This document shows, piece by piece, positions 1 to 64,000 of a stretch of 64,000 bases of DNA (the first letter of the stretch is position 1; each line of letters opens with the position of its first letter). Both the position numbers and the translations under genes were made by a program. Location of the stretch: NCBI RefSeq assembly GCF_011398155.1, contig NZ_AP021888.1, positions 851,501-915,500 on the forward strand, in the 5' to 3' direction. Below the pieces are notes generated by a model. That model saw nothing but the letters and a program-made list of their open reading frames with translations. It searched no databases and was not told the origin of the DNA. This stretch comes from Thiosulfativibrio zosterae (GTDB lineage: Bacteria > Pseudomonadota > Gammaproteobacteria > Thiomicrospirales > Thiomicrospiraceae).

Positions 1-600
1 GCTGAAGATGTCGGCTGGTCTGCCAATAAAATGATTTTAGGCAAGCATTCAGGGCGTAGTGCATTTCGTGCACGCCTAGAAGAATTGGGCATTGCGTTTG
101 AAACTGAACAGGCTTTAAACGATGCGTTTGTGGCGTTTAAAAATTTGGCGGATCGCAAGCATGAAATTTATGATGAAGACCTACAAGCCTTGGCAACCGA
201 TGCCAACATCTTGCGTGTTGAAAATGAATTTTACCGTTTGGTATCTTTGCAAGCGGGCACCGAAACTGGCGAAGCGCCGCACGCAGAAGTGGTGTTGTGG
301 ATGAATGGCGAAGAGAAATCTGCCAAAGCCACTGGTGGTGGTGTGGTGGATGCAACCTTTAAAGCGATTGAAGCGATGGTCAAGTCGGGCGTGAATTTGG
401 AATTGTATTCTGTGAGTAATGTCACTAACGGCACAGATTCTTTGGGTGAAACCAGCGTGCGCCTTGAAAAGGGTGGTCGTATTGTGAATGGTCAAGGGTC
501 GGATACGGATATTATTACAGCCTCTGCCAAAGCTTATATTAATGCCTTGAATAAATTGGTTGGGGAAGATTTAAAAGCCCATCCTCAGTCATCCGTTTAA
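1..600 (+). CDS. leuA: 2-isopropylmalate synthase, C-terminal part (cut by window edge)
   Basis: The reading frame is open from base 1, so the gene starts before the window; the internal Met at base 31 is not the start. The visible 199 residues begin with the conserved EDVG...ANKMILGKHSGR stretch at the end of the synthase region and continue through the C-terminal leucine-binding regulatory (LeuA dimer) domain. The enzyme condenses acetyl-CoA with 2-oxoisovalerate in the first committed step of leucine synthesis. The sequence matches the common bacterial ~515-aa class, unlike the second leuA downstream. It is followed after 11 bases by the HolD-like gene. Confidence 0.93.
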   Translation, partial: AEDVGWSANKMILGKHSGRSAFRARLEELGIAFETEQALNDAFVAFKNLADRKHEIYDEDLQALATDANILRVENEFYRLVSLQAGTETGEAPHAEVVLWMNGEEKSAKATGGGVVDATFKAIEAMVKSGVNLELYSVSNVTNGTDSLGETSVRLEKGGRIVNGQGSDTDIITASAKAYINALNKLVGEDLKAHPQSSV

Positions 601-611
601 GGTTTGTTGTT

Positions 612-1214
612 TTGAAAGAAACTCAGTTCTCAGCGGAATTTTTAGCTAAGTTGGGTGTGCAAGCTTGGCAAGAAAATCCTAACTTTGTCAGCGCGCGCAG
701 TTTAAAAACACCGCCGAAGGTACAAACAGATTATCAAGTGCCTCAGCCATTAGAGATGGTTGAGCCCTTAGATGAATCGGTTGAGCCGGTCGTGGTTGCA
801 GAAACGCCGGCACCAGCACCCATTGCTTCCACGACAGCCATGTCAAGCGTTCAGGTTGAGAAAGTGCCTTTTATTGTAATTGGCGAGGATCTCAGTCGAG
901 TTTGGCAAAACGATGAGTCTTTAGAATGGCAGTTGTGGAAAAACATAGCTGAAGTGTTTGGGTGGGGTGTTGAACAAATACCTTTCTATGACACCCTGCT
1001 TTTGAACTCAGAAGATGCCATTATGGCTACTTTGGAAGAAGTCATGGAGATGGAGCTAGACTGGGTTTTGTCAATGGATGCAGAATCTTTGCTTGCTGAG
1101 CATTTACAAGAAGGTTTAAGGGTTAAACCCTGCCCCAGTTTATCGACCATGTTGTCCGACCCTTATGCCAAAAAAACTTTCTATCAGCTCATGCTGCAGA
1201 TGTCGGTTCAGTAG
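612..1214 (+). CDS. holD: Probable DNA polymerase III psi subunit (HolD-like), with a long linker
   Basis: This 200-aa protein starts at TTG with no strong Shine-Dalgarno sequence, so the exact start is uncertain. Three regions are visible. The N-terminal segment (residues ~7-25) contains LGVQAWQ, resembling the clamp-loader-binding peptide of E. coli psi (LGITQW). A Pro/Val/Glu-rich linker follows (~30-80). The C-terminal domain (~85-200) ends with a Leu..DPyAKKtfyQ pattern like the psi C-terminus. The gene lies directly upstream of rimI, the classic holD-rimI arrangement. In the replisome psi links the clamp loader to chi and SSB. The call rests on position plus short motif matches; sequence divergence is high and the linker makes it longer than the 137-aa E. 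coli protein. Confidence 0.55.
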   Translation: MKETQFSAEFLAKLGVQAWQENPNFVSARSLKTPPKVQTDYQVPQPLEMVEPLDESVEPVVVAETPAPAPIASTTAMSSVQVEKVPFIVIGEDLSRVWQNDESLEWQLWKNIAEVFGWGVEQIPFYDTLLLNSEDAIMATLEEVMEMELDWVLSMDAESLLAEHLQEGLRVKPCPSLSTMLSDPYAKKTFYQLMLQMSVQ

Positions 1215-1229
1215 TTCACGGTTTTTATC

Positions 1230-1682
1230 ATGTCTTTTGCTTTCTTACGCCCTATGGATGAATCTGATTTATTGTGGGTGAATGCCGCTGAAATCCAAGC
1301 CTATGAGTTTCCCTGGTCGGAAGACGGTTTTTTAAAAGCGCTTGATGACGGTCTGTGTTATGTATTTTGTGATTTAGACGAAGAGCCATTGGGTTATGCT
1401 TGTTTTATAACCGTGTTGGATGAGCTGCACTTGTTAAACTTTTGCGTGATTCCAGATTTTCATGGGCAGGGCATTGGCCAGGCGGCCATGCTGGCGTTGT
1501 TGGAGCAGTTTGCAGAATCCAAATATGCGGTAGTGCTATTGGAAGTCAGAGAGTCTAATGATGCTGCAATTCATTTGTATGAAAAAATTGGGTTTAAAGT
1601 CGATGGCAAACGCCCCAATTATTACCGAACTCAAACCGGACGCGAGCATGCCATTTTAATGTCTTATCGGTTTGAGGTTTAG
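1230..1682 (+). CDS. rimI: Ribosomal protein S18 alanine N-acetyltransferase RimI
   Basis: A 150-aa GNAT-fold acetyltransferase. The acetyl-CoA-binding loop is HGQGIG (residues ~87-92), preceded by the LHLLNFCV beta strand typical of RimI. The conserved LEVRESN..AIHLYEKIGF block and the NYYR tail segment follow. RimI acetylates the N-terminal alanine of ribosomal protein S18. It follows the HolD-like gene after 15 bases, as in other gammaproteobacteria. Length and motifs fit the family closely. Confidence 0.93.
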   Translation: MSFAFLRPMDESDLLWVNAAEIQAYEFPWSEDGFLKALDDGLCYVFCDLDEEPLGYACFITVLDELHLLNFCVIPDFHGQGIGQAAMLALLEQFAESKYAVVLLEVRESNDAAIHLYEKIGFKVDGKRPNYYRTQTGREHAILMSYRFEV

Positions 1683-1684
1683 GT

Positions 1685-1749
1685 CTCTAAAAACCTCAAA
1701 AGCCGCGGGAGTTTGACCAGGCCTGGTTGATTTTGAGCCAGTTTTAGAG
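1685..1749. other. Imperfect nested hairpin between convergent rimI and lrp-like genes
   Basis: CTCTAAAA (1685-1692) can pair with TTTTAGAG (1742-1749), and CTCAAAA (1695-1701) with TTTTGAG (1731-1737). The 12-bp dispersed palindrome at 1716-1727 lies near the apex. A/T-rich arms on both sides could make this a bidirectional transcription stop for the two converging genes. The GC-rich core is the dispersed palindrome itself rather than a classic terminator stem, so the termination role is only a suggestion. Confidence 0.4.
1716..1727. repeat. Dispersed 12-bp palindrome, copy 1 (ACCAGGCCTGGT)
   Basis: Exact copy flanked by GTTTG on the left and TGATTTT on the right. It is intergenic, between the convergent rimI and lrp-like genes. 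Confidence 0.9.
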
Positions 1750-1765
1750 AGTTTTGCCATTTTTA

Positions 1766-2227
1766 TTAAAGCGGCAAAGCGGTTTTATCAATCACTTTAC
1801 GCAACACAAAACTGGTATGCACGCCGCTGACACCTTCAATTTGCGTCACATGATTCAGTAACAAATCTTGATAAGCCTCCAAATCTTTCACCACGACCTT
1901 AAGTTGATAATCTGCGGATTGTCCCGTCAATAATAAGCATTCCAATATATTCGGCAAGGCTTGCACTTCGGCTTCAAAACTTTGAAAACGCTCTTTGGTG
2001 TGTTTATCCATTGAGATGTGAATCAATGCCATCAAATCCAATCCCAAAGTTTTAGCATCTAATAAGGTGCGATAACCCAAAATTACGCCACTGGCTTCGA
2101 GCGCTTTAAAACGCCGCAAACAAGCCGAAGGCGACAAGCCGATTGCATCTGCGATTTCTTGATTGCTGAGGCGACCATTATTTTGCAAGAGGTTTAAAGT
2201 GGCAGAATCGTAGCGGTCTAGGTGCAT
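1766..2227 (-). CDS. Lrp/AsnC-family transcriptional regulator
   Basis: This 153-aa protein has the two family domains. An N-terminal winged helix-turn-helix covers residues ~4-60 (LLQNNGRLSNQEIADAIGLS, then CLRRFKALEASGVI). A C-terminal RAM/ligand-binding alpha-beta domain covers ~65-150. Family members bind amino acids, often leucine, and act as octameric DNA-bending regulators. The gene is divergent from leuA2, sharing an AT-rich intergenic region, so control of leuA2 and of itself is a reasonable inference. It may be Lrp itself or a local paralogue; sequence alone does not settle this. Confidence 0.9.
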   Translation of the reverse strand: MHLDRYDSATLNLLQNNGRLSNQEIADAIGLSPSACLRRFKALEASGVILGYRTLLDAKTLGLDLMALIHISMDKHTKERFQSFEAEVQALPNILECLLLTGQSADYQLKVVVKDLEAYQDLLLNHVTQIEGVSGVHTSFVLRKVIDKTALPL

Positions 2228-2262
2228 TTTGAATATCCTTGAATGATTCGGTTGATAATGTC

Positions 2263-2291
2263 ATTAATATTAGCATTAAATTGTTAATATA
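2263..2291. promoter_or_regulatory. AT-rich putative operator between lrp-like gene and leuA2
   Basis: The divergent spacer contains closely spaced ATTAATATT, CATTAAATTG and TTAATAT repeats, followed at ~2309 by a near-palindrome GCAATATTTGC. Lrp-family sites are typically degenerate, A/T-rich and arrayed, so this is a plausible regulator-binding region. No exact consensus can be claimed. Confidence 0.3.
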
Positions 2292-2383
2292 TGGGTAAGA
2301 GTCGCAATATTTGCAATCTTATGCCTAAGCAAAGCCTTTAAGATAAGCCTTAATCCACCATCTATTTAAAAAGGATGCTCATC

Positions 2384-4027
2384 TTGAAATTTGCTAAATA
2401 TCAACCAACAGTCACTCCAGATTTACCCGATCGCCAATGGCCCAATCAACGCTTGGTCAAAGCACCCTTATGGGTCAGTGTGGATTTGCGTGATGGCAAT
2501 CAAGCTTTGGCCAATCCTATGACGGTTGAGCAAAAGCTTAAACTTTGGCATGAGTTGGTCAAAATGGGATTCAAAACCATTGAAGTGGGTTTTCCGTCTG
2601 CCAGCCAAGTCGAGTTTGATTTTACGCGCCGCTTAATTGAAGAGAACTTAATCCCTGAGGATGTCACTATTCAAGTGTTGGTGCAAGCGCGTGAGCATTT
2701 AATTAAGCGCACCTATGAAGCGTTACAAGGCGTTAAACAAGCGGTAGTACATGTTTACAATACCACCTCGATTGTACAGCGTGAAAGAGTGTTTGAAAAA
2801 AGCAAAGCAGAGATTAAAGCCATGGCGGAGCAGGGCGCGCTATGGGTTAAAAATTATGCGCAAGCTGCTCAGCAACAGTCGCCTGTTAGCCAGTTTATTT
2901 TTCAGTATTCGCCCGAAAGTTTCTCGCAAACCGAAACCGCTTATGCGGTGGAAGTTTGCGAAGCGGTCATGGATGTTTGGCTACCTACACCTGAAAATCC
3001 ATGTATTTTGAATTTGCCTGCCACAGTGGAAAGCACCTCGCCCAATCGGTTTGCCGATCAAGTGGAGTATTTTATTCGTCATCTGCCCAATCGAGCATCG
3101 GCATTGATTTCCATTCACACGCATAACGACCGTGGTTGTGCGGTGGCGGCAGCTGAATTGGCTTTATTGGCCGGTGCTGACCGTATTGAAGGTACTTTAT
3201 TAGGTAACGGTGAGCGCACCGGTAATATGGATATCGTGACCTTGGCGATGAACTTGTACAGTGAAGGCATTGATCCTGAATTGAACTTGAGTAATCCAGA
3301 TGAGTGGATGGCCGTGGTTGAGGAGGTGACGCAAATCAAAACTCATATGCGTCATCCTTGGGTGGGTGAAGTGGTTTATACCGCCTATTCGGGGAGTCAT
3401 CAAGATGCCATTCGTAAATGCTTGTTAAAACAACAAGCAGATGAGCCGTGGCAGGTGGCTTATTTGCCGATTGATCCAAAAGATGTGGGGCGCGATTATG
3501 AGGCGGTGATTCGCGTTAATAGTCAGTCGGGTAAAGCCGGCGCCGCTTTTGTGTTGGAGCAAGAATATGGTTTAAAGCTGCCCAAATGGTTGCAAATTGA
3601 CTTTGCACCTGTGGCTCAAGCCTTAGCTGAAAAGCAGGGCGGTGTGATCAGTCATAAAAATTTATATCAGGCATTTTTAATACATTATGCCTTAACGGAA
3701 AAAAAGCCCAATATCTCTAACTACCAGATTGGCAAAGCAGGCGAGATGGAAACCATTCGTTTGGATTATGAGCAGCAAATCTTAGAAGGGAGAGGTAAAG
3801 GCACCTTGTGCGCTTTGTGTGATGCATGGCAAAACTCTACGGGGCAAGTGGTAGATGTGTTGGATTATGCGGAACATGCCATGCATGAAGCGATGGATGT
3901 TGGCAAAAATGCCCGAGCCATGGCTTATGTATTATTGGATGTGGATGGCCAAAAAAAGATAGGTTTGGCGATGGCAGAAGATACCGTAAGTGCGATGTTA
4001 TTAGCGGTTTTAAAGGGTTTAAATTAA
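2384..4027 (+). CDS. leuA: 2-isopropylmalate synthase, long (type 2) class
   Basis: A 547-aa enzyme of the LeuA type-2 class found in actinobacteria and pseudomonads. The N-terminal LPDRQWPNQ and the [13 protein letters not shown] segment are characteristic. The catalytic TIM-barrel metal-binding HTHND motif follows near residue 245, and a C-terminal regulatory domain runs from ~430 onward. Start choice: AAGGA at 2371-2375 sits 8 bases before TTG 2384, whereas the upstream ATG at 2375 overlaps that site; TTG is preferred. It catalyses the same reaction as the partial leuA at the window start, so this genome carries both classes. Divergent from the Lrp-like regulator. Confidence 0.95.
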
Positions 4028-4055
4028 GCACCTAAAAATTAAACATCTATAAGCC

Positions 4056-4101
4056 AAAAGCCGTCAAATTTGACCAGGCCTGGTCATTTTTGGCGGCTTT
4101 T
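4056..4101. terminator. Long hairpin between convergent leuA2 and suhB
   Basis: AAAAGCCG (4056-4063) pairs with CGGCTTTT (4094-4101). The interior is the 12-bp dispersed palindrome with partly complementary A/T arms. T-runs follow the stem on both strands (TTTT at 4098-4101 on the plus strand; AAAA on the other side), consistent with a bidirectional terminator for two converging genes. Confidence 0.55.
4073..4084. repeat. Dispersed 12-bp palindrome, copy 2
   Basis: Exact ACCAGGCCTGGT, flanked by AATTTG and CATTTTT. It lies at the apex of the hairpin between leuA2 and suhB. Confidence 0.9.
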
Positions 4102-4138
4102 AAGGTTTTTTGCTGGCTTAAAAAGAGTAAGGCGAGCG

Positions 4139-4939
4139 TTATTTGCGAAATTGTTCTGGAATGTGTTTAGTGGTAATTTTAGCCATTTCTTTCAACATTT
4201 TTGGGTTGGCGGCAATAATATTTCCCGTTTCTAAATATTTATCGCCGCCACGCAGGTCGGTCACTAATCCGCCTGCTTCTTGAACAATCAGCGCGCCAGC
4301 TGCAACATCCCAAGGTTTAAGATTCATTTCCCAGTAACCATCAACACGACCACAGGCCACATAAGCCATGTCGAGTGCTGCAGAACCTGGACGGCGTAAA
4401 CCCGCAGTTGATGTCATAAAGGCTTTAAAAGTTTCAATATAGGCATCCATATAATCAAATTGATAATAAGGAAAACCGGTGGCCAATAAGGAATCTTCTA
4501 GGTTTTTTTGATCGCTAACACGAATGCGGTAGTTATTCATGCGGGCACCGGCGCCGCGGCTGGCACTGAATAGTTCGTCACGAATCGGGTCGTAAACCAC
4601 GCCGTGCATTAACTTGCCTTTTTCACGGACCGCAATCGACACTGAAAAGTGTGGGAAGCCATGCAAAAAGTTGGTCGTACCATCTAGAGGGTCGATAATC
4701 CATTCAAAATCAGAGTTGTTTTGCTGTGCACCAGATTCTTCTGCCAAGATATTGTGCTTGGGGTAGAACTTTTTAATGGTGTCCATAATAATGCGTTCGG
4801 CGTGTTTATCGACTTCGCTGACATAATCACTGCGACCTTTTTTCTCAATGGTGAGTTGGTCAAGGTTTTGTAGTTGGTTGGCGATAAACTCACCCGCGTC
4901 TTTGGCGGCCATAACGGCGACATTTAAAATGGGATGCAT
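4139..4939 (-). CDS. suhB: Inositol-1-monophosphatase family protein SuhB
   Basis: 266 aa, normal family length. The metal-binding motifs are present in order: EESG near residue 68, the diagnostic DPLDGTTNF near 85-93, and the C-terminal PWDVAAGALIVQEAGG block near 210-225. The family hydrolyses inositol monophosphates with Mg2+; in gammaproteobacteria SuhB also joins the rRNA antitermination complex. It is divergent from trmJ, as in many gammaproteobacteria. Confidence 0.93.
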   Translation of the reverse strand: MHPILNVAVMAAKDAGEFIANQLQNLDQLTIEKKGRSDYVSEVDKHAERIIMDTIKKFYPKHNILAEESGAQQNNSDFEWIIDPLDGTTNFLHGFPHFSVSIAVREKGKLMHGVVYDPIRDELFSASRGAGARMNNYRIRVSDQKNLEDSLLATGFPYYQFDYMDAYIETFKAFMTSTAGLRRPGSAALDMAYVACGRVDGYWEMNLKPWDVAAGALIVQEAGGLVTDLRGGDKYLETGNIIAANPKMLKEMAKITTKHIPEQFRK

Positions 4940-5010
4940 AGGGTTTTGGGTTCTCTGTTAAAATGTTAAAGATTACGAATTGTACATTTCTATAATTATA
5001 GCGGAAAAGC

Positions 5011-5796
5011 ATGACTGAAGATTACACAACGCATCCTAATTTAGCAAAAATAAAAATTGTGCTGATAGAAACCTCTCACCCAGGCAATATTGGTGCGGTG
5101 GCGCGTGCCATGAAAAATATGGGTTTGAGTCAATTAGTGTTGGTTAATCCCAAAGAATATCCCAGTCAAGTAGCCTCAGCAAGGGCATCGAGTGCGGCAG
5201 ATGTGCTTAATAGCGCTCAAGTTTTTGCAACCTTAGAAGAGGCGGTTGCCGGCTGTCAGGTGGTGGTGGGTGCGAGTGCGCGTTTGCGCAAAGTGTCTTG
5301 GCCACAAATGGATGTTCGCGAAACGGCGGCAATGGCGATGCAAATTACCGATGCACAAGATGGGCAAATTGCCATTTTGTTTGGCCGAGAAGATTCGGGA
5401 TTAAGTAACTTAGAAATGGATAAATGTCATTATTTGGCACACATTCCTTCGAATCCGCATTATTCTTCACTGAATATTGCCGCGGCGGTACAGGTATTTG
5501 CTTATGAGTTTTTAATGGCGGCTAATCTTAAAAATGAAGCGGAATTAAAGGGCTATAAGCATGATTTGGCCACGGCAGAGCAACTGGAAGGGTTTTACCA
5601 GCATTTGCAGCAAGGGTTAATTGATATAGCCTTTTTAGAAACCGCTAAAAACACCCGTTTTATGCGCCGTATGCGCCGTTTATTTAATCGCGCACAACTG
5701 GATGTGCGGGAATTGGATATTTTGCGGGGCATTTTAACGGCAGCGCAGCGCCAAGCCCAAAAATTAAAATCTTTATTGGAATCCAAAGATGTTTGA
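5011..5796 (+). CDS. trmJ: tRNA (cytidine/uridine-2'-O-)-methyltransferase TrmJ
   Basis: This 261-aa SPOUT-class methyltransferase has an N-terminal catalytic domain (residues ~12-165). It begins with [19 protein letters not shown] and ends with the knot motifs [12 protein letters not shown] and [16 protein letters not shown] helical extension follows. TrmJ uses S-adenosylmethionine to methylate the 2'-O of nucleotide 32 in tRNA anticodon loops. The gene overlaps cysE by 8 bases; the trmJ-cysE-iscR order is common in gammaproteobacteria. Confidence 0.94.
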
Positions 5797-6574
5797 AAGA
5801 ATTAAGTCGGATATTAATTGCGTTTTTGAGCGAGACCCTGCGGCGCGAAATAAATTTGAAGTGTTGACCACTTATCCGGGTTTGCACGCTATGTTGTTTT
5901 ATCGCATGACGCATTTTTTGTGGCATAAAAACTGGAAGTGGTTAGCCCGCTGGCTGTCAGGGTTTGCGCGCTGGTTTACGGGCATAGAAATTCATCCAGC
6001 CGCCAAAATTGGCAATCGTTTTTTTATTGACCATGGCATGGGCGTGGTGATTGGTGAGACGGCAGAGATTGGTGACGACTGCACTTTATATCACGGCGTA
6101 ACCTTAGGTGGAACCAGTTGGAAGGAAGGTAAGCGTCACCCCACACTGGGTAATGGGGTTGTGGTGGGCGCTGGGGCTAAAGTACTGGGGCCGATTGAGA
6201 TTGGGGATAATGTCCGGGTGGGTTCTAATGCGGTGGTTTTAAAGTCCATCTCTGAAGGGCATACCGTGGTTGGGATTCCGGGGCGTGTGGTCGATAGAGA
6301 ACGCACTGAAAAAGAAAAGCGTCGCCAAAAAATGGCGGAAAAAATGGGGTTTGATGCCTATGGTATCAGTCCTGATATGGAAGATCCGATTGAAAAAGCG
6401 ATTTACAGTTTGCTAGATCATATTCAGGTGCAAGACGAAAAGTTGGATGCCTTGAATAAAGAAGTTAAGCGATTGGGTGGGCATGCGGTTGATATGGAGA
6501 TGCCAAGTTTGCAAGAAGCGGTTCTGGAGCCAGAAGATCCTAAGCAAGCGGCGCATCTTCATAGTAAGGATTAA
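5789..6574 (+). CDS. cysE: Serine O-acetyltransferase
   Basis: A 261-aa acetyltransferase with a left-handed beta-helix built from hexapeptide repeats (residues ~65-170). It includes the active-site stretches [15 protein letters not shown] and YHGVTLGGT. The N-terminal helical region is short, as in the EpsC/NifP-type serine acetyltransferases, and a charged C-terminal tail of ~90 residues follows the helix. The enzyme makes O-acetylserine from serine and acetyl-CoA for cysteine synthesis. It is translationally coupled to trmJ through an 8-base overlap. Co-location with iscR links cysteine supply to Fe-S assembly. Confidence 0.93.
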
Positions 6575-6580
6575 AAACAT

Positions 6581-6649
6581 ATTCCTAGGCGGATAAATCT
6601 TGAGTGATTTGCTGGGTTATTGTATAATCCTGACTCAAAACCTAGGAAT
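6581..6649. promoter_or_regulatory. Inverted repeat flanking the iscR promoter
   Basis: ATTCCTAGG at 6581-6589 is repeated in perfect inverted orientation as CCTAGGAAT at 6641-6649, bracketing the promoter between them. Each arm contains the palindrome CCTAGG, and the two cores are 57 bp apart. This resembles a pair of operator half-regions, plausibly for IscR autoregulation; the arms loosely recall the CC...GG layout of IscR type 2 sites. Seen directly; function inferred. Confidence 0.4.
6600..6628 (+). promoter_or_regulatory. Sigma-70 promoter for iscR
   Basis: The -35 element TTGAGT (6600-6605) is followed by a 17-bp spacer and a perfect -10 TATAAT (6623-6628). Transcription would start near 6636, about 28 bases before the iscR ATG. 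Confidence 0.7.
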
Positions 6650-6663
6650 TTAAGGATGTTTTT

Positions 6664-7092
6664 ATGAAGCTCACCTCTAAAGGGCGTTATGCAGTGACTG
6701 CCATGTTGGATATTGCGTTAAACCAAGCCTCTGGTCCGATTACGCTTTCCATGATTTCGGAGCGCCAGGATATTTCATTGTCTTACTTAGAGCAAATTTT
6801 TGCCAAGCTTAAAAAGTCTGATTTAGTGCTGAGCGCGCGCGGCCCTGGGGGCGGTTATCGCTTAAGTCGTGACGCTTCACAAATCAGTGTCAGCCAAATT
6901 ATCACGGCCATGAACGAGAATATGGATTCTCGAAAATGTAAAGGTAAGCAAAACTGTCAAGGTGGTGTGGAGTGTTTATCTCATGAGCTATGGTCGGATT
7001 TAAGCGACATGATTGATGGCTTTTTAGAGCATATTTCTCTACAGCAATTGATAGATAAGCGTTCTAAAGTTAAAGAAATAAAGTTTGCCTAA
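6664..7092 (+). CDS. iscR: Fe-S cluster-responsive regulator IscR
   Basis: A 142-aa Rrf2-family protein. The winged helix covers residues ~10-70. The three cluster-ligating cysteines and the histidine sit at C92, C98, C104 and H107, the same spacing and numbering as E. coli IscR, so a [2Fe-2S] ligand set is intact. It senses Fe-S status and represses or activates Fe-S biogenesis genes. A sigma-70 promoter and a flanking inverted repeat lie just upstream. Downstream is iscA, but iscS, iscU, hscBA and fdx are not here. Confidence 0.95.
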   Translation: MKLTSKGRYAVTAMLDIALNQASGPITLSMISERQDISLSYLEQIFAKLKKSDLVLSARGPGGGYRLSRDASQISVSQIITAMNENMDSRKCKGKQNCQGGVECLSHELWSDLSDMIDGFLEHISLQQLIDKRSKVKEIKFA

Positions 7093-7155
7093 GACTTCCA
7101 TTTTGGAATATGCTTAATTTAAAATTGAAAAAGTTAAATAAAACTAGGAAGTAAT

Positions 7156-7482
7156 ATGTCGGTTACCTTAACAGAATCTGCGGCGCAACGCGTTCGCACC
7201 ATGCTCAGCAAAAGAGGGCATGGTTTAGGGTTAAAATTGAGTACCAAAGTCAGTGGTTGTGCGGGTTTCTCTTATGTTGTGGATTACGCGGATGAAGTCA
7301 CTGAAGATGATGAAGTGTTTGAGAGCTTCGGTGTCAAGGTGGTGGTTGACAAAAAAAGCTTAACTAATGTGAATGGTATGGAACTCGATTATGTCAAAGA
7401 GAGTTTGTTGAATGAAGGGTTTGAATTTAATAACCCCAATGTCAAAGACAGCTGCGGCTGTGGTGAATCCTTTACGGTTTAA
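7156..7482 (+). CDS. iscA: A-type iron-sulfur carrier protein IscA
   Basis: This 108-aa HesB/IscA-family protein has the three signature cysteines: one in SGCAGFSY (residue ~36) and the C-terminal CGCG pair (residues ~101-103). A-type carriers hold and transfer Fe-S clusters to target proteins. The gene follows iscR by 63 bases and is closed by a strong terminator, giving a two-gene unit. ErpA or SufA are possible alternative names; the iscR neighbour favours IscA. Confidence 0.88.
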
Positions 7483-7508
7483 TTGACACACCTTGTTGCC
7501 GGTAAAAG

Positions 7509-7534
7509 AGCCCTGCTAGAGTCAGGGCTTTTTT
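7509..7534 (+). terminator. Rho-independent terminator after iscA
   Basis: AGCCCTG (7509-7515), a 7-base loop and CAGGGCT (7523-7529), followed by a T-run to 7534. Confidence 0.88.
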
Positions 7535-7628
7535 GTTTTTAGCCGTTGAGATTTTACTTGAGTGGTTTTTCTGCAATTTATTGGTTAGCTTGTTAAAATA
7601 GCGTTTTTTAAAATTCTTGGGAGTTCTC

Positions 7629-8051
7629 GTGTTAGAAACCACCTTTTCTATAATTAAGCCAGATGCGGTTAGCCGTAATTTGACAGGTCAAATTATCAGT
7701 AGATTTGAAGCCCAAGGTCTTAAAGTGGTTGCCTCCAAAATGTTGCAATTAACTCAAGCGCAAGCCGAAGGTTTTTATGCTGAGCATAAAGGCAGAGATT
7801 TTTACGAGCCTTTGGTGGCTTATATGATTTCGGGTCCGATAGTGGTTCAGGTTTTGGCCGGAGAAAATGCTATCGCTTTAAATCGTCAAATCATGGGTGC
7901 AACCAATCCAGAGAAAGCCGATATGGGAACCATTCGTAAAGATTTTGCGCTGAATATGCGTGAGAATTCGGTGCATGGTTCAGATTCTCCAGCCAGTGCG
8001 GCGCGTGAAATCAGCTATTTTTTCAGTCAAACTGAATTGTGTTTAAGATAA
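7629..8051 (+). CDS. ndk: Nucleoside diphosphate kinase
   Basis: 140 aa from GTG at 7629, which has GGGAG (7619-7623) five bases upstream and puts the family N-terminus ([13 protein letters not shown]) in the expected register. An upstream in-frame TTG at 7617 would add four residues and overlap the Shine-Dalgarno. The catalytic histidine lies in NSVHGSDS (residue ~117). It transfers phosphate between nucleoside triphosphates and diphosphates. It precedes rlmN, the usual gammaproteobacterial order. Confidence 0.95.
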
Positions 8052-8063
8052 GGTTGTTGTGCG

Positions 8064-9179
8064 TTGAGTATTGCTGAAGTTTCACTAGGTTCGGTCACTT
8101 TTGAAAATAAAGTCGACCTGCTCGGTATGGATAGACAAGCCTTGGAAGCGTTTTTCACCAAAATTGGAGAGAAACCTTTTCGTGCCACCCAAGTCATGAA
8201 GTGGATTCATCAGTTTGGCGTGAGCGATTTTGAGGAAATGAGCAATTTAAGTAAGGCGCTTAGAGAAAAACTTCAGCAAAAAGCTGTGATACGCACCCCA
8301 AAGTTGATTGAAGAGCAGCGTTCCGCAGATGGCACGATAAAGTGGTTACTAGAAGTTGATAATCATAATTGTGTCGAAGCGGTTTTTATCCCCGAAAAAT
8401 CTCGTGGTACTTTGTGTATTTCTTCTCAAGTTGGTTGTGCTCTGGAGTGTACTTTTTGCTCAACGGGTCAGCAGGGGTTTAACCGCAACCTAGAAAACTG
8501 GGAAATCATCGCGCAAATGTGGGTCGCAAACAAAGCCTTAGGTTGTAAGCCCAAAGAAGAGCGCATTATTTCAAATGTGGTCTTTATGGGCATGGGTGAA
8601 CCTCTTTTGAATGTTACCCATACATTTCCAAGCGCCAGAATCTTGATGGATGACAATGCTTATGGTTTGTCCAAACGCCGTGTCACCATCAGTACCTCAG
8701 GGGTTGTACCTGCGATTGGCATGATTAAAGAAGAGTTAGATGTCAGTTTGGCCATCTCATTACATGCACCCAATAATGCACTGCGCGATATTTTGGTCCC
8801 AATTAATCAGAAGTATCCATTAGAGCAATTAATGCCCGCTTTGCATGATTATGTTGCTGATGGCCATAGCAAAAAGCACGTGACCGTTGAATATGTCATG
8901 TTAGATCAGGTTAATGATCGCTTAGAGCATGCGCATGAGTTAGTGGCTTTGTTAGGTGATTTGCCCTGTAAAGTGAATTTGATTCCGTTTAATCCTTTTC
9001 CAAACACGCAATATCAGCGTTCATCTAATAATGCCATTCACCGCTTTCAAGATGTTTTGATGCAGGCAGGGTTAAATTGTACCGTCAGAAAAACCCGCGG
9101 CGATGACATTGATGCCGCTTGTGGACAGTTGGCTGGCAAGGTCAAAGACAGAACCAAAAGAACCGCAGAAAAGCTTTAA
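8064..9179 (+). CDS. rlmN: Dual-specificity RNA methyltransferase RlmN
   Basis: 371 aa from TTG 8064. The start is supported by the family N-terminus ([15 protein letters not shown], then [13 protein letters not shown]). The radical SAM cysteines are C125, C129 and C132 (CxxxCxxC), and the second catalytic cysteine lies in [11 protein letters not shown] near the C-terminus. RlmN methylates C2 of adenosine 2503 in 23S rRNA and adenosine 37 in some tRNAs. ndk lies immediately upstream and a short RodZ-like gene downstream; pilF/pilW, which often sits here, is absent. Confidence 0.96.
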
Positions 9180-9213
9180 GCTGATTGTTTCACCAAAAAA
9201 GGAAAAAAACACT

Positions 9214-9615
9214 ATGACAGAACGCATTGAATCTTCAGAAAGCATCGAGTCTAGTGGGTTAAGTGAGGCTTTAAAAAAAGCGCGCTTACAAAAAAAGCTT
9301 TCATTGGTTCAGGTGTCTGAAACCCTAAAGGTGGCAGAGCGTCATTTAGCCGCGTTTGAAAATGAGCCGCTGAATTTAACCGTGCTAACACCGTTTCAAA
9401 GAGGCTACTTAAGAAATTATGCAGAACTCTTAGAGGTTTCTCTGCAGCCTTATGAGGCTGATTTGCAAGGTCAACCCGAGTTGGAATCCAGCTTAAAAAC
9501 CATTGGTCAACAGCCTTCTCAATTGATGAAGTTGACTAACACCAAAATCCTATTGAGTCTGCTAATAGGTGTGATAGCGGTTTTAATTATTTACAGCCTT
9601 TTGTCAGGGATTTAG
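9214..9615 (+). CDS. Short RodZ-like helix-turn-helix membrane protein
   Basis: 133 aa from ATG 9214; the reading frame extends upstream into rlmN, but only the ATG has a nearby purine-rich site (GGA at 9201). Residues ~14-80 form a RodZ-type cytoplasmic HTH_25 domain (LSEALKKARLQKKLSLVQVSE, then RGYLRNYAELLE). A single membrane helix follows at ~112-131, and the protein ends there. E. coli RodZ has 337 aa with a periplasmic domain that is missing here. The position between rlmN and hisS matches rodZ in other gammaproteobacteria, although ispG is also absent. It probably anchors MreB or a related partner. Confidence 0.7.
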   Translation: MTERIESSESIESSGLSEALKKARLQKKLSLVQVSETLKVAERHLAAFENEPLNLTVLTPFQRGYLRNYAELLEVSLQPYEADLQGQPELESSLKTIGQQPSQLMKLTNTKILLSLLIGVIAVLIIYSLLSGI

Positions 9616-9640
9616 TTTCTGATAAACGGTAGGCGTTAAA

Positions 9641-9654
9641 CGCTCAGCTGAGCG
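9641..9654. repeat. 14-bp perfect palindrome upstream of hisS
   Basis: CGCTCAGCTGAGCG lies between the RodZ-like gene and hisS, about 15 bases before the hisS Shine-Dalgarno site. No T-run follows, so it is not an obvious terminator; it could be an mRNA hairpin or operator. Confidence 0.45.
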
Positions 9655-9679
9655 ATAAAATTATCATAAAGGAAGTCAG

Positions 9680-10954
9680 GTGGCACAAATATCAGCCATT
9701 CGCGGCATGAATGATATTCATGGTCAACAAGCAATCGCATTTGATTTTGTAACCGAAACGGCACAGGCCGTTTTACAGCAGTATGGTTTTCAATCTATTC
9801 GTTTGCCGATTGTCGAAAAAACAGAATTATTTTGTCGCAGTATTGGGGAAGTCACCGATATTGTCGAAAAAGAGATGTACACTTTTAATGATCGTAATAA
9901 TGACAGCTTGACGCTGCGCCCAGAAGGAACCGCAGGGTGTGTTCGAGCCGTGATTGAAAACGGCTTGGCTCATAACCAGATCCAAAAGCTGTTTTATATG
10001 GGGCCGATGTTCCGTTACGAAAGACCTCAAAAAGGGCGTTATCGCCAGTTTAACCAGTTTGGTGTTGAAGTTTTTGGGCTGGCTTCGGTGGATGCGGATG
10101 CCGAGTTGATTGCTTTGTCTGCACGCCTTTGGGAAAAATTAGGCTTAGAAAATCTTGAGTTGCAAATTAATTCACTGGGCTCTCAAGAGTCGCGTGCCGC
10201 TTACCGAGATATTCTGGTTGCTTACTTTGAGGCTCACCGTGCAGAGTTGGACGAAGACAGCTTGCGTCGTTTAACGACAAACCCTTTAAGAATTTTGGAC
10301 ACTAAAAATCCAGACTTAAAAACGCTGGTGGCCAATGCGCCAAAGTTGCTTGAGCATTTAGATGCAGAGTCTATTGAGCACTTTGAGCATTTAAAGAATC
10401 ATTTAGAAGATTTAGGTATTGATTATGTCGTGAACCCTAACTTGGTTAGGGGTTTAGACTACTATAATCGTACGGTTTTTGAATGGGTTACCACGGAACT
10501 CGGCGCACAAGGAACGGTCTGTGCGGGTGGGCGCTACGATGGTTTGGTTGAGCAAATTGGCGGCAAGCCAACCCCAGCCGTTGGGTTTGCAATGGGTATA
10601 GAGCGCTTGATGGCTTTACTGATTGATCAAGGTGTTGTTCCTGAAACCAGTGCCCAAGACATTTATATGGTGTTAGTGGGTGAACAGGTTCAAAGACCGG
10701 GTATGGTTTTGGCAGAAAGTCTGCGAGATGCCTTTCCGGAATTACGCATTCAAATGAATTGCGGGGGCGGGAGTTTTAAGAGTCAGTTTAAAAAGGCCGA
10801 TAAATCAGGCGCCTCGTTTGCACTGGTGTTAGGTGATGATGAAGTGACGCAACAAACTATTGTTGTTAAACCCTTGCGAACTGATCAAGCGCAAAAAGTG
10901 GTTGCATGGGATGCCCTTGTCGAAACTTTGGCCCAAGAATTTTCAGAAATTTAA
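9680..10954 (+). CDS. hisS: Histidyl-tRNA synthetase
   Basis: 424 aa from GTG 9680, preceded by AAAGGAAG. The protein begins with the family's [10 protein letters not shown]. Class II motif 2 is visible at [20 protein letters not shown] (~112-131). The two histidine-specific motifs are [14 protein letters not shown] (~255) and the GGRYDGL block (~281). It charges tRNA-His. It heads the hisS-yfgM-bamB-der cluster. Confidence 0.96.
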
Positions 10955-10994
10955 AATCAACAAAAAATAAAAAATAAAGTGTAAGGAATAAGCA

Positions 10995-11636
10995 ATGAGT
11001 CGTTATGAATCTGATGATGAACAAGTCCAAGCGTTAAAAGACTGGTGGAAAGCAAACGGCACTTCGTTATTGTCAGGCCTTTTGGCTATTTCAATTGCTT
11101 GGGCAGGTTGGAATTATTGGCAAAATCAAACCTTGTCTAAAGCCGTTATGGCCTCAAGTACTTTTGAAGTGTTGCAAATTAAGATGGAACAAGGTCAATT
11201 TGGGGATGTGGCGCGCGATGGTTTGAAGCTGATGGAAGAGCAGCCAGACAGCCCTTATGCGACAGGCACCGCTTTGCTATTGGCCAAATTTTATGCTGAC
11301 AAGCAAGAGATGGATAAAGCAGTGGAGCAATTAGACTGGGTGATGGCAAATGCACCTGACTCAAGCTTAAAACTGATTTCTCGCTTAAGACTTGCGCAAT
11401 TACAACAGCAAGCTGGCAATTTGGATGAGGCAAAAAATGCCTTAACGCAAGCAAAAACGCTTAAGTTATCAACTGCCGAGCAAGCGAATTTAGATTATGC
11501 CTTAGCGGAATTGTTTTTGGCGCAAAAAGATTTGGATCAGGCACGCACCCATTTAAAAGCAGTGCTGGATAATCAAGAAACTTCTACCAATCTTGCAACT
11601 TTGGCACGCTTGCAGTTGGATGACATAGCACAGTAA
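10995..11636 (+). CDS. yfgM: YfgM-type TPR membrane protein
   Basis: 213 aa. A short cytoplasmic N-terminus (residues 1-20) leads into a single membrane helix (~22-45), then a periplasmic region of TPR-like helical repeats (~60-210), rich in Ala, Leu and Gln. YfgM associates with SecYEG and the periplasmic chaperone PpiD. The stop codon overlaps the bamB ATG (TAATG), implying translational coupling. It is conserved between hisS and bamB in gammaproteobacteria. Confidence 0.9.
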   Translation: MSRYESDDEQVQALKDWWKANGTSLLSGLLAISIAWAGWNYWQNQTLSKAVMASSTFEVLQIKMEQGQFGDVARDGLKLMEEQPDSPYATGTALLLAKFYADKQEMDKAVEQLDWVMANAPDSSLKLISRLRLAQLQQQAGNLDEAKNALTQAKTLKLSTAEQANLDYALAELFLAQKDLDQARTHLKAVLDNQETSTNLATLARLQLDDIAQ

Positions 11637-12901
11637 TGAACATGATAAATTTAATTGGGTCGTTATTAAAACCTCAAACTTTTGTTTGGTTAATGGTTTC
11701 TATGTTGGGCTTAACGGCCTGTTCTTCTGCCAAGATTGTGCGTGTTCCGACACCTTTAGCAGAAATGTCATCCCCCTTAGAATTGCAAAGAGATTGGCAG
11801 TTAACTTTAGACCAGTTTGCCTATTCAGATAGCGAAGGGTTGTATTTTGGCGCTGACGACCAACAAGTTTATTTTGCAACCCCTTCTGGTTTGTTAACGG
11901 CAGTGACCAAATCAACTAAAACCCGTTGGCAGGATCAAATTGTTTGGCAACAAAAGTTTGATCAACCCTTGATTTCAGGTCCAACGGTTGAGGAAGAAAA
12001 TCTCATCCTAGGCACTGCAAAAGGCAGTTTGATAGCCTTGTCGAAAAAAACGGGTCAGTTGGTTTGGCAAACACAATTATCCAGTGAGGTTTTAAGCCGT
12101 GCCGTGGTCGCTGATGGTGATATTTATGTTAGAACGGTGGATGGAAAATTAAATGCCGTTAAAGCGTCCACGGGTAAAGTTAAATGGGTTGTTGATCATC
12201 AATTACCTAATCTTTCTTTAAGAGGGATAGCACCGATTACCATTCATGATGATGTCGTTTATGTTGGTTGGGAATCGGGTTATGTTGAAGCCTTAAGCGC
12301 CAAGTCAGGTGAGCGTTTATGGCGTACTCAAGTGGCTATACCAAAGGGGCGTACCGATTTAGAGCGCATGGTCGATTTGCAGTCTCAATTGATTTTGACG
12401 CAAGGGCGGTTATTTGTGTTGGGCTACCACGGGCAATTAGTGTCTTTGAATCCTCAAACCGGTAATCTCTATTGGAGCAAGCCAGTGTCTGGCTTTAGAG
12501 ATTTTGTGGTGGATGAAAGCCGGGTTTACTTGGTCGATGAAGACGATATTTTAAGCGCATTTGATGTGGCTAATGGCACAGAAGTGTGGCGCAAAGATGC
12601 TTATAAATATCGAGTTTTAACCGATGTGTTAAGTTACAACTCCGATCAATTGTTGTTGGCGGATGGTCAGGGCTATGTGTTTTGGATTGATAAAATTGAC
12701 GGTTCAGAATTTGCCAGATCTCGGGTATCCAATAATTATGGAACCGGCGATAAAATTGTCCGCGTGATGCAGGACGACAACCGAATTTATATTCAAGATG
12801 TGGATGGTATCGTCAGTGCCTACCGTATTAAACCGTCTAATTGGTACCTTTTTAAACACCCAGAAGATCCTTTAAAAATAATTCAAAAATCAGCGCCTTA
12901 G
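11636..12901 (+). CDS. bamB: Outer membrane assembly lipoprotein BamB
   Basis: 421 aa. The signal peptide ends in the lipobox LTAC with the lipidated cysteine at C29. The rest is a PQQ-like beta-propeller with recurrent Gly-Lys/Arg...W blades (for example TGQLVWQTQL, SGERLWRTQV and TGNLYWSKPV). BamB is a lipoprotein of the BAM complex that inserts beta-barrel proteins into the outer membrane. It overlaps the yfgM stop and precedes der by 41 bases. Confidence 0.95.
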   Translation: MNMINLIGSLLKPQTFVWLMVSMLGLTACSSAKIVRVPTPLAEMSSPLELQRDWQLTLDQFAYSDSEGLYFGADDQQVYFATPSGLLTAVTKSTKTRWQDQIVWQQKFDQPLISGPTVEEENLILGTAKGSLIALSKKTGQLVWQTQLSSEVLSRAVVADGDIYVRTVDGKLNAVKASTGKVKWVVDHQLPNLSLRGIAPITIHDDVVYVGWESGYVEALSAKSGERLWRTQVAIPKGRTDLERMVDLQSQLILTQGRLFVLGYHGQLVSLNPQTGNLYWSKPVSGFRDFVVDESRVYLVDEDDILSAFDVANGTEVWRKDAYKYRVLTDVLSYNSDQLLLADGQGYVFWIDKIDGSEFARSRVSNNYGTGDKIVRVMQDDNRIYIQDVDGIVSAYRIKPSNWYLFKHPEDPLKIIQKSAP

Positions 12902-12942
12902 TCTGATTTAAACTGTTTGCGGTTTCCGCAAGAGAGAGCATT

Positions 12943-14385
12943 GTGAGTAAACCTGTTATTGCCCTAGTAGGCCGCCCAAATGTGGGTAAGTCTACATTAT
13001 TTAATCGTTTAACACGCACGCGTGATGCCATCGTGGCTGATTACCCGGGCTTAACCCGCGACCGCCAGTATGGTACGGGAAGAGTTGGTCATATCCCTTA
13101 TATCGTGGTGGATACCGGCGGTTTGAGCGGTGAGGATGAAGGCGTTGATCCGTTAATGGCAAACCAAGTTAAAACCGCCATTGAAGATTCTGACGCGGTT
13201 TTGTTTTTGGTGGATGGTCGCACAGGACTTTTGCCTGCTGATGAAAGTATTGCCAAATACCTGCGCCAATTCAACAAGCCTATTCATTTGATGGTCAACA
13301 AAGCTGAAGGTCATGAGCGTGAGCAGATTACAGCAGAGTTTTATCAAATGGGCTTGGGAGATCCTTATGTGATTTCTTCCGCACATGGCGATAATGTTCA
13401 CGAGTCTTTAGATGATATATTATCGAGTTTGCATAATTTTGACGAAGAACAAGCTGAGTTTGAATTAGACGAACATCCGGGGATTCGTGTCGCGGTTATC
13501 GGGCGTCCTAATGTGGGGAAATCCACCTTAATCAATCGCATGATTGGTGAAGATAGAGTGGTGGCATTTGATATGCCGGGTACCACGCGCGACAGTATTT
13601 TTGTACCTTTTGAGCGTGACGGCGATTTATACACGCTGATTGATACCGCAGGGGTGCGCCGCCGTAAAAACATTTCTGAAAAAATTGAAAAGTTCAGTAT
13701 TGTTAAAGCCATTGAAGCCATGTCAGATTCCAATGTTGTTATTTTGGTAATGGATGGTTCAGAAGGGGTTACTGACCAAGATTTAACACTTTTGGGTTTA
13801 GCGTTAGAGTCAGGCCGTGGTTTGGTCATTGCCATTAATAAGTGGGATCACTTAACCCAAGAACAGCGCAATAAAATCAAGCATGAGCTTGAGTTTAAGT
13901 TGGTGTTCGTGGACTATGCTAAACAGCATTTGATTTCAGCCTTACACGGCACAGGGGTTGGGGATTTATTCCGTACAGTCAAAACCGTTTATGAAGCGGC
14001 CATGCGCAAGGTTTCAACCTCTGAACTTAACCGTGTTTTAGAGCAGGCTGTTTTAGATCACCAACCTCCTATGATTGGAACCAGTCGTGTCAAACTGCGT
14101 TATGCCCATTTGGGTGGCTTGAATCCGCCACGCGTGATTATTCATGGTAATCAGGTAGATAAACTGCCGAGCTCTTATGTGAAATATCTGATGGGTGTTT
14201 TCCGTAAAGCCTTTAAGTGGGTGGGCACCCCGGTGATGATTGATTTTAAAGTGACCGAAAACCCTTTCAAAGATCGCAAAAAAATGGTGATACATCGTAA
14301 GGGTAAATCGGAAGAGCAGGCCACGAATAATTTTATTAAACGCAAAAACAAGCGCGCTAAGCAACAGAAGCGCCGTGCAGAATAA
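12943..14385 (+). CDS. der: Ribosome-associated GTPase Der (EngA)
   Basis: 480 aa from GTG 12943. There are two tandem GTPase domains, each with a GRPNVGKST P-loop (residues ~9 and ~185) and their own DTGG/DTAG and NKxD-like motifs (the first reads NKAE, the second NKWD). A KH-like domain occupies ~360-445, and a basic tail of Lys/Arg repeats ends the protein. Der acts in 50S ribosome assembly. It is the last gene of the hisS cluster. Confidence 0.96.
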   Translation: MSKPVIALVGRPNVGKSTLFNRLTRTRDAIVADYPGLTRDRQYGTGRVGHIPYIVVDTGGLSGEDEGVDPLMANQVKTAIEDSDAVLFLVDGRTGLLPADESIAKYLRQFNKPIHLMVNKAEGHEREQITAEFYQMGLGDPYVISSAHGDNVHESLDDILSSLHNFDEEQAEFELDEHPGIRVAVIGRPNVGKSTLINRMIGEDRVVAFDMPGTTRDSIFVPFERDGDLYTLIDTAGVRRRKNISEKIEKFSIVKAIEAMSDSNVVILVMDGSEGVTDQDLTLLGLALESGRGLVIAINKWDHLTQEQRNKIKHELEFKLVFVDYAKQHLISALHGTGVGDLFRTVKTVYEAAMRKVSTSELNRVLEQAVLDHQPPMIGTSRVKLRYAHLGGLNPPRVIIHGNQVDKLPSSYVKYLMGVFRKAFKWVGTPVMIDFKVTENPFKDRKKMVIHRKGKSEEQATNNFIKRKNKRAKQQKRRAE

Positions 14386-14436
14386 CCACATAAAATAAGG
14401 TATTTAGCGCGCCTTAAAACCTGTGACAATATTTTC

Positions 14437-14461
14437 AAAACCGACTTTAATAGTCGGTTTT
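14437..14461 (+). terminator. Rho-independent terminator after der
   Basis: AAAACCGACT (14437-14446) pairs with AGTCGGTTTT (14452-14461) around a 5-base loop; symmetrical, so it could work on either strand. A TATAAT at 14466-14471 just after it may be the -10 element for the next gene, without a clear -35. Confidence 0.85.
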
Positions 14462-14508
14462 CGCTTATAATACTTTACTAATATTTAGCTGTAAAACTTG
14501 GAACTCCT

Positions 14509-17500
14509 ATGTCATCTAGAATCCGCGAAATCCCCTACAACTACACATCTTTCTCAGACAAAGAAATTGTTAAGCGTTTCTTGGGCGAAACTTGTTGGCA
14601 GACGATTGAGTCTTTAAGAGATTCTCGTGGTACTGGGCGATCGGCTCGTATGTTGTTTGAAGTGCTTGGGGATATGTGGGTGGTTACTCGAAACCCTTAT
14701 ATTCAAGGGGATTTAATTGAAAACCCCAAACGCCGTGATGCTTTGATTAAAGCGCTTTATCACCGATTACAGCAAGTTGAGAACCGTTTAAATGGTAATG
14801 AAGTGGCTGCAAACCTTTTGCAGAGCGTTCGAGATGCCGTCAAAATATTTGCCGATTGGTTTCCTGCGCAAATTGCCATGCGAGCCAAAGTTCGCAAAGA
14901 ACTCAGCAAGTTTACCCGCACAGATAATATTGATTTTGGCGGGCTGGCGCGTGTTTCTCACGCAACTGATGCGACTGACTGGCGTGTAGAGCTGCCTTTG
15001 GTGGTGGTTTCGCCAGACACAGAAGCAGAAGTGGCTTATATCGTCGATGCGTGTATCCATTTAGGTTTGACTATGATTCCACGAGGTGGGGGAACAGGCT
15101 ATACCGGTGGTGCGATTCCGTTACATCAAGAATCAGTGGTGATTAATACTGAAAAGCTTGAATATATGAGTTTGGTTGAGCAGGTTGACTTGCCTGGCAT
15201 TGGAAAAGTGCCAACCATTCAAACGGGCGCGGGTGTGGTGACTCGCCGAGTTTCTGAGCAAGCCGAACGCTTTGGGTATGTATTTGCGGTAGACCCGACT
15301 TCACAAGATGCCTCTTGCATTGGCGGTAATATCGCCATGAACGCCGGTGGTAAAAAAGCCGTTTTATGGGGAACAACACTCGATAACCTAGCTTCTTGGA
15401 AGATGGTCATGCCAGATGCGCGCTGGTTAGAAATTGAGCGTCTGAACCATAATTTAGGCAAGCTACAAGATCAGAAAACGGTTTCTTTCCGTTTAACCCG
15501 CTATGAAAAAGACGGTAAAACCCCAGTGGGTGAGCCTACCTTTTTAGAAATGCCCGGCTCTAGTTTTAGAAAAGCGGGTTTAGGCAAAGATGTAACCGAT
15601 AAGTTTTTAAGTGGTATTCCGGGCGTTCAAAAAGAAGGCTGTGACGGGATTATCACCTCTGCGCGCTTTATTGTGCATCGTATGCCTTCGCATACCCGTA
15701 CCGTTTGCTTAGAGTTTTTTGGTACAGACCTCAGTTTGGCGGTACCTGCAATTGTTGAAATTACCCAATACATCGAGTCTAAAAAGCCTGAAGGGATTTT
15801 GTTATCTGGTTTAGAGCATTTGGATGACCGCTATATTAAAGCCGTTAATTACAACACCAAAGCGGATCGTAAAGGCTTGCCAAAAATGATTTTGTTGGCC
15901 GATGTCAGTGGTGAGAATGGTTTTGAAGTAGCCAAGGCTTGCCAAGAAATTGTCGATTTAGCCAATAAACGCAACGCCGAAGGTTTTATTGCGGTTTCTG
16001 CAGAAGCGCGTAAGCGTTTTTGGGCAGACCGTTCGCGTACCGCGGCGATTTCTAAACATACCAATGCATTTAAAATTAATGAAGACGTGGTGATTCCGCT
16101 AGAGAAACTCAATGAATATAACATTGAGATAGAGCGCATCAATATCGAGAAATCGATTGAGAATAAACTCGAAATTTTGGCCGCACTTAAGCAGTATTTT
16201 GCCGGTGATATTGCGGAATATAAAATCAAAGACGACTTTGAAACGGCCCAAGCACCGGCGCAACACTTTAATGCGAAGGTTGCCGGAACCCGCGCTAAAT
16301 TAGAGCAAGTTGAGTTGCGTTGGAAAAGTGTGTTGTTAAATTTAGACACGCCGGTGACTGAGTTTCAAGGGCAATTATTTGACGAAGAGCGTGCGCACTT
16401 TAAAGAGGGCGATACCCTTTTGAATTTACTGTTGCGTCGTGAGTTGGTGATTTCTTACAAACAAGAAGTCTTGAAGTTTTTAAAAGAAACCTTTATCGGT
16501 AATGACTTTGAAGCGCTGCACAAAAAAGTCAAAACCCTGCATGGTGAGATTCGTAATGCGCGCTTGTTTGTGGCGTTACACATGCATGCGGGCGATGGCA
16601 ATATCCACACCAATATCCCAGTGCACTCCAATAATTACGCCATGATTCACCAGGCCGAAGCGGTTGTTGACCGCATCATGGCAGTTGCTAAGCGCTTAGA
16701 TGGGGTTATTTCTGGGGAGCACGGTATTGGTTTGACCAAGATGCAATATTTGGATGAATCTAAAATTGCCGCTTTTGTAGCCTATAAAAACGAAGTTGAC
16801 CCAAATGGTCACTTCAACAAAGGCAAACTCATGCCAGGCTCAGGTTTGGATAATGCTTATACGCCCTCACTGCACTTGGTTCAGCAAGAAGCTTTAATTC
16901 TTGAAGCGCACGCTTTGGATGAACTCAATAACGACATTAAAGATTGCTTGCGCTGCGGTAAATGTAAGCCTGTTTGTCAAACCCATATTCCGGGTGCGAA
17001 TTTATTATATTCACCCCGCAATAAAATTTTGGCAACAGGTCAAGTCATTGAGGCTTTCTTGTATGAGGAGCAAACTCGCCGCGGTATTTCATTGCATCAC
17101 TTTGATGCCATGAACGATGTGGCAGATCACTGTACCACTTGCCATAAGTGTGCCAATCCTTGTCCTGTGGATATCGATTTTGGTGATGTGTCGATTCGGA
17201 TGCGTACTATCTTGACAGACATGGGTCAAAAGCGCACCAGCTGGATGGTTAAAGCGGCTATTTACTTTTTAAACACCACCAATCCGCTGACGATTAATGT
17301 TTTGCGTAAAACCATGATTGGTTGGGGCGCTTTGGCGATGACAGCGGGTTACAAAGCGGGTCGTTTACTCGGTTTGGTTTCTCGCAAAAACAGTTTGCCA
17401 TCTAGCACCTCAGAACCTGCGCCTATTCAACAGCAGGTGATTAACTTTGTGCGTAAGCCATTAAATACTGGGCCTAATCAAAGTAGTTATCGCCGAGTAT

Positions 17501-18354
17501 TGGGTATTGAAGATGCAACCCAAGTGCCCATTGTGCGTCGAGCGGATGTCACTGAAGATGCTGAAGCCGTGTTCTACTTCCCTGGGTGTGGTTCAGAGCG
17601 TCTGTTTAGCGATATCGGTTTGGCAACCATTGCTTCTTTATATGATGCAGGGGTGCAAACGGTCTTGCCGCCAGGGTATTTATGTTGTGGTTATCCGCAA
17701 GCTGCAGCCGGTTTAGCGCATAAGAGCTCACAAATCACCACTGAAAATCGTGCTTTGTTCCATCGTGTGGCCAATACGCTTAACTATTTGGACATTAAAA
17801 CGGTCATCGTATCTTGTGGAACTTGTTATGACCAGCTCACCAAATATGAGTTTGAGCGTATTTTCCCAGGTTGTCGTTTGTTGGATATTCACGAATTTCT
17901 AACCGAAAAAGGCATGGGGCTAGATAACGCGACGGGTAAAAAATATTTGTATCACGCACCTTGCCATGACCCAATGAAAATCATGGATGGTACGACCGTC
18001 GCGAAAGACTTGTTAAAATCAGAAGTGGGGTTTTCAGATCGTTGCTGCAGTGAAGCGGGTACTTTGGCAACCAGTCGTCCAGATATTGCGCACCAATTGC
18101 GTTTCCGCAAAGAGGCTGAATTGACTAAAGGTTTAATCAGTTTAACGGGTGAGTCGCGAGTTAAAGATGGCAGCGTTAAAATTTTAACGGCTTGTCCTGC
18201 GTGTCAACAAGGGTTAAACCGTTATGAAGAAGCGACCGGGTTACAAACTGACTATATCGTCGTTGAGTTGATGAAAAACCGTTATGGCGACCACTGGAAC
18301 AAAGAGTTTATTCAAAAGCTTGAATCCGGTGGCGTTGAGAAAGTTTTGCTGTAA
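14509..18354 (+). CDS. Giant fused FAD-linked oxidase / Fe-S (CCG-domain) oxidoreductase
   Basis: 1281 aa, combining in one chain what are separate subunits in glycolate or lactate oxidases. A family-specific N-terminus (~1-150) is followed by a PCMH FAD-binding domain (~160-390, with [11 protein letters not shown]). A FAD-oxidase C-terminal domain follows (~430-790, with [12 protein letters not shown] and SGEHGIG). Two 4Fe-4S motifs come next: [11 protein letters not shown] near 812 and [12 protein letters not shown] near 874. Two CCG/heterodisulfide-reductase-type domains finish the protein (FPGCGSE near 1024, LCCGYP near 1058, APCHDP near 1153). The likely substrate is a 2-hydroxyacid such as D-lactate, glycolate or 2-hydroxyglutarate, with electrons passed to the respiratory chain. 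The substrate cannot be fixed from sequence. Confidence 0.85.
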
Positions 18355-18451
18355 CTTTCGTTTAAGCTAAGCAATCCATTCAAACCGCACACTGTGCGGT
18401 TTTTTTTGAGGTTCAAATTAAGTTTTTAAGCGTTAAAACACCCTAAAAATG

Positions 18452-18463
18452 ACCAGGCCTGGT
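18452..18463. repeat. Dispersed 12-bp palindrome, copy 3
   Basis: Exact ACCAGGCCTGGT, flanked by AAAAATG and TAAAATT. It is intergenic, between the giant oxidoreductase gene and the exported-protein gene. Confidence 0.9.
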
Positions 18464-18508
18464 TAAAATTGTGGCTATTTTTGAATCAAATTAGCCTTTC
18501 TTAATGTG

Positions 18509-18538
18509 TTGTTATTCTCGACAAAGAGTGGATATAAT
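18509..18538 (+). promoter_or_regulatory. Sigma-70 promoter for the exported repeat protein
   Basis: TTGTTA (18509-18514), an 18-bp spacer and TATAAT (18533-18538). A strong AAGGAGG (18554-18560) lies 10 bases before the ATG at 18571. Confidence 0.6.
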
Positions 18539-18570
18539 CAATTCATTACCACAAAGGAGGGGTTGTAATC

Positions 18571-19206
18571 ATGTCTAAGTTATCAATGGGATGGCAACAT
18601 GCAGTATTGATTGGCAGTTTGAGTTTGGTTGGCATCAGTCAAAGTTTTGCTAAAGATGCTGATGTTCAGCAACAAGATTTGTTGAACCAAAAAATTCAAC
18701 AAATCAATGTGTTGACACAAGAATATGCTGCTTTAAAAGAACAGTTGGTCGCAGCACAAACGACAATTGGCGAAATAGAAAAAGAACAAGCAGAATGTTT
18801 AAAGCAGAATCGCGCTTATCGCAACCCATTGAGTTTATCTGGCATGAGAGATTGGCGGTTGGTTCAAAAACTTCAAGATTCAGCCATCTATGGACAAGAT
18901 CCTAAGAAAACCTATTTGGGCGTTTTGGATTTTTATGGAAAACATCGCGATTCGATTTTTAACCCAGAGTCACCTTATGGTGATGTGAGAAATCCGAATT
19001 CAGTTTGGAATTTGAATGGTTATTTCGGTAATCCAAATTCTCCGGCATCTATACACAATCCTTACAGTAAATCTCCACCGTTGCTCAAAAAATTTGGGAA
19101 TGAGTATGGCGCTATTACCGCAAATGCAGCCTATCAAGACCTTAAACCAGTCGATCCCACTTGGTTAAGACAGGTACAACCCATTGTTTTGGAATATTCT
19201 AAATAA
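18571..19206 (+). CDS. Exported protein with coiled coil and Asn-Pro repeat region
   Basis: 211 aa. The N-terminal signal peptide is probably cleaved after SFA (~residue 27). A heptad-rich coiled coil occupies ~32-75. The C-terminal third has degenerate repeats centred on SIFNPES, YGDVRNPNS, NPNSPAS and NPYSKSPP (~127-172). This resembles small uncharacterised exported proteins with recurring SIFN..YG.YGS..S units; that link is from memory and low resolution. The gene has its own promoter, an unusually strong ribosome binding site and a strong terminator, so it is likely a well-expressed single-gene unit. No function is assigned. Confidence 0.7.
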   Translation: MSKLSMGWQHAVLIGSLSLVGISQSFAKDADVQQQDLLNQKIQQINVLTQEYAALKEQLVAAQTTIGEIEKEQAECLKQNRAYRNPLSLSGMRDWRLVQKLQDSAIYGQDPKKTYLGVLDFYGKHRDSIFNPESPYGDVRNPNSVWNLNGYFGNPNSPASIHNPYSKSPPLLKKFGNEYGAITANAAYQDLKPVDPTWLRQVQPIVLEYSK

Positions 19207-19224
19207 TGATGTAACAGAGTTGAA

Positions 19225-19256
19225 AAAAAAGCCTCTCAAATTTGAGAGGCTTTTTT
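19225..19256. terminator. Bidirectional terminator between exported-protein and nifX-like genes
   Basis: A perfect inverted repeat: GCCTCTCAAA (19231-19240) with TTTGAGAGGC (19241-19250), with A-run before and T-run after. It fits both converging genes. Confidence 0.9.
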
Positions 19257-19258
19257 AT

Positions 19259-19588
19259 TTAGGCCGGTGACATTTGTAAGTAAGCGAGCACAACACCGTC
19301 TGGGTCTGCGCCATTGGTGGCTAGGCATTGAATACCCTGATCGGTTAATTTGTGGCTCATGCCTTGCCCCAAACTTTCGCTGATTAAACAGTCAATACCA
19401 TTAAGAGGGTGGCTTGGGAGTTTGGAAAGAGGCAGTTTAAGCATACTGAAAATTTCATCGGCCTTGAGGTGGATATGCTCTTTTTTGAGAATCTTTCGAT
19501 TCAAAGTTTCGTATACCAAAAAGCTGTTACAGCCAGCAGCTGGGCCAGAAATTTTTTGGGTATTAGCACTGGAAACGGCGATTTTCAT
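19259..19588 (-). CDS. NifX/NifB-family (dinitrogenase Fe-Mo cofactor biosynthesis domain) protein
   Basis: 109 aa forming a single NifX-like domain, starting MKIAVSSAN and containing GPAAGCNSFLVYE and the terminal GxD-rich segment. Stand-alone members of this family bind metal or Fe-S cofactors. Most are outside nitrogen-fixation clusters, and there is no nif gene nearby. The gene is convergent with the exported-protein gene. No specific role is assigned. Confidence 0.8.
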   Translation of the reverse strand: MKIAVSSANTQKISGPAAGCNSFLVYETLNRKILKKEHIHLKADEIFSMLKLPLSKLPSHPLNGIDCLISESLGQGMSHKLTDQGIQCLATNGADPDGVVLAYLQMSPA

Positions 19589-19754
19589 ACATGAGCCTTC
19601 AAGGTATTGACGAGTGTTAGAGCGCGAAACAGGTGTTTTTAAATTACGCTCAAGAATGTAGTCATAATATCATTAAAAACGCTTATAGATAAATTAATGA
19701 TGTTTATTAGGGCTTATGCACTTTTCTTTATACATAACCCTTTAAAGCGCCACA

Positions 19755-19779
19755 AAAAAACCTCGCAAGCGAGGTTTTT
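19755..19779. terminator. Terminator of the flavocytochrome/bd-like operon
   Basis: On the minus strand, CCTCG (70-74 side) and CGAGG arms enclose a 4-base loop (19761-19774), extended by A/T pairs and followed by a run of seven T residues (plus-strand A-run 19754-19760). It ends the operon just after the 32-aa ORF. Confidence 0.85.
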
Positions 19780-19804
19780 AGACTGAACTTTTGAGAGGGT
19801 TTCT

Positions 19805-19903
19805 TTATAAAGAAACCACCGTCATGGTGCTGAGCCACCACATTAAAGCGATAGACCCAAACGTGAGAAATAATCCCCACAAGATAGCTTTGATTCCTGT
19901 CAT
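19805..19903 (-). CDS. Small single-helix membrane peptide (32 aa), candidate bd-complex subunit
   Basis: This ORF is too short for ordinary gene finding. It begins MTGIKAILWGLFLTFGSI and continues as one hydrophobic, Trp-containing membrane helix, ending at TAA. Its ATG is one base after the stop of the fccA-like gene, whose final codons (GGC AAA GGA AAA) supply the Shine-Dalgarno GGA. It is therefore translationally coupled and is the last gene before the operon terminator. Size and topology recall CydX (~37 aa), the small subunit of cytochrome bd; sequence identity with CydX is not evident. The function is inferred from context only. Confidence 0.6.
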   Translation of the reverse strand: MTGIKAILWGLFLTFGSIALMWWLSTMTVVSL

Positions 19904-19904
19904 G

Positions 19905-20621
19905 TTATTTTCCTTTGCCACTGTCTAGGGCTGCATAATAATCGGCTAAAGCGGTGATTTCGGCATCGGTTAAATCATGGGTAAATTGCCCCATGCCTTC
20001 GTGGATGTCATTGGTGCGATGGCCTGCTTTGTAAGCGTGCATGGTGCGGATAAAGTAATGCGGTGTTTGTCCAGCCAAAGCTGGTGTTACCTCATTACCT
20101 TCGCCGTGTGCACCATGACAAGAAGCGCAGGGCGTAATCATGCGACTGGCATCGCCCTTGCGCACCAAACGATCCACTTTGGCAAACTCAGTGGGTTTAG
20201 CGGCATCTGTTTTAGGCAAGGTTTGTTGTGCATAATAAACCGCTAAATCCGCCATATCTTGCTGTGATAAGGCATGTGCGGCGGCTTGCATGACTGCCGA
20301 CTTGCCATCGCCTTCATGACGTAAACCCGATTGATAATCTAATAACATTTTAAAAGTGTATTCGGGGGTATTGTCCGCTAAATTAGGCACATTTCGAGAA
20401 GGTGCGATGCCGTGGGCGCCATGACAAGTCATGCACATGGCATCACGGTGCAATTTTTCGCCCTTAAGCGCATCCCCTAAAGGCATGGCACTTTGCGTGG
20501 CATTCCATTGTGGAAGAGTCCAAGGGGTTGCCAAATTTGCGCCATGTTCATTGGCAAGACTTAAATGAGCAAAAGCGCCCAAGCTTAAGGCAAGGGTACT
20601 GATGAATAGTGTTTTTTTCAT
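19905..20621 (-). CDS. fccA: Dihaem c4-type cytochrome, FccA-like
   Basis: 238 aa with a cleavable signal peptide (residues ~1-23). Two c-type haem sites are visible, C63-M-T-C66-H67 and C165-A-S-C168-H169, each in a cytochrome c4-like domain. Distal methionines are likely in the later helices. In flavocytochrome c sulfide dehydrogenase the dihaem subunit takes electrons from the flavoprotein, and the gene lies 16 bases after the FccB-like gene, supporting that pairing. Some c4 cytochromes serve other oxidases, so the FccA name depends on context. Confidence 0.8.
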   Translation of the reverse strand: MKKTLFISTLALSLGAFAHLSLANEHGANLATPWTLPQWNATQSAMPLGDALKGEKLHRDAMCMTCHGAHGIAPSRNVPNLADNTPEYTFKMLLDYQSGLRHEGDGKSAVMQAAAHALSQQDMADLAVYYAQQTLPKTDAAKPTEFAKVDRLVRKGDASRMITPCASCHGAHGEGNEVTPALAGQTPHYFIRTMHAYKAGHRTNDIHEGMGQFTHDLTDAEITALADYYAALDSGKGK

Positions 20622-20637
20622 GTTTTAACTCCTAGCC

Positions 20638-21945
20638 TTAACTAAACATATCTTTGCGGAAAGTGCGTTGCCAGTTTTTGGCCACTTCAGCGCGAATGCG
20701 ATTGGTGTAAGGATTGTCTGAAACCGCTGAGGTACGCACTTGCGTGGCATAGCCTTTTTGCTTGGCATCATCAGTAAAGCGGAAAGTGGCGGTAATGGTC
20801 ATGCCATAATCTTCGCCCGCCATCGCTACACAGTTATTAGTAATAAATGGTGTGCCAGGCTCGCGCCCCGCTAATAAATCATTTATGGCCGCTGCCACCA
20901 CTTTGGCTTGGTTACTGGCGACATAACCAGTTTTAGGCATGGGAGAATCGACCATGTCACCAATCACATAGACATCCGGATGTACTTTGGAGGCAAAGGT
21001 TTTGGGCTCGTAAGGTACCCAGTTGCTACCTAGGGCTAGGCCGTTTTCAATTGCAAAGCGACCGGCTTTTTCTTCGGGGATGATGTTAATCACATCCGCT
21101 TTAATGATGTCGCCATTGGCGGTTTTCACACTTTTGTTTTGGGTATTCAGTGCCGTGACTATGCCGCCTTTTTTGGCTTGCACCCATTCAATGCGGGAGT
21201 TGTCTGTGCCAAAACCATGATGCTTTTTCCAATAATGCTCAAAATGATCTTTAAACACATAATCATCTTTAGAATCCAAAATGAGAATTTTGGCCGTAGG
21301 ATTGGTGTTTTTCATCATATTGGCCACAAATGAAGCGCGCTCGTAAGGTGCTGGCGGACAACGATAAGGTATTCTGGGCGAGCTGATTAATAAAGTGCCG
21401 CCTTGTGGCAACGCATCAATCTGTTGCTTAAGTTTGGTGGTTTGCGGACCTGCTTTCCAAGCGTGTGGAAAATCGCTGGCTGCTAAGGTAGCGTTGTAAC
21501 CCTCAACAAACTGATAATCGAAATCAGGGCCTGGTGAAACCACCAATTTGTCATAGTCAATCACTTGACCTTTAAGGGTACTGATTTGATGTTTTTCATA
21601 GTTTATTTCGGTGGCTATGTCTTGCACGACATCGACATTAAAACGACTTTTCAGTGTTTGGTAATTCACCGTTAAGTTTTCAAGCGTTTCATGACCCGAC
21701 AAAATTTCATTACTGCCAGGGCAGAAAGTATAGGTTGGGTGAGGCTCAATCATGGTGATTTTGACATCGCTATTAGCCAAACGCATATATTTGGCAAAGG
21801 ATGCGCCACCAATGCCGCCACCCACGATGACAATGTGCGCTGTATTTTTAGCATAGGCTTTTGAGGTTGCCCCTAATAAACCAGTGCTGGCCATGGCGCT
21901 GGCGCCAAACCATTTGATGAGTTCGCGACGGGTTAATTTACTCAT
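20638..21945 (-). CDS. fccB: Flavocytochrome c sulfide dehydrogenase flavoprotein, FccB-like
   Basis: 435 aa from ATG 21945, which has AAGGAGG 8 bases upstream; the longer upstream reading frame lies inside the cytochrome gene. A twin-arginine signal (TRRELIKW, R6-R7) is followed by the FAD-binding GGGIGG. Key cysteines are C75 (near the position of the flavin-linking cysteine), C196 in YRCPPAPYERA and C372 in FITNNCVAM; the last two match the redox-disulfide positions of Allochromatium FccB. The enzyme oxidises sulfide in the periplasm and passes electrons to its cytochrome subunit. The start overlaps the upstream cytochrome gene by 8 bases. Confidence 0.88.
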   Translation of the reverse strand: MSKLTRRELIKWFGASAMASTGLLGATSKAYAKNTAHIVIVGGGIGGASFAKYMRLANSDVKITMIEPHPTYTFCPGSNEILSGHETLENLTVNYQTLKSRFNVDVVQDIATEINYEKHQISTLKGQVIDYDKLVVSPGPDFDYQFVEGYNATLAASDFPHAWKAGPQTTKLKQQIDALPQGGTLLISSPRIPYRCPPAPYERASFVANMMKNTNPTAKILILDSKDDYVFKDHFEHYWKKHHGFGTDNSRIEWVQAKKGGIVTALNTQNKSVKTANGDIIKADVINIIPEEKAGRFAIENGLALGSNWVPYEPKTFASKVHPDVYVIGDMVDSPMPKTGYVASNQAKVVAAAINDLLAGREPGTPFITNNCVAMAGEDYGMTITATFRFTDDAKQKGYATQVRTSAVSDNPYTNRIRAEVAKNWQRTFRKDMFS

Positions 21946-22348
21946 GGTGGTTTCCTCCTTGAAAATCTGAGCGAGTCCACTCAACCGGCTCTTGTTGCGC
22001 AAAATAGTCTGCCATGGCTGAAATTTCAGCATCGGTAAAAACATAAGCCACATCATGCATGACGATGGTTGGGAAAGCATTCGCACGGTAATCTTTCATC
22101 AATTTGATAAAGTTTTCAGCCTTCATACCGGCTAAAGGGGGCATGGCTTCATTAAATTCGGCGCCTAGTGTGCCATGACACGCTGAGCAATTGTCGGCTA
22201 ACATTTTGCCCGAAGGCATGGGGTAGGCTGCGACAATACTGTCAATTTGTGCTTGAGTCATCGGCTGGCCGCCTTCTGCAGCCTGTGCAGATGCTAGGCT
22301 TAGAAGGGTGATGCTCGTTGCGATTAAAGTTCTTTTAAACATAGTCAT
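21938..22348 (-). CDS. Monohaem cytochrome c, periplasmic
   Basis: 136 aa with a signal peptide (cleavage near AQA, residue 23) and one c-type haem site, C54-S-A-C57-H58, followed by a GxMPPLAG-type segment near 80. It is similar in layout to the halves of the neighbouring dihaem cytochrome. Its position between the bd-like membrane genes and fccB suggests an electron carrier between the flavocytochrome and the membrane module. It starts 4 bases after the upstream stop and overlaps fccB by 8 bases. Confidence 0.85.
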   Translation of the reverse strand: MTMFKRTLIATSITLLSLASAQAAEGGQPMTQAQIDSIVAAYPMPSGKMLADNCSACHGTLGAEFNEAMPPLAGMKAENFIKLMKDYRANAFPTIVMHDVAYVFTDAEISAMADYFAQQEPVEWTRSDFQGGNHHE

Positions 22349-22352
22349 CTCC

Positions 22353-23603
22353 TTATTGCACCCAAGTCCAGATACCCGCTACGAAGAATTGAATGACCCA
22401 CAGAATCATAATCCATAAAGCGATGGTTCCCATGCGATTAACCGCAGGGCTAGGTGTGTAAACCCCCACCGTTTGACCGGCTTTCCAAGCAATGGTTAGG
22501 TAGTAAGCTAAGGTGCTACCGCCGACGATGGCAAAGGTTAAGAAGAACAGGCCGGTTGAGTACCAGTCCATAACGATTTTGTAGTCCATAAAGTCGTAAT
22601 GGAAAAAGTCATTTAGGATGCTGTAACGCAACATTTCACGCGAAGTCGCAACGATTAATCCAATCACTAAAGCTACGGGTAATGCCATGTAACTGCAAAA
22701 CTTAGCTTCGCCTTGTAAGCGAACTTGCGCCCAGATGGCAAAGAACAATACCATCACGCCGCCAATAATGCCCCAGAAAGAGGTGGCAAAACTGCCTGCA
22801 GTTTCTGGCAAGGTCATCATCCAAGCAAGGTATAAAACGGTGGCAATCACAGAACCTACTTTAATCCAAGTTTTACCCAAATCGGCTGCCCAATTTAAAT
22901 ACCCCATGTCCGCATCTTCGCGCACCATTTTAAAACGGCGGTAGGTCACTAACATGGCGCCAGTAACTGGAATGGCCATTGAGATAAAGAAGGCAAAACG
23001 CCAAGGGTTATAGGCATGCAGTTGTGAACCAGAATAATCCAATACACCGTTTTGCAAATACCATTCTTTCCATAGTTCTGGGTGCAGCATTTGTGAGGTT
23101 AGGCTGTGCATAATAAAGCCGACGACCAGCATCAAAGCCAAGCTTAACATCATTGACCAACGCGCTTTAGGTTGTGCGGTTTTATCTTTGTTTTTGCCGT
23201 TGGTGAAGTAGTAGAAATACATCGCCCAGTAAGCGAAAATTAAGATGATGATAAACCCAATAACCCAGTCTGCCGACAAGACATTGGAGGTGTACCAATG
23301 GGGGTCGTAAACCACCTGCACAAATAGCAAAGGCGCAACACCCACTACGATAGCGACCGACACTGAAACCTTGGCGATTTCAAGCATGGCAGCCGCTAAA
23401 CGACGCCAGTAGGGCGATTGGCTGAAACTGCCAAAAATGGTAATGGCTGAGGTGCCGAGCATGATTTGTACAAATAAAATATGCAAAGCAAAGGTTAAAA
23501 CGCCCAATCCCATAAAAATAATTGGAAAAGTCGGTACGCCAGCGGGATTACGCAGGGCATACATCATTTCTGTCACTTGCGCGACTTGAGAAGCATCCAT
23601 CAT
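22353..23603 (-). CDS. Polytopic membrane protein, CydA-like second subunit
   Basis: 416 aa with about 9 predicted membrane helices. The first helix carries H41 in FALHILFVQ, resembling the haem-ligand helix of CydA. It lacks the recognisable N-terminal pattern of CydB (GFDMGVG). Conserved-looking membrane segments include GVAPLLFVQVVYD. The start overlaps the end of the preceding bd-like gene by one base, so the two are surely co-translated. It probably forms a heterodimer with that protein. I recognise the fold class only; the assignment to the bd superfamily is an inference from the first helix and the partner. Confidence 0.65.
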   Translation of the reverse strand: MMDASQVAQVTEMMYALRNPAGVPTFPIIFMGLGVLTFALHILFVQIMLGTSAITIFGSFSQSPYWRRLAAAMLEIAKVSVSVAIVVGVAPLLFVQVVYDPHWYTSNVLSADWVIGFIIILIFAYWAMYFYYFTNGKNKDKTAQPKARWSMMLSLALMLVVGFIMHSLTSQMLHPELWKEWYLQNGVLDYSGSQLHAYNPWRFAFFISMAIPVTGAMLVTYRRFKMVREDADMGYLNWAADLGKTWIKVGSVIATVLYLAWMMTLPETAGSFATSFWGIIGGVMVLFFAIWAQVRLQGEAKFCSYMALPVALVIGLIVATSREMLRYSILNDFFHYDFMDYKIVMDWYSTGLFFLTFAIVGGSTLAYYLTIAWKAGQTVGVYTPSPAVNRMGTIALWIMILWVIQFFVAGIWTWVQ

Positions 23604-25051
23604 TATTGAGCCTCCTGTGTTAGAGCCACTTTGTCTTGTGCTTTTTGCATAGCCAAGGCATGGTCAGCTGCTTTTAATTCTTCTTTAATGGCGACTTGCA
23701 CGGCTGCATCACCGCCGCTGTTGTTAAGCATTAGGTAAGCCGACAAGGCTTTTACTTCTGATTCAATCATGGGCATTTTAGGCATATAAGCAATATTGCC
23801 AGTCGTCAATACACCACGCACATAGCTTTCCATACGGGCTTGAGTAATGCCCTCTGGAAAATAACGGTGTAAGGGGCGAATCCCGGTTTGACTGGGTGAG
23901 TGACAGTTTGAACAATAAGTCATGGCGATGAATTCACCGGCTTGAATTTTATTGTTGTCGGTCACTGTTTTTAAATGCTCTGGTGTAAAAGGATGCGCTT
24001 GTAAAATCCCGACCTTTTCGATGATGGGCAGTTGTGACTTCACATCCATACCGGGTACATCGCGGCCAATCACTTGGTTTGAATAAACATATTGTCCAGC
24101 TACCCAAGGTTTACGCATCGATTCACGCGCGGTTTCTTCTGGCCAAAGACCGGCCACCAAAATCACAACGGCCATACCGCCAGCAAAACCTTGCACTAAG
24201 GTTTGGGGGCGTAACATGGTAATGATGAAATACGCCAAAGTACCCGCTAACACCGCAATAATGCTTGGTCCAAAATAATCAGGCAAACGGTTTTCCATCA
24301 CCAATAACGCTTGGCTCGGTACAGAGGTTAAATACAGTTGGAATAAACCTGCGCCCACCAAGGTGGCGATAATTCCTAACCAGCCTAACTTACGCGCCAT
24401 TTCTTTTTTGAATGCGGCATCTTTGATGGATGCAACGACGATACCACCGACCACAGCGGTCATGGTGAACATAAAGGCCACGCGCATCCCCATTTGAATA
24501 AAGGTATTGGTGCCGTAGAAGCCATTTAAATAGCCGCCTTCTTGGAACCATTGTTCTTTGCCTGGCACCATCATGAAAGATAAAATCCCAATGATGATGA
24601 TCATGGTGGCAAAAGAAGCAATCCCAAAAAGTACCGAAATTTTCATGTGCGTACGCTTATCGACCTTGCCGACCAAATACACAATCATGTAGACGCCGAC
24701 CACTTCAATCACAAAGAAAACCCACTCGGTTGCCCATTTCCACACAAACGAGTGAATCAAAGCGCCAATACCATTTGGGCTGGCAACGGTGGTGGAATAC
24801 CAAATCCCAGGACCCGTAATGGAACCCGCCACATAGGTAAAGACCATTAAAAACAAACCGTACTTCTTAACAAAATCCAGTAGGTCGTCGCGGTCTTCGC
24901 GATAAGCTTTGTGCGATAAATAGGCAAACAAGAGTGCTGCACCCACCGAAGTGTGGGACGCTAGCACATGGAAGGTGGCAATCAGCGCCACCACCCAGCC
25001 AGAACCCACGGTGGGTTCGTACCAAGTGGGATAGAGCGAAATCAAATCCAT
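23603..25051 (-). CDS. Cytochrome bd-superfamily subunit I with C-terminal c-type haem domain
   Basis: 482 aa from ATG 25051 (AAGGA 7 bases upstream; an earlier in-frame start at 25090 lacks a good site). The N-terminal ~330 residues are membrane helices of CydA type, with H28 and H33 in FHVLASHTS and the FFVIEVVG...HMKISVLFG region resembling CydA helices 3-4. The C-terminal soluble part has one c-haem motif, C380-S-N-C383-H384. Normal CydA has no c-haem. bd-superfamily members with an attached haem c exist in some bacteria and may take electrons from cytochrome c rather than quinol. First gene of the six-gene operon ending with the 32-aa ORF. Confidence 0.78.
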   Translation of the reverse strand: MDLISLYPTWYEPTVGSGWVVALIATFHVLASHTSVGAALLFAYLSHKAYREDRDDLLDFVKKYGLFLMVFTYVAGSITGPGIWYSTTVASPNGIGALIHSFVWKWATEWVFFVIEVVGVYMIVYLVGKVDKRTHMKISVLFGIASFATMIIIIGILSFMMVPGKEQWFQEGGYLNGFYGTNTFIQMGMRVAFMFTMTAVVGGIVVASIKDAAFKKEMARKLGWLGIIATLVGAGLFQLYLTSVPSQALLVMENRLPDYFGPSIIAVLAGTLAYFIITMLRPQTLVQGFAGGMAVVILVAGLWPEETARESMRKPWVAGQYVYSNQVIGRDVPGMDVKSQLPIIEKVGILQAHPFTPEHLKTVTDNNKIQAGEFIAMTYCSNCHSPSQTGIRPLHRYFPEGITQARMESYVRGVLTTGNIAYMPKMPMIESEVKALSAYLMLNNSGGDAAVQVAIKEELKAADHALAMQKAQDKVALTQEAQ

Positions 25052-25259
25052 GATAAATTCCTTACTATTAATAAAGTTAATCCGGCACAAAATAAATCTA
25101 TGCCTATGAGGCGCATTCTATAGACGAAGCTGTTTGCTGAATAATGAAAAAAATTTATTATGGGTCGATAAATAAATTTATAGGCAAATAAAGTAGGGGA
25201 ATAGGTGGCTTCAAAGCCCAGTTTTAAAGGCTTTTAGATAATTTTGGAGCAGAATTTTA

Positions 25260-25271
25260 ACCAGGCCTGGT
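25260..25271. repeat. Dispersed 12-bp palindrome, copy 4
   Basis: Exact ACCAGGCCTGGT, flanked by ATTTTA and CGTTTTT. Intergenic, between the pcm terminator and the bd-like operon promoter. Confidence 0.9.
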
Positions 25272-25348
25272 CGTTTTTAGGGCGTTTTTTGAATCATGAA
25301 GATAAGTTGAAGCACGTAAAAGCAGACGATTTACGCAAATAAGGGCAC

Positions 25349-25374
25349 AAAAAAACCAGCATTACGCTGGTTGA
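25349..25374 (-). terminator. Rho-independent terminator after pcm
   Basis: On the minus strand AACCAGC (25372-25366) pairs with GCTGGTT (25360-25354) around a 5-base loop, followed by seven T residues. Confidence 0.85.
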
Positions 25375-25395
25375 TTTTTGAAAGCGATTTAGGGA

Positions 25396-26043
25396 TTAAA
25401 ACTTAAATTCAGAGGCTTTAGTGGCGTGAACCAAGGTTGGCATAACGGTTTCAAATAGACTTTCAACCTCCCATTCACCTTCGGCAATGCGCGTGACCAG
25501 TTGTGTTGTCATCACGGTGCTGACGCCCAAAGTTACCAATAAGCGTCCACCCAAAGTGAGTTTGTGTTTAAAAGTATCCGGTAAAGTTGCCATCGCACCG
25601 GTAAACATAATCACATCATACTCTTGACCATCATTCCAATCTTGGCTGGCATCGCCCGTTTGGAAAGTAATATTGTCATAACCTTCTAAACGCGCTTTCG
25701 CAGTTTCCTGCAATTCAGGGAAAATTTCAACGGTGGTCACCTTGTCTGCTAACTTGGCTAAAAGTGCTGTCATAAATCCAGAGCCAGTGCCAATTTCTAA
25801 GACCGATTCATCCCCTTGGACATCAACCGCTTGTAAAATTTTGCCTTCTACTCGGGGATGCAACATCGTTTGATTGTGTCCAATGGGTAATTCAATATCC
25901 GAATAGGCAAGGGCAACTTGGCTTTCAGCGACAAACTCGTGGCGAGGCGTGTCCATTAACAAATCCAATACCTTAGGATCTAACACATCCCACGGACGAA
26001 TCTGTTGTTCAACCATATTAAATCTCGCTTGATCTAAGTTCAT
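25396..26043 (-). CDS. pcm: Protein-L-isoaspartate O-methyltransferase family protein
   Basis: 215 aa from ATG 26043, chosen because AGAGG lies 9 bases upstream and the protein then begins with the family's MNLDQARFNMVEQQIRPW; a longer frame reaches 26076. The SAM-binding motif I is VLEIGTGSGFMTALLA (~80-95). Motif post-I TTVEIFPEL and the GQEYDVIMFTGA segment follow. Pcm repairs isoaspartyl residues in aged proteins. Single gene with its own terminator. Members of this subgroup lacking some substrate-loop residues have uncertain activity. Confidence 0.85.
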   Translation of the reverse strand: MNLDQARFNMVEQQIRPWDVLDPKVLDLLMDTPRHEFVAESQVALAYSDIELPIGHNQTMLHPRVEGKILQAVDVQGDESVLEIGTGSGFMTALLAKLADKVTTVEIFPELQETAKARLEGYDNITFQTGDASQDWNDGQEYDVIMFTGAMATLPDTFKHKLTLGGRLLVTLGVSTVMTTQLVTRIAEGEWEVESLFETVMPTLVHATKASEFKF

Positions 26044-26190
26044 TTGGGCAGGCCTCTTCGTTAGTTTTTTGAGCAATAAAGAATCTAGCCCAAAATTATA
26101 GCGGAAAACACCTCGAAAGGGGAGTCTAAAGACTAGGCATTTTATGGATTGCTCGTTAAGATAGGTCGCAGTAAAGTTTAAGGAAAGCGT

Positions 26191-27081
26191 ATGGATATGA
26201 CAAAAGTCTCGTCATTGACTGATAATCAAGCTGCTGGTATTTTGCCAATGGCAGTCCAAAATTATCTGGGTGAGGTTAAGTCTATTGAAAAACTGCCCAA
26301 CCTGTTTGAAGACAGTACCCATGCAATCTGGCGTTTGCAAACTCAAGATCATTGTTATGCCTTAAAAAAATGTCCTGCCCATTTACATGAAATCAAAACC
26401 GCCGTATTTTGGCGAGGTGTTCGTCATCTATGGGGATTGGATTTACCAAACCAGTTGGGTGATTTTGCAGAGGTCTATGCTTTTTTATCAACATATTCAG
26501 GACTGCAAGTGCCGCCTTTAATCATGGCACAATCCAGTGATGGCATTCATGAGGGCTGGCTGTTGAATCGTTGGATGCCAGGCTTGGAGATAAAAGCCGC
26601 TTCTCCTAAGTTGATCGCACAACTGGCAAATCACTTGGCAAGTTTACACAGTCAAACACAACCCTATTTTGGAAGCCTAATGGGTGAGCAATTTCCCTTA
26701 TCAACATTTGGTAACAAGGTTTTGGAAACGCTAGAGTTAATTGCTTCAACTCAGTCGAGTTCATTAAAATTAACAAATGATGAAGTAAAAAGTTTACAAA
26801 ACTGGTGCCCACAAGTCAGCGTACCAGTGATGTTGGATTTGCGTTGGGATCAATTTTTACAGTCCCAACAAGGTGACCTAACCACTTTGGTGGATTGCGA
26901 TGCCTTTGTATGGGCGCCTAGAGAGTTGGTTTTAATCCAAGTTTATAAACTGATATTAGCTGAGGACATGAAATATTTTAATCCAGTATATTTTCAAGAG
27001 ACATTGGAAACCGATTTTATTGAGGCGCCACTAGGGACAGCACTCTTAAAGCTGTTTGAAAGCATGAATTGTTTTGGTTGA
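26191..27081 (+). CDS. Degenerate kinase-fold (aminoglycoside phosphotransferase-like) protein
   Basis: 296 aa. A kinase-like N-lobe is suggested by HAIWRLQTQDHCYALKKCP (~44-62). The C-lobe contains LDLRWDQFL where phosphotransferases have HGDxxxxN, so the histidine is replaced by Leu and the asparagine by Gln. It is followed by DCDAF, which could supply the metal-binding Asp. The catalytic loop is therefore atypical, and activity is uncertain. Promoter and SD (TAAGGAAAG) are good. It sits upstream of an exported protein and a fimbrial locus. No function is assigned. Confidence 0.55.
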   Translation: MDMTKVSSLTDNQAAGILPMAVQNYLGEVKSIEKLPNLFEDSTHAIWRLQTQDHCYALKKCPAHLHEIKTAVFWRGVRHLWGLDLPNQLGDFAEVYAFLSTYSGLQVPPLIMAQSSDGIHEGWLLNRWMPGLEIKAASPKLIAQLANHLASLHSQTQPYFGSLMGEQFPLSTFGNKVLETLELIASTQSSSLKLTNDEVKSLQNWCPQVSVPVMLDLRWDQFLQSQQGDLTTLVDCDAFVWAPRELVLIQVYKLILAEDMKYFNPVYFQETLETDFIEAPLGTALLKLFESMNCFG

Positions 27082-27162
27082 AACTTTTAATGAGCTATTT
27101 GGCTTAATAACTGCTTAACTCTTTTCATTAGCCTCTAGTCGTGATTTAAATTGGGACAGTAT

Positions 27163-27834
27163 ATGAACAATTTTTTTAAAGTAAAAAAGAGTGCTTTTTG
27201 GAAAAAAAATGGCTTGTTAATCACTCTATTAATAGGCTTGATGGGATTAATGGAGATGAGTGTTCAAACAGCTTATGCCGCAACGCTGAATGTGCAGAAC
27301 TTACCCCAAGCATCTACAATTCAAAATTTGCCAAGCACAGGCTTAAATCAAATTGCACGAAAAACAGTCAGTGATTTAGTCGTAGCTGAGCGGCAAATTC
27401 CAATCAAAAATATAGAGCGCTACAAGACCAAAGATATCAGCGGTATAGCGGATGTTGGCGATTTGAATAACTTAATCACAGTGAATAATTTTTTACCCAT
27501 CACAACGAAAGACTTGAATAGACTAAATATTCAAAATGAATTTCTAAAAACCTATCATCAAACAGAACTGTGGTTGCAGAATTGGCAAACTCAAACAGAA
27601 AGTGTTCAGGAAATGCAGCACGCTCAGATTGCGCTAGGTGAATGGCAAAAGTTAAGAGAAAAACTAATGCAATTGATTGCCAAGCAAGAGGAAGTAGACG
27701 AATTATTGGAATATTTAAAAAAGCTTAAAACAGTCAGTCGTTCTTCAGTTTTGCCACCAGTAGATATTCAAAATAATTTGTTGGTTGAACGCCAAGTTAA
27801 GGCTGCTTCTCCTCAGTATTTTTGGCCAAGGTAA
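27163..27834 (+). CDS. Exported protein of unknown function
   Basis: 223 aa from ATG 27163 (an in-frame TTG at 27151 has poorer support). The N-terminal signal is basic then hydrophobic, with cleavage near AYAA (residue ~40). The mature part is rich in Gln, Asn and Leu; a helical, likely coiled-coil region spans ~120-190 (TYHQTELWLQNWQTQTESVQ onward). No recognised domain. It lies between the kinase-fold gene and the fimbrial genes on the same strand and could be a fimbria-associated or cell-surface factor, which is a guess from position. Confidence 0.55.
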   Translation: MNNFFKVKKSAFWKKNGLLITLLIGLMGLMEMSVQTAYAATLNVQNLPQASTIQNLPSTGLNQIARKTVSDLVVAERQIPIKNIERYKTKDISGIADVGDLNNLITVNNFLPITTKDLNRLNIQNEFLKTYHQTELWLQNWQTQTESVQEMQHAQIALGEWQKLREKLMQLIAKQEEVDELLEYLKKLKTVSRSSVLPPVDIQNNLLVERQVKAASPQYFWPR

Positions 27835-28068
27835 TAGCGTGACATACAAAAATATTCTTGAGTAAATTGGTATAAATGCCTAAGATAACATCATGTTAAT
27901 GTTTGATTGATTTGATTAAGCATTTTTGATGTTTTTTGTTAAGAAACTCATGACCGAGCCGTTAATGCTAATAACCTGAAAATTATTTTTAGGAGTTAAG
28001 TTTGATTGAGATTCAGCAAAACTCATTTAAACTCAAGTATATAACTAATAAATGAAAGGATTTTTGAT

Positions 28069-28671
28069 ATGAAAATACAAAACACTTTTTTTAAAAAAAC
28101 GTTGGTGGTTTTAGCCATGTCCGCAGGGTTGTTTAACCTTCCTGCCCACGCAACCACTGTAAACATTGGCGCTTCAGTCACGGTAAATAACACGATTAAT
28201 GTGGCTTTTACGCCTATGAACTTAGGAACGATTTCAGCGACCAAGGATGATGCTGCGGGAGCAGAAATTGCCACTATGGTGCTTTCGCCTAACCCCGCAA
28301 CTGCTCCTGTCGCTACAAATGGTGCCACTTCAGATGCCACGATGGTCGTACTTTCAGCCGGTTCTCCGGCAACAGTTACTGTCAGTGGCGCAGCAAGCAA
28401 TTATGCGCTTGCGGTAACTCTTCCCACAGTTGCCGTTACACTGTCTGATCCCGCTGCTGCCTCTGCGGATACTTTTACTTTGGATACCTTTACCAAGTAT
28501 GCGACCACGGAAGGCAATAACCAAACCTTTGGTACAACCACTGATGCAACAGGGAACCTTGTTTTTAATGTGGGTGCGACTCTCAAAACGGTTGCGAACG
28601 GTGCTGCACCAAAAGATCTTTATGATGAAACAACCTATACAGGCACCTTTGCGGTAACGGTAAGTTATTAA
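28069..28671 (+). CDS. DUF4402-type fimbrial major subunit
   Basis: 200 aa with a signal peptide (cleavage after AHA, residue ~27). The mature protein is a beta-rich, Ala/Thr/Val-rich domain of the DUF4402 pilin class (NLGTIS early on and a final TYTGTFAVTVSY beta strand). It carries only small residues and almost no charged clusters, as in structural pilins. AAAGGA lies 12 bases upstream. It is followed by a terminator that separates it from the assembly genes, as expected for an abundant major subunit. Confidence 0.8.
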   Translation: MKIQNTFFKKTLVVLAMSAGLFNLPAHATTVNIGASVTVNNTINVAFTPMNLGTISATKDDAAGAEIATMVLSPNPATAPVATNGATSDATMVVLSAGSPATVTVSGAASNYALAVTLPTVAVTLSDPAAASADTFTLDTFTKYATTEGNNQTFGTTTDATGNLVFNVGATLKTVANGAAPKDLYDETTYTGTFAVTVSY

Positions 28672-28696
28672 TTTTATTAATAAAATTTCTTAATTC

Positions 28697-28724
28697 TAAA
28701 AACCTTCTTCTTGAAGGTTTTTTT
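28697..28724 (+). terminator. Terminator after the major pilin gene
   Basis: AAAAACCTTC (to 28707), loop TTCTT, GAAGG (28713-28717) and a seven-T run. Read-through would give lower expression of the downstream minor subunit, chaperone and usher. Confidence 0.85.
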
Positions 28725-28753
28725 ATTTAAAACCGCTTAGATGGCTTTAAAAG

Positions 28754-29224
28754 ATGCAAATTAGAATTCAAAAGGTTTTGACTAGTTGGTTGTTATCACT
28801 GAGTTTGGTCGTCCAGGCGGGTGAAGTCTCTCAACAACAAGCTTTAAGTTTTGGCAAAATTGCGCTCAAAAATAACAATACAGTTGCCATCATGCAAATC
28901 ACATCTACGGGTCAAATTTTAAAGGATGATGCGTTTGTGGTTTTAGAGGCTGGTCAACCTGGGCGTTTTTTATTGTATGACTTTCCGCCTTTCACGCAGT
29001 TATCGTTTTCGATAAGCCCGGGCTCTACTGCAAGCAGCTACTCAGGTGGAGTGACACCGACTCAATTTAGTATTGAACCCTATTTGGATTTTGCCACGCA
29101 AAATACCAATGCCCAGGGGGAATTAATTTTAAACTTACCCGCTCGGCTCGTCACTTCTGGTAATGGTAGTGTTTATCCAGACGGTGATTATTACCGCTTT
29201 TTTGAACTGAATATTGATTATTAA
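28754..29224 (+). CDS. DUF4402-like minor fimbrial subunit
   Basis: 156 aa with a short signal peptide (cleavage after VQA, residue ~22). The sequence is similar in layout to the major subunit: LSFGKIAL early, and a final strand motif YPDGDYYRFFELNIDY typical of the DUF4402 C-terminal donor strand region. It lies between the major pilin and the chaperone gene, 12 bases before it, and is probably a minor or tip subunit. Confidence 0.7.
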   Translation: MQIRIQKVLTSWLLSLSLVVQAGEVSQQQALSFGKIALKNNNTVAIMQITSTGQILKDDAFVVLEAGQPGRFLLYDFPPFTQLSFSISPGSTASSYSGGVTPTQFSIEPYLDFATQNTNAQGELILNLPARLVTSGNGSVYPDGDYYRFFELNIDY

Positions 29225-29236
29225 AAAGAAATTATT

Positions 29237-30052
29237 ATGAAAAATCTCATCTTTTTAGTGCTGATGATATGCTCTACCCTAGCGCATGCCAATTTGTTAA
29301 TCAGCCCGACCCGTATACTCTTTAGCGGCAATGAACGCGCTGAAAATGTTGTGATTATGAATCAAGGCAACACTACAGCAACTTATCGTATAGAGTTGGT
29401 TACTCAACGCCAAACAGCTGACGGTGGTTATTTGCGTCTAGACAACAAGAAAGACGATTTAACTGGAATGTTTGCAGCAGAGGATATGATTCGCTTTAGT
29501 CCGCGACAAGTCACTTTGGCACCGGGAGAAAAGCAAACCGTGCGTTTAAGTTTACGCCGACCAGAGCGCTTGCCAGAGGGAGAGTACAGAACACATTTGG
29601 GGTTTACGCAATTGCCCAATCCCGTTGCCATAGATTCTGCTCCTGGGGCTGCAAAGATGCAGGTTTTTATGTTGACTAGTTTTACTATTCCGGTACAAGT
29701 TTGGCAGGGCAAATTAAATTTACAGGCAAAAATTGCCAAAGCGCAAATCTTGGCAACCCCAGTTTCTGAAAATCCCAAACAAAAACAATGGGCAGTTGCG
29801 ATTGATTTAAACCGTTCTGGAAGTTTTAGTAGTGTAGGCAAGCTTAATGTCTATTGGAAACCAACCTTGCAAGAAGAGTATCAACGAGTGGCTTTTTTAG
29901 ACAATTCCACGCTCTATCGAGAGCTTTCTCACAGAACCATTTTAATTGGTTTGAAAGATCAGCCAGCCAAAAAAGGCTACTATAAGGTGGATTATGAAGC
30001 TGCGAAATTTTATCCGCAGCGTATTTTTGATGTTTTTGAATTTCAATATTAA
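29237..30052 (+). CDS. Periplasmic pilus assembly chaperone (PapD-like)
   Basis: 271 aa with a signal peptide ending AHA (residue ~18). The immunoglobulin-like N-terminal domain (~20-150) contains SPTRILFSGNERAENVVIMNQG and the FSPRQVTLAPGEKQTVRLSLRR edge-strand region typical of fimbrial chaperones. A second domain follows (~155-270). Such chaperones fold pilin subunits by donor-strand complementation and deliver them to the usher. It is next to the usher gene (11 bases). Confidence 0.85.
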   Translation: MKNLIFLVLMICSTLAHANLLISPTRILFSGNERAENVVIMNQGNTTATYRIELVTQRQTADGGYLRLDNKKDDLTGMFAAEDMIRFSPRQVTLAPGEKQTVRLSLRRPERLPEGEYRTHLGFTQLPNPVAIDSAPGAAKMQVFMLTSFTIPVQVWQGKLNLQAKIAKAQILATPVSENPKQKQWAVAIDLNRSGSFSSVGKLNVYWKPTLQEEYQRVAFLDNSTLYRELSHRTILIGLKDQPAKKGYYKVDYEAAKFYPQRIFDVFEFQY

Positions 30053-30063
30053 AACTTAAGGCT

Positions 30064-33000
30064 TTGTATAAACTGATGCAGCTTTTTGATGCGCGCCCCC
30101 TAGTGATATGTTTTGGCATAATACTTAGCTATTTTCTATGGCCCATTACAACTTGGGCAGACAATCAAAGTGCGACAAAAGGGTTACTGTTTGATCCAAT
30201 CTCTGGCAAGATGATTTCCCAAGAAGACTTGGCTCGAACTCAAATTCAAACCCTAATTTTAGATACCTATGCCGACAACATTTTGCTGGGCGAACTCAGT
30301 GTGGAAGAGCGCGGCGAAGATTTGTGGGTTGATTTTGAGGAATTGTTGCGTTTATTAGATTTTCCAATTCCAATTCAAAAGAAAAATGGCATTTTGGGTG
30401 CGGAAGGTTGGTTTATTCGTCCTGAAAATCGATTTAAGTTATCTCCCACACCCAATGTGCCAGAGCAATATGATTTGGATTCCGCCTTTATCAAAGATAA
30501 GCCTCATCGTTTGGATGCTAAAGAAATTGAGGTTAATGCCACCCGTATTAAAGTTAAGCTTGTTGAAGCGCTCAGTTGGTTTGGAATACGCCAAACCGTC
30601 AATGCTACGGAATTAATCTTAAAACTTATCCCACAACAAAAATTGCCTATACAAGAGCGTCTCATGCGTGAATTGCGCCAGAAACAATCCATCATGAGTG
30701 ATTTTGAGGTGCGCTTACCCCGCCAAGATGTACCTTATCAAGCATTTTCACCAGTCTTTAGTGATGTACAGTTTTCACTTAATCGTGATTATCAAGCAAA
30801 ACATCGCTTAAATTTATCTTTGTTGGGCTCGGGCGACCTTGCCTATATGACAGCAAGGTATTTTGGCAATTTAAATTACGATGAGGTCGCGCAGCGTACT
30901 CAGCCAAATTTTAGGCTTGCTCTTGAGCGAAGCAGTTTAGATTCCGAGATGTTGGGTCCGCTGAATGCCTCTTATGTTTCGTTGTTGGATATCTCAACGG
31001 CAAGTATTGCGCATTTGCCCACGGGTGGGAACGATTTCGGGGTAAGAGCCAGCAATCGCCCTCTTGGGCGCGTGACCAATGCGAGTAGTACGACCTTATC
31101 AGGGTTTCAACAACCAGGTTGGGAAGTTGAGCTTTATTTAAATGGTATTTTTTTAGAGCGACTCGTGGTCGGTGAGGATGGACGATATCAATTTGTAGAT
31201 CAACCCTTATCCATTGGTGAAAACCGCTTCATCTTAAAATTTTATGGCCCGCAAGGTCAAAGAGATGAAAAGGTAGAAACCTATGTATTAGATCAAGCTA
31301 GTTTAGTTGGCGGAGGGTTGATTTATGATGTTTCTCTAACTCGACAAGACTGGCAACTCTCTGACTTTATTGAGAAAGAGCGCCAAAATGATCCTTACAA
31401 TTGGCGATTCAATACACATTTAGAAGCGGGGTTAACCCAAAATATATCGATTACAGGAGATCTGAGTCAATATTACTTTACCGACCAAACATTACACCAG
31501 TTTATTCAACCAGGGATTAGAGTTTTTTGGAACAATTTTTTAGTGAATGCGAGTTGGTTACAGGATTTGGCTGCCGGTAGTCAAACGAACTTTAGTCTTT
31601 CACGGGGATTGGGACAGACAAGGTTGCATAAGTTTAGCTATTCACTTGAACAAAATTCCGCAGATTTTGCAATCAATGCCGATGCATTGGCCAGAATAAA
31701 AAACGCCCAAAGATTTGATTTGCAAGGGCCTTTGAATTTAGGACTGTCTAATCCTCTCAGTTATCAGTTGACAACGGATTTCACCGAAACCTATGAAGCA
31801 ACTAAAAGTGAAAGTTATGGTTTGAACCTTGGCACCCAGATAGGTACCATCAATTTGGCAAACAACCTTATCCATAATCAATCTCACACAGCATCAGGTG
31901 ATAACAAATCTACCAGTGGAAATTTTCAAGTATCTGGGCGTTTTGGGTCGGTGTTTGTTCGTAATAGTTTGCAGTATAACCTTGAGCCGACGCTTGAGTT
32001 TAATTCAGGTAGTTTGGATTTTTTAACAAGCTTAGGAGGAGGATGGAGCACCGAAATTAATTATACTTATGATTTTGTCAATCAATCCTTAGGGGAAGGT
32101 TATGCTTTGGATTGGCAAAATAAAGACTTTATCGCACGATTTAAATTAGGAAAAAATAATCAAGATTACAACGCTAATCTCATTGTGCGCTTTGCATTTG
32201 GACAAGATCCACTGACCCATCGATATTTACTGTCATCAAGCAGTCTTGCCAACACGGGAGGGGTGTCGGCCCTTGTATTTGAAGATTTGAATAATAATCA
32301 ACGCTTCGACCTAGATGAACCTGTGATTGAAAACGCTGAACTTATTGCCGTGCAACAGCATCGTCGTGCAAAAACAGATCAGTTGGGTGTCGCAACGCTG
32401 AAAGGACTTTATGACAACCAACCGACCGATTTAGAAGTAGACCAGCAAACATTGGCCGATCCCTTCTGGATGCCATCTCAGCCTGGGGTTTCTTTTTTAC
32501 CAAGACCTGGCGTTATCAAGACTTTGTTTATTCCTATTGTATTAGCTGGTGAAGTTGAAGGTACCGTGCGATATGCGGAAAGCTTGTTTGCAAAGCCTCA
32601 AGACCAAGGGCGAGTACCCATGGTGCTCTCGCATAAAACAAATCCACAAATAAAATATCAGACGGATACAGCGTATGATGGCTATTATTTATTTGAAAAA
32701 GTAGCGCCAGGCAATTACTGGCTGCTAGTGGATCCTAAGTTTTTGCAGGAAAAAGGTCTAAGGTCGCGAAACCCTTTGTCGATTGAGGTAAATCACCGAG
32801 GTGCCCTTGTTATGGGGGCTAATTTCGAACTATTTCCCGTTGAAAAGTATAATTTTGCCCAAACCTCAGAAAAGGAAGAACCATTTCAAGATCGTGTCAG
32901 CGGCAAGTTTTTAGTCAATTTAGGCACTTTTATTTCTGAAAAGAACGCCCAAACTGTTTTGCAAGCGTTGAGAAGTGTTTTTCCTGGTTTATGGGCACAA

Positions 33001-33504
33001 GTTAATCATGCTGAGCCGTTAGAAATGTCTTTAGAAAAAACAACCCAAAATCAATTTGTTTTTTGGTTGGGCGTTTTTAGAGATTTAAATCATGTCAAAT
33101 ACTTGTGTGGTGCGTTGGTTAAAGAAGGTTTAACTTGCCAGGTCAAAAAAATAACTTCTGAACCAGTAAGTCCGCAAATTCTCCAACTAACAGACTCAAT
33201 AGAGGTAGCTCCCTATGAGGCATTTAATGCGCCTTCAAGCGCGCTTACCAATAAGGTTATTTTGCAAAATAACCCAGCAAAAAGTTTTACCTTGCAGTTG
33301 ATGAGCGTTAAGGCAAAAGCCTCATTGGAGGCGTTTGTTCAAAGCCATCATCTGCAAGATACCTGGATAGAAACGGTGAATATAGAAGGAGACAAGCGCT
33401 ATCGATTGAATATGGGACATTTTGCAAACAAAGCTTCTGCCAACAAGGTTGCTCAGAAGCTACAAAAAACTAAAGGTCTTAAAGCTTGGATAAAGCCAAT
33501 TTAA
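30064..33504 (+). CDS. Fimbrial outer membrane usher with C-terminal SPOR region
   Basis: Up to 1146 aa from TTG 30064; ATG 30076 also gives a good signal peptide and the start is unresolved. The order is: signal (~5-32); N-terminal usher-like domain (~60-220); large beta barrel rich in alternating aromatic/polar strands (~225-720); a LVFEDLNNNQRFDLDEP segment (~735), as in SdrD/Cna-B-like domains; and a carboxypeptidase-regulatory-like domain (~830-900). Two SPOR-like segments close the protein, near 946-1030 (FLVNLGTFISEKNA) and 1073-1146 (FTLQLMSVKAK...LNMGHFANKASA). SPOR domains bind denuded peptidoglycan and are not standard in ushers. The 3' end overlaps the convergent pnuT by 4 bases. 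Confidence 0.82.
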   Translation: MYKLMQLFDARPLVICFGIILSYFLWPITTWADNQSATKGLLFDPISGKMISQEDLARTQIQTLILDTYADNILLGELSVEERGEDLWVDFEELLRLLDFPIPIQKKNGILGAEGWFIRPENRFKLSPTPNVPEQYDLDSAFIKDKPHRLDAKEIEVNATRIKVKLVEALSWFGIRQTVNATELILKLIPQQKLPIQERLMRELRQKQSIMSDFEVRLPRQDVPYQAFSPVFSDVQFSLNRDYQAKHRLNLSLLGSGDLAYMTARYFGNLNYDEVAQRTQPNFRLALERSSLDSEMLGPLNASYVSLLDISTASIAHLPTGGNDFGVRASNRPLGRVTNASSTTLSGFQQPGWEVELYLNGIFLERLVVGEDGRYQFVDQPLSIGENRFILKFYGPQGQRDEKVETYVLDQASLVGGGLIYDVSLTRQDWQLSDFIEKERQNDPYNWRFNTHLEAGLTQNISITGDLSQYYFTDQTLHQFIQPGIRVFWNNFLVNASWLQDLAAGSQTNFSLSRGLGQTRLHKFSYSLEQNSADFAINADALARIKNAQRFDLQGPLNLGLSNPLSYQLTTDFTETYEATKSESYGLNLGTQIGTINLANNLIHNQSHTASGDNKSTSGNFQVSGRFGSVFVRNSLQYNLEPTLEFNSGSLDFLTSLGGGWSTEINYTYDFVNQSLGEGYALDWQNKDFIARFKLGKNNQDYNANLIVRFAFGQDPLTHRYLLSSSSLANTGGVSALVFEDLNNNQRFDLDEPVIENAELIAVQQHRRAKTDQLGVATLKGLYDNQPTDLEVDQQTLADPFWMPSQPGVSFLPRPGVIKTLFIPIVLAGEVEGTVRYAESLFAKPQDQGRVPMVLSHKTNPQIKYQTDTAYDGYYLFEKVAPGNYWLLVDPKFLQEKGLRSRNPLSIEVNHRGALVMGANFELFPVEKYNFAQTSEKEEPFQDRVSGKFLVNLGTFISEKNAQTVLQALRSVFPGLWAQVNHAEPLEMSLEKTTQNQFVFWLGVFRDLNHVKYLCGALVKEGLTCQVKKITSEPVSPQILQLTDSIEVAPYEAFNAPSSALTNKVILQNNPAKSFTLQLMSVKAKASLEAFVQSHHLQDTWIETVNIEGDKRYRLNMGHFANKASANKVAQKLQKTKGLKAWIKPI

Positions 33505-34130
33505 GAAGCCTTAGGTAATAGATATGTTTGGCGCCACTGCCAATACCCATAAACCGCCAGTACCCAATAAACCACGAACATTGCAATCGTGACAAAAAAC
33601 CCAGTTTGCCAATAGAGTGCTATGGCTGCTGTGTTAATCACTAACCAATAAAGCCAGTTTTCTAAGACTTTATGTGCCATTAGGAGGGTGTTCATCACAG
33701 CAAAGACCGTGACGCTTGCATCTAAATAGGGTAAGCGATTATCGGGGCTAAGTGATAACGCATAGCCCAAAGCCAAACTGATACTTATACCAGCACTGAT
33801 AAAAATTAAGTGAAAGTTTAGTGGACGCCGGCTGACGGTTAGGCTTTTTTCTTGGTTTTGTATTGCGTGTGTTTTTGTCCACACCCAATAACCATAAACG
33901 GCTACGCCAATATAATAGGCATTGAGTAATGCCTGCATGGGAAGTTGACCTTCCCAAAATAGCACAGTGTATATCAGCGTGCTGATAAACGCGGCCGGCC
34001 AACACCAAACAGATTCTTTAGCTGCCAAAATGACATAAGCTATCCCTAAACTGGCTGCCAACCATTCCCAACCCGATTGTGCTAACAGCGCGTTGAATAG
34101 CTGTTCAGTCCAAGACTCATTCGCAAGCAC
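33501..34130 (-). CDS. pnuT: PnuC-family thiamine transporter (PnuT)
   Basis: 209 aa with 6-7 membrane helices and the family's WEWLAASLGIAYVILAAKES opening and CWPAAFISTLIY segment, plus the Trp/Tyr-rich NAYYIGVAVYGYWVW. PnuC-type carriers mediate facilitated uptake of vitamin precursors. Placement behind a TPP riboswitch with a TonB receptor and a thiamine-binding-like protein makes thiamine (PnuT) the likely substrate rather than nicotinamide riboside. It overlaps the upstream DUF77 gene by 14 bases. Confidence 0.88.
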   Translation of the reverse strand: MLANESWTEQLFNALLAQSGWEWLAASLGIAYVILAAKESVWCWPAAFISTLIYTVLFWEGQLPMQALLNAYYIGVAVYGYWVWTKTHAIQNQEKSLTVSRRPLNFHLIFISAGISISLALGYALSLSPDNRLPYLDASVTVFAVMNTLLMAHKVLENWLYWLVINTAAIALYWQTGFFVTIAMFVVYWVLAVYGYWQWRQTYLLPKAS

Positions 34131-34386
34131 GAATGTTTGCCTTTTCGCGATTGGTACCTATCAACTTAATGACAAACACGGTTTCAGGAATGCTTTCTAA
34201 TACCTTCAGAATTTCTTGATTTAAACACGCCATCACCACGGCATAATCACCATAAATATGTGTGCTCATGCTATTGCGCTGAATTGAAACCTCCGGAAAA
34301 GTTTCAAGCTGGTTAATAAAATTTACAATGGGTTGGCAATATTGGTCCTGTAACGGATACATACTGATGTCGACAGAAATTTTCAT
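34117..34386 (-). CDS. Thiamine-binding-like protein (YkoF/MTH1187, DUF77 family)
   Basis: 89 aa of one ferredoxin-like alpha-beta domain, beginning MKISVDISMYPLQ and containing RNSMSTHIYGDYAVVM, characteristic of the MTH1187/YkoF thiamine-binding family. Some members bind thiamine or its hydroxymethylpyrimidine part. It sits between the TonB receptor and pnuT in a TPP-regulated operon and is probably a cytoplasmic or periplasmic-side thiamine-binding factor; no signal peptide is seen. Confidence 0.82.
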   Translation of the reverse strand: MKISVDISMYPLQDQYCQPIVNFINQLETFPEVSIQRNSMSTHIYGDYAVVMACLNQEILKVLESIPETVFVIKLIGTNREKANIRACE

Positions 34387-34443
34387 AAGTTTCCTTTTGA
34401 GTCATTAAAACGGTTAAAAAACCAAAAAAAGGCCCGAAATTTA

Positions 34444-34455
34444 ACCAGGCCTGGT
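34444..34455. repeat. Dispersed 12-bp palindrome, copy 5
   Basis: Exact ACCAGGCCTGGT, flanked by AATTTA and TGTTTTT, in the spacer between the TonB receptor and the DUF77 gene of the thiamine operon. CCC/GGG arms at ~34434 and ~34461 extend imperfect symmetry. Confidence 0.9.
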
Positions 34456-34479
34456 TGTTTTTGGGTGGGTTTTAAAGAT

Positions 34480-36561
34480 TTAGTAGTCGTAAGCAACGGT
34501 TAAACCAAAGGTTCTAGGTGCGCCTTGTTGGGTGTAAAGGTCTGCTGTGTAGTTGGTTCTTGGGTCTATGCCAAAGTAGTATCCACGCACTTCATAGCGG
34601 TTGTCGGTAATATTTTTGGCCCATAAATTAACGGTCCAATTTTTAAGCGCATACTCTAAATTGGCATTAACTAGGTTATATGCTTTAGATTTTTGGTTGT
34701 GACTATTTGAAAAGTAAAAGGCGTCTTTCCCTTCGATATTGGTTGCAGCTGTCCAGTGGTCATCTAAATAAAACTCTGCCCCAACGCTATATTGGTAAGA
34801 AGGCGCATGCGCTTGTTCACGACCGTTTAAATTAATTGTGTTGGTTGTATCGTTAGGGTCAACATAGGTGTAGTCGGTAAATGTGGAGTTTAATAATCCT
34901 AACGAGCTATGGATTTTAACTTCTGGTGTGATTAACCAATCCATTTCTCCCTCAAGTCCATAGTTTTCGCCCTGGGCGGCATTGTCTAAATAAATGGTAA
35001 AGTCAGTTGGGTCATTTGCAGTCGCTGAAGAACTATTGACCTGTTGGTCATTTCGCTGGGCATAAAACACACTCAAACGGGTTTTGAGTGTTTTATTAAA
35101 CAGGGAGGAATTTAATCCAGCTTCTAGGTTCCACAGAGTTTCGGTATCAAAGGCAATCTTGTCTTGAGGCAGGGAGCTGTCATCGTTTACACCGCCCGCT
35201 TTATAGCCCCTTGAAAGACTTAGGTAACTAAGATGTTCTGTTGATATTTGATAGTTAACACCTAGTTTTCCGCCATAGAGTGTTTCAGAGGTGCTTTTGT
35301 TGAAACCATAAGAATTGCTGTATTTTGCATTGAACTGTTCAATTCTCAAGCCACCAATTAAAGTTGTTTTTGCATTTAAATGATGATCAAGCTGTCCGTA
35401 AGCTGCTGTGTTGCTGGTTAGGTATTTGTTTGATTCTTGACCTGTTGGGGAATCTACATAGGGATAAGTTCTTGAGAGCTGTTCATCCTGTGCTAAGTAA
35501 TAAACACCCGCTGCCCAGTCAGTGCTGTTGTTAAAAATTCTTCCTAAATCAGATGACAAAAGGCGCATTTCAAATGAATGGTTTTTACGACTTCTGGCGT
35601 AATTGTCTTTAGCAGAATAGCCATAGACATCGAATCCATTGAAAGTCCAGTCGTCGTCATAACTATATAAAGATTCAGAATCGGATTGAGTAATGGTACT
35701 TTCTAAAACAACTTTGGGGTTCATTTTCCAAGTTGACTTTAGGGCAAAGGCGTTCGATTTTAAAGAATCTTTTCCTGGCTCATCGGTAATGGTTGAATCG
35801 TCATTTTCAAAGTTAAAAGCATCATACCCATTATTGAGATTGATGTGTAAGACCGTTAAATCGAGTGTTAAGCCATCATTAACCAACCACTTTAATTTTC
35901 CACGGGCAGTCAACTCATCTTGGTTTTGGGTGTCTGAACGATTTAGGTAATCATTTTTGATATAACCATCAGAAGTGTATCTTTGAACAGCTAAACGCCC
36001 TAACAAGGTATCTTTTATTAAAGGTCCGCTGACGGCGACGCCTTCTGACTGAGTGTTGTAGTTACCAATGGTTCTTTCTAGGTGGGCTTGCAGTTCATTG
36101 GTGGGCTCATTGCTTTTAACATTAATCACACCTGCTAAGCCATTCGCACCAAAGCGTGTGCCTTGCGGGCCACGCAGAACTTCAACTTGTTGAACATCAA
36201 ATAGAGTGCCTGCTGCGCCAAGTCGACTGTAATCGATGCCATCAACCATTAAACCGACAGAAGGATTGAGCGGTGTATTAAATTGTCCGCGTTCTCCGAT
36301 ACCACGAATTTGAAAATAATGCGCTGGGTTGCCGCCACCAGCCAGATTGACATTGGGGGCTAAGTTGAGAACATCTTGTAAATTTTGTGCCGCACGCTTT
36401 TGAATATCGGTTTGATCAATAACGCTGATACTAGAAGCAGTTGTTTCAATCTGGGCGGGTCTAAAATCGGCATTGACAACAACGGGTGAAAGTTCGGCGG
36501 CTAAAGTCGTGCCTGAAGACATTAAGCCCAGGAGAGCAAAAGATAAAGGGGTAAGTTTCAT
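34480..36561 (-). CDS. TonB-dependent receptor, probably for thiamine
   Basis: 693 aa. The signal peptide ends TLAA (residue ~21). The mature N-terminus carries a TonB-box-like SPVVVNA (~26-32). A plug domain follows (~40-150, with VEVLRGPQGTRFGANGLAGVINVKS). The 22-strand barrel ends in the aromatic terminal VAYDY. TonB receptors import scarce compounds across the outer membrane. This one is directly preceded by a TPP riboswitch and followed by thiamine-binding-like and PnuT genes, so thiamine is the likely ligand; this type was predicted from riboswitch surveys and is sometimes called omr1. Confidence 0.88.
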   Translation of the reverse strand: MKLTPLSFALLGLMSSGTTLAAELSPVVVNADFRPAQIETTASSISVIDQTDIQKRAAQNLQDVLNLAPNVNLAGGGNPAHYFQIRGIGERGQFNTPLNPSVGLMVDGIDYSRLGAAGTLFDVQQVEVLRGPQGTRFGANGLAGVINVKSNEPTNELQAHLERTIGNYNTQSEGVAVSGPLIKDTLLGRLAVQRYTSDGYIKNDYLNRSDTQNQDELTARGKLKWLVNDGLTLDLTVLHINLNNGYDAFNFENDDSTITDEPGKDSLKSNAFALKSTWKMNPKVVLESTITQSDSESLYSYDDDWTFNGFDVYGYSAKDNYARSRKNHSFEMRLLSSDLGRIFNNSTDWAAGVYYLAQDEQLSRTYPYVDSPTGQESNKYLTSNTAAYGQLDHHLNAKTTLIGGLRIEQFNAKYSNSYGFNKSTSETLYGGKLGVNYQISTEHLSYLSLSRGYKAGGVNDDSSLPQDKIAFDTETLWNLEAGLNSSLFNKTLKTRLSVFYAQRNDQQVNSSSATANDPTDFTIYLDNAAQGENYGLEGEMDWLITPEVKIHSSLGLLNSTFTDYTYVDPNDTTNTINLNGREQAHAPSYQYSVGAEFYLDDHWTAATNIEGKDAFYFSNSHNQKSKAYNLVNANLEYALKNWTVNLWAKNITDNRYEVRGYYFGIDPRTNYTADLYTQQGAPRTFGLTVAYDY

Positions 36562-36642
36562 TTAAGATTCCTTTTAATCAAAAATTAAAAGGACAGGATG
36601 ACACGGTTTTGACTTGTTAATGAAAGTCAGTAGGAGCGTATC

Positions 36643-36728
36643 TGCCTGTCCCTACGCTGGTATTAACCAGATCAGGTTCATAGGGTTCTTCAAACAGAAG
36701 TCTCAGGCCTTGCGACCACCCCTAGGCA
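36643..36728 (-). ncRNA. TPP riboswitch (THI element)
   Basis: Read on the minus strand, the conserved elements appear in order: P1 TGCCT (36728-36724), GGGGTGGTCGC, CTGAGA, AACCC, then GAACCTGATCTGG, TTAATACCAGCG and AGGGA, closing with P1' AGGCA (36647-36643). It lies ~80 bases upstream of the TonB receptor ATG and would reduce expression when thiamine pyrophosphate is abundant. Confidence 0.93.
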
Positions 36729-36739
36729 ATTCAAGCGTT

Positions 36740-36768
36740 ATTATGATGAAAAGCTTAATTAATTGCAA
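36740..36768 (-). promoter_or_regulatory. Sigma-70 promoter of the thiamine uptake operon
   Basis: On the minus strand, TTGCAA (36768-36763), a 17-bp spacer and CATAAT (36745-36740), placing the start of transcription just before the TPP riboswitch. Confidence 0.55.
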
Positions 36769-36887
36769 TGTTTGTTGTGGTAGAGTTGCTGCAAAAGTTG
36801 TTTTGGGCGATTTATAAAACTTGTGAAAATTCGATTGAATGATTAATATTGCGTACTAATCTTATTTATTCCTGAAAGGATATGTTT

Positions 36888-37763
36888 GTGGCTGCAGAAA
36901 ACATCGTTGTTAAACCCAATGTCAGTCGCGCGATATTAGAGCGTTTGCACAGTTTGGATGATTTGCCGCATTTTCCAAATGCCTTGATGAAGCTAGAGCA
37001 ACTGTTAGCCTCTCACACAACGGTTCATTTAGAAGACGTTGCGCATCTCGTCGCACAAGATCCGCGCTTGGCGGCGGGTTTGATAGGTGTGGTGAACTCT
37101 GCTAAATATTCTCCTGGTTTTAAAGTGGCTGATTTAACATTGGCTGTTAATCGCATCGGTACCTCAGATGTGCGCATGATGGCGCATGCCATCAATTATA
37201 AGTCTGCCATAAAAACCAAACCGCCTTTCAGTGAAAAAGAGTTTATGCAACACGCTATGTTGGCGGCTTTTATCGGTCAATCTTTGGCAAAAGAATTGCA
37301 TATCAATCCAGGTGAAGGTTTTTTGTGTGGTTTGATGCATGACATTGGCATTTATCTATTGTCGACTGAAAATAGGGAAGCTTATAAAACGGTTATGTTA
37401 CAAGTCATGGGCGAGGCCAGAAACTTAGTGGCCATTGAAAACACCCATTTTCAAACAGCTCATCCCATATTGGGTGCACGCCTTTTGCAGCAATGGAAGT
37501 TTCCCTCTGAAATTGTCATGGGCGTAGCGGGTCATCATGCGCCAGAGTTGTCGGATAGCAAATATCAGGCTTATGCCTTCTTAACTGGTTTGTCGGAGTT
37601 TGGGGCATATCGTGATGGACTTACCAATGGCGTAGTGGGGGCAGATAACTTGCTCAATGATCAGGTTATGCAGGGATTGGACTTTTTTGGATTGTCAGAG
37701 TCGACTTATCAGGAGTTAATTGCCGATGCTTATGATAATGCGGTCAATTGTGGTTTGGCTTAA
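36888..37763 (+). CDS. HDOD-domain signalling protein 1
   Basis: 291 aa from GTG 36888, which has AAAGGA 7 bases upstream; the ATG at 36882 is only one base from that site. The single HDOD domain (residues ~15-210) has VAHLVAQDPRLAAGLIGVVNSA, the VNRIGTSDVRMM helix and GLMHDIGIYLL. HDOD domains are non-catalytic relatives of HD hydrolases that act in signal transduction. The protein is clearly paralogous to the next gene, so this is a tandem duplication. Confidence 0.87.
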   Translation: MAAENIVVKPNVSRAILERLHSLDDLPHFPNALMKLEQLLASHTTVHLEDVAHLVAQDPRLAAGLIGVVNSAKYSPGFKVADLTLAVNRIGTSDVRMMAHAINYKSAIKTKPPFSEKEFMQHAMLAAFIGQSLAKELHINPGEGFLCGLMHDIGIYLLSTENREAYKTVMLQVMGEARNLVAIENTHFQTAHPILGARLLQQWKFPSEIVMGVAGHHAPELSDSKYQAYAFLTGLSEFGAYRDGLTNGVVGADNLLNDQVMQGLDFFGLSESTYQELIADAYDNAVNCGLA

Positions 37764-37794
37764 ATTGAAAATGATTAGAGAAATTGTATAAATT

Positions 37795-38670
37795 ATGAGT
37801 AATGACGCACCTTATAAAATCACCAGCGCGCAAATGATTGATGCTTTGGGCGACTTAAAACGCTTGCCCTCTTTTTCAAATATCTTGTCTGAATTTGATC
37901 GTTTAGTCCTAAAACCAGAGGGCGCGCACATTGAAGAAGTGGTTGAGTTGGTCATGATGGATCCGCGTTTATCAGCGGGTATTTTACAGGTGGTGAACTC
38001 AGCGCGTTACAGTCCAGGTTTTATGATTTCTGATGTCTCTCAAGCGGTTGCTCGTTTGGGGGTGACTGATATTCGCGTGATGATTGTAGCGTTAAACTTT
38101 AGAGACTTATTGGGTGACGCTCAAGGTATTAACAAAAATGCCTTTTTACAACATGGTTTGGTGTCTGCTTTTATTGCCAGAAAGTTAGCGCCTAAATTCC
38201 ATGTAGACCCTTATGATGCTTTTATGATGGGGCTGCTGCATGAAGTGGGTCTTTACATGATGGCGCTCTATCATCCCGAGGGTTTTAAAGAGTTGTCAGA
38301 CATGAGTATGTATAAGCTCACTCGACTTTTGGGGGCAGAAAAGGCAGTTTTTGGCGTGCTACATCCTGCCGTTGGTGCGCAGTTGATTCGTAAATGGCAC
38401 TTTTCAAAACTCATTGTGATGGGCGTTTTAGGGCATCATTCTCCGGTAAAGGTTGACCGAGAATATCAAAATGCGGCTTACATGACCCAATTAGCAGAGG
38501 CGGGTGCTTTTTACTTGGGTTATTACAATGGTTTGGTCACCACCGAAAAATCCGTTTTAACAGACTCTATGCAAGCCATCTTAAAGCGAACAGGGCTCAA
38601 TGAAGATGAGTTTGTTGATTTACTAGCGTCCGCTCTTCGTGAAGCGCAAGAAACCGGTTTTGTTGGTTAA
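37795..38670 (+). CDS. HDOD-domain signalling protein 2
   Basis: 291 aa with one HDOD domain (residues ~15-220): VELVMMDPRLSAGILQVVNSARYSPGF aligns without gaps to the preceding protein, and GLLHEVGLYMM aligns to its GLMHDIGIYLL. It lies 31 bases downstream of that gene on the same strand. A third, more divergent HDOD protein is at 46386. These may act in one signalling network; no output partner is visible here. Confidence 0.87.
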   Translation: MSNDAPYKITSAQMIDALGDLKRLPSFSNILSEFDRLVLKPEGAHIEEVVELVMMDPRLSAGILQVVNSARYSPGFMISDVSQAVARLGVTDIRVMIVALNFRDLLGDAQGINKNAFLQHGLVSAFIARKLAPKFHVDPYDAFMMGLLHEVGLYMMALYHPEGFKELSDMSMYKLTRLLGAEKAVFGVLHPAVGAQLIRKWHFSKLIVMGVLGHHSPVKVDREYQNAAYMTQLAEAGAFYLGYYNGLVTTEKSVLTDSMQAILKRTGLNEDEFVDLLASALREAQETGFVG

Positions 38671-38792
38671 TCATTTTTTATCAGAATAATCTTATATATA
38701 GTCAAGTCCGTGTGCTAAAATTCTCTTCTTAATTTTTTTCAAAATTACCAAATATTTTTTATCTACAAACTAAACAATTAAGAGTGATTAAA

Positions 38793-40721
38793 ATGCCTGT
38801 TATTACCCTACCAGATGGTTCAAAAAGAGAATTTCCCCAAGCAGTTTCAGTAATGGAAGTGGCTACGGATATCGGTACGGGATTGGCAAAAGCAACGGTA
38901 GCCGGGCGTGTTAATGGTCAGTTAGTGGATGCTTGTGATTTAATCACCGACGACGCGTCGTTAGAAATTGTGACCATGAAAGATGCCGATGGTTTGCACA
39001 TTATGCGCCATACTTGCGCTCACTTATTGGGGCATGCGCTCAAACAATTGTATCCAAATGTCAAAATGGCGATTGGTCCAGTCATTGAAAATGGTTTTTA
39101 TTATGACGTGGATTCAGACATTAAAATCACACCAGAAGATTTAAAGAAAATCGAAAAACGTATGGCTGAGCTGGCCAAGACCAAATATACCGTCATCAAA
39201 AAAATGACCCCGCGCGCAGAAGCCATTGAAACTTTCAAAAGTCGTGGCGAAGATTACAAATTAGAATTGATTGCCGATTTGCCAGATGAAACCCAATTTG
39301 GTTTCTATCATCACGAAGAATACATTGATATGTGTCGTGGTCCACATTTGCCAAATATGGGGTTTATCAAAGCCTTTGAATTGACCCATGTTGCGGGTGC
39401 CTATTGGCGCGGTAATTCAGACAATAAAATGTTACAGCGTATCTACGGTGTGGCGTTTGCGTCCAAAGAAGAATTAAAAGAATATTTAGTGATGATGGAA
39501 GAAGCTGAAAAGCGTGACCATCGTAAACTTGGCAAATCTTTAGATTTGTTCCATGTTGAAGAATTAGCACCGGGTATGGCGTTTTGGCATCCAAAAGGTA
39601 CGGTGTTGTTCCGTGTCGTAGAAGAATACATGCGCCAGCAGTTGCGCGAAAACGATTATCAAGAAATTCGTACCCCATTGATTATGGATCGTTCTTTATG
39701 GGAAAAATCAGGTCACTGGGACAAGTTTAAAGACAATATGTTTACTACGGCCACAGACAACCGTGATTATGCCGTTAAGCCCATGAACTGCCCTGGACAC
39801 ATTCAGGTGTATAACCGTGAATTAAATAGCTACCGTGATTTACCGATTCGTTTAGCAGAATTTGGTTTGGTGCACCGTAATGAGCCTTCTGGAACTTTGC
39901 ACGGTTTGATGCGTGTGCGCTCGTTCACTCAAGATGACGCTCATATTTTCTGTACAGAAGATCAAATTAAAGCAGAAGTCCAAGGGTGTATCGATTTAGT
40001 ATTTAACACTTACAAAGACTTTGGTTTTGACAATATCGCGGTTAAGTTCTCAACTCGCCCAGAAAACCGTGTAGGTTCAGATGAGGTTTGGGATTTAGCA
40101 GAAGCGGCACTTGAGCAAACTTTAAAAGACGCTAACTTAAGTTATACTTTGCAGCCGGGCGAAGGTGCTTTTTATGGCCCTAAGATTGAATTCCAATTAA
40201 AAGACTGCATTGGGCGTGTGTGGCAGTGTGGAACCATTCAATTAGATTTCTCGATGACTCAAGCTGAGCGCCTAAATGCGGTTTATATTGGTCAAGATAA
40301 TGAAAAACATCATCCTGTGATGATTCACCGTGCCATTTTAGGTTCGTTAGAGCGTTTTGTAGGTATTTTGGTGGAACATTATGAGGGCAAATTCCCAACT
40401 TGGTTAGCGCCTGTGCAAGTCGTTATTGCTTCAATTGCAGAAGTTCACAGTGATTATGTGGTCGATTTTGCAAAAAAATTGAAAAAACAGGGGTTTAGAG
40501 TCGAAACAGACTTGAGAAATGAGAAGGTTGGGTTTAAAATTCGCCAACATTCTTTAGCGCGAGTACCTTATGTATTTGTGGTAGGGGATCAAGAGATGCA
40601 AAACGGAGCCGTTAATGTTCGTGCCAGAGGTGGAGAAAACCTAGGGTCTTTTACATTTGACGAGATCATTAATTTACTGACGGATGACATTGCCAATTTA
40701 GGGCGTGTTGTTCAGTCATAG
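38793..40721 (+). CDS. thrS: Threonyl-tRNA synthetase
   Basis: 642 aa from ATG 38793 ([10 protein letters not shown], matching the family N-terminus); an in-frame GTG at 38784 would add three residues. The order is: TGS domain (~1-60), editing domain with [13 protein letters not shown] (~73), catalytic class II core with the zinc cysteine in [11 protein letters not shown] (~335), and anticodon-binding domain (~540-640). It charges tRNA-Thr. Its stop codon lies within the infC Shine-Dalgarno region. Confidence 0.97.
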
Positions 40722-40733
40722 GAGGATAATACC

Positions 40734-41288
40734 ATCGCAGTAAGAAGAGGTCGTGGGAAACCACTAAAGCCAGAAACCCCAAAAGACAATATTAACGACA
40801 TGATTACCGCCCATGAAGTGCGGTTAATCGATGAAGCGGGTGAGCAAGCCGGTATCGTGTCTATCGAAGATGCTTTACAAAGAGCCCAAGCTGCTAACTT
40901 GGACCTGGTTGAGATTACTGCGAAGTCGGTACCTCCTGTTTGTAAGATTATGGATTACGGTAAATTCCGTTTCCAGAAACAGAAAAAAGAACAAGAAGCT
41001 AAGAAAAAGCAAAAACAAGTTCAGGTTAAGGAAGTTAAATTCCGTCCAGGAACTGAAGATGCCGATTATCAAGTTAAGCTTCGCAGTGTTATGAAGTTCC
41101 TTGAAAATGGTGACCGTGTTAAAGTCACAATTTGGTTCAGAGGGCGTGAGATTACCCATAAAGATTTGGGTATGAACATGCTAGAACGCGTTAAGGCAGA
41201 TTTAGGTGACACAGCCATGGTAGAGCAAATGCCTAAAATGGAAGGTCGCACACTGCAAATGATGGTTGCTCCAACGAAAAAAGTTTGA
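40734..41288 (+). CDS. infC: Translation initiation factor IF-3, with AUC start codon
   Basis: 184 aa when started at ATC 40734, which is exactly 8 bases after the strong AGGAGG at 40720-40725 and gives the expected N-terminus ([20 protein letters not shown]). Starting at the first ATG (40800) would remove 22 conserved residues and has no ribosome site. The N-domain, the Lys-rich linker (~76-95) and the C-domain are all present. IF-3 ensures start-codon fidelity and inhibits translation of its own mRNA through such rare start codons, as known for AUU in E. coli. Confidence 0.95.
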
Positions 41289-41304
41289 GTCGCTACAAAA
41301 TTTT

Positions 41305-41444
41305 TTAACCGGTTTATGCCGGTTAATCAATAGGCCGAAATGCCAAAAAAACAATAACTAGGATGGCGTCCAACGCCATTACTGGTGCAGCTCACTCAGT
41401 GCTGTTTATTGTTCCAAGTTTTTAAGTTTACAAAAGCTTAAAAA
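41305..41444 (+). ncRNA. Structured leader RNA upstream of rpmI (candidate L20 autoregulation element)
   Basis: The 205-base infC-rpmI spacer folds strongly. TTAACCGG/CCGGTTAA forms a hairpin at 41305-41326. AACAATAA (41350-41357) pairs with TTATTGTT (41406-41413) and closes a junction. Inside it ATGGCGT/ACGCCAT (41363-41379) and ACTGGTG/CAC.CAGT (41381-41400) form two hairpins, giving a three-way junction. TTTTTAAG/CTTAAAAA (41419-41444) follows. In E. coli and firmicutes, ribosomal protein L20 represses rpmI-rplT through leader structures that mimic its 23S rRNA site; this is a plausible equivalent. Confidence 0.6.
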
Positions 41445-41493
41445 TATTTCAAAACTGACTAGGTACCTCGGTATCTAAATTGGAGTTTTAGCA

Positions 41494-41691
41494 ATGCCTA
41501 AGATGAAAACAAATAAAAGTGCTCAAAAGCGCTTTAAAAAAACTGGCTCAGGCCGTTTTAAATGCAAACAATCACACCTTCGTCATATCTTGACCAAGAA
41601 GTCTTCTAAGCGTAAGCGTCATCTTCGTTCTGCGAGCATGATTCACGATAACGATGTGGCAATGGTTCGCCGCATGCTTCCATACAGCTAA
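41494..41691 (+). CDS. rpmI: Ribosomal protein L35
   Basis: 65 aa, basic, with the conserved [14 protein letters not shown] opening and [13 protein letters not shown] block. A 50S subunit protein. Usual infC-rpmI-rplT order, with rplT 11 bases downstream. Confidence 0.98.
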
Positions 41692-41702
41692 GGAGATAGA
41701 AG

Positions 41703-42059
41703 ATGGCAAGAGTTAAAAGAGGCGTAATTGCGCGCAGAAGACATAACAAAGTATTGGCCTTAGCAAAAGGTTATTACAACGCGCGTCGTAAGATTTTCCG
41801 CGTTGCTAAGCAAGCTGTTACTAAAGCAGGTCAATACGCATACCGTGACCGTAGAACGAAAAAGAGACAATTCCGTAGATTATGGATTGCTCGTATCAAT
41901 GCTGCGACTCGTATGCACGGTATGACTTATAGCCGTTTTATCAATGGTTTGACAAAATCTGGCGTACAAGTTGACCGTAAAGTTTTATCTGACATTGCGA
42001 TTCATGATGCAGCAGCATTTGCTGCCATTGTTGAAAAAGCGAAAGCAGCTTTAGCTTAA
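41703..42059 (+). CDS. rplT: Ribosomal protein L20
   Basis: 118 aa, strongly basic and helical, beginning [17 protein letters not shown] with the [12 protein letters not shown] segment. It is an early 50S assembly protein and in other bacteria a repressor of its own operon, which fits the structured leader upstream of rpmI. AAGGAGATAG precedes the ATG. Confidence 0.98.
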
Positions 42060-42079
42060 TTCAATCTCGTATTGAAACT

Positions 42080-42108
42080 AAGGGGACGCAAGTCCCCTTT
42101 TTATTTTT
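42080..42108 (+). terminator. Terminator after rplT
   Basis: AAGGGGAC (42080-42087), loop GCAA, GTCCCCTT (42092-42099), then a T-rich tail. Confidence 0.88.
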
Positions 42109-42170
42109 AAAATTAATGATTTAAGTAATCTGATCAGCCAAAAAGTCAATAATTTTAAACATAGAATTAA

Positions 42171-43193
<1,023 letters not shown>

Positions 43194-43225
43194 ACCCAAA
43201 AGGGTCGAAAAACGGTCTAAAAACA

Positions 43226-43237
43226 ACCAGGCCTGGT
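43226..43237. repeat. Dispersed 12-bp palindrome, copy 6
   Basis: Exact ACCAGGCCTGGT with flanks AAACA and GAGAATT. It is intergenic between pheS and pheT; its last bases plus the following GAG form GGTGAG, the only Shine-Dalgarno-like sequence, 8 bases before the pheT ATG. Confidence 0.9.
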
Positions 43238-43248
43238 GAGAATTTGAT

Positions 43249-45633
43249 ATGAAATTAAGTGAAAATTGGTTAAGAGAGTGGACGAATCCGGATTGGGATT
43301 CAAACAGATTGGCAGAAGAGTTAAGTCTTGCCGGTTTAGAAGTGGATGGCATTGAGCCAGTTGCGCCAGCCTTTAATAATGTGGTGGTCGGGCATGTATT
43401 ATCGGTTGAAAAACACCCAGACGCAGATAAGTTGAATGTGACCCAAGTGGATGTTGGTCAGGGTGAACCAGTACAAATCGTATGTGGTGCCAAAAATGTG
43501 GTTGCAGGCATGAAGGCCTGTTGTGCCATGGTTGGGGCGACTTTACCGGGTGATTTCCAAATCAAAAAAGCCAAATTACGCGGTGTGTCTTCTAATGGTA
43601 TGTTGTGTGGAGCAAGTGAACTGGGATTGCCTGACGATGGCGTTGATGGCTTACATGTGTTGCCAAACGATGCCCCGATTGGTATGGATGTTCGTGACTA
43701 TTTAAATTTGAATGACACGGTTTTGGAAGTGGATTTAACCCCTAACCGTGCGGATTGTTTAAGTGTGGAAGGCATTGCGCGTGATGTGGCTGCCGTTGCC
43801 AATATTGCTTGGCAACAACCCTTTGAAAACATGATGGTTGCCCAGCAAGGTGCTTGTTCGGTAGAGATTAAGGTACAAGAGCCTGCCTTGTGTCCTAAGT
43901 ATTTAGGATGCGTGGTAACAGGATTCGACACTCAAGCCAACACACCAAAATGGATGCAACAACGCCTGCAACGCGGTGGTTTAAATCCTAAGAATTTGAT
44001 GGTCGATATTACCAATTATGTCTTGTTGGAATTGGGTCAACCAATGCACGCTTTTGACTTGGCTAAATTAACAGGCGCGATTCAAGTTCGCAAAGCCGTT
44101 GCGGGTGAAAAGCTCATCACTTTGGATGAAAAAGAACTGACCTTAACCGACGATACCTTGATTATTGCCGATGACAACGGGCCTTTGGCTTTAGCAGGGG
44201 TGATGGGCGGATTGCATTCTGCGGTTTCAGACACAACCCAAGCGATTTTCTTTGAGTGTGCACATTTCACTCCATTAAGTGTTGTGGGTAAAGCCCGTGC
44301 TTATGGTTTGCACACGGACTCTTCGCATCGTTTTGAACGAGGTGTAGATGCACAGTTACCCGAGCGTGCGTTAGCGCGTGCATTGGCGTTGTTTACCAAG
44401 ATTGCTGGTGGTCAGGTTTCTGAGGTGAATGCCCAGATTTCCGCTGAATTATTGCCGCAAGTTAAGCCGATCGCCTTGCGTCCTGAGCGCATAGTGAAAT
44501 TATTGGGTGCATACATTGCCAATGATCAGGTTGAAAGTATTTTTAAACGCTTAGGTTTTAGCATTGAAAACCAAGCTGATGGTTGGTTAATGACGCCACC
44601 ATCTTACCGTTTTGATATGGCGATTGAAGCCGATTTGATTGAAGAAGTAGGCCGTATTTATGGCTATAACAACCTACCAGAAACGCCTGTTGAAGCCCCT
44701 GTGCGTTTGCCTAGCTTACCTGAGTCTGAGCAAGAGTTGTATGGCCTAAAACAAGCTTTAGTGCAGCGTGGTTATCATGAAGTGGTCACTTATAGCTTTG
44801 TTGAAGAAGCCAAGCAAGCGGTGTTATTACCTGAGTTGCCCTATGTGTGTTTACAAAACCCAATCTCTGATGACATGAAGGCGATGCGCACCACCTTATT
44901 CCCTGGGTTTTTAAATACCATTGCTTATAACCAAAATCGTCAACAAAACCGTGTGCGTATTTTTGAGTCGGGTTTAACGTTTGTTCAAATAGATGGCCAA
45001 GTTCAGCAAGTTCCGGTGTTGGGTGGTGCGATTGTTGGTTCTAAAACACCCAATAGTTGGGCGGTGACCGAGCCAAGAGTCGTGGATTTTTATGACCTAA
45101 AAGGTGATGTTGAAACCTTGTTGGGTATGAGCCATTTACAAAATCGTGTGCGTTTTGTTCCCCATGAATATACCATTTTTCATCCCGGTCAATCGGCAGC
45201 CATACAGTTAGACGGTAAAACCGTTGGCTTTATGGGGCAGTTACACCCCAAACACGCAAAACTCACAGGGGTCTCTGGCAAGGTATTTTTATTTGAAATT
45301 CGTTTGGATGCTTTGTCTACAAAATTGGTGCCTTCTGCGAATGCCATTTCAAAATTCCCAGAAGTACAGCGTGATCTGGCGTTTGTGGTCGATGGGGAGT
45401 TGCCAGTCCAAGCGTTATTTGATGCGGTTGAGTCCGTTGAATCCAGCATTTTGCAAGGGGTGGAATTGTTTGATATCTACCGTGGACAAGGCATAGAGCC
45501 TCATCAAAAGAGTATTGCATTAACTTTGAAAATTCAGCATACCGAGCGTACCTTGCAGGATGAAGAAGTAGAAGCCTTGGTCGCTCAAATTATTGATTTG
45601 GCGGCGCAAAAAGTACAAGCAAGATTAAGATAA
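43249..45633 (+). CDS. pheT: Phenylalanyl-tRNA synthetase beta subunit
   Basis: 794 aa. The N-terminal tRNA-binding (OB) domain (~40-150) includes [18 protein letters not shown]3/B4 editing domain (~210-370, with [20 protein letters not shown]), B5 domain (~400-475), a catalytic-like core (~490-690) and a C-terminal FDX-ACB anticodon domain (~700-794) follow. Its start signal overlaps the dispersed palindrome. It is followed after 17 bases by ihfA. Confidence 0.97.
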
Positions 45634-45650
45634 TAAAGAGGGAAATAGAG

Positions 45651-45938
45651 ATGGCCTTAACCAAAGCAGAAATTGCGCAATCTTTAACCGATACTTTTGG
45701 CTTTAACAAGCGTGAATCAAAAGAGGTGGTTGAACAGTTTTTTGAAGAAATGGGCAGAGTCCTGACCAAAGGCGAACAAATTAAATTGTCTGGTTTTGGC
45801 AACTTTGAACTCAGAGATAAGTCCTCTCGTCCAGGTCGTAATCCAAGAACCGGTGAAGATGTTCCCATTTCTGCTCGAAGAGTGGTAACATTTAAGCCTG
45901 GTCAAAAATTGCGTGCTCAAATAGATAACCATGGCTAA
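45651..45938 (+). CDS. ihfA: Integration host factor alpha subunit
   Basis: 95 aa of the DNA-bending HU/IHF fold, starting [17 protein letters not shown]. The beta-arm contains [20 protein letters not shown] with the conserved proline that intercalates into DNA. IHF-alpha pairs with IHF-beta to bend DNA sharply. It follows pheT as in E. coli and overlaps the MerR-like gene by 8 bases. Confidence 0.95.
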
Positions 45939-46329
45939 TCCAAAAAACACTTCAATTTCCTCAGCTAAACAGCTTGAGATTGATATTCCTGATAAAAAAT
46001 ATTTCACCATTGGTGAAGTCAGCGAAATATGCGATTTAAAAGCGCATGTTTTGCGTTATTGGGAACAAGTTTTTGATCAACTAGAGCCAGTCAAACGCAG
46101 CACTCGCCGTTATTATCAACGCAAGGATATTGAGTTGGTGATAGAAATTCGTTCATTATTGCATGATCAAGGTTTTACCATTCCAGGTGCCAAAGCGCGT
46201 TTGGCAAAAGGTAAACACGCGGTGACAGTCGAAGCCCCTAAAGCTGATGACAGCTCTTTGGTTGGGCAATTACAAAATTTAAGAACTGAAATAGCGCAAT
46301 TTAAACGCTATATTCAAACTAAATATTAA
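45931..46329 (+). CDS. MerR-family transcriptional regulator
   Basis: 132 aa. The N-terminal helix-turn-helix (~27-95) reads [22 protein letters not shown], followed by [12 protein letters not shown], the classic MerR layout. The effector-binding tail is short, without obvious metal cysteines. It is the conserved MerR-like gene downstream of ihfA in many gammaproteobacteria, with no known target. Confidence 0.9.
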
Positions 46330-46385
46330 TTCAAGTCAAACCCAAGCCAGACTTTTCTCACGCACAGTGCTTTATCAATTTAAAG

Positions 46386-47234
46386 TTAAACCTTTACTGA
46401 GTTGGTCATTAAAGCAGTTCTAACCATCTTTAAGTCTTCTTGTTGCAGCATTAATTCTTTGATGCCATCTTGCTGGTATTCTTTCATTTCAACGCCACTA
46501 TAAGCACCTAAAGAAATTTCCGAAACCACGGCATTCGCCACTTTTAACATACCCACCATGGCTCTAACTTCGTCATTTTTAATGCGTTCACAGCTTTCAT
46601 TGTGGTGGAGCATAATCGCATGAATCATGGTGGACGGAAGATGCCATTTTTTGGTAATCAAAACGCCAACCATGGCATGGTCGGTTCTAAATAAGCTGGC
46701 TTCTTTTTGAAGAATGGTTTTGGGCAAACTTAATGAGCTGGTAAAAAGCGGTCCGAAGGCTTTTGGATTAATGCCTGCGAGCATTAAAGCACCCACATTA
46801 TGGAAGAGTCCCAGCATGTAGGCTTCATCTCGCGTAATGCCATGCACAAACTCTGATAATTCTGCCATACAAAAAGCCACATCGACACTGTGATCCATAA
46901 TGTCTTTATGCAAACCTTTATCGCTAAAGAGTTTTTTTAGCGCTGAAGCGACCACTAGATTATAAATATTGTCTAACCCCAAAACCTTCACCGCATCTCT
47001 GATAGATTTAATCGGCGAGTTGAGTTTGAGTTTCATAATCGGCGAGTTGATAATTTTGATCACCTCACCTGATAAGGTCGCATTTTGTTCAATAATATTG
47101 GCGATTTGAATAATGTTAGGGAATTTGCTTTGAAGCTCTTTTTCTAGGCGCAAGATTTCTTCGGGTATTTCAGGAATTTTATGTCCATAAATGGCTTGCA
47201 TGGCTTCTTGTAGTTTTTGTTGTAGCATGGTCAA
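46386..47234 (-). CDS. HDOD-domain signalling protein 3
   Basis: 282 aa. The single HDOD domain occupies ~15-230, with FPNIIQIANIIEQNATLSGEV and the MLGLFHNVGALML helix. It is more divergent than the two tandem HDOD proteins at 36888-38670. It overlaps the upstream membrane-protein gene by 4 bases, so the two are coupled and may act together. No signal output domain is attached. Confidence 0.85.
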   Translation of the reverse strand: MTMLQQKLQEAMQAIYGHKIPEIPEEILRLEKELQSKFPNIIQIANIIEQNATLSGEVIKIINSPIMKLKLNSPIKSIRDAVKVLGLDNIYNLVVASALKKLFSDKGLHKDIMDHSVDVAFCMAELSEFVHGITRDEAYMLGLFHNVGALMLAGINPKAFGPLFTSSLSLPKTILQKEASLFRTDHAMVGVLITKKWHLPSTMIHAIMLHHNESCERIKNDEVRAMVGMLKVANAVVSEISLGAYSGVEMKEYQQDGIKELMLQQEDLKMVRTALMTNSVKV

Positions 47235-47785
47235 ACCTCATCTTCATCTTCATCACTGGCTAATTCTGGGTGGCGAATTTCCCAAATCCGAGTGAACTTA
47301 TCGTCTTCTAACTTGTGTTGTAATAGGGTGATGGCCGCAATATATTGGTCAATATATTGGTAGCGCCCTTTGCGTAAAGATTGCCACAGGTGGCGGTATT
47401 TTGCGGGTAAAAAATCTTTGAAATGCGGAATTAAGCCATAGTCGCCTTCGGTTTCTTGAATGCGTTGCATCACGGTGATTCTGGCTTGATAAAAAAAGCG
47501 CTTTTCAAATTGATCGAGCATTTTGCCAACAATAAACAACAACAATGCGGCCACTAAAAAACTGGCCACAAAATAACCGGTTAAAAAAGTGCCTAACAGG
47601 GTCACGGTGACCAAAAAGATAGCCGAAACCGGCATGGTTAAAACAAATATCCAAGCGTGTTTGCCCTTGAGTTGATCCGCTAGGGATTTAATATCAAATA
47701 TACCGGTATCAACCGCTCTCAAGCGTGTCAGCATTTCAGCTGCGGTTGGGGTTGAGGGTGAAGTGTCGTTTTCTGCTTGATCCAT
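47231..47785 (-). CDS. Two-helix membrane protein of unknown function
   Basis: 184 aa. A cytoplasmic N-terminal helix region (~15-42) precedes two membrane helices (~44-66 and 70-88), then a long amphipathic cytoplasmic domain and an acidic tail (SDEDEDEV). No family recognised. It is translationally coupled to the HDOD gene downstream, and lies 29 bases beyond the end of apaH, so it may be co-transcribed with the lptD-apaH operon or with its HDOD partner. Confidence 0.65.
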   Translation of the reverse strand: MDQAENDTSPSTPTAAEMLTRLRAVDTGIFDIKSLADQLKGKHAWIFVLTMPVSAIFLVTVTLLGTFLTGYFVASFLVAALLLFIVGKMLDQFEKRFFYQARITVMQRIQETEGDYGLIPHFKDFLPAKYRHLWQSLRKGRYQYIDQYIAAITLLQHKLEDDKFTRIWEIRHPELASDEDEDEV

Positions 47786-47814
47786 GCGTTGTGGGTGCCT
47801 ATCTCAAAGTTGGG

Positions 47815-48660
47815 TTATGACGATTTTGCCTTTTTGGGTTGGCAAGCTTGCGGACAATCAATGGTATGACGCATTTTTGAGTCTAGGCAATAGGCCGTCA
47901 ACTTGCCACCCCAAAGACATCCTGTATCGGTGGTGTGGATATTATAGGCATCAATTGCCCCTAAAGTAGACCAATGACCGAAGAAAATTTCGGCGGTTTT
48001 ATTTTTGCGGTGTGGCCAAGTAAACCACGGCTGAAAGTGGCTAGCGTTGTTCTCAGGTTTGCCCTTTTGGCTAAACTCTAATTCACCATCTGCCGAGCAA
48101 TAGCGCATTCTGGCAAAGGCATTGACGATGTAACGCAATCTGTCCCAGCCCGTTAGGCTTTCTTGCCACAGGGTTGGTTCGCTGCCAAATAGATGATGGC
48201 GTAATTGATCTTGCCAGTCATCCGCCTGAAGACTTTTTTGGACTTCATCGGCTAAATTTTGGGCTTGCGAAATCGTCCACTGCGGTGGAATACCGGCATG
48301 CACCATCACCAAAGGTAAAAACTCATGGCGTACCATAAGAGGTTGTTGGCGCAGCCAATCCATCAGTTCATGGACATCTGGCGCATTGATAATGTCTGTT
48401 AGGGTATCTGATTTAGACAGAAATTTTTCAACACCGCTATAAGCCGCTAGTAAATGAAAGTCGTGATTGCCAAGTACCATCTTGCCTTTAGAACCTAAGT
48501 TTTTAACAAATCTTAAGCAATCCAAAGACTTGGGGCCGCGATTAACTATATCACCGGCAAACCACAGTTCATCTTGCTCAGGTTGATAGTTGATAAGGCT
48601 GAGGAGTTGTTGCAACTCATCATAACAGCCTTGTAAGTCGCCAATCACATAGGTTGCCAT
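47815..48660 (-). CDS. apaH: Bis(5'-nucleosyl)-tetraphosphatase, symmetrical (ApaH)
   Basis: 281 aa of the metallophosphatase fold: GDLQGCYDE (~7-15), GDIVNRGP (~36-43) and GNHDFH (~63-68) are the metal-binding motifs. It cleaves Ap4A into two ADP and also removes Np4 caps from RNA. The start overlaps the rsmA stop by one base. Last gene of the lptD-surA-pdxA-rsmA-apaH operon. Confidence 0.95.
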   Translation of the reverse strand: MATYVIGDLQGCYDELQQLLSLINYQPEQDELWFAGDIVNRGPKSLDCLRFVKNLGSKGKMVLGNHDFHLLAAYSGVEKFLSKSDTLTDIINAPDVHELMDWLRQQPLMVRHEFLPLVMVHAGIPPQWTISQAQNLADEVQKSLQADDWQDQLRHHLFGSEPTLWQESLTGWDRLRYIVNAFARMRYCSADGELEFSQKGKPENNASHFQPWFTWPHRKNKTAEIFFGHWSTLGAIDAYNIHTTDTGCLWGGKLTAYCLDSKMRHTIDCPQACQPKKAKSS

Positions 48661-49454
48661 TAGAGCTTCTCTGCCGTATAGCGGTTGGTTAGGTTAACAA
48701 AATCTTCCACAGTCAGGCGCTCGGCACGAATGCCTGGGTCGATGCCACAAGCAGTGATTTGCGTTTCGTCTAACCAACCTTTTAAATTATTGCGCAAGGT
48801 TTTGCGCTTTTGGCTGAAGGCTTGGCGCACCAAGTCTTGGAAGTCTTTTTCGTTGTTCGCCACAAAAGGGCGAGTTTTGTAGGGCGTGAGCCTAACGATG
48901 GCTGAATCGACTTTGGGCGGGGGGGTGAAGTTTTCTGGGCCCACTTCAAACAAAAACTCAGTAAGGCAGCTGTATTGCAGCATGACACTCAAACGACCAT
49001 AGGTTTTAGAGCCAGGTGCCGCAGTAATGCGCTCGACCACTTCTTTTTGCAACATAAAGTGCATGTCTTGAATTTGCGCAGCAGAGTCTAATAAGTGAAA
49101 CAATAATGGGCTGGAAATATTGTAGGGCAAATTGCCCACCACGCGAATTTGAGTTTCATTCGGATCTAACAGAGAGGCATAATTAAACGACAGGGCATCC
49201 GCATGATGTAAGAAAAAAGCAGGGTGTTGTGCAAAGCGTTTAGTCAACGGGCCAATTAAATCGTTATCAATTTCAATAATATCGAGTTTGCGAACCTTGT
49301 CTAACAGAGGTGCGGTTAAAGCCGCTTCACCTGGGCCAATTTCAACCAAATGTTGATCAGGTTTGGGGGCAATGTGGGCAACGATTTGTTGAATAATGCG
49401 CGGGTTGTTTAGAAAGTTTTGTCCAAACTCTTTTTTGTGTTGGTGTTTAGACAT
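48660..49454 (-). CDS. rsmA: 16S rRNA (A1518/A1519) dimethyltransferase
   Basis: 264 aa. Family motifs are FGQNFLNNP at the N-terminus, the SAM-binding VEIGPGEAALTAPLL (~37-51) and catalytic NLPYNISSPL (~113-122). It dimethylates two adenines near the 3' end of 16S rRNA. It overlaps pdxA by 8 bases. Confidence 0.96.
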   Translation of the reverse strand: MSKHQHKKEFGQNFLNNPRIIQQIVAHIAPKPDQHLVEIGPGEAALTAPLLDKVRKLDIIEIDNDLIGPLTKRFAQHPAFFLHHADALSFNYASLLDPNETQIRVVGNLPYNISSPLLFHLLDSAAQIQDMHFMLQKEVVERITAAPGSKTYGRLSVMLQYSCLTEFLFEVGPENFTPPPKVDSAIVRLTPYKTRPFVANNEKDFQDLVRQAFSQKRKTLRNNLKGWLDETQITACGIDPGIRAERLTVEDFVNLTNRYTAEKL

Positions 49455-50466
49455 GAGGGGTTTCCTGTGTTTTGCCGGTTAACATATCGCAGGCCACTTG
49501 AATGGCATATCTAAAACTGGTGTCTGTGCAAATGCCTTTACCGGCAATATCCAGTGCCGTGCCATGATCCACCGAAGTACGAATGAAAGGTAATCCCAAG
49601 GTGACATTGACCGCTTGTCCAAAGCCCAAGTGTTTTAAAACGGGTAACCCTTGGTCGTGATACATGGCCAAAAACGCATCGCCTTTTTTGAGTTTATCTT
49701 GGGTAAACATAGTATCTGCCGGTAAAGGACCAATGAGATTTGGCATGCGCTGCTTGAGCTTTTGAATCACAGGAATCATCACATCGATTTCTTCCCTGCC
49801 CAAATGGCCGTCTTCACCTGCATGTGGATTAAGCCCTGCAATATAAATGACTGGGTTAGCAATGCCAAATTGTTGTTGCAAGCTGTCATAGGTGATGGTG
49901 ATGACTTTCTCTAGAAGTTCAGGCGTAATGGCATCAGGAATCGCGCGTAAGGGTAAATGGGTGGTTGCTAAAGGCACACGCAAACCCGGTGTTGCCAACA
50001 TCATGACAACCTGGTCAGTGCGCGATTTTTCGGCGAGATATTCGGTGTGTCCTGTGAATTTTAGGCCGGCTTCATTAATGATGCCTTTGTGCACGGCGCC
50101 GGTCACCATACCATCAAATTCACCGCTCATGCATCCGGCAATCGCTCGGTCCAGCAGTTGAATCACAAACCCAGCGTTGGCGACATTGAGCTGACCAGCA
50201 ATCACCGGTTGCGGTAGGTCAATATCAATCACTTTGACTTGGCCTAACAAGTTGGCAGAGGGCAAGGCATCTGTTTGATAGTATTGAATTTGAATGGGCA
50301 AGTTTAAATCGGTAGCGCGTTGTTGGATTAACGCGGCATTGCCAATCACAACCCATTCAATGTCCCAAGGCGTTTGCGCCAGTTGGACAATTTGTTCTGC
50401 GCCTATGCCCGCAGGCTCGCCTAGGGTAATTGCTAAACGAGGTATTTGTTTGAATTGAACACTCAT
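49447..50466 (-). CDS. pdxA: 4-hydroxythreonine-4-phosphate dehydrogenase PdxA
   Basis: 339 aa. N-terminal ITLGEPAGIGAEQIV, metal-binding GHTEYLAE (~139) and the C-terminal YHDQGLPVLKHLGFG (~269-283) and SVDHGTALDIAGKG (~300-313) blocks are all present. It oxidises 4-phosphohydroxy-threonine in pyridoxal phosphate synthesis. It follows surA by one base. Confidence 0.96.
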   Translation of the reverse strand: MSVQFKQIPRLAITLGEPAGIGAEQIVQLAQTPWDIEWVVIGNAALIQQRATDLNLPIQIQYYQTDALPSANLLGQVKVIDIDLPQPVIAGQLNVANAGFVIQLLDRAIAGCMSGEFDGMVTGAVHKGIINEAGLKFTGHTEYLAEKSRTDQVVMMLATPGLRVPLATTHLPLRAIPDAITPELLEKVITITYDSLQQQFGIANPVIYIAGLNPHAGEDGHLGREEIDVMIPVIQKLKQRMPNLIGPLPADTMFTQDKLKKGDAFLAMYHDQGLPVLKHLGFGQAVNVTLGLPFIRTSVDHGTALDIAGKGICTDTSFRYAIQVACDMLTGKTQETPHV

Positions 50467-51849
50467 TTATAGGCTGCCTTCAATGCTTTCTTGCGGCGTA
50501 TCTGCCAAAGGATGGGTAATACGATTTTCAATCATGGATTCTTCTTTTAAACGACGCAACCAAATCTCATAAGACTCATTGGCTTTCTGTTGGCGCAGTG
50601 CCAGCATGGCTTGTTGGCGTTTGTTTTTCAAGGATATGTCTGTCTGACGCGTGGCATCGACATACAAAATAACCCAGCCTTGCTCGGTGGCAAAAGGATC
50701 TGCAGCCCCTGGAATGTTCGTTAAACTCTGAATGGCTTTTTCATCGGCATTAGACAGTTCCGCAGCAGTCATCCAGCCTAGGTGACCATTTTGGTTAACC
50801 GACGCAGGGATGTCAGAATAGCGTTGATTGAGTTCTTGAAATTTTGCTAAGCTGTTCATTTGCTGAGCCACTTGTTTTAATGCAGATGGCGGAGTGGCTT
50901 TTTGCAAGGCGTCATCCGATAAGATGATAAATTTATGCACATCATATTGCGTAACGATGGTGGCATCTTTGTCTTTGGTTTCTTTCAACTTGAGAATGTG
51001 AAAGCCTAAAGGGCTGCGAATCAGTTGGCTAACTTGACCCACTGCGAGTTGCTCAACCGTATCGACAAAAAAGGTGGGAATTTCTTCCGAAGTCAGCCAG
51101 CCCAAATCGCCGCCTTCTAAAGCTTTATTTCCATTAGAGTAGCGCACCGCTAATTGCGTAAAATCTTCACCCTGTTGTAAACGGTTTAGCAGGTCTTGGG
51201 CTTTGGCTTCCACTTGTTTGCGTTGTTCGGGCGTGGCATTTTCTGGCAAGCTCACCATGATGTGTTGTAGGTGATATTGCAAGTTGCTGTTTTGTAATTG
51301 TAGGCGCTGTAGGTAGTTATCAATTTCACCTTCGGTGACTTGAGTTTTTGAGATAACCTCCACTTCACGGAGTTTTTGCATCAGCATTTGTTGGCGAATT
51401 TTTTCACGCACTTTGCTAAAACCATCGGATTCTTGCAGATTGAGTTTATCTCTAAGTTCCGCCAAGCTGAGTTTGTTTTGTTCGGCAATGTCTTGCAGTT
51501 GGTCAAACACTTCTTCGTCTGATACGCTCAGCCCCAGTTGTTGAATGCGTTCATCTTGAATTTTTTCTAAGATTAAATTGTCCAGAACCTTTAAGGTCAG
51601 TTGTTGATAGTCTTGAATCAAAATATTGCGCGCGGCTAATTCTTTTTCGGCTTCTTGAGTGCGGATTTGCAGCTCGGATTTGAGAATAATGCTGTCATCA
51701 ACGATGGCGGCAATCCCATCTAGTGGGATTAAATTAGCCTTTAAATCGCTTGAATTTGACCAGGCCTGGTTAAAAATACCGCTTAAAACAACTGCAGAAA
51801 CGCTTAAAGAACGCAGTAAAAATGGGGTGAAAGGGCGAATGTTCATCAT
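50467..51849 (-). CDS. surA: Periplasmic chaperone/peptidyl-prolyl isomerase SurA
   Basis: 460 aa. A signal peptide (to ~31) is followed by the N-terminal chaperone region beginning LDGIAAIVDDSIILKSELQ (~38-56). Two parvulin domains follow (~190-300 and ~310-410, with SNGNKALEGGDLGWLTSEE in the first), then a C-terminal helix. It escorts outer membrane proteins to BAM. The dispersed palindrome at 51759-51770 lies in its early codons, encoding NQAWS around the signal cleavage region. Confidence 0.94.
   Translation of the reverse strand: MMNIRPFTPFLLRSLSVSAVVLSGIFNQAWSNSSDLKANLIPLDGIAAIVDDSIILKSELQIRTQEAEKELAARNILIQDYQQLTLKVLDNLILEKIQDERIQQLGLSVSDEEVFDQLQDIAEQNKLSLAELRDKLNLQESDGFSKVREKIRQQMLMQKLREVEVISKTQVTEGEIDNYLQRLQLQNSNLQYHLQHIMVSLPENATPEQRKQVEAKAQDLLNRLQQGEDFTQLAVRYSNGNKALEGGDLGWLTSEEIPTFFVDTVEQLAVGQVSQLIRSPLGFHILKLKETKDKDATIVTQYDVHKFIILSDDALQKATPPSALKQVAQQMNSLAKFQELNQRYSDIPASVNQNGHLGWMTAAELSNADEKAIQSLTNIPGAADPFATEQGWVILYVDATRQTDISLKNKRQQAMLALRQQKANESYEIWLRRLKEESMIENRITHPLADTPQESIEGSL
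51759..51770. repeat. Dispersed 12-bp palindrome, copy 7 (inside surA)
   Basis: Exact ACCAGGCCTGGT, flanked by AATTTG and TAAAAAT, in frame as Asn-Gln-Ala-Trp-Ser on the minus strand. Confidence 0.9.
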
Positions 51850-54231
51850 TTAAAAGTTCAACTTATTGTTTAGGTAATCGGTAAAGGTTGTGCCGACAGA
51901 GCTGAGTCCTTTGAGCTCTATGACATATTGAATGCTGTAATTATACAGTCCATTGGTGAGTTGTGTCTCTTGAACTGACAGTTCGGACGCCCAACAACAA
52001 CTGTCGTACCGCAAAGCGTGTTGCACTTCGGTTTTTTGTTCTAGGGTGAAATCATAGTTCCAATAACTTCCCAGCGTCCAGCGAGAATTGATTTGCCAGT
52101 TGATCCCTGCAGCCAGGGTTTCTTTTTCACCGGCTTGATTGTAGTTGGTTACGGCATTGGTGAGTAGCAACTTGAAGCGGGGCGTAAAGTCTAACTTTAA
52201 GCGGTTGTTGGCATTGGTAAGCTCATAGTTGTCTTTGTTATATTGGCTGGTGGAATAGAGCGTTAATGGCCCCAAAGTGCTGCCCAGTTTGACAAAATAA
52301 TCCGAAACGCGATCGGTATCCACCGTGTTTCCGCTCAGTTGCACTTGGCGGTCAGCTAGATAAAAAATTTGCCCCAGTCCCGCTTCGGCAACCGGCTCAC
52401 CTTGCTCGGTAAAAAATTTTGTGGTGAGCGCGGCAGACACTTGGTTGGTATCGCCAATGCGGTCATAACCACTGAAACGATTCAGACTGAAGAGGTTTGA
52501 AAAATCCAGACTTTGTGCCGCCGTATCAAACAACGGAATATTGGATTGATCTTGATAGGGCACATACAGATATTGCACTTCGGGTTCAAGGGTTTGCACC
52601 CAATTGCGATTGGCTAGGCTAAAATCCCGCTCAAACACCAAACCACCATGCACTGCAAATTGTGGTACAGTGATATCCAATTCTTCTGTGCCAGTGGTGT
52701 TGTAGGCAGTGTTTTGTAAGTTGTAATGCACCTTATTGGCAACCGCTTGAGCCGAAAGTCTGCCATACGAGCGTTGTGTGTCATAGCGCAAGCTGGGTTT
52801 TAAAAGACTGCGTCGGCCTTCGGGTTTGGTATGGCCTTCGAGCGGAATCTCAAACTCGGTGGTTTGGGCGGTTAAGTCATAACTGAAAGTCTCTAACTGC
52901 TCGGGCAAGCTGTCGGCATAGTTCAGAGTGAGCTCGGGGCGTTTTTCGTAGTTATAAGCGGCATCTTGGCGCAGTTGCAAATAGCTCAGTAGGCTCAATT
53001 GGCCATTAAAATGTCCTTGAGTAAAGTTTAAATTTACATGGCGTTCGGTTTGTGTGAGGTTGCGCAAGGTGGTTTCCACAGGGATGTCGTTAAAAAATAA
53101 CTTATCCGACACCTCGTGCCACAGTACATCACCACTCAGACCATGCCCCCAGTTTTGCGTGGTGACTAATTTACCACGCCAGCGCTCGGCTTGGGATTCA
53201 CCATAACTCACTATGCCACTGCTATTAATTGACGCCAAGCCATCGCGCTGGGTTAGTTGGTCGTTTAAGCCGGTCAAGGTTAAATCAATTTGACCGTAAG
53301 GGTTTAAATAACGCAATTCGTTGTCGACAACCCAGCCACGGTCTTGCATTTTGATCAGGGTGAGGGTGTCGTCGGCATTAGGAGCTAGGTTGATGTAATA
53401 GGGTAATGCAAAATAACTTTCGGGGGTGTCTTGGCCCAGCGGCTGGCGAGAACCAAACACCGGAAACAAAAGGCCTGAAGCACGCTCGTCCATTGGAAAA
53501 CTGATGTAGGGTGTGTAAAAAATTGGCACCGTTTGAAAATACAGCAGGGTGTTGTAACCGTAAATACGGCGTTCTAGGTTGTTAATGTCTAAGTCGGAAA
53601 AATCTAATTCCCAATCTAACTTTTCGCCAGAGGCTTGGCGAGAGTCTGCTTGATGAGCACGCACTTGCCACTCATAGGGGTTAAGCCGACAGGTGGTGTA
53701 GCTGGCATCGCTGAGTTGTATGCGTTCTTGTGTTTGGTCAAGCGTTAAGGCTTGCGCACGACCATGGGCTCGGCTATCCATAAACTGATATTGCACCTGT
53801 TGCGCTTGTGCTGTTTTAGCCGTTTGATTAAGTTCAGCGGATTCTGCCGTGAACATCACATCTTCGCTATAAATCACCACTTGCCCCCAAAGATTGGCTT
53901 GTTGCGTTTGGCGTTGAATGCGTGCAAAGTCGCTTAAAACCACCAGGCCTGGTTGTTTTAAGCGCACTTTTCCGGTCACTTCGTAGGTCAGTGCATCGGG
54001 TTGTGTCAGTTGATTGGCTTCTAGGGTACTTTTGGGTTTTTGTTGGGTATTTGGGTTGGGGGGCACATCGAGTGGTTCAGCAATCCAATCGGGTAAACAG
54101 TCCAAATTTTGCGCTTCAGCGGCCAGAACACTGGCGTCAGGTAACAGTCCGATTAAGACTATCGAAGCGATTAAGTGGCTAAGGTGAGCTGTTTTTGGAA
54201 AAAATTTCCGAGCGAGAATTGACATTACCAC
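51850..54231 (-). CDS. lptD: LPS assembly protein LptD
   Basis: 793 aa. Signal peptide (~1-38); N-terminal OstA-like beta-taco (~60-190); large C-terminal beta barrel (~200-793). Cysteines that form the inter-domain disulfides are visible: one near the mature N-terminus (NLDCLP), one in TTCRLNPYEW, and the adjacent pair in DSCCWASEL near residue 750. With LptE it places lipopolysaccharide in the outer leaflet. The dispersed palindrome occurs within it at 53942-53953. First gene of the operon; divergent from amgK. Confidence 0.95.
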   Translation of the reverse strand: MVMSILARKFFPKTAHLSHLIASIVLIGLLPDASVLAAEAQNLDCLPDWIAEPLDVPPNPNTQQKPKSTLEANQLTQPDALTYEVTGKVRLKQPGLVVLSDFARIQRQTQQANLWGQVVIYSEDVMFTAESAELNQTAKTAQAQQVQYQFMDSRAHGRAQALTLDQTQERIQLSDASYTTCRLNPYEWQVRAHQADSRQASGEKLDWELDFSDLDINNLERRIYGYNTLLYFQTVPIFYTPYISFPMDERASGLLFPVFGSRQPLGQDTPESYFALPYYINLAPNADDTLTLIKMQDRGWVVDNELRYLNPYGQIDLTLTGLNDQLTQRDGLASINSSGIVSYGESQAERWRGKLVTTQNWGHGLSGDVLWHEVSDKLFFNDIPVETTLRNLTQTERHVNLNFTQGHFNGQLSLLSYLQLRQDAAYNYEKRPELTLNYADSLPEQLETFSYDLTAQTTEFEIPLEGHTKPEGRRSLLKPSLRYDTQRSYGRLSAQAVANKVHYNLQNTAYNTTGTEELDITVPQFAVHGGLVFERDFSLANRNWVQTLEPEVQYLYVPYQDQSNIPLFDTAAQSLDFSNLFSLNRFSGYDRIGDTNQVSAALTTKFFTEQGEPVAEAGLGQIFYLADRQVQLSGNTVDTDRVSDYFVKLGSTLGPLTLYSTSQYNKDNYELTNANNRLKLDFTPRFKLLLTNAVTNYNQAGEKETLAAGINWQINSRWTLGSYWNYDFTLEQKTEVQHALRYDSCCWASELSVQETQLTNGLYNYSIQYVIELKGLSSVGTTFTDYLNNKLNF
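53942..53953. repeat. Dispersed 12-bp palindrome, copy 8 (inside lptD)
   Basis: Exact ACCAGGCCTGGT, flanked by AAAACC and TGTTTTA. On the minus strand it is read as Gln-Pro-Gly-Leu-Val, a different frame from the surA and hslO copies. Confidence 0.9.
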
Positions 54232-54281
54232 CTAAATCATGAATTATGCAAACTCTTTATTTTACCTGACTTGGACGCTTC

Positions 54282-55328
54282 ATGACCGAAAGATTTGAAC
54301 GAATGTGTGATTGGTTAGCCACTTGCGAACCGCTTAAAAATCAAACCTATTCACAGCCCGTTGCGGCATCCAGCGATGCCAGCTTTCGGCGTTATTTTCG
54401 CTGTGAAGTGGCTAGCCACACCCAAACTGGGCAACGCCACAGTTACATCATTATGGATGCGCCGCCAAGCCATGAAGACTGTAAACCCTTTATTCGGGTC
54501 AGTGAACAATTACATGCCATGGGGCTTAATGTGCCGCAAGTTTTGGCACAAGATTTAACCCTGGGCTTTTTGTTGTTGAGCGATTTGGGCAATACCACCT
54601 ATTTATCGGTGTTAAACGAGCAAACGGTGGATGGTTATTACAGTGATGCGTTTGATGCTTTGATTACCTTGCAACAAAAAGGCAAGGCTTATCAAGCAAC
54701 TTTACCGCTGTATCATGAAACTTTGCTGACAAATGAAATGAGCTTGTTTAGTGATTGGCTCTGTCAAAGTCACCTAGAGTTGAGTCTTGGCAAGCTGGAA
54801 ACCCAAGCATGGCAGAGTGTGCAAACCCATTTGATTAAAAGTGCTCAACAGCAGCCGCAAAATTTTGTGCATCGTGATTACCACAGCCGAAATTTAATGG
54901 TGACATCCGAACAAGCCAACACTGGCCGTAATCCCGGAATTTTGGACTTTCAAGATGCGGTTTGGGGAGGCGTGACCTATGATGTGGTGTCGTTGATTCG
55001 GGATTGTTATATCAAGTGGCCTGAAGAACAGGTCAAAGAATGGCAGCGCGCCTACTTTTTAAAAGCCTGTGAAGGTCATTTGTTTTTAAAAAATGAATGG
55101 GAGGGCTTTGTAAAAGCCATGGACTTTATGGGCGTGCAGCGCCACTTAAAAGCCGCGGGTATTTTTGCGCGCTTGTATCACCGAGATGGTAAAGACGGTT
55201 ATTTAAAGGATATTCCCACCACCTTAAGTTATATAGTGGAACAAGCCAGTGCTTATTCCGAGTTAAAGGATTTGGCTAAACTCGTTGAAAACCGAGTCTT
55301 GCCAGCGATGGATAATCTAAAACCATGA
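54282..55328 (+). CDS. amgK: N-acetylmuramate/N-acetylglucosamine kinase AmgK
   Basis: 348 aa of the aminoglycoside-phosphotransferase fold with an intact catalytic loop, FVHRDYHSRNLMV (~197-209), and metal-binding ILDFQDAVWG (~223-232). The N-lobe SSDASFRRYFR matches AmgK. It phosphorylates recycled sugars at C1, and its 3' end overlaps murU by 4 bases; the amgK-murU pair defines a peptidoglycan-recycling bypass of fosfomycin-sensitive synthesis. Divergent from lptD. Confidence 0.92.
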   Translation: MTERFERMCDWLATCEPLKNQTYSQPVAASSDASFRRYFRCEVASHTQTGQRHSYIIMDAPPSHEDCKPFIRVSEQLHAMGLNVPQVLAQDLTLGFLLLSDLGNTTYLSVLNEQTVDGYYSDAFDALITLQQKGKAYQATLPLYHETLLTNEMSLFSDWLCQSHLELSLGKLETQAWQSVQTHLIKSAQQQPQNFVHRDYHSRNLMVTSEQANTGRNPGILDFQDAVWGGVTYDVVSLIRDCYIKWPEEQVKEWQRAYFLKACEGHLFLKNEWEGFVKAMDFMGVQRHLKAAGIFARLYHRDGKDGYLKDIPTTLSYIVEQASAYSELKDLAKLVENRVLPAMDNLKP

Positions 55329-55999
55329 AAGTGATGATTTTAGCCGCCGGACGCGGCGAGCGTTTGCGTCCCATCACCGATGACTTGCCCAAGCCCTTGG
55401 TTGAAGTTGCAGGCTTTTCCTTAATTGCGCATCATTTGCGCAAGCTTGAAGGCTGTGAGGTGGTCATTAATCATGCTTGGTTGGGGCATAAAATTGAAGC
55501 CGCCTTAGGTGATGGACACTCCTATGGTTGTGCCATTCAATATTCCCCCGAGCCAGAGGGCGGTTTAGAAACGGCAGGCGGAATTGTTCAAGCCTTGCCT
55601 TTGTTAAGCGATGGCGTTGAGCCTTTTGTGGTGGTCAATGGGGATGTGTTCAGCGATTTTGACTTGCGTCGTTTATTAACGCATTCGTTAGAACCCGGAA
55701 AATTAGGGCATTTAGTGCTGGTGCCAACCCCCAGTTTTAAAGCTCAAGGCGATTTTGGTTTAGCGAACCATCAGGTTTTGCCAGAAGGAAAATGGACCTT
55801 TTCGGGTATCAGTATTTTGCATCCTGATTTATTTAAAGGCTTGCCGAATGGCAAATACCCTTTAGCCCCCATTTTGCGCCAAGCCATGTCAAAAGGTTTG
55901 ATAACGGGCGAAGTGTTTGAAGGCTACTGGAGCGATATCGGCACTTTAGAGCGCCTAGAAGCTGCTCAAGCACATAAAGCAACCGCCTCAAGCGTTTGA
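55325..55999 (+). CDS. murU: N-acetylmuramate-1-phosphate uridylyltransferase MurU
   Basis: 224 aa nucleotidyltransferase: MILAAGRGERLRPITDDLPKPLV is the nucleotide-binding signature (~4-26), with NGDVFSDFD (~103-111) for metal and the final YWSDIGTLERL (~199). It makes UDP-MurNAc from the AmgK product. Short length and pairing with amgK separate it from longer glucose-1-phosphate thymidylyltransferases. Confidence 0.93.
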   Translation: MKVMILAAGRGERLRPITDDLPKPLVEVAGFSLIAHHLRKLEGCEVVINHAWLGHKIEAALGDGHSYGCAIQYSPEPEGGLETAGGIVQALPLLSDGVEPFVVVNGDVFSDFDLRRLLTHSLEPGKLGHLVLVPTPSFKAQGDFGLANHQVLPEGKWTFSGISILHPDLFKGLPNGKYPLAPILRQAMSKGLITGEVFEGYWSDIGTLERLEAAQAHKATASSV

Positions 56000-56003
56000 G
56001 ATT

Positions 56004-56032
56004 GTGACAAACGCAAAAAAGTGGCGTAGAAT
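56004..56032 (+). promoter_or_regulatory. Sigma-70-like promoter for the HicA-like gene
   Basis: GTGACA (56004-56009), 17-bp spacer, TAGAAT (56027-56032). A good AAAGGAG lies before the ATG. Confidence 0.5.
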
Positions 56033-56067
56033 TAAGCGTTTTTGCTCAAAAATCAAAGGAGAAAATT

Positions 56068-56343
56068 ATGAGCCACAAGCATGTTGCTATTATTGAAAAA
56101 GTGTTTGCTCACCCCATCGCAACCAATGTCGATTGGACCAAACTTAAACATACGCTAGAGCATTTTGGTGCTCAAATTAGTGTGGGTAACAATAACCGTG
56201 CGCACATTCGCATCTATGAGCACGAGTTGACTTTAGGATTACCACACCACGGTCACGAATTAGCCGATAAGCCAGAAATTACTAAATTGCGTCATTTTTT
56301 AGAAGAAGTGGGTCTAACACCTGAAAAAGTTAAAGCAGAATAA
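56068..56343 (+). CDS. HicA-like small protein without HicB partner
   Basis: 91 aa of a HicA/dsRBD-like fold: VDWTKLKHTLEHFGAQISVG followed by RAHIRIYEHELTLGLPHH and the REFLEEVGLTPEK-like tail. Close relatives are common chromosomal proteins in pseudomonads and related bacteria, often annotated HicA-like, with no linked antitoxin. No HicB gene is adjacent here, so a toxin role is doubtful; RNA binding is possible. Confidence 0.65.
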   Translation: MSHKHVAIIEKVFAHPIATNVDWTKLKHTLEHFGAQISVGNNNRAHIRIYEHELTLGLPHHGHELADKPEITKLRHFLEEVGLTPEKVKAE

Positions 56344-56377
56344 ATAACGCTATTGTGCTGCCCTAAAGGAGATTGTT

Positions 56378-57151
56378 ATGTTGATGTTAATATCGCCGGC
56401 CAAGGCTTTAGATGAGTCGCCCATGGCTCAAAATTTGCCAGTCACTCAGGCCAGTTTATTGCCACAGGCACAAGATTTAATTCAACAATTACAACCTTTG
56501 ACCCCAGCGGATATTGGACAACTCATGCATTTAAGCGATGCATTAAGTGAGCTCAATTTTGAACGCTTTCAAAGTTGGCAGCTTCCAATGGGGGAGGCCG
56601 CAAAGCCTGCACTGTTTTTATTTAAAGGGGATGTTTACCAAGGTATTGAAGTTGAAACCTTGCCTGCAGAAGGGCTGAGTTACTTGCAAAACCATTTGGC
56701 TATTTTGTCTGGTTTGTATGGTGCTTTAAAACCGTTGGATTTAATGTTGCCTTATCGCCTAGAAATGGGCACTGCTTTTCAAAATAGCAAAGGTAAAAAC
56801 CTGTATCAGTTTTGGGGCAGTCAAGTGACCGATTGGGTTAACCAAGCCCTCGCTCAATCAGGTTCATCTGTTTTGGTAAATTTGGCTTCTTCCGAATATT
56901 TTAAAGTGGTTCAGCCCAAAGCCATTCAAGGGCAAATCATTACCCCAATTTTTAAAGACTGGAAAAACGGACAATACAAAATCATCAGCTTCTACGCCAA
57001 AAAAGCCCGCGGCTTAATGGCGCGCTATGCCGCAGACCAACAAATCGAAAATGTCGAAGACCTAAAAGGCTTTAACTACGATGGCTACGCATTTGACGCC
57101 AATCTGTCATCTGAAAAAGATTGGGTGTTTACACGGCGCTTGGAAGGGTAG
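56378..57151 (+). CDS. yaaA: Peroxide stress protein YaaA
   Basis: 257 aa of the DUF328 family, starting [15 protein letters not shown], with [21 protein letters not shown] (~104-124) and the NFDGYAF-like tail. E. coli YaaA lowers free iron and protects DNA during hydrogen peroxide stress. GGAGATTGTT precedes the ATG. Single gene; a REP-like element follows in the spacer. Confidence 0.93.
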
Positions 57152-57301
57152 GCGGTTTATCTAAACTCTGAAACTGAACGAATACCACCCAGTTATTGAC
57201 TTGATTTGGCTAGCTCGCTATGTTTAACTCTTGTTAAGAATGGGAGTTTAAAACTCAATAAGTTACATTTTTTGAAAAGTAATTTTGAGCGTTTTCCAAG
57301 A

Positions 57302-57356
57302 AGGCTAAAGCCTTCGCCCCAATTGCATGAAAGAAGCGGGGCGCAGGCTTTAGCCT
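57302..57356. repeat. REP-like inverted repeat between yaaA and hslO
   Basis: A 19-base arm AGGCTAAAGCCTTCGCCCC (57302-57320) is repeated in inverted orientation at 57338-57356 with one mismatch, around a 17-base loop. Each arm contains an inner inverted pair (GGCT/AGCC). The element is GC-rich compared with its surroundings. It resembles REP/BIME units or a small MITE. No other copy was noticed in the window. It could also terminate the convergent genes yaaA and hslO. Confidence 0.65.
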
Positions 57357-57377
57357 GCTTATATTGTAAGGGGTTTG

Positions 57378-58226
57378 TTAACTATTGAGTTCGGGCTTAA
57401 ATAGTTGATTAATATCCTCTTCGTTGAAGCGCAAATGATAGTTGCAGATTTCATTGTGGATGACAATCTCACCTTGTTCGGCTAGGAGTTGGCGTACTTC
57501 TTCTTCGCCCATAGACTTCAGTAATAGTTCTACACGGGTTTTGTCTTCGGGGCACTCATACATCACGGTTTTGCTTTCAAAAAGTTCGAGGGTTTCTTCG
57601 TGAAATAAGCGGTGCAATAATTCTTGTGATTCGCAACTGCAAAGTTCTTCTGTATTGAGGGTATTACTTAAACTCAATACTCTATCCCAGCCATCTTCAT
57701 CTCGGTGATCTGTGCCAGGCAGTTTTTGAATCATGACACCGGCTAGCGTATCTCGGTTGGCACCCAGCCATAGACGGGTTGCGAGTTGTTCGGATTGATT
57801 GAAAAAAGTTTCAAACACTTCAGCGATGCTATCGCCCTCACGAGGTACAAAAGATTGAAAGTGGTGTTGGGTTTGAGTATTTTCCATCGTCACCATCACT
57901 TGGCCATCACCCAGAAGTTCATCCATAGTCGATTCGCTGGTGATGGTTTGGTTGGTTTTAGCAACGCCACGCAGTTTTAAGTCGTGAGTTACTTCAACCA
58001 CGAGCAAGTTTATTGGGCCTTGCCCTTGTACTTGCAGGGTAACTTTGCCTTGGTGTTTCATGCCATTTGCCATCATGATCGCGATGGCGGTGAGCTCACC
58101 TAATAGGGCAATGATACTGTCTGGATAACCGCGATTTTCGGTCATTTTTGACCAGGCCTGGTCAATTTTGAGGTGTTGTCCGCGAATATCGAGGTCTTTA
58201 AATAAGAAGCGTTGAATGGTATCCAT
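57378..58226 (-). CDS. hslO: Redox-regulated chaperone Hsp33, with altered zinc-binding cysteines
   Basis: 282 aa from ATG 58226 (TTG 58241 would add five residues; GAGAGA lies before the ATG). The N-terminal chaperone core (~1-180) and linker helices are normal. The C-terminal switch domain differs: the CxC site reads C225-P-E227 and the CxxC site reads N258-E-I-C261, so two of the four zinc ligands are missing. A new C196-S-C198 pair is present in the preceding loop. Hsp33 normally becomes active when oxidised, using these four cysteines. A dispersed palindrome lies within the early coding region. Confidence 0.9.
   Translation of the reverse strand: MDTIQRFLFKDLDIRGQHLKIDQAWSKMTENRGYPDSIIALLGELTAIAIMMANGMKHQGKVTLQVQGQGPINLLVVEVTHDLKLRGVAKTNQTITSESTMDELLGDGQVMVTMENTQTQHHFQSFVPREGDSIAEVFETFFNQSEQLATRLWLGANRDTLAGVMIQKLPGTDHRDEDGWDRVLSLSNTLNTEELCSCESQELLHRLFHEETLELFESKTVMYECPEDKTRVELLLKSMGEEEVRQLLAEQGEIVIHNEICNYHLRFNEEDINQLFKPELNS
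58151..58162. repeat. Dispersed 12-bp palindrome, copy 9 (inside hslO)
   Basis: Exact ACCAGGCCTGGT with perfect-looking flanks (ATTTTTG and CAATTTTG). It encodes Asp-Gln-Ala-Trp-Ser on the minus strand, the same frame as in surA. Confidence 0.9.
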
Positions 58227-58249
58227 GGTTGTTTCTCTCAAAGTTTAGA

Positions 58250-59257
58250 TTAGCCGTGAAATTGTCCGCTGGCTTGCAGGTCAGCGTGATAAGAAGAGCG
58301 CACCATGGGGCCAGAGGCAACATGAGTAAAGCCCATTGCTAAGCCGCGCTGTTCGACTTCTTTAAATTCTTCTGGTGTCCAATAGCGTTTAACCGCTAGG
58401 TGGAAATCACTGGGTTGCAGGTATTGGCCAACGGTGAGCATTTCGACATCGTGATTTCGCAAATCTTGCATAACTTGCAATAACTCTTCCATGGTTTCAC
58501 CTAGGCCAACCATTAAGCCTGATTTGGTTTTAATGTGCGGCGCCAGTTGTTTAAAGCGTTTCAATAAGTCTAGCGAGCCTTGATAGTCGGCAGCTGGGCG
58601 GGCTTCTTCATAGAGGCGTGGAATGGTTTCTAAATTGTGGTTTAGCACATCAGGTGGCGTTTGTGCCAAGATGTCTAAAGCAATCGTTAAGCGGCCTTTA
58701 AAGTCGGGGACTAGGGTTTCAATGGTGATGTTCGGCGAGGTTTGTCGAATCTCTTGAATACAGTGTGAAAAATGTGAGGCGCCACCATCGCGTAAGTCAT
58801 CTCTGTCAACTGAGGTAATCACCACATAGTTAAGTTGCATGGCTTGAATGGTCTGTGCCAATTGTTTGGGCTCATCGGTTTCAAGTGGATCTGGGCGGCC
58901 GTGGGTGACATCGCAAAACGGGCACTTACGGGTGCAGATATGTCCCATAATCATAAAGGTTGCCGTGCCATTGCCAAAGCATTCGCCTAGATTAGGGCAA
59001 GAGGCTTCTTCACAAACGGTGTTGAGTTTTTGTTCGCGCAAAATGCCTTTGAGTTCTTTGACTCGACCTAGGTGTTTGGCAGAGGGCAACTTGGCTTTAA
59101 TCCAACTGGGTTTTTTAAGCTTTGGGGTTTCAGGATCAGGTTTATGCTTTAGCGATTTGGTTTTGTATTCGCCTTTGGACATTTCTGAGTTACGCGCCTT
59201 TAAACTTTGTGAAGTTAAGGACTCTAAGCTAATTTCTTGATATTGCGGACCGCTCAT
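58250..59257 (-). CDS. lipA: Lipoyl synthase
   Basis: 335 aa. The auxiliary cluster cysteines appear in [12 protein letters not shown] (~81-92) and the radical SAM motif in CTRKCPFC (~107-114). It inserts two sulfurs into octanoyl groups to make lipoyl cofactors of 2-oxoacid dehydrogenases and the glycine cleavage system. The N-terminal ~50 residues are a charged extension; a shorter start at the internal MSKGEYKTK is possible. Downstream of lipB. Confidence 0.95.
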
Positions 59258-59286
59258 GACACTTCTCGATGTTTTAGAGTCGCTTA

Positions 59287-59919
59287 TTATAATGGTTTCG
59301 ATAGGGTGTGTTTGCTGAAATAGGATTTGAAAATTGCGCTGAGGTCTTCGGCAACCAGTTCAAGAGTGATTTTGGGAACGAATTCACAGATCTGAGTCAT
59401 TTGCATGCCTTGTAATCCGCAAGGATTGACTCGGGTAAAAGGGGTTAAGTCCATACACACATTTATTGCTAAGCCGTGGTAAGTGCATTGTTTACGAACT
59501 TTAAGGCCCAAAGAGGCAATTTTATGGCCCTGCACATAAACGCCTGGCGCATCGGCACGGGCTTGGCTTTGAATTTGGTAGTGCGCCAATAGCTCAATGA
59601 TTATGCCTTCCAAGTCATGCACGAATTGACGCACGGAGAGTTGGTTTCTTTTTAAATCAATTAAGCAATAGGCCACCAGTTGGCCAGGCGCATGATAGGT
59701 GATTTGCCCACCGCGATCTGTTTGAATGACGGGAATGTCGTCAAAAGTTTGTAGCAGATGTTCTGCTTTACCATTAAGCCCTTGGGTAAAGACGGGCGGA
59801 TGTTGGACAAACCAGATTTCGTCTGGTGTTTGTGGGGTGCGTTCTAGGGTAAATGTTTGCATGGCTTGCCAAGTTTCCGCATAGGGGAGCAGGGCAAGCG
59901 GGCGAATGATAAGTGACAT
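59287..59919 (-). CDS. lipB: Octanoyl-ACP:protein N-octanoyltransferase
   Basis: 210 aa. Motifs are [23 protein letters not shown] (split here: [13 protein letters not shown] near 69-81), the catalytic lysine in ASLGLKVRK (~136) and catalytic cysteine in VNPCGLQGM (~171). It transfers octanoate from acyl carrier protein to lipoyl domains, feeding LipA. ybeD lies 14 bases upstream. Confidence 0.95.
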
Positions 59920-59933
59920 GCTTAATGAGGGGA

Positions 59934-60218
59934 TTACAATGTCATGAGTATTTCAGGGTGGGCTTTAAGGTCTGCATAAAGGCCATGCACTTGCTCTAAG
60001 CAGGTGACATAAATCGTAATATTGACAGAGATGAACTTGCCACCTTTTGAATGATGGAGGCTGATTTGATCACGCTTGACCTGTGAGTCGTACTTTTGTG
60101 CGATTGCAAAACAGGTTTCTACCAAATCAGGGGTGTTTTTACCCATGGCTTTAAATTTGTAGTCGCAAGGAAATTCAATTAGGGATTGATTGTCGGGGTT
60201 GTGTAAATCTTGTGTCAT
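59934..60218 (-). CDS. ybeD: DUF493-family protein YbeD
   Basis: 94 aa of a single ACT-like fold (DUF493), with [14 protein letters not shown] and the [17 protein letters not shown] strand. Conserved between dacA/dat and lipB in gammaproteobacteria; structural similarity to ACT domains suggests a regulatory role in lipoylation, which is unproven. Confidence 0.92.
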
Positions 60219-60233
60219 TTTTTACGAGTTCTT

Positions 60234-61115
60234 TTAAGAGCGATTGGCGTTTAAAAAGTCAGCTTTGTAGGCTTGATAATGTTGGCGTAACAGTTGCCAA
60301 ATTTGACCAGGCCTGCCGTTACCTACCGGTTTTCCATCGAGCTGAGTGATGGGTAAAGCTTCTTTGGTTGAGCTGGTGAGCCAAATTTCATCTGCTTGAA
60401 GCAGTTCATCTAGCGTAATGTCTGCTTCTAATAGAGGGATTTGGTGGTTTTGAGCGACTTTTTCAATGACTAAGCGTGTGATGCCAGGCAAGATTTTGTG
60501 GCTGTTGGGCGGTGTAATCAGTGTGCCGTCTTTGACCATAAACACATTACTGGCAGAGCCTTCGGATACCAATCCATCACGGCCAATCAAAATGGCATCA
60601 TCAGCCCCTTGTTGTTTGGCCGCCAGTTTCATCATCACATTCGGCAGTAGGGTGATGGCTTTGATGTCACAACGTAACCAACGAATATCTTCTAGGGTAA
60701 CTATCTTAATGCCGTTCTCAATAATATCGGCTGAAACCGGTTTTAAGGGGTTGGTGTAGGCATAGATGGTTGGGGTCATACAATCGGCGGGTAGGTGGTC
60801 GCGCACCATTTGAATACCGCGGGTGACTTGTAAATAGATGAATTGATCTTCCCAAGGATGGCGTTGAATCAGTTCATCGAGCAGCTTTTTCCATTCAGCA
60901 TCCGTGAGTGGATTCAGAATGCTGGTGGCTTGTAAGCTGTTTTTTAAGCGCTCTAGGTGAGCGTCAAATTCAAACAGTTGCTTTTGGTAAACGGGAATGA
61001 CTTCATAAACACCATCGCCAAATAAAAATCCGCGGTCTTGGGTCGAAATTTGCGATTCGGTCATCGGCACGAATTGGCCGTTTAAGTAGACAGTTTGTTG
61101 TTGTGCGACAGTCAT
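60234..61115 (-). CDS. dat: D-amino-acid aminotransferase
   Basis: 293 aa class IV aminotransferase. The early GDGVYEVIPVY block (~33-43) and the catalytic lysine in CDIKAITLLPNVM (~145) are clear, with the GSASNVF loop (~178) for pyridoxal phosphate. It interconverts D-alanine and D-glutamate with 2-oxoacids and fits a cell-wall neighbourhood with dacA and rodA. Branched-chain or 4-amino-4-deoxychorismate lyase relatives are less likely. A decayed palindrome copy lies in its 3' part. Confidence 0.88.
   Translation of the reverse strand: MTVAQQQTVYLNGQFVPMTESQISTQDRGFLFGDGVYEVIPVYQKQLFEFDAHLERLKNSLQATSILNPLTDAEWKKLLDELIQRHPWEDQFIYLQVTRGIQMVRDHLPADCMTPTIYAYTNPLKPVSADIIENGIKIVTLEDIRWLRCDIKAITLLPNVMMKLAAKQQGADDAILIGRDGLVSEGSASNVFMVKDGTLITPPNSHKILPGITRLVIEKVAQNHQIPLLEADITLDELLQADEIWLTSSTKEALPITQLDGKPVGNGRPGQIWQLLRQHYQAYKADFLNANRS
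60306..60317. repeat. Dispersed 12-bp palindrome, copy 10 (decayed, inside dat)
   Basis: ACCAGGCCTG followed by CC instead of GT, with the usual AAATTTG left flank. Two of twelve bases differ from the exact motif. Confidence 0.7.
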
Positions 61116-61123
61116 GCCAATTC

Positions 61124-62317
61124 CTAATCAAACAAGTGGAAAAGAGAGTTAATAATTTGTTTGATTTGGTCTATCAATTTTTTAAAGAAAGAACCTTCTT
61201 CAACATTGGCTAAAGCAACAATTGGCTTTTCTGTAATCAGGGTGTCGCCCAAAGATACGCTGAGCGTGCCTAAATTATCTAATTGAGCAAGCGGTGCTTC
61301 AATGTGATTATTGATGGTGGTTTCAATTTTTAAGCTTTTGTATTGACCACGCGGAATAGTGATATATAAATCATCAGTTAAACCCACGCCAACTTGATCA
61401 CGATTACCTTCCCAAACACGCGCATCGTTTAAGCGTTGCATGCTGGAATAGAGTTTGTGGGTTTCAAAGAAACGAAAGCCATAATTAAGAATTTTTTGGC
61501 TTTCTTGGATACGCATATTGGCTGATTCTGTGCCTAAAACCACACTGATTAAGCGCATATCTTCGCGTTTGGCAGAAGACACTAGGCAATACCCAGCAGA
61601 TTCTGTGTGCCCGGTTTTTAAGCCATCAACGGTGGCATCTTGCCAAAGCAATTTATTGCGATTGTATTGCGTGATGCCATTGAAGGTAAATTGTTTTTCT
61701 GAGTACCATTTGTATTCTTCTGGAAATTGCGAAATCAGCGCTCGAGTCAGTTTGGCCAGGTCATTGGCGGTGGTGTAGTGGTCTGGATCTGGTAAGCCCG
61801 TTGAATTGACATAATGCGTGTTGGTCATGCCTAAGTTAGCGGCATATTTGTTCATCAATTCGGCAAAAACCGCTTCGCTACCCGCAATATGTTCTGCTAA
61901 GGCAACACTGGCATCATTGCCTGATTGAATAACCATGCCTTTTATTAAGTCTTGTACAGACACTTGTTTACCGACTTCGATAAACATTTTTGAACCAGGC
62001 ATTTTCCATGCTTTGCTGGAAATATTCACTGGGTCGCTCATTTTAATATTGCCATTGATCAGTTCATTAATGACCACAAAACCGGTCATGATTTTGGTCA
62101 AACTGGCGGGTTCAACGCGTTCGTCGGCATTTTTTTCGGCTAGGATATCGCCACTGTCAAAATCCACTAAAACATAAGCATTTGCCGCCATGTTTGGCGC
62201 AGATGGAATAATTTGTGGGGTAGGGACTTGAGTTGGCGTAGGTAAGTCTTGGGCTTGGGTGGCGAAGCTCATGACAAGAAAGCTTGCGCTCATGAAAAGA
62301 GTTTTTAAAAAGGTCAT
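61124..62317 (-). CDS. dacA: D-alanyl-D-alanine carboxypeptidase (PBP5/6 family)
   Basis: 397 aa. Signal peptide (to ~22). The serine transpeptidase motifs are SLTK (~72-75), SGND (~132-135) and KTGHT (~235-239). The PBP5-type C-terminal beta domain (~290-375) and amphipathic membrane anchor (FKKLIDQIKQIINSLFHLF) follow. It trims the terminal D-alanine from peptidoglycan pentapeptides. dat follows by 8 bases. Confidence 0.95.
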   Translation of the reverse strand: MTFLKTLFMSASFLVMSFATQAQDLPTPTQVPTPQIIPSAPNMAANAYVLVDFDSGDILAEKNADERVEPASLTKIMTGFVVINELINGNIKMSDPVNISSKAWKMPGSKMFIEVGKQVSVQDLIKGMVIQSGNDASVALAEHIAGSEAVFAELMNKYAANLGMTNTHYVNSTGLPDPDHYTTANDLAKLTRALISQFPEEYKWYSEKQFTFNGITQYNRNKLLWQDATVDGLKTGHTESAGYCLVSSAKREDMRLISVVLGTESANMRIQESQKILNYGFRFFETHKLYSSMQRLNDARVWEGNRDQVGVGLTDDLYITIPRGQYKSLKIETTINNHIEAPLAQLDNLGTLSVSLGDTLITEKPIVALANVEEGSFFKKLIDQIKQIINSLFHLFD

Positions 62318-62430
62318 AGGCGTTGAGTCACTGCTTTTAATAAAATTAGTTAAATGAGCGATAATTTAACACAAATCGCACAGAATCTAAATGGCTTGAA
62401 GGGGATTGTCAGGTTTTCGTTAGAGTGTGT

Positions 62431-63561
62431 TTAAGTGGAGAGCATTTTTTTGTGCGTATGAATAGACATTAAAATACCAAAACTGATCATGAGTGTCAGC
62501 AGCGCGCTCCCGCCGTAACTGACAAGGGGTAAGGGGAGCCCAACCACTGGCAATAATCCACTGACCATGCCGATATTTACAAACACATAAATAAACAAGG
62601 TCATCACTAAACTGGCAGACAGTAGTCTGGTAAAGTTATCTTGTGCTTGACTGGAAATGTATAGGCCTCGGGCGATAATTAAGCTGTAAAGAATAAGTAA
62701 TAACACAACGCCTATCAGCCCAAACTCTTCTGCGAGCACTGAAAATATAAAGTCAGTAGTGCTTTCTGGTAAAAAATCCAAGTGAGCCTGTGAACTGCCT
62801 AAAAAGCCCTTGCCTTCAATGCCGCCAGAGCCAATCGCGATTTTGGATTGAATAATGTGATATCCACTGCCTAAAGGATCGGATTCTGGGTTTAGAAAGG
62901 TCATGACCCTTTGTTTTTGGTACTCATACATATAAAAATTCCAGATCACCGGTGCGCTGGCGGCTACGATTAGGGCGGCCACTGAAATCCACTTCCAGGA
63001 GAGTCCAGCAAAAAACAATACAAACAAGCCGCTCATGGCAATGAGTATGGAGGTGCCTAGGTCTGGCTGAATAATGATTAAAGCCGCAGAAAGACCCACT
63101 AAAAAAAGACCAAACAGCATTTTTCTGCCAGGTGGGGGAAGGTGGTCGTGAGCATAGAGCCAAGCGAGCATCATCGGCAGGGCGAGTTTCATGAGCTCTG
63201 AGGGTTGAAATCTAAAGAAGCCTAAGTCTAGCCAACGCTGTGCGCCTTTGCCAATTTGACCAAATAGCACAACCGCCAATAACATGATAAGCCCCGCGGT
63301 AAAAAGCCAGGGGGCAATCACTCTTAAATAAGTCGGTGGAATTTGTGCAAACGCAACCATAATGATAAAGGCAATGCCAACCCTTGATAAATGTCGCAAA
63401 GTCACTTCTTCATCTCCACCAGAGGCACTAAAAACCACTAGGCTGCTGAGTAAAATCAGAATTAAAATGCCAATCAATAACCACAGATCTAAGTGCAGCG
63501 CCGAAAGTAGCCCTTTATTTTTTCGATAGACCTTTTCTTGCCCAGTTAAATCAATTTGCAT
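62431..63561 (-). CDS. rodA: Peptidoglycan glycosyltransferase RodA
   Basis: 376 aa SEDS-family membrane protein with ~10 helices. The characteristic KGFLGSSQAHLDFLPESTTDFIF periplasmic segment (shown as KGFLGSSQAHLDFLPES near 245-262) and GLPLPLVSYGGSALL (~340) are intact. It polymerises glycan strands in the elongasome with PBP2. It overlaps mrdA by 11 bases, a rod-shape operon. rlpA, often between rodA and dacA, is absent. Confidence 0.96.
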   Translation of the reverse strand: MQIDLTGQEKVYRKNKGLLSALHLDLWLLIGILILILLSSLVVFSASGGDEEVTLRHLSRVGIAFIIMVAFAQIPPTYLRVIAPWLFTAGLIMLLAVVLFGQIGKGAQRWLDLGFFRFQPSELMKLALPMMLAWLYAHDHLPPPGRKMLFGLFLVGLSAALIIIQPDLGTSILIAMSGLFVLFFAGLSWKWISVAALIVAASAPVIWNFYMYEYQKQRVMTFLNPESDPLGSGYHIIQSKIAIGSGGIEGKGFLGSSQAHLDFLPESTTDFIFSVLAEEFGLIGVVLLLILYSLIIARGLYISSQAQDNFTRLLSASLVMTLFIYVFVNIGMVSGLLPVVGLPLPLVSYGGSALLTLMISFGILMSIHTHKKMLST

Positions 63562-64000
63562 TTTGTTTCTCAGTGGCTAGATGTTCAAAATAATAGCGAG
63601 CAATGTCGACAGCAACAGGTGCAGCTTTGGCACTGGCGTTTTCAATGACAACGCTGATGGCAATTTCTGGGTTATCGACCGGCGCAAACCCGATAAATAA
63701 GGAATGGTCTCTCAAAGTGCGGTCGATGTTGTCGGCATCATACTCTTCTTCATTTAAGCTAAATACTTGGGCCGTGCCGGTTTTGCCCGCCATTTTAAAG
63801 GGCAATCCTTTGGTATAGGCACGAGCGGTTCCATGGGTGCCGTGCATCACCTTGACCATGGCTTGAATCACTTTCTCCCAATTTGAGATTTTATTGATAG
63901 GAATCAACAGGTTTTCATCATTAGAGGTGTTTTGGTTTTTTAATAAGTGGGGTTCTGATATTTTGCCGCGGTTAGCAAGGGTTGCCACAGATTTTGCCAG
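63551..64000 (-). CDS. mrdA: Penicillin-binding protein 2, C-terminal part (cut by window edge)
   Basis: The frame is open to the last base of the window (minus strand), so only the last 149 codons are present. The visible part begins LAKSVATLANRGK and contains the catalytic triad motif AGKTGTAQ near base 63790. It is the transpeptidase partner of RodA in lateral wall synthesis. The 3' end overlaps rodA by 11 bases. Confidence 0.95.
   Translation of the reverse strand: MAKSVATLANRGKISEPHLLKNQNTSNDENLLIPINKISNWEKVIQAMVKVMHGTHGTARAYTKGLPFKMAGKTGTAQVFSLNEEEYDADNIDRTLRDHSLFIGFAPVDNPEIAISVVIENASAKAAPVAVDIARYYFEHLATEKQNAN

Follow-up and report, generated by a model that had tools for sequence, protein, structure and literature searches.

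The question raised by this locus is whether a flavocytochrome c sulfide dehydrogenase (FCSD) can pass its electrons to a bd-type membrane module encoded in the same operon, and from there to oxygen or to quinone. The window is the whole stretch of Thiosulfativibrio zosterae DNA that was analysed (64,000 nucleotides), and the operon within it is made up of six genes (Table 1). These are tightly packed, as the original prediction had said, their ORFs overlapping by 1 nt (A/B) and 8 nt (C1/F) and otherwise lying no more than 16 nt apart (4 nt between B and C1, 16 nt between F and C2, and 1 nt between C2 and P). The putative terminator was read from the sequence and is not among the entries of the program scan of the window; the promoter scan gave no information, with 12 found and 11.2 expected. 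A single CxxCH motif is present in A (C380–H384) and in C1, and two are present in C2. The interpretation of the locus as an operon of two bd-superfamily proteins and an FCSD module, with several c-haems between them, stands, while the FccA label given to the dihaem cytochrome does not.

Table 1. Features of the operon, with positions counted from the first nucleotide of the window
Feature	Position	Strand	Description
Gene A	23603..25051	-	482-aa membrane protein, CydA-like and of the bd superfamily by predicted fold, with a c-haem domain at the C-terminus
Gene B	22353..23603	-	416-aa membrane protein with a predicted bd fold, second of the pair
Gene C1	21938..22348	-	monohaem cytochrome c, FccA homologue
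Gene F	20638..21945	-	FccB flavoprotein of FCSD, with FAD-linking Cys and redox Cys pair
Gene C2	19905..20621	-	cytochrome c4-like dihaem protein
Gene P	19805..19903	-	single-helix peptide, 32 aa
Putative intrinsic terminator	19754..19776	-	GC stem, 4-nt loop and T-run

The flavoprotein had been described as FccB-like and Tat-exported. F has FCSD_central (127.1 bits) and FCSD-flav_bind (34.1 bits) domains that both score over their cut-offs, and matches 1fcd_A with 316 bits; its twin-arginine start, and the signal-peptide-like N-termini of C1 and C2, were recognised by eye. The best PDB matches of C1 are 3vrd_A (3.8e-12) and 1fcd_C (8.9e-11), over their first haem domain only. For C2 the nearest PDB match is a cytochrome c4 (8uf3_A, 5e-20), with FccA (1fcd_C) at 7e-6. 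One monohaem and one dihaem cytochrome had been correctly counted, but the dihaem protein had been taken for FccA; this assignment of C2 is rejected, as it is nearer to cytochrome c4, and monohaem C1 is nearer to the FccA subunit.

Of 59 loci from other genomes, 53 have FccB close to A, and the remaining six are on contigs that stop shortly past A. The gene set that had been predicted to form a unit therefore recurs, and is more than a chance association; on the sequence evidence, the linkage is old and specific. The operon is carried by Halothiobacillus and Guyparkeria, and Thiomicrorhabdus is another of its carriers. For the FccB phylogeny, linked sequences came from the scan for near relatives of A, and unlinked sequences are the best 30 or fewer per search that were fetched as loci, plus L188, L191a and L191b. 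L147 and L148 (the A-linked FccBs of genomes G011 and G016, fetched twice) were left out of all trees, and L149, on a very long branch, was left out of the final tree only. L024 has a second FccB that is truncated where its contig stops, and this too is not among the rows. The first tree had two label changes rather than one, with 11 unlinked rows on a very long branch. These were taken for wrong reading frames, so frames were chosen by phmmer, after which a single branch separates the 55 linked FccBs from the 59 unlinked ones of this sample. On this tree the A-linked FccBs are a separate lineage within the sampled set. One of them (L047 2507) lies approximately 4 kb from A; the other sampled members of the lineage are beside A and B.

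The redox Cys pair is present in all 55 linked FccBs and in all 59 of the sampled unlinked ones. The FAD-linking Cys, present in F, is found in 28 of the 55 linked sequences as against 52 of the 59 sampled unlinked ones. It is rejected as a general feature, being absent from 27 linked sequences. The strict Tat pattern fits 32 of the 55 linked FccBs. FCSD cassettes have been swapped against nearly unchanged A-B pairs, as between the window and L020. The two A-B pairs in L024 are perfectly identical, perhaps partly through assembly; the comparison of the window with L020 is independent of this identity. One A-B pair, in L124, has no Fcc, and a strict tie of A-B to Fcc is therefore rejected. Since such a pair exists, A-B is probably able to work alone, going by the gene content of that locus. 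A-B pairs are present in two distant genomes, in one of which (G159) tblastn places the B gene directly 3' of A. A COX1 haem-copper oxidase gene was found in all 39 genomes searched, so that another oxygen sink is present.

Protein A has approximately eight transmembrane helices, counted from the predicted model, and a c-haem domain with CSNCH at 380–384 and M423. The CxxCH motif is present in 31 of 31 A sequences. The likeness of A and B to CydA comes from their predicted folds, not from sequence searches of the window proteins. For A, the ten top VIA rows are bd oxidase chains (Z 16.9–19.8), the best being 6rx4_A of E. coli bd-I (Z 19.8 over 304 residues). Foldseek rows 1–14 are likewise bd chains (probability 1.00, E-values 1.0e-3 to 8.5e-2), with no PDB match for A at E ≤ 0.001 and the best at 1.0e-3. 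Mean pLDDT of the model is 70, falling below 50 in parts that include 82–104, 159–170 and 315–325, the last of which neighbours the E310–R313 motif. In sequence, A resembles CydA weakly (P 0.0017 and 15% probability by hhalign). A profile search of PDB sequences with A gave c-type cytochrome domains and one chance match, and the same search with B gave a single match at E 2.4; the folds were needed for both proteins. The PF01654 profile scores 11.5 bits against A of the window (E 0.11) and 17.1 bits in the genome search, the cut-off being 26.2 bits. Of the 39 genomes searched, 17 have A, and in each of these the profile marks the A locus (E 2e-6 to 2e-3), with one relative, G013, just reaching the cut-off; within the window's family (24 genomes) it gave no CydA match stronger than A. 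By its predicted fold, A is a member of the bd superfamily with a CydA fold, and the bd-like subunit with a c-haem tail that had been proposed agrees with the VIA and Foldseek results and with the CxxCH motif.

Residues were compared in three MAFFT alignments of 34 A, 31 B and 21 CydA sequences, in which the H19 column is H throughout (34/34, 31/31 and 21/21), columns across such remote families not being independent evidence. Counterparts of E107, E445 and R448 are present in all 34 A sequences in all three alignments. The H126 column is H in 31 of the 34, and the I144 column is I in all. An invariant Glu of A, E109, falls on the E99 column in one alignment and two columns away in the other two, and the spacing of the helix-3 Glu pair is 7 in A versus 8 in the CydA set. 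At this helix-3 site, a passage of PMC6853902 describes Leu101 as inserted in E. coli relative to Geobacillus. The column of haem b558 ligand H186 is F in all 34 A sequences, and that of ligand M393 has Met in none of them in one alignment and in five in the other two. No insert of the size of the Q-loop, which is present in the CydA set, was found in the A sequences. The original prediction had left the acceptor as oxygen or quinone; because A keeps H19, E107, E445 and R448 and is without H186 and the Q-loop, these residues favour oxygen or another small ligand over quinone.

Protein B is given no class by Pfam, NCBIfam or PHROGs, and hhalign against CydA gives P 0.063. The ten top VIA rows for its model are bd oxidase chains (Z 20.2–25.8), led by 7ose_A of E. 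coli bd-II (Z 25.8 over 344 residues). Foldseek rows 1–15 are bd chains (best E 7e-5), and four PDB matches have E ≤ 0.001. H40 is the counterpart of CydA H19, in 31 of 31 B sequences. E322 and R325 are the counterparts of E445 and R448 in two of the three alignments, where 30 of the 31 have the E445 counterpart. None of the 31 aligned B sequences has Glu at the E99 or E107 columns, and the full set of oxygen-site residues is not present; H165 is conserved. As judged from the model, B has the CydA/CydB fold and belongs to the bd superfamily, in keeping with the second CydA-like protein that had been predicted. The fold comparisons of A and B therefore do not give the lack of relationship to CydA that would have counted against the original prediction.

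With a probability of about 60%, judged from sequences and models, the operon would encode a c-haem-fed, quinol-independent oxygen reductase of the bd superfamily together with a dedicated sulfide dehydrogenase. Complex formation, the order of carriers, oxygen as acceptor, haem types and energetics are here what we infer. F would oxidise sulfide with its FAD and Cys pair and give the electrons to monohaem C1. They would then move, probably via C2, to A, entering at its c-haem domain and going on to a site with two haems inside its helical bundle, at which oxygen would be reduced. Electrons would enter through periplasmic haem c, in place of quinol, the Q-loop and haem b558. B would be the pseudo-symmetric partner at the place of CydB and may have its own haem, with H40 on one side and H165 or E322 on the other. 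According to a passage of PMC8657789, H2S inhibits bo3 (IC50 1.1 µM) but not the bd oxidases of E. coli, so that a partner of the bd type would be a suitable one for a sulfide dehydrogenase. It is a more tentative suggestion, and somewhat doubtful as a whole, that the operon encodes a self-contained sulfide:oxygen oxidoreductase, with a sulfide-tolerant, copper-free bd-type core and interchangeable FccA-FccB-c4 cassettes of a dedicated lineage. If true, this chemolithotroph respiratory branch would bypass the quinone pool, bc1 and the sulfide-sensitive haem-copper oxidases, and cassette swaps, with or without the FAD-linking Cys, would tune the core to sulfide levels or sulfur substrates.

It is unlikely that A-B instead moves c-haem electrons to quinone, like NrfD/PsrC/ActC-type subunits, which would make the operon an FCSD-based counterpart of SQR. 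Alternative complex III chains do match both proteins (Z 15.3–16.4 for A and 15.0–16.8 for B), as does PsrC (2vpw_C, Z 14.0 and 14.2), and the conserved H165 of B, together with its lack of Glu at the oxygen-site positions, would suit a relay haem. The bd rows of B are all above these matches (20.2 and over, against 16.8), as is the best bd row of A at 19.8, although the lowest for A (16.9) nearly meets alternative complex III at 16.4. The retention in A of counterparts of H19, E107, E445 and R448, and the absent Q-loop, also argue against transfer to quinone, and haem c potentials are usually above that of ubiquinone.

Slightly less likely again is a role for A-B as a c-haem-fed reductase of NO or peroxide, or as a protective oxygen scavenger, with FCSD as the electron source. 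Both NO and peroxide are ligands of the bd site, and in G159 the distant A-B pair has a Crp-type regulator and a sigma-54 activator in its neighbourhood, a setting in which nitrosative-stress genes also occur. The Fcc-free pair of L124, on the other hand, shares its region with a sensor kinase and response regulator that by eye are RegB/RegA-like, which is compatible with respiration control, and the named carriers of the operon are presumably for the most part aerobic or microaerobic sulfur oxidisers. Least likely of the three is that A-B only anchors FCSD to the membrane, with electrons leaving via the c4-like protein for a haem-copper oxidase and the bd site of A being vestigial. The presence of COX1 in every genome searched would fit this, as would the role of cytochrome c4 as a known cbb3 donor and the existence of published membrane-bound FCSDs. 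A vestigial site would, however, hardly keep the same four residues in 34 of 34 A sequences, distant ones included, and A-B is found without FCSD too.

Bd proteins with haem c and membrane-bound FCSD are kinds that are already known. The OR-C and OR-N (CydAA') groups of the bd oxygen reductase superfamily were reportedly named by Murali et al. in 2021. OR-C proteins carry haem c, and a c-haem motif in the CydA-like subunit, which A has, is the mark of OR-C. The operon resembles these groups in its predicted CydA fold, oxygen-site residues, absent quinol site and two CydA-like proteins, and differs in its dedicated FCSD cassette and c4-like cytochrome. It differs from the canonical qOR CydAB in that A is without the H186 ligand, the Q-loop and a PF01654 score over the cut-off, and the M393 ligand is absent from most A sequences. 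Passages of PMC10839748 and PMC13189123 split the bd proteins into qOR, OR-C and OR-N, with cytochrome c the likely OR-N donor; according to the former, the composition and function of the OR-N group await experimental confirmation. If the proposed oxygen reductase is real, a physiological donor is supplied for a cytochrome c-type bd reductase.

The operon shares with FccAB of the Allochromatium vinosum type (1FCD) the FccB domains, the Cys pair, the FAD-linking Cys and an FccA-type gene upstream, and differs in the separate lineage of its FccB, its monohaem FccA and the membrane partners in the same operon. Membrane-bound FCSD is said to have been found in Thiobacillus sp. W5 and Ectothiorhodospira vacuolata (by Visser in 1997 and Kostanjevecki in 2000), and we know of no membrane partner genes for either. 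These resemble the present FCSD in the monohaem FccA and in the membrane location, which for the operon is read from the genes. Both reports are cited for monohaem FccA in a passage of PMC12010331. The flavoprotein of SQR is related to F and oxidises sulfide, as F is predicted to do. SQR hands its electrons to quinone without haem, whereas the operon also encodes c-haems and a pair with bd folds. In the open-licence PMC literature no report was found of FCSD combined with a haem-c bd protein. The combination, if functional as proposed, would be a further exit for sulfide electrons, which SQR delivers to quinone and soluble FCSD to the pool of cytochrome c. The surroundings of fccAB appear to be conserved here, in contrast to one compared group of organisms for which a passage of PMC6382920 gives no conserved genes around fccAB.

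The last gene of the operon, P, would supply a small accessory helix to the proposed complex. P-like peptides follow C2 in 19 of the 51 loci screened, and it is possible that P is an analogue, rather than a homologue, of CydX/CydS.

Both components of the six-gene operon are of known kinds: a flavocytochrome c sulfide dehydrogenase (FCSD), here the cytochrome genes C1 and C2 flanking the flavoprotein gene F, and a pair of bd-superfamily-like membrane proteins, A and B. It is their combination that appears to be new. Some members of the bd superfamily, the OR-C group, carry haem c, and membrane-bound FCSDs have already been described. No report of an FCSD together with the bd-like pair was found in the open-licence PMC literature. 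Superfamily members without a quinol site, OR-C and OR-N, are already described in the available parts of PMC10839748, PMC13189123 and PMC12342949. The available text of PMC6382920 reports that fccAB has no conserved neighbours across diverse organisms including Allochromatium, Chlorobium, Paracoccus and Thiobacillus denitrificans, and that of PMC6504805 describes the monohaem FccA and oxidases of Guyparkeria with no mention of the bd-like pair.

Features of the six-gene run at 25051-19805 of the window, all genes on the minus strand
Feature	Position	Strand	Remark
Gene A	25051-23603	minus	ORF and sequence
Gene B	23603-22353	minus	1-nt overlap with A
Gene C1	22348-21938	minus	4-nt gap after B
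Gene F	21945-20638	minus	8-nt overlap with C1
Gene C2	20621-19905	minus	16-nt gap after F
Gene P	19903-19805	minus	1-nt gap after C2
GC stem and T-run	19776-19754		downstream of P; read from sequence

The genome is 2.65 Mb in a single contig, and the closest named relatives for A are of the Thiomicrorhabdus, Hydrogenovibrio and Thiomicrospira types. A 1281-aa ORF at 14509-18354 of the window appears by eye to be an FAD-linked dehydrogenase-like protein fused to an Fe-S part.

The same gene order, which the original prediction proposed to look for, recurs in other genomes. One genome per species was scanned for exact 8-residue peptides of A, so the 59 loci found to encode A represent near relatives. 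FccB is on the same strand in 53 of these, 32-2060 nt away by ORF ends; in the remaining six (L025, L043, L059, L061, L068 and L072) the contig ends 0-1738 nt past A. The order is A-B-C1 and then F in 46 loci, while C1-F lies ahead of A in seven loci of the Halothiobacillus and Guyparkeria types, one of which (L054) is cut before B; an automated tally gave 45 and 8 because of a tandem copy in locus L024. The NCBI classes are Gammaproteobacteria (45), Betaproteobacteria (9), Hydrogenophilia (3) and Alphaproteobacteria (1), with none given for one locus. A MAG titled T. denitrificans (L050) carries the operon. Peptides like P, the 32-aa single-helix peptide, follow C2 in 19 of the 51 loci screened, all of the Thiomicrorhabdus, Hydrogenovibrio or Thiomicrospira type or related MAGs. 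More distant recurring neighbours are mostly confined to Thiomicrorhabdus-type loci. By eye, a large sensor-type protein family is present in six scattered loci and a transporter-like membrane protein family in five (L029, L038, L051, L056 and L058, in the last at 15668-16663).

Of 39 genomes, drawn from the window's family (its own genome included) and from other families of the class, 17 have A and 23 have FccB; judged by position, an FccB adjoins 17 of the 18 A genes that are full length. Full-length A was found in 2 of 397 phylum genomes, the window's own and G159, and a further 11 match the haem c tail of A only; FccB is present in 91.

The sequence of F identifies it as FccB, with Pfam matches to FCSD_central (127 bits) and FCSD-flav_bind (34 bits), a 316-bit match to 1fcd_A, and both the FAD-linking Cys and the redox Cys pair. 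The dihaem cytochrome had been predicted to be FccA-like. This part did not hold, since C2 matches cytochrome c4 best (8uf3_A 5e-20, 1etp_A 2.8e-19) and FccA more weakly (7e-6). The FccA homologue is instead the monohaem C1, immediately upstream of F (3vrd_A 3.8e-12, 1fcd_C 8.9e-11). Two further FccB genes lie elsewhere in the genome, each directly downstream of a monohaem c-type protein gene. One of these, the third FccB (L188, 3777-5517), lacks by eye the FAD-linking Cys, and its upstream c cytochrome is lipoprotein-like. L191 (3876-8276) has two tandem FccAB-like sets resembling that of L188, one cytochrome having an Asp-rich repeat stretch by eye.

Pfam searches gave E 0.11 for A against PF01654 and no match for B. 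AlphaFold2 models were built from alignments of 31 A and 29 B sequences, with mean pLDDT of 70 and 86. As predicted for both CydA-like proteins, bd oxidase chains rank first: they fill Foldseek rows 1-14 for A (E 1.0e-3 to 8.5e-2) and rows 1-15 for B (best E 7e-5), and lead in VIA-align for A (6rx4_A, Z 19.8, 304 residues) and B (7ose_A, Z 25.8, 344 residues). The runners-up for both are alternative complex III and PsrC chains (Z 14.0-16.8), with which the lowest bd row for A (Z 16.9) is nearly level. Profile comparison relates A and B to each other (P 7.6e-7, probability 92%); against CydA the values are P 0.0017 (probability 15%) for A and P 0.063 for B. Another bd-superfamily protein, in L102 (1429-3240; PF01654, 69 bits), has no CxxCH and is perhaps OR-N-like.

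Three MAFFT alignments, each with 34 A, 31 B and 21 CydA sequences, supplied the residue columns. O2-site residues of CydA are retained in A. The H19 column is His in all A, B and CydA sequences; E107 is Glu and I144 is Ile in 34/34 A, and H126 is His in 31/34. E445 and R448 are retained in 34/34 A, and in 30/31 and 31/31 B respectively in two of the three alignments. An invariant Glu of A, E109, aligns with E99 in one of the three. In B, neither the E99 nor the E107 column holds Glu, and H165 is His in 30/31. The helix-3 Glu-Glu spacing is 7 in A versus 8 in the CydA set. E. coli helix 3 has an inserted Leu101 relative to Geobacillus in the available part of PMC6853902, in keeping with the shorter spacing of A. 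The quinol-side features of CydA are missing: the H186 column holds Phe in all 34 A and in 29 of 31 B, and an alignment of 31 A sequences shows no Q-loop-sized insert where the CydA set has one. M393 is Met in no A in one alignment and in 5/34 in the other two. The structural alignment of A to CydA stops at residue 321 (VIA-align), past which 31 aligned A sequences have a c-haem domain with an invariant CxxCH and Met. This domain is read as replacing the last helix of CydA.

Retention of the O2-site residues with loss of the quinol entry argues for O2, rather than quinone, as the probable acceptor. In the most likely scheme, sulfide would reduce the FAD of F, from which electrons would pass to the c-haem of C1 and then, by way of the c4-like C2, to A, entering at its c-haem and continuing to its two-haem site and O2. 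It is possible that NO or peroxide is the ligand reduced at this site in place of O2. Sulfide inhibits E. coli bo3 but not its bd oxidases (PMC8657789, available part), which would make an FCSD and a bd-type centre a sensible pairing. In the window's family, the 24 genomes yielded no PF01654 match exceeding 26.2 bits, and all 39 genomes searched for COX1 have the gene. According to the portion available of PMC5733100, FCC and 'CydAB' occur together in three Hydrogenovibrio strains, and XCL-2 has neither; this 'CydAB' is suspected to be the A-B pair. In PMC8056087, as far as available, FccAB proteins are exclusively and CydAB mostly gammaproteobacterial, both being higher in the same biofilm. 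The accessible text of PMC9563475 reports FccAB in Thiomicrorhabdus protein profiles and assigns O2 respiration to another oxidase, the bd-like pair being unmentioned.

The A-linked FccBs form a separate lineage by sequence. In an unrooted tree of part of all FccBs found, in which near-copies favour clustering, a single branch parts 55 linked from 59 unlinked rows (SH-aLRT 100), the latter including paralogues from operon-bearing genomes, among them the genome of the window. Label shuffling required a mean of 38 changes, with 0/500 as low as 1, and the separation was the same with 57 unlinked rows. The FAD-linking column of the 55 linked FccBs is C in 28, P in 24 and G in 3. Between the window and L020, identity is 96% for A and 95% for B, versus 46% for C1, 48% for F and 53% for C2. 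Likewise, L024 (3990-13417) has two tandem operons with identical A and B, in which identity is 46% for C1 and 52.5% for F, the latter measured over the 181 residues that precede the contig end. The FCSD cassette therefore appears to be exchanged as one unit beside a conserved A-B pair. For the tandem copies, either such an exchange or gene conversion may be responsible, or assembly in part.

A-B pairs without adjoining FCSD genes are also found, so that A-B looks like an older unit able to exist independently. Genome G022 has a second pair (L124, 7047-9729; A 50% identical) on a contig without Fcc genes, near genes for a CobW GTPase, a TonB receptor and a sensor kinase/response regulator. Distant A genes in G159 and G476 are each directly followed by a B-like gene (39 bits against the window's B by phmmer for G476), and the FccB of G159 is on a different contig from its A. 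The distant A-B pairs, in two genomes of another lineage, lie in L122 (2120-4858) and L190 (173-2894), with Crp-type and sigma-54 regulators near the former.
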